A DNA stretch of 12,152 bases from Massilia sp. UBA2604 (GTDB lineage: Bacteria > Pseudomonadota > Gammaproteobacteria > Burkholderiales > Burkholderiaceae_D). The stretch spans positions 1 to 12,152 of the forward strand of contig DDKG01000231.1 of the NCBI GenBank assembly GCA_002339265.1. The letters run 5' to 3'. Shown here piece by piece: positions 1-12,152 of this stretch (position 1 is the stretch's first letter; each line of letters starts with the position of its first letter). The translations under genes were made by a program, and so were the position numbers. Under the pieces are notes generated by a model, which did not search any database, was not told the origin of the DNA, and saw only the letters and a program-made list of their open reading frames with translations.

Positions 1-527
1 GACGCCAGCTCGCGGTGCACCTGCGACTCGGTGGTGCGGGCGCCGATCGCGCCCCAGCTGACCAGGTCGGCGATGTACTGCGGGCTGATCACGTCGAGGA
101 ATTCGGTGCCGGCCGGCAGGCCCATCTCGTTGATGTCGCGCAGCAGTTCGCGCGCCATGCGCAGGCCGTCGTTGATGCGGAAGCTGTTGTCCATGTACGG
201 GTCGTTGATCAGGCCCTTCCAGCCAACCGTGGTGCGCGGCTTCTCGAAATAGACCCGCATCACGATCTCGAGTTCGCCGGCGAAGCGCTGGCGCTCCTTG
301 ACCAGCCGGCGCGCGTACTCGAGCGCGGCCTTCGGATCGTGGATCGAGCACGGTCCGATCACCACCATCAGGCGGTCTTCCTGGCCGTGCAGGATGCGGT
401 GCAGGTCGACGCGCGCGCCGGCGGCGGTCTGCTCGGCCTGCGGGGTCACCGGGAACTCGCGGATCAGGTGCGAGGGCGGCGTCAGTTCCTTCATTTCACG
501 GATGCGTAAATCGTCGGTGCGGGGCAT
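1..527 (-). CDS. aroG: 3-deoxy-7-phosphoheptulonate (DAHP) synthase, class I, partial (N-terminal part)
   Basis: Condenses phosphoenolpyruvate and erythrose 4-phosphate to DAHP, the committed first step of the shikimate pathway, in the cytoplasm. Only the first 175 codons are in the window; the gene runs off its left edge (family length is about 350 residues). Visible family signatures are GPCSIHDP at residues 58-65, with Cys60 at the position of the metal-binding Cys of E. coli AroG; VYFEKPRTTVGWKG at 92-105, with Lys97 in the active site; and RTTESQVHRELA at 164-175. The start at 527 is supported by the GGGAG ribosome site just upstream and by alignment of the N-terminus (PRTDDLRIREMKELTPP) with the family. 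The isozyme type (Phe- or Tyr-sensitive) cannot be read from this fragment, but the Phe-rich leader upstream suggests phenylalanine control. Confidence 0.97.
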   Translation of the reverse strand, partial: MPRTDDLRIREMKELTPPSHLIREFPVTPQAEQTAAGARVDLHRILHGQEDRLMVVIGPCSIHDPKAALEYARRLVKERQRFAGELEIVMRVYFEKPRTTVGWKGLINDPYMDNSFRINDGLRMARELLRDINEMGLPAGTEFLDVISPQYIADLVSWGAIGARTTESQVHRELA

Positions 528-570
528 GCTGGGACTCCCTTTGCTGTGCTGTGCTGGTCTTGTTCTGGAA

Positions 571-598
571 ATAAAAAAACCGCCATCGCTGGCGGTTT
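571..598 (-). terminator. Attenuator-type intrinsic terminator in the aroG leader
   Basis: On the minus strand AAACCGCCA and TGGCGGTTT form a perfect 9-bp stem closed by a GCGA (GNRA) tetraloop, followed by further T residues, so the RNA has a seven-U run. It lies between the leader ORF stop (621) and the aroG start (527), ending 44 bases before the start codon. A terminator inside a 5' leader, after a short Phe-rich ORF, is the hallmark of transcription attenuation. Its 5' arm (590-596) is exactly complementary to part of the leader ORF. Confidence 0.85.
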
Positions 599-664
599 GT
601 CTGGATGCTGCCGGGACGTTTTACTGCGCGTACCCGCCGCTATTCCACCGCCAGGGGCTGGAAT
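589..664 (-). promoter_or_regulatory. Competing leader structures: anti-terminator and pause hairpin
   Basis: Two mutually exclusive pairings are visible. Pairing 1:2 joins ATTCCA (664-659) with TGGAAT (647-642), extended by CC (657-656) with GG (649-648). Pairing 2:3, the anti-terminator, joins CTGGCGGT (654-647) with ACCGCCAG (596-589), eight perfect base pairs. The second uses the 5' arm of the terminator, so its formation prevents the terminator. A further 7-bp helix TACCCGC (687-681) with GCGGGTA (637-631) would enclose the Phe codons and reinforce the 1:2 fold. The pairings are read directly from the sequence; the switching behaviour is inferred from the classical trp/phe attenuation model. 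Confidence 0.7.
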
Positions 665-704
665 GGCTAAAGTAAAAAAAGCGGGTAAAGAAAGCGTGGC
701 GCAT
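621..704 (-). CDS. Phe-rich leader peptide upstream of aroG (pheL-like, 27 residues)
   Basis: A short ORF ATG...TAA lies wholly inside the aroG leader. It encodes 27 residues, with Phe at 5, 6, 9, 10 and 12, Tyr at 11 and 25, and Trp at 18 and 20. The run FFYF (codons at 680-669) directly precedes the 5' arm of the pause hairpin (664-659). Nine of 27 residues are aromatic. A weak ribosome site (GGACG) lies a few bases upstream and the predicted transcript start is about 20 bases before the ATG. The peptide is most likely not functional in itself: its translation would sense charged tRNA-Phe, as pheL does for pheA in enteric bacteria. It is not homologous in detail to any leader I can name. 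Confidence rests on the combination of ORF, terminator and alternative pairing. Confidence 0.8.
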   Translation of the reverse strand: MRHAFFTRFFYFSHSSPWRWNSGGYAQ

Positions 705-730
705 GATGTCGTCCGGGTTTGGTCGAATTG

Positions 731-760
731 ACTATAACAACAAGGCATGAAAGTTGGCAA
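731..760 (-). promoter_or_regulatory. Probable sigma70-type promoter of the aroG leader transcript
   Basis: On the minus strand TTGCCA (760-755) resembles the -35 consensus TTGACA (5 of 6) and TATAGT (736-731) resembles the -10 consensus TATAAT (5 of 6), with an 18-bp spacer. Transcription would begin near position 724, giving about 20 bases before the leader ORF and a leader of about 200 bases before aroG. No TyrR-like operator was recognised. Confidence 0.65.
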
Positions 761-1047
761 GCTCTTTGTCGCACGTTCCACGCTTGTACAGACAACAATC
801 GGTTGCAGCAAACTGACATCCGCACCCGGGCCCGGGCGTCGATACCCCCTTATGTTGCGCGCATCTTGCGCTACCTCAGTCCTGCGATGTCTGTCAGTGC
901 AACAGTCGATTCAAGCCCGGACGCCGCGCGTGTTGATTGTAGACACAAATTGCTGTTGAGAGGTGCGAAGGAAATTGATCTGGGATAAGGATCAAACCCT
1001 CCTCCTGCTCGGTATCCGGTTCCTTCCATCCACTGGAGTGTCGGACC
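761..1047 (+). other. Intergenic region upstream of the first TonB-dependent receptor
   Basis: This 287-bp stretch separates the divergent aroG and receptor promoters and has no convincing gene. It holds a 12-bp self-complementary CCCGGGCCCGGG at 825-836 and a 6-bp inverted repeat TTGATC (975-980) / GATCAA (990-995) shortly before the receptor gene. GGAG at 1035-1038, nine bases before the ATG at 1048, is the ribosome site. No -35/-10 pair good enough to call was found. The inverted repeat could be an operator but is short. Confidence 0.4.
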
Positions 1048-3915
1048 ATGACTGAAACCCTGCTTTCCCGTACCGTGCGCCGCCTGTTCGCGGGAGGCGG
1101 CGCCGCCGGCCTGGCGCTCGCCGGCCCCGTGCTGGTGGCCCTTCCCCTACCCGCCCTCGCGCAGGAAGCCGCACCGGTCGCCCGCGTCGAAATCACCGGC
1201 TCGAACATCCGCCGCGCCCAGGCCGAGACCGCATCCAGCGTGCTCACCGTCAATCGCAACGACATCGAGCGCTCGGGCAAGACCACGGTGGCCGAGTTGC
1301 TGCAGACGCTGGCGGTCGACAACCAGGGCTCGGTGCCGATGAGCTTTGGCAGCGGCTTCGCGGCCGGCGCCTCCGGCATCTCGCTGCGCGGCCTGGGCAC
1401 GGCTTCGACCCTGGTGCTGCTCAACGGCCGCCGCATGGCGCCCTACGGCCTGGCCGACGACGGCCAGAAGGTGTTCGCCGACCTCAACGTGATTCCGACC
1501 GACGCCGTCGAACGGATCGAGATCCTCAAGGACGGCGCCTCGGCCATCTACGGCTCGGACGCGATCGCCGGCGTGGTCAACATCATCTTGCGGCGCAACT
1601 TCCAGGGCACCAGCGCGCGCGCGCTGTACGGCAGTGGCGAGGCCGGCGACGGCCAGCAGCACAACCTGGCCCTGGCCTGGGGCTTCGGCGACCTCGAGAC
1701 CGACCGCTACAACGTGCTGGTCAACGTCGAGTACAAGCACACACAAGAGATCTGGTACCGCGACCGCGGGAACCGCGACTACATCGGCAAGGTCGACCTG
1801 CGGCCTTATGGCTACTCGGCGCAAGAAGGTTTTGGCGGCACCGGCGCCATCACCGGCAACAACCAGTCCGGCAACGCGATCAACGGCAATGTGCGCAATC
1901 CCGACACGCTGGAGTACTACAACCGCGGCAACCTGGCCGGGCCCGGCTTCACGCGCACCTTCCCGGGCGCCGCCTGCGGCAACTTCACCAACCACCCGCA
2001 GGGCGATCCGGGCGGCGGCTGCGTGGTCGATTCGGGCTTCCTGTACAACCAGATCCAGCCCGACAGCGAGAACCTGTCGCTGTACACCCGCGGCACGCTG
2101 AAGCTGCAGGGCAATACCGAGGCCTATGCCGAACTCAATCTGTACAACAGCCTGGCCCAGACCAGCAGCACGCCGAACCCGATCGCGGCCAGCGTCGGCT
2201 ATCCCGGCGGCCCGGTCAGCAATGCCGGCGTCCAGCTCGGCGCCGAGCACCCCGACAACCCGTACTTCGGCCGCGCGGCGCGGCTGCGCTACCTGCCGTT
2301 CGACGTCGGCCCGCGCCAATCCGACATCTCCTCGAACTTCATCCGCGCCCTGTTCGGCGCGCGCGGCACCAGCGGCGCCTGGGACTGGGACACCTCGCTG
2401 CTCTACTCGCGCAGCAAGGTCGACAACGACCGCAACGGCTACCTGCAGCGCGACGCCACCTTCGCCCTGCTCGATCCGTCGCCCGAGAACGTGGCGGCGG
2501 CCCAGGCCAATCCGGGCTACCGCGCGCTGCCGGCCGGCACCTTCTGGCGCATCGCCGAGAGCGCGGGCCTGAATTCGCCGGCCGTGTACGCGGCCCTGTC
2601 GCCGACCATCTCGAACGATGCCGAGACCGAGATCGCCCAGGTCGACTTCAAGGCCACGCGCGAGATCGGCAAGCTGGCCGGCGGCGCGGTGGGCGTGGCG
2701 CTGGGCGCCGAGTTCCGCCACGAATCGGCGCGCCTGGATCCGACCGCCGGCACCGAGCGCGGCAACATCATCGGCCTGGGCTATTCGGCCTACGACGGTC
2801 AGCGCAACGTCACCGGACTGTACGGCGAGGTGCTGGCCCCGGTATGGCCCGGGGTGGAGGTCACCGGCGCCATGCGCTACGACCACTTCACCGACGTCGG
2901 TGACGCCTGGACGCCGAAGGTCGGCATCAAGTGGAATCCGCGGCGCGAGATCGCGCTGCGCGCCACCTGGGCCAAGGGCTTCCGGGCACCGAGTCCGGCC
3001 GAAAACGGCGTCGGCGGCCTGGCCGCCTTCGCCAACGCCACCGATCCGGTCCGCTGCGCGCTGGGCGTACAGACCGCCTGCAGCCCGGCGTCGATGTCGG
3101 TCATCACCTCGCCCAACCAGGACCTGAGCCCGGAGCGCTCGAAGAGCTGGAACATCGGCGCGATCTGGGATCCGCTGCCGCGCACCAGTTTCTCGCTCGA
3201 CTTCTGGAACATCAAGCGCAAGAACGAGATCAACCAGCAACAGATCGACGCCGCGATCGCCGCCGGCGACGTGGCGCGCGATCCGAGCACGGCGGTGCCA
3301 TTGACCCCGGGCGACCCGGGCGCCATCACGGCGGTGCTGGCCGAATACGTGAACTCGGCCGAGACCGAGGTGCGCGGCATCGACCTCGACGCGCGCCAGG
3401 GATTCGGGCTGCCGAACAACTGGGGCAACCTGACCTTCGACCTCAAGTACACCTATCTGGACAAATGGGAGCGCACCGAACAGGACGGCACCACGCGCGA
3501 CTATGCCGGCACCCACGGCAACTGCGACGTCAGCAACTGCATGGGCACGCCGGACCACAAGGCCAACCTGCGCGCGACCTGGGAGCGCGCCAACTGGCGC
3601 GTGTCGGCCAACGTCAACTACCGCGGGCCGATCGACAACACCTTCTTCAAGGACGATCCGGAAGGCTGCGCCAGCCATTTCGCCAACGGTGACGATGCGC
3701 CGAGCGATTGCGAACTGGCCTCGTTCACCACGGTCGACCTGGTGTTCCGCTGGAAGCCGCAACCGCGCTGGGAAATCTACGGCTCGGTCCAGAACGTGTT
3801 CGACAAGCAGGCGCCGCTCGATCCGCTGACCTATGGCGCGGTGTCGTATAACCCGCTGGACTATTACGGTGCGATCGGGCGGTTCTTCACGTTGGGGGCG
3901 CGGTACGCGTTTTAA
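1048..3915 (+). CDS. TonB-dependent outer membrane receptor (large, ligand unknown)
   Basis: A 955-residue outer membrane ligand-gated transporter, powered by TonB-ExbB-ExbD from the inner membrane. Residues 1-38 or 39 form a Sec signal peptide (two Arg, then a long Ala/Leu/Gly core, ending LPALAQ before EAAPV). A TonB-box-like VARVEITGS follows at 44-52. The plug domain spans about 60-182, with ISLRGLG at 111-117, LVLLNGRRM at 122-130 and GASAIYGSDAIAGVVNIIL at 163-181. The remainder is a beta-barrel ending in a C-terminal Phe (LGARYAF), the outer membrane insertion signal. Eight cysteines occur as four close pairs (310/325, 670/678, 826/831, 874/888), probably disulfides in surface loops. 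There is no N-terminal signalling (STN) domain. No neighbouring gene indicates the substrate; siderophore, oligosaccharide or peptide uptake are all possible. Confidence 0.93.
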   Translation: MTETLLSRTVRRLFAGGGAAGLALAGPVLVALPLPALAQEAAPVARVEITGSNIRRAQAETASSVLTVNRNDIERSGKTTVAELLQTLAVDNQGSVPMSFGSGFAAGASGISLRGLGTASTLVLLNGRRMAPYGLADDGQKVFADLNVIPTDAVERIEILKDGASAIYGSDAIAGVVNIILRRNFQGTSARALYGSGEAGDGQQHNLALAWGFGDLETDRYNVLVNVEYKHTQEIWYRDRGNRDYIGKVDLRPYGYSAQEGFGGTGAITGNNQSGNAINGNVRNPDTLEYYNRGNLAGPGFTRTFPGAACGNFTNHPQGDPGGGCVVDSGFLYNQIQPDSENLSLYTRGTLKLQGNTEAYAELNLYNSLAQTSSTPNPIAASVGYPGGPVSNAGVQLGAEHPDNPYFGRAARLRYLPFDVGPRQSDISSNFIRALFGARGTSGAWDWDTSLLYSRSKVDNDRNGYLQRDATFALLDPSPENVAAAQANPGYRALPAGTFWRIAESAGLNSPAVYAALSPTISNDAETEIAQVDFKATREIGKLAGGAVGVALGAEFRHESARLDPTAGTERGNIIGLGYSAYDGQRNVTGLYGEVLAPVWPGVEVTGAMRYDHFTDVGDAWTPKVGIKWNPRREIALRATWAKGFRAPSPAENGVGGLAAFANATDPVRCALGVQTACSPASMSVITSPNQDLSPERSKSWNIGAIWDPLPRTSFSLDFWNIKRKNEINQQQIDAAIAAGDVARDPSTAVPLTPGDPGAITAVLAEYVNSAETEVRGIDLDARQGFGLPNNWGNLTFDLKYTYLDKWERTEQDGTTRDYAGTHGNCDVSNCMGTPDHKANLRATWERANWRVSANVNYRGPIDNTFFKDDPEGCASHFANGDDAPSDCELASFTTVDLVFRWKPQPRWEIYGSVQNVFDKQAPLDPLTYGAVSYNPLDYYGAIGRFFTLGARYAF

Positions 3916-3942
3916 ATCGGGCGTTTGGATTGATCCGGAATG

Positions 3943-4058
3943 GTTGGACGCGTGGAGTAATTCGGTCCAGTGGACCGAATTACGAGCCGCCCGACCCTAC
4001 ATGGATTCGCGTAGGGTGGACCGGGACGCGCAGTCGGCTTGCCGTCCACGCGTTCAAC
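3943..4058. repeat. Composite palindromic REP/BIME-like element between convergent genes
   Basis: The outer ends are near-perfect inverted repeats: GTTGGACGCGTGGA (3943-3956) against the reverse complement of 4045-4058 (13 of 14 match). Inside are a perfect 12-bp stem with a 3-base loop (3957-3983) and a 7-bp inverted repeat ACCCTAC (3994-4000) / GTAGGGT (4011-4017); GTGGAC (4016-4021) also pairs with GTCCAC (4044-4049). It fills most of the 165-bp gap between two converging genes. No transposase or clear target duplication was seen. The GTAGGGTGGAC...GTCCACGCG pattern resembles intergenic repeats I recall from Oxalobacteraceae, which I cannot verify here. Confidence 0.6.
3957..3983. repeat. 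Perfect 12-bp stem-loop, possible bidirectional transcription stop
   Basis: GTAATTCGGTCC and GGACCGAATTAC pair perfectly around the loop AGT. It lies 42 bases past the stop of the plus-strand receptor and 98 bases past the stop of the minus-strand receptor. No T-run follows on either strand, so it is not a standard intrinsic terminator. It could protect 3' ends or stop polymerase weakly. Confidence 0.65.
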
Positions 4059-4080
4059 GAGCGTCAACAAGCCGAAACGT

Positions 4081-6765
4081 TCAACCACCAAAGTGGTAAT
4101 TCAACTCCACATACCCGGTCCGTCCCGCCGGGCTGTAACTGCCCACCGCATAATTCGGCCAGCCGCCGGTGGTGTCATGCTTGATGCGATCGAAGGCATT
4201 ATTGACGATGGCCGACAGTGTCAGGCGGTCATTGACGCGATACACGACGCTGGCGTTGACCAGGGTGGTCGGCGTCAGGTAATCGGTCTGCGCCGAGTTC
4301 GGGATCTTGCCGTAGCGGGTCGCGAACAGCGTCGACGACCAGGCGCCCGCGTTCCAGTTCAGGCTGGCGGCCAGCTTGTCCGGCCAATCCGAACTGGTGA
4401 GCGAATTGAGTTCGTCGCGCACCGTGTCGCCCGCAAACTGCTTCGAGCGGCGGGTCAGCGTTTTCGAGTAGTTGCCGCGCAGGGTGAAGGTCCCCAGCGA
4501 CGCCGTGCGCAGCGCATAGCGGGCGCTGACGTCGATGCCGCTGCTCGATTCCTGGGCCGCGTTGATCGGATTGACGCGGATCTCGCGGATCTCGCCCGGA
4601 CGCACCGGCGAGTTGGCGGCGTAGCGGGTGATGCGCGAGATCGTGTCCGCGCACAGCGTCGAGCCGATGTCCAGCGAGCCCAGGCGGCAGGCCGCTTCGT
4701 CGCGCAGCAGTTGGTCGGCCGACAGATTGGTCACCAGGTCGTCGATCTTGATATCCCAGTAATCGAGCGAGGCATCGAAGTTCGTGCTCGGCGACCAGAC
4801 GATGCCGGCGCCATACGATTTACCCTGTTCCGGTTTCAGGTCGGTGCTGCCGTACTGGACGTAGTCGGCGCCCGGCGAGTAGCTAGCGAATTCGCAGTTC
4901 GCCAGCGGCTGGCCGGTGACGCCGCAGCGGTAGTGATCGGTGGTCGACGAGTAATAGCCGGTGCCGCGCGCCTTGTAGATGTAGTTCATGTCCGGCGCGC
5001 GGAAGCTCGTGGCGTAGTTGGCGCGCACCAGCAGCGCGCGCGTCGGCCGCAATTCCAGGCCGCCGGCATAGGTGAACTTGCCGCTGTCGCGCTCGGCGAA
5101 TTCATAGCGGTCGTAGCGCCCGGCCAGGGTTGCGGTCAGGATCTCGTGCAGCGGGATGTTCGCCTCGAGGCCGAGCGCATAGCGGTTGCGGGTGCCGGCG
5201 GTGACGGCGGTGTTCGGCGCCAGGTTGAAATACCCTTGATTGATGCGTTCGTCGGGCGCATTGGTAAAGCCCTGGCGGCCGGCCTCGGCCACCGCCGCCA
5301 GTTGCAGCGGGCCGGCCGGCAATTGCAGCACTTCGCCGTTGGCGCTGGCCGACACGGTATGGGTCCAGGATTCGTCATCGCTTTCGGCGTAACCAGTGAT
5401 CGTGCCGAACTCGTCCGGGGTCACGCGGGTCGCCAGGCGCGCCGGGTCCGGCGCGTAGATGGCGACGCCGCTCGCGTCCGTTCCCAGCCGCGGGCCGAGG
5501 AAGAAGCTGTCGATGTTCGACAGCGCGCGCGGGGTCTTGCCCTTGCTTTCGTACCACGAGGCGCTGTAGCCGGCTTCCCACTTCCAGCTGGTGCCGGGGA
5601 CGATGCCGCGCGCGCCGAGCGAGGCGGCGACCGCGCCGTCTTCCCAGAAGCGGTTGTAGCGCGACAGGCCGCCCATCTCTTCCGGAGAAATGTAGCGAGT
5701 CCAGGCTTCGTAGTGACCGGTGTTCTGGTTCAGGAAATAGCTGTTGTTCAGGGAATTCGAGGTCCACGACGGACCGCGCGTGTTGTTGACGGTGTCATTC
5801 CGTCCCAGCAGGACGTCGGCGAACAGCGTCGTGTTCTCGTCGAGCTCGTAGGTGGCGCTGCCGAAGGCGTTCTTGCTCTGGTTTTGCGTCTGCACCGACC
5901 AGTAGGTGGGGCTGACCTTGTTGCTGGCGCAGTAGTTGCCGGTGCGCGAGGCGTAGTTGACGACGCTGCCGCCGAACAGGTCGCCGAGCTGCCCGCAGGT
6001 CGCGCCCGGATCGATGTAGCGGCCCACGGTGGCGTCGCGCCGCGACAGCATATTGGTCGGCGTGCCCGAACGTTCGGCCATGAAGTCGCGCTGGTAGGCG
6101 CCGATCGGATTGCGTTCCGAGAACTCGAGGGCGAACACCGTGCTCAGGCGGTCGAACTGCCTGCCGCCGGTGACCTGCACGCGCCGCTCCGATCCGCCGC
6201 CGCGGCTGGTGCCACCCAGTTTCACGTTCACGTCGACGCCCTCGGCCTTCTTCTTGAGGATGATGTTGACCACGCCGGCGATCGCGTCAGAGCCATAGAT
6301 GGCCGAGGCGCCGCCCGACAGGATCTCGATGCGCTCCACGATCGACGACGGGATATTGGCCAGGTTGGTGAAGTTGACCGTGCCCTCGTAGGCGATCGGG
6401 AAGTCCGCAAGGCGCCGGCCGTTGAGCAGGACCAGCGTGTGGTTCGGCCCCAGGCCGCGCAGGCTGATGGTATTGGCCGACGGCGTGAAGGTATTGCCGA
6501 AGTCGGCGCCCTGCACGAAGCCGCTGTTCTGCACCTGGTTGTTGAGGGCATCGAACACGTTCTTGTAGCCCTGGCGCGTGATGTCGTCGCCGGTGATGAC
6601 GGTGACGGCGGATGGGCCTTCGAGCGAGGTGCGCGCGATGCGCGAACCGGTGACGACGACCGACGCCGGCGCGGCGGCGGGTATGTCGGCGGAGGTCGAT
6701 GCCGTCTGGGCCTGGGCGAGCAGCGGCGCGCCGATGGCGGCGGCCAGGAAATAGATATGTTTCAT
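4081..6765 (-). CDS. TonB-dependent outer membrane receptor (second, ligand unknown)
   Basis: An 894-residue outer membrane transporter of the same broad family as the converging receptor at 1048-3915. The signal peptide is residues 1 to about 19 (MKHIYFLAAAIGAPLLAQA). A TonB-box-like ASVVVTGSRI lies at 34-43. The plug covers about 47-170, with ISLRGLGPNHTLVLLNGRR at 100-118 and GGASAIYGSDAIAGVVNIIL at 151-170. A long barrel follows, ending YVELNYHFGG; an aromatic residue lies near the end but is not terminal. Six cysteines form three close pairs in predicted loops (CGQ...YCAS, RCGV...NCEF, ACRL...LCAD). The ribosome site is poor (only AAGAA-like) and the bases just before the ATG sit in an 11-bp inverted repeat. 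No partner gene reveals the substrate; a partial Fur-like match upstream hints at iron control. Confidence 0.93.
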   Translation of the reverse strand: MKHIYFLAAAIGAPLLAQAQTASTSADIPAAAPASVVVTGSRIARTSLEGPSAVTVITGDDITRQGYKNVFDALNNQVQNSGFVQGADFGNTFTPSANTISLRGLGPNHTLVLLNGRRLADFPIAYEGTVNFTNLANIPSSIVERIEILSGGASAIYGSDAIAGVVNIILKKKAEGVDVNVKLGGTSRGGGSERRVQVTGGRQFDRLSTVFALEFSERNPIGAYQRDFMAERSGTPTNMLSRRDATVGRYIDPGATCGQLGDLFGGSVVNYASRTGNYCASNKVSPTYWSVQTQNQSKNAFGSATYELDENTTLFADVLLGRNDTVNNTRGPSWTSNSLNNSYFLNQNTGHYEAWTRYISPEEMGGLSRYNRFWEDGAVAASLGARGIVPGTSWKWEAGYSASWYESKGKTPRALSNIDSFFLGPRLGTDASGVAIYAPDPARLATRVTPDEFGTITGYAESDDESWTHTVSASANGEVLQLPAGPLQLAAVAEAGRQGFTNAPDERINQGYFNLAPNTAVTAGTRNRYALGLEANIPLHEILTATLAGRYDRYEFAERDSGKFTYAGGLELRPTRALLVRANYATSFRAPDMNYIYKARGTGYYSSTTDHYRCGVTGQPLANCEFASYSPGADYVQYGSTDLKPEQGKSYGAGIVWSPSTNFDASLDYWDIKIDDLVTNLSADQLLRDEAACRLGSLDIGSTLCADTISRITRYAANSPVRPGEIREIRVNPINAAQESSSGIDVSARYALRTASLGTFTLRGNYSKTLTRRSKQFAGDTVRDELNSLTSSDWPDKLAASLNWNAGAWSSTLFATRYGKIPNSAQTDYLTPTTLVNASVVYRVNDRLTLSAIVNNAFDRIKHDTTGGWPNYAVGSYSPAGRTGYVELNYHFGG

Positions 6766-6766
6766 G

Positions 6767-6808
6767 ATTGGCTTGTTCTTATTGGGAAACGAACTCTAAC
6801 AAGCCAAT
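6767..6808 (-). repeat. 11-bp inverted repeat abutting the receptor start codon
   Basis: ATTGGCTTGTT (6767-6777) and AACAAGCCAAT (6798-6808) are perfect reverse complements separated by 20 bases, and the near arm ends one base before the ATG (6765). If both arms are transcribed, the mRNA hairpin would cover the ribosome-binding region. If not, the arms, whose centres are 31 bp apart (about three DNA turns), could be a protein-binding site. The sequence does not decide between these. Confidence 0.6.
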
Positions 6809-6824
6809 TTGTCAGTACAAACGA

Positions 6825-6860
6825 ATTATTCTGAGCAACTTTATAAGAATAATGTTTAGC
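6825..6860 (-). promoter_or_regulatory. Possible operator with partial Fur-box similarity upstream of the receptor
   Basis: ATTATTCT (6825-6832) and AGAATAAT (6846-6853) form a perfect 8-bp inverted repeat with centres 21 bp apart, two DNA turns. The overlapping stretch 6842-6860 matches 13 of 19 positions of the Fur consensus GATAATGATAATCATTATC. The stretch is AT-rich, so part of the similarity may be chance. It lies 60-95 bases before the receptor start, a sensible operator distance. No confident -35/-10 pair was identified. Confidence 0.35.
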
Positions 6861-6875
6861 GCTGTCGGTGCAAAC

Positions 6876-6907
6876 AAAAACGCCCGGCGTACAGGCCGGG
6901 CGTTTTT
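6876..6907 (-). terminator. Intrinsic terminator after tldD
   Basis: AAAAACGCCCGGC and GCCGGGCGTTTTT form a perfect 13-bp stem around the loop GTACAG. It lies 22 bases past the tldD stop codon. Because it is flanked by A and T runs it could work in both directions, but only the minus-strand operon ends here; the receptor gene at 4081-6765 starts on its other side. Confidence 0.9.
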
Positions 6908-6928
6908 ATCGAAGAACGGAAAACCGGA

Positions 6929-8389
6929 TCAGGCCGTACCGCCCACCGTCACCCCATCGATACGCAGGGTCGGCTGCCCAACGCCCACCGGCACGCTCTG
7001 GCCTTCCTTGCCGCACACGCCCACGCCCGAATCCAGGCGCATGTCGTTGCCGATCATCGAGATGCGGTTCATCACGTCCGGACCGTTGCCGATCAGGGTC
7101 GCGCCCTTCACCGGATAGGTGATCTTGCCATCCTCGATCATATAAGCCTCGCTGGCCGAGAACACGAACTTGCCGTTGGTGATGTCGACCTGGCCGCCGC
7201 CGAAGTTCACCGCGTACAGGCCATTCTTGACCGACGCCAGAATCTCCTGCGGGTCCTTGTCGCCGGCGCGCATATAGGTGTTGGTCATGCGCGGCATCGG
7301 CAGGTGGGCGAACGATTCGCGGCGCGCATTGCCGGTCACCGGCATCTTCATCAGGCGCGCATTCATCGTGTCCTGGATATAGCCCTTCAGGATGCCGTCC
7401 TCGATCAGGGTGGTGCACTGGGTCGGGTTGCCTTCGTCGTCGATGTTCAGCGAACCGCGGCGGTCCTGCAGGGTGCCGTCGTCGACCACGGTCACGCCCC
7501 TGGCCGCCACGCGCTGGCCGATCATGCCCGCATACGAGGACGAGCCCTTGCGGTTGAAGTCGCCCTCCAGGCCGTGGCCGACCGCCTCGTGCAGCAGCAC
7601 GCCGGGCCAGCCCGGTCCCAGCACGATGGTCATCGGACCGGCCGGGGCCGGACGCGCCTCCAGGTTGACGCAGGCCGACTTGACCGCCTCGGTCGCGTAG
7701 CGGTCGAGCACCTCGTCGCTGAAATAGCCGTAGTCGAAACGCCCGCCGCCGCCCGAGGAACCGACTTCGCGCCGGCCGTTCTGCTCGGCGATCACGGTCA
7801 CCGACACGCGCACCAGCGGGCGGATGTCGGCCGCCAGCACGCCATCGCTGCGCACCACCAGCACCACGTCGTATTCGCCGGCCAGGCCCGCCATCACCTG
7901 CACCACGCGCGGATCTTTTGCGCGCGCCATCTTTTCCACGCGCTCGAGCAGGTTTACTTTCGCGGTCGCGTCGAGCGAGGCCAGCGGATCGTTGGGCAGG
8001 TACAGCGAGCGGCCGCCGGTCGGCAGCGCGCTGCCGGCCACCTTGATGCGGCCGGCGCCGGCGCGCGCGATGGTGCGCGTGGCGCTGGCCGCGTCCAGCA
8101 AGGCCTTTTCGGAAATCTCGTCCGAATACGAAAACGCCGTCTTGTCGCCCGAAATGGCGCGCACGCCGACGCCCTGGTCGATCGAGAAGCTGCCGGTCTT
8201 GACGATGCCCTCTTCCAGGCTCCAGCCTTCGCTCTTGGTGAACTGGAAGTACAGGTCGGCGTAGTCGACCTTGTGCGTGAACATCGTTCCCAGCGCGCGC
8301 AGCAGCTTGCCCTCGTCGAGGCCGAATGGCGTCAACAGCACGTCGCGGGCGACGGCGATGGAGGAAAGGTTCGGTTCGAATGGAGTCAT
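6929..8389 (-). CDS. tldD: Metalloprotease TldD
   Basis: Subunit of the TldD-TldE (PmbA) zinc protease, which in E. coli trims the microcin B17 precursor and degrades the antitoxin CcdA; TldD carries the active site. The start chosen gives 486 residues, close to E. coli TldD (481). The HExxxH motif [11 protein letters not shown] has His267, Glu268 and His272, and a conserved Cys459 in [10 protein letters not shown] is the likely third zinc ligand. The N-terminus [19 protein letters not shown] is family-like. The reading frame stays open upstream to 8479 (30 more codons, with a Met at 8422), but that stretch does not look like TldD; no start has a strong ribosome site. The partner gene tldE is not in the window. 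Last gene of the yhdP-nit-tldD group, followed by a terminator. The natural substrate here is unknown. Confidence 0.95.
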
Positions 8390-8447
8390 GGTTGCGTTCG
8401 GTCTTTCATATTGATAGGTCATTGTGCCATATCCAGTTCTTTCACAC

Positions 8448-8470
8448 TGGACGCATGCCGGATGCGTCCA
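8448..8470 (-). repeat. Stem-loop in the nit-tldD gap
   Basis: TGGACGCAT and ATGCGTCCA form a perfect 9-bp stem around a 5-base loop, starting 10 bases after the nit stop codon. No U-run follows on the minus strand, so it is unlikely to be a full terminator. It may protect the upstream mRNA or set a processing point within the operon transcript. Confidence 0.55.
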
Positions 8471-8479
8471 TGCCATCAC

Positions 8480-9277
<798 letters not shown>

Positions 9278-9278
9278 G

Positions 9279-12152
9279 TCACTCCTTCTTCGCGTCAATG
9301 CCGGGCCTGGCTGCGGGAGCCGGCGGGTTGTCTATCTTGGTAATGACCGGCGCCTTCCACGGCCCCGTCACCTGCATTTCATAGGTCAGCGCCTTCATCA
9401 CCGGCGCGCGCAGGAACAGCTGCGCCAGGTAGCCGCCCAGGCCGATCACCGGATTGACCGCCAGACCGTAGACCAGCGGCCCGGTGCCCAGGTTGAATTC
9501 CGGGATCACCACCACGCGCAGGTTCGTCGATTCGTTGGCGATGTCGGCGCTGCCGTCCATCAGCACGGTGGCCGCCACCCCATGCATTTTAAGATTGTCG
9601 GTGCGCACCACCCCGCGCTCGATCATGGCGTTGGCGCTGATGCCGTCGAACGCCAGGCCTTCCGAGAATACGTCGTGGAAATCGAGCTTGAGCAGGCGCG
9701 GCAGCGCTTGCAGGCTGAGCACGCCCAGCAGCTTGGCGGCGCCCGGGTCCTGCTTCAGGAACTGGCCCGATTCCACGTTCATCTCGATTTGGCCCGACAG
9801 GCTCGGGATGTCCATCGCATACGGCAGGCCGGCCCACGAGATGTCGCCCTTCAGGGTGCCGTTGCCGCGCCCGATCGTGTCCGGGAAGCCCAGGCGATCG
9901 AGCAGCTTGCCGGCGTCCTTGAGGTCGAGCGCGAAGTTGAGGCTGGTATTGCTCTTGCCATCCTTGGTCAGCCAGCGGCCATTGGCTTCCAGCTGGCCGT
10001 CCGGATTGGCGAGCAGGACGCGGTCGATGCGCCACTCGCGGCCCGCCAGCGCCCGCACATTGCGCGCGCGCAGCTCCAGCCGGCCGAGCCGCTTGTCGAA
10101 CAGCTGGAACTGCTCGGCCACGATGTCGAGCGAGGGGATGGTGGCGCTGGCGCCCGCATTCGACTCCAGCAAGTCCTTGACCTCGGCCTCGGCCGATTCG
10201 GGAATCGTCAGCGAGGCCAGGCGCGCGGTGACCTTGCCCAGGCCGCTGCGGGTCTCGGCCCAGGTGAGATAGCCGCTGGCCTGGCGCGAATGCAGGTTCG
10301 CCTGCCAGGTGTCGCCCGTGTGGGTGGCGCCGAGCACCACGTCGGCCACTCGCCGTTCGCCGATGGTCAGTTCGCTGATGCGTCCGGCCAGCACGGTCGG
10401 CAGGATGTACTGGGTGAAGTCGGCGCCGCTGCTGGAACTGGCCGCAGGGCCCGCCATCGCGCCCGGCGCCGGCAAGGCGGGGCCGGCATCCGCATCCGCC
10501 TCGGCCCCGGCGATGGCGCGCCCAGCCGCCAGCCAGTGGTCGATATTGAGCACCTTCGAGTCGACGTGGACCATCATGCCCTCGTCCGGCAGCGGCGCCG
10601 GCACGTTGACGCCGATGCCGCCCTGGGTCACCCGCCACGGGCCCCTGCCCTGCTTCTCGCGCAGGTAGCGCGCCGCCAGGTTGGGGCCGACGCCGACGCG
10701 GATCTCGTCGCGCCCCAGGCCGGCCATGGTCGGCGCGCCTTCCAGCACGAAGCTGAGCGGCAGGCTGGAGTCAGGCACCTTGTTCAGCGGATGCGGCAAT
10801 TCGACGCCCAGGCCCGACAGGCTGGAATCGATGGCGATCGTGCGCCGCCCTTCGCGCACCACGATCGAGCCGGTGTAATGGGTGCTGCCCGACAGGCGCT
10901 CGGCCAGCCGTCCCAGCGCCGGCGCCGGCGCCGTGCGGCGCATGCCCTCGGCCGACAGCACGCCGTCGAGCAATACCCGGGTGCTGCCGTCGCGCTGGGT
11001 GCCGCCGGCCACCGACACCGGCTCGCCCAGGAAGTTCGCCTTGATCCCTTCCAGGCCGAAGCCGTGGTCATGGAAATCGATCCGGCCCTGGGCCGCCTGC
11101 AAGGTCGGCAGTTCGGGGAACAGGCTTACGTCGTTGTTCTGCAATTGCAGGCTGCCCTGCACCTTGGTGTCGTGCATGTGCGAGAGCGGCATGCGCAGCT
11201 TGAGGCCGAGTTTGGCGTTGCCGCTGCCGCGCGTATCCTCGGTGAAGTGGCCGATCCAGTCCAGCACCGGCGTCACCGACACATAACGCAGGAATTCCTG
11301 CAGCGGCCCGGCACCCTGGCCGTCGATTTCCAGCATCATGTTTTCGTGGGCGCCGAGGTCGGGGATCACCGCCTTGACGTTCGACAGCGCCACGCCCAGC
11401 GTGCGCAGGGTCTTGCCGTGGATTTCCATGCGCGCCCGGTCGAACTCGATGCTGCCGTCGATCGCCTCGGCCAGCGGCCACAGCGGCGTGCCGTCCGGAT
11501 GGCGGTGGCCGGGAGCGTACTCGAGGCGCGCGCCCTGCAGCCGTCCGGCCACGTTGAACTCGCCGCGTGCGCGCTCGGCGGCGTTATTGGCGTGGAACGG
11601 GAAATGGGCCAGGTCGCCGCGCAGGCGCAGGCTGGCGTCGCGCAGTTGTCCGCCCTGCAGGGCGCCGACCAGCCAGTCGTGCAGGCTGTGCGGGGTGGCC
11701 AGCGGCAGGTAGCGCCCGATCTGGTCGATAGCGAAGCCGTCCAGGGTACCGGTGAAGTCGGCAGTGCCGGGGCCGTGGCCGGGCTCGAGCGGCAGCATGT
11801 GGCGGCCAGAAATCTCGCCAGTGAACCCGCCCTGCCTGAACGTCAGGTCGTCGACCTCGACCTGCAACTGTTTGCCGGGCTCGAGCTTCCAGCCGGCCTT
11901 CAGCGCCAGCCGGTCAAACGGCATGCGCGGCTCGGCGAACCAGGCCGGCATGAACAGCGCCAGTCCCTTCGAGTCCAGCGCCACGCTGCCGCCGCGCTCG
12001 TTCGCGTCGATGTGGCCGCTCAAGTGTTCGAAGCCGGGCGTGCCGGGCCGCGCCGGCAGCGCCGGCACGCCGCCCTGGGCGCCACGGGCCGGACGCGCGG
12101 CGACGGCGTTCAGGGCCAGGTCGGCGACGTTGCCGCGGATGCGCCAGCCGCT
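9279..12152 (-). CDS. yhdP: YhdP family AsmA-like envelope protein, partial (5' end outside window)
   Basis: YhdP-like proteins are large inner-membrane-anchored, periplasm-spanning AsmA-like proteins; in E. coli YhdP helps move phospholipid to the outer membrane together with TamB and YdbH. The last 957 codons are here and the frame is open to the window edge with no stop. The GTG at 12068 is only an internal codon, since SGWRIRGNVADL and more lie upstream in frame. The sequence is a long series of beta-rich repeats typical of the family, interrupted by an Ala/Pro/Ser-rich linker (about 10430-10520). The C-terminus has the family-type segment NPVIGLGGYLAQLFLRAPVMKALTYEMQVTGPW and a Pro/Ala-rich tail. 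The N-terminal membrane anchor would lie beyond the window. First known gene of the operon with nit and tldD; the yhdP-tldD association is widespread in proteobacteria. Confidence 0.92.
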   Translation of the reverse strand, partial: SGWRIRGNVADLALNAVAARPARGAQGGVPALPARPGTPGFEHLSGHIDANERGGSVALDSKGLALFMPAWFAEPRMPFDRLALKAGWKLEPGKQLQVEVDDLTFRQGGFTGEISGRHMLPLEPGHGPGTADFTGTLDGFAIDQIGRYLPLATPHSLHDWLVGALQGGQLRDASLRLRGDLAHFPFHANNAAERARGEFNVAGRLQGARLEYAPGHRHPDGTPLWPLAEAIDGSIEFDRARMEIHGKTLRTLGVALSNVKAVIPDLGAHENMMLEIDGQGAGPLQEFLRYVSVTPVLDWIGHFTEDTRGSGNAKLGLKLRMPLSHMHDTKVQGSLQLQNNDVSLFPELPTLQAAQGRIDFHDHGFGLEGIKANFLGEPVSVAGGTQRDGSTRVLLDGVLSAEGMRRTAPAPALGRLAERLSGSTHYTGSIVVREGRRTIAIDSSLSGLGVELPHPLNKVPDSSLPLSFVLEGAPTMAGLGRDEIRVGVGPNLAARYLREKQGRGPWRVTQGGIGVNVPAPLPDEGMMVHVDSKVLNIDHWLAAGRAIAGAEADADAGPALPAPGAMAGPAASSSSGADFTQYILPTVLAGRISELTIGERRVADVVLGATHTGDTWQANLHSRQASGYLTWAETRSGLGKVTARLASLTIPESAEAEVKDLLESNAGASATIPSLDIVAEQFQLFDKRLGRLELRARNVRALAGREWRIDRVLLANPDGQLEANGRWLTKDGKSNTSLNFALDLKDAGKLLDRLGFPDTIGRGNGTLKGDISWAGLPYAMDIPSLSGQIEMNVESGQFLKQDPGAAKLLGVLSLQALPRLLKLDFHDVFSEGLAFDGISANAMIERGVVRTDNLKMHGVAATVLMDGSADIANESTNLRVVVIPEFNLGTGPLVYGLAVNPVIGLGGYLAQLFLRAPVMKALTYEMQVTGPWKAPVITKIDNPPAPAARPGIDAKKE

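Follow-up and report, generated by a model that had tools for sequence, protein, structure and literature searches.

Architecture of the aroG leader region

The window, the whole 12,152-nucleotide stretch of Massilia sp. UBA2604 DNA analyzed here, carries on its minus strand the first part of aroG, preceded by a GGGAG motif that we take to be Shine-Dalgarno-like. The 175-residue fragment encoded by this part matches Pfam DAHP_synth_1 (E 9.6e-49) and scores above the cut-off of NCBIfam aroFGH, identifying it as DAHP synthase. Upstream of the gene lie the elements collected in Table 1. The preliminary description of this DNA had listed four of them, and all four are present on the minus strand: a promoter-like pair (760-731), a 27-codon open reading frame (ORF) with FF and FFYF runs (704-621), a terminator with a GNRA loop and a U-tract before aroG (598-573), and an 8-bp alternative pairing (654-647 with 596-589) that excludes the terminator. 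In a pattern scan of positions 1-2400, the match at 760-731 was the sole promoter-like pair, with a mean of 0.3 in shuffled sequence.

Table 1. Features of the aroG leader region in the window
Feature	Position	Strand	Basis
Promoter-like pair TTGCCA (760-755), spacer 18, TATAGT (736-731)	731..760	-	Consensus match 10/12
Leader ORF, 27 codons, MRHAFFTRFFYFSHSSPWRWNSGGYAQ	621..704	-	ORF reading; aromatic-rich ORF at the same place in related loci
Control codons Phe5-Phe6	687..692	-	Read from sequence
Region 1 outer arm ACCCGC, Thr7-Arg8 codons	681..686	-	Pairs with 637-632 in fold
Control codons Phe9-Phe10-Tyr11-Phe12	669..680	-	Read from sequence; aromatic run conserved
Region 1 inner arm ATTCCAGCC	656..664	-	Pairs with 649-642 in fold
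Region 2 CTGGCGGT, antiterminator 5' arm	647..654	-	Fold
Inner partner GGTGGAAT, overlaps region 2	642..649	-	Fold
Outer partner GCGGGT	632..637	-	Fold and alignment
Intrinsic terminator, 9 bp: AAACCGCCA, GCGA (GNRA) loop, TGGCGGTTT at 598-577, T-tract to 573	573..598	-	Pattern and fold
Region 3 ACCGCCAG, partner of region 2 (antiterminator) or region 4 (terminator)	589..596	-	Folds
Shine-Dalgarno-like GGGAG before aroG	534..538	-	Read from sequence
aroG, first 175 codons of DAHP synthase, cut by window end; ATG 527-525	1..527	-	Pfam, NCBIfam

Two genes for TonB-dependent receptors (1048-3915, plus strand; 4081-6765, minus strand) separate tldD from the aroG leader in the window. Within the fetched stretches of 80 related loci, the end of tldD precedes aroG on the same strand in 55, mostly at a distance of 200-500 nt, so the receptor genes look like an insertion between tldD and the leader. 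A palindrome, TTGTCTGTACAA, is found at about 784-795 on the minus strand; it occurs in 3 of 92 leaders, with 0.15 expected, and is possibly an operator in the closest kin.

Predicted mutually exclusive folds of the leader RNA

In the window, the terminator has a folding energy of -14.4 kcal/mol (z -4.6). Terminator-like patterns are not rare in this stretch, with 2 found and 1.6 expected. When the whole leader is folded, the 1:2 hairpin and the terminator form together, with a z of -1.94 for the whole leader. In this fold UACCCGCU pairs with AGCGGCGGGUA as the outer helix, and inside it AUUCCAGCC pairs with GGUGGAAU. The 8-bp antiterminator CUGGCGGU:ACCGCCAG forms when the stretch 663-588 is folded alone, a stretch that starts after the first one or two bases of the inner arm and excludes the outer arm and region 4.

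Energy tests across related leaders gave different results for the two alternative pairings. Ranked against shuffles, the duplex of regions 2 and 3 is among the best 5% in 33 of the 54 leaders of Oxalobacteraceae type, in 27 of the 28 from Burkholderiaceae and in 13 of the 18 others. The outer 1:2 helix reaches this level in 7/30, 4/24, 0/28 and 0/18 leaders, by group. Because its energy is not significant in most leaders, the support for the outer helix comes from covariation in the window's clade.

The combination of parts was compared with chance by a detector requiring a short ORF with at least four aromatic residues in eight, followed by a terminator at leader distance. On both strands of the 12-kb window its single match was the aroG leader. 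It gave no match in 20 shuffled strands of the window, nor when the 420 nt preceding aroG were shuffled 1000 times.

Distribution of the leader among relatives

The 80 best matches of the AroG fragment among species genomes served as related loci. They were chosen by closeness to the query, and their genera belong mostly to Oxalobacteraceae (Massilia, Telluria, Janthinobacterium, Duganella, Rugamonas, Herbaspirillum, Collimonas, Undibacterium and others) and Burkholderiaceae (Burkholderia, Paraburkholderia, Caballeronia, Trinickia, Pandoraea and Mycetohabitans). In 79 of these 80 loci, aroG follows an aromatic-rich leader (78 by script and L051 by eye). The strict ORF-plus-terminator detector matched 73 of the 80 loci, and 1 of 80 on the reverse strand. 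Two main forms of the leader peptide were found, FFTxYFYFSxSxPxAVE(KR) and MSAKFYFYFFWHLRPLADREG. At the remaining locus, L027, aroG begins some 40 nt downstream of tldD and no leader or terminator was seen; the attenuator appears to have been lost there.

A wider sample consisted of 100 genomes drawn evenly from Burkholderiales, 74 of which had an AroG match. The seven weakest matches, from five genomes of which two had no other match, were left out, and 90 upstream regions from 72 genomes were examined. At least 22 of the 72 genomes carry the leader: 18 by the detector, three by eye (L095, L105 and L111) and one through the RNA model described below (L123). On the reverse strand the detector matched 0 of 90 regions, and in shuffled sequence 0 of 450. 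One of its 19 matches, L153, is doubtful; the same genome has a clear leader elsewhere, L122. No leader was found in the other 50 genomes of the sample. Relatives lacking the leader, which the preliminary description had named as evidence against its reading, thus exist in the form of L027 and these 50 genomes, while 79 of the 80 closest loci carry it. The leader is common yet far from universal in the order.

We built a covariance model, R1, from 48 Oxalobacteraceae-type leaders. R1 matched 54 of 60 genomes of the family (E <=0.01), 37 of 200 genomes of the order (E <=0.001) and 11 of 274 genomes of the class (E <=0.001). All 20 primary family matches examined are at aroG, as are all 10 order loci examined; among 10 class loci, five are at aroG and five are not. 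Six weak secondary matches in the family were considered as a second attenuated gene and rejected, with 0 of 6 at aroG.

Two further loci are recorded here as observations. In a small genome of the class, L225:1501-1632 carries a 33-residue ORF with MCSFFRFSRFYFKRFF and a terminator (R1 E 7.2e-5); this locus has no AroG match, and within about 800 nt there is no start of an ORF of 120 aa or more. Each of the first three genomes searched encodes another DAHP synthase (L084, L085 and L086), with 51-57% identity to the query fragment, and the 400 nt preceding these genes showed no aromatic leader.

Covariation and conservation of the RNA

Alignments A1, A2 and A3 comprise 48, 27 and 29 leaders chosen from the listed leaders. 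The preliminary description had suggested aligning the aroG upstream regions of relatives, and the outcome agrees with what it anticipated: beside the aromatic-rich ORF in 79 of 80 loci, the terminator covaries, the antiterminator is kept and one 1:2 pair covaries.

For the terminator, the pair beside the CCGCC/GGCGG core is A-U, U-A, G-C, G-U or U-G and is paired in 94 of 100 leaders, versus 73.5 by within-group shuffling, and none of 5000 shuffles reached the observed value. In the lower stem, 4 of 48 leaders have G-C in place of A-U at one pair. For the antiterminator, a GGCG element at the ORF end, sought by pattern, faces a CCGCC-like arm in 100 of 100 leaders. Its flanking base is paired in 58 of 100 leaders versus 49.6 by within-group shuffling, again not reached in 5000 shuffles, and is unpaired in most Oxalobacteraceae-type leaders. 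Within the 1:2 hairpin, 96.5% of the cells of the inner helix are paired and mostly invariant. The outer pair formed by columns 25 and 75 of A3 is G-C in 15, U-A in 8, C-G in 2 and unpaired in 4 of the 29 leaders of the window's clade. This covariation may explain the two codons, usually Thr and another, that interrupt the aromatic run.

Conservation extends to both sides of the control codons. A promoter consensus match of at least 9/12 precedes the leader in 61 of 91 leaders, versus 4.3% of shuffles; L048, with too little upstream DNA, was left out of this count. Shared ancestry is still contained in all these shuffle controls. Downstream of the aromatic run, the segment CTG GCG GA(T/C) CGA GAG is near-invariant in 22 Burkholderiaceae leaders even at third codon positions, which hardly vary there and therefore indicate that the RNA itself is kept.

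Natural frame shifts are consistent with this. Compared with L001, one base after SSP is missing from both the window and L004. The shifted peptides of these two continue WRWNSGGYAQ, and GGCGGTGGA is unchanged. L058 and L061 have comparable shifts in the other leader form, again with the RNA letters kept. As read from these sequences, the shifts alter the tail of the peptide and preserve the RNA. The parts of the leader, their mutual exclusivity, their conservation and their partial covariation are all evident at this level.

Amino acid specificity

The codons preceding region 2 in 100 leaders comprise 456 Phe, 218 Tyr and 48 Trp. Tyr codons are present in 96 of the 100 leaders, Trp codons in 46 and all three in 43. 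The window leader has five Phe codons and one Tyr codon in this segment, and its response is expected, from this composition, to be mostly to Phe; in L142, Phe is the sole aromatic residue.

The run FYFYF(F/Y)W, with Tyr as its second and fourth and Trp as its seventh residue, is kept in 22 of 22 tabulated Burkholderiaceae leaders. The codon table leaves out 6 of the 28 Burkholderiaceae leaders, which have another spacing or frame, and 47 of 54 Oxalobacteraceae-type leaders matched the anchor. Apart from one Phe to Tyr change, codons within the run vary solely between TTT and TTC and between TAT and TAC. Since the changes are nearly all synonymous, it is the aromatic amino acids that are kept. 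The sensor thus looks like a mixed aromatic one rather than a pure Phe one, an arrangement that would make sense because DAHP synthase feeds all three aromatic products.

Proposed mechanism

We propose that aroG is controlled by a ribosome-mediated transcription attenuator; where its transcript starts, that the ORF is translated, that ribosomes stall on it and that starvation gives readthrough are inferences, set out as follows. Transcription would begin about 20 nt ahead of the leader gene. With an ample supply of charged aromatic tRNAs, the ribosome would reach the end of the leader, region 2 would be masked or held in the 1:2 hairpin, and the 3:4 terminator would form, stopping transcription before aroG. 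When Phe is short, the ribosome would stall on the aromatic codons; if the sensor is mixed, shortage of Tyr, or of Trp in relatives with such codons, would have the same effect. The stalled ribosome would cover region 1 and leave region 2 free to pair with region 3, the terminator would not form, and aroG would be transcribed.

The spacing of the elements is compatible with this scheme. Given the size of the ribosome footprint, a ribosome with its A site on Phe12 would have its leading edge at about leader nucleotide 47, so that most of region 1 (41-49) would be hidden and region 2 (51-58) would be free. A ribosome finishing at the usual stop codon of the relatives would cover region 2. Relative to the unshifted form, the window's stop codon is displaced by 15 nt away from region 2, and termination here would therefore rest on the inner hairpin and not on masking at the stop codon. 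In both cases the terminator would form.

Weighing the alternatives

The attenuator is the best explanation of the sequence data, with a probability of about 0.9. One alternative is that the terminator is an ordinary one, serving as a readthrough guard or making a small RNA, and stands beside a chance ORF with no amino acid sensing. The chance frequency of terminator-like patterns in the stretch and the z of only -1.94 for the whole-leader fold would fit such a view, yet the amino acids of the aromatic run are conserved from genus to genus, and elsewhere the detector picks up this combination of ORF and terminator at no more than chance level; we consider this alternative scarcely credible. 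It is also highly improbable that a DNA-binding repressor such as TyrR mainly controls aroG, with the leader of little effect. The aroG gene of E. coli is under TyrR, and the palindrome, which lies 91 nt ahead of the start of the leader both in the window and in L004 and occurs as a variant in L001, could serve as a repressor site. The palindrome is confined to those few leaders, however, and a repressor would leave the conserved leader and its pairings unexplained. The TyrR box has the consensus TGTAAA-N6-TTTACA, and with up to three mismatches allowed no match to it was found in the window.

Within the attenuator reading, the leader may sense Phe alone, the Tyr and Trp codons being tolerated passengers in a Phe run. 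Phe is the commonest codon across the 100 leaders and dominates in the window, L142 uses nothing else, and the enteric leader pheM likewise has one Tyr among its Phe codons. Against this stand the near-universal presence of Tyr and the retention of Tyr 2, Tyr 4 and Trp 7 of the run in every tabulated Burkholderiaceae leader despite synonymous codon changes. We therefore hold a Phe-only sensor to be rather unlikely. The preliminary description had proposed tRNA-Phe-dependent attenuation of DAHP synthase: attenuation of aroG through a leader peptide is strongly supported, while Phe alone seems too narrow. A real, conserved attenuator, with the appearance of a mixed aromatic sensor, is well supported by the sequence comparison.

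Through ribosome reading of the leader, this layout probably gives the cell a measure of its aromatic amino acids. It predicts how many soil, plant-associated and opportunistic bacteria set flux into these amino acids, in departure from the textbook case of E. coli. The analysis pinpoints codons and base pairs that can be changed individually, and the natural frame-shift variants allow the part played by the peptide to be told apart from that played by the RNA.

Relation to known systems

Searches of a library of open-access PubMed Central papers listed no account of a betaproteobacterial aroG leader; the 2004 attenuation survey of Vitreschak and colleagues and the 2010 survey of Lopatovskaya and colleagues may contain the aroG leader, and priority is uncertain. 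In the main text of PMC2965389, PMC4603805, PMC5688073, PMC4833913 and PMC7563307, aroG is not named. PMC5343134 names it for the E. coli isozymes and for the predicted TrpR and TyrR regulons of gammaproteobacteria, and PMC5688073 reports 82 short 5'UTRs from processing or attenuation in Burkholderia cenocepacia.

The Rfam model RF01859 (Phe_leader) had no match in the window at E <=1, and 0 of 150 genomes of the order exceeded its cut-off of 55 bits. Among 10 loci searched, the leaders of L046 and L036 scored 32 and 30.5 bits with this model, below its threshold; the weak matches listed for genomes G010 and G046 lie elsewhere than the aroG leader. Sub-threshold Rfam matches at E <=0.1 occurred in at least 83 of the 150 genomes and were taken as noise. 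A match to Thr_leader in the window (6809-6910, plus strand, E 0.18, 26.4 bits, cut-off 55) was attributed to chance; the nearest large genes run the opposite way. No Rfam family matched near the leader in the window. With R1, there is a covariance model for this leader, which Rfam fails to pick up.

In enteric bacteria, pheL leads pheA and pheM leads pheST, each with a short Phe-run ORF, an intrinsic terminator and a competing antiterminator. The aroG leader resembles them in having a short ORF with Phe runs, an intrinsic terminator and a competing antiterminator, and differs in standing before aroG instead of pheA or pheST, in mixing Phe and Tyr codons (with Trp in 46/100), and in belonging, by its terminator, antiterminator and leader letters, to a different sequence family. 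The enteric leaders thrL (Thr, Ile) and ilvL (Ile, Val, Leu) are multivalent. Like them, the aroG leader by itself carries control codons for more than one end product of a branching pathway; unlike them, it concerns the aromatic amino acids and DAHP synthase.

In E. coli, TyrR and TrpR repress the genes for DAHP synthase (PMC5343134). This control involves the same enzyme and the same goal of end-product control, but acts through protein repressors at the DNA, whereas the aroG leader would act as an RNA switch read by the ribosome. We see an even chance that a leader widespread in Burkholderiales, of an RNA family absent from Rfam, monitors Phe, Tyr and Trp together (FYFYF(F/Y)W in Burkholderiaceae) and controls the first enzyme of the shikimate pathway by attenuation, one RNA doing the job that TyrR and TrpR do on separate isozymes in enteric bacteria.
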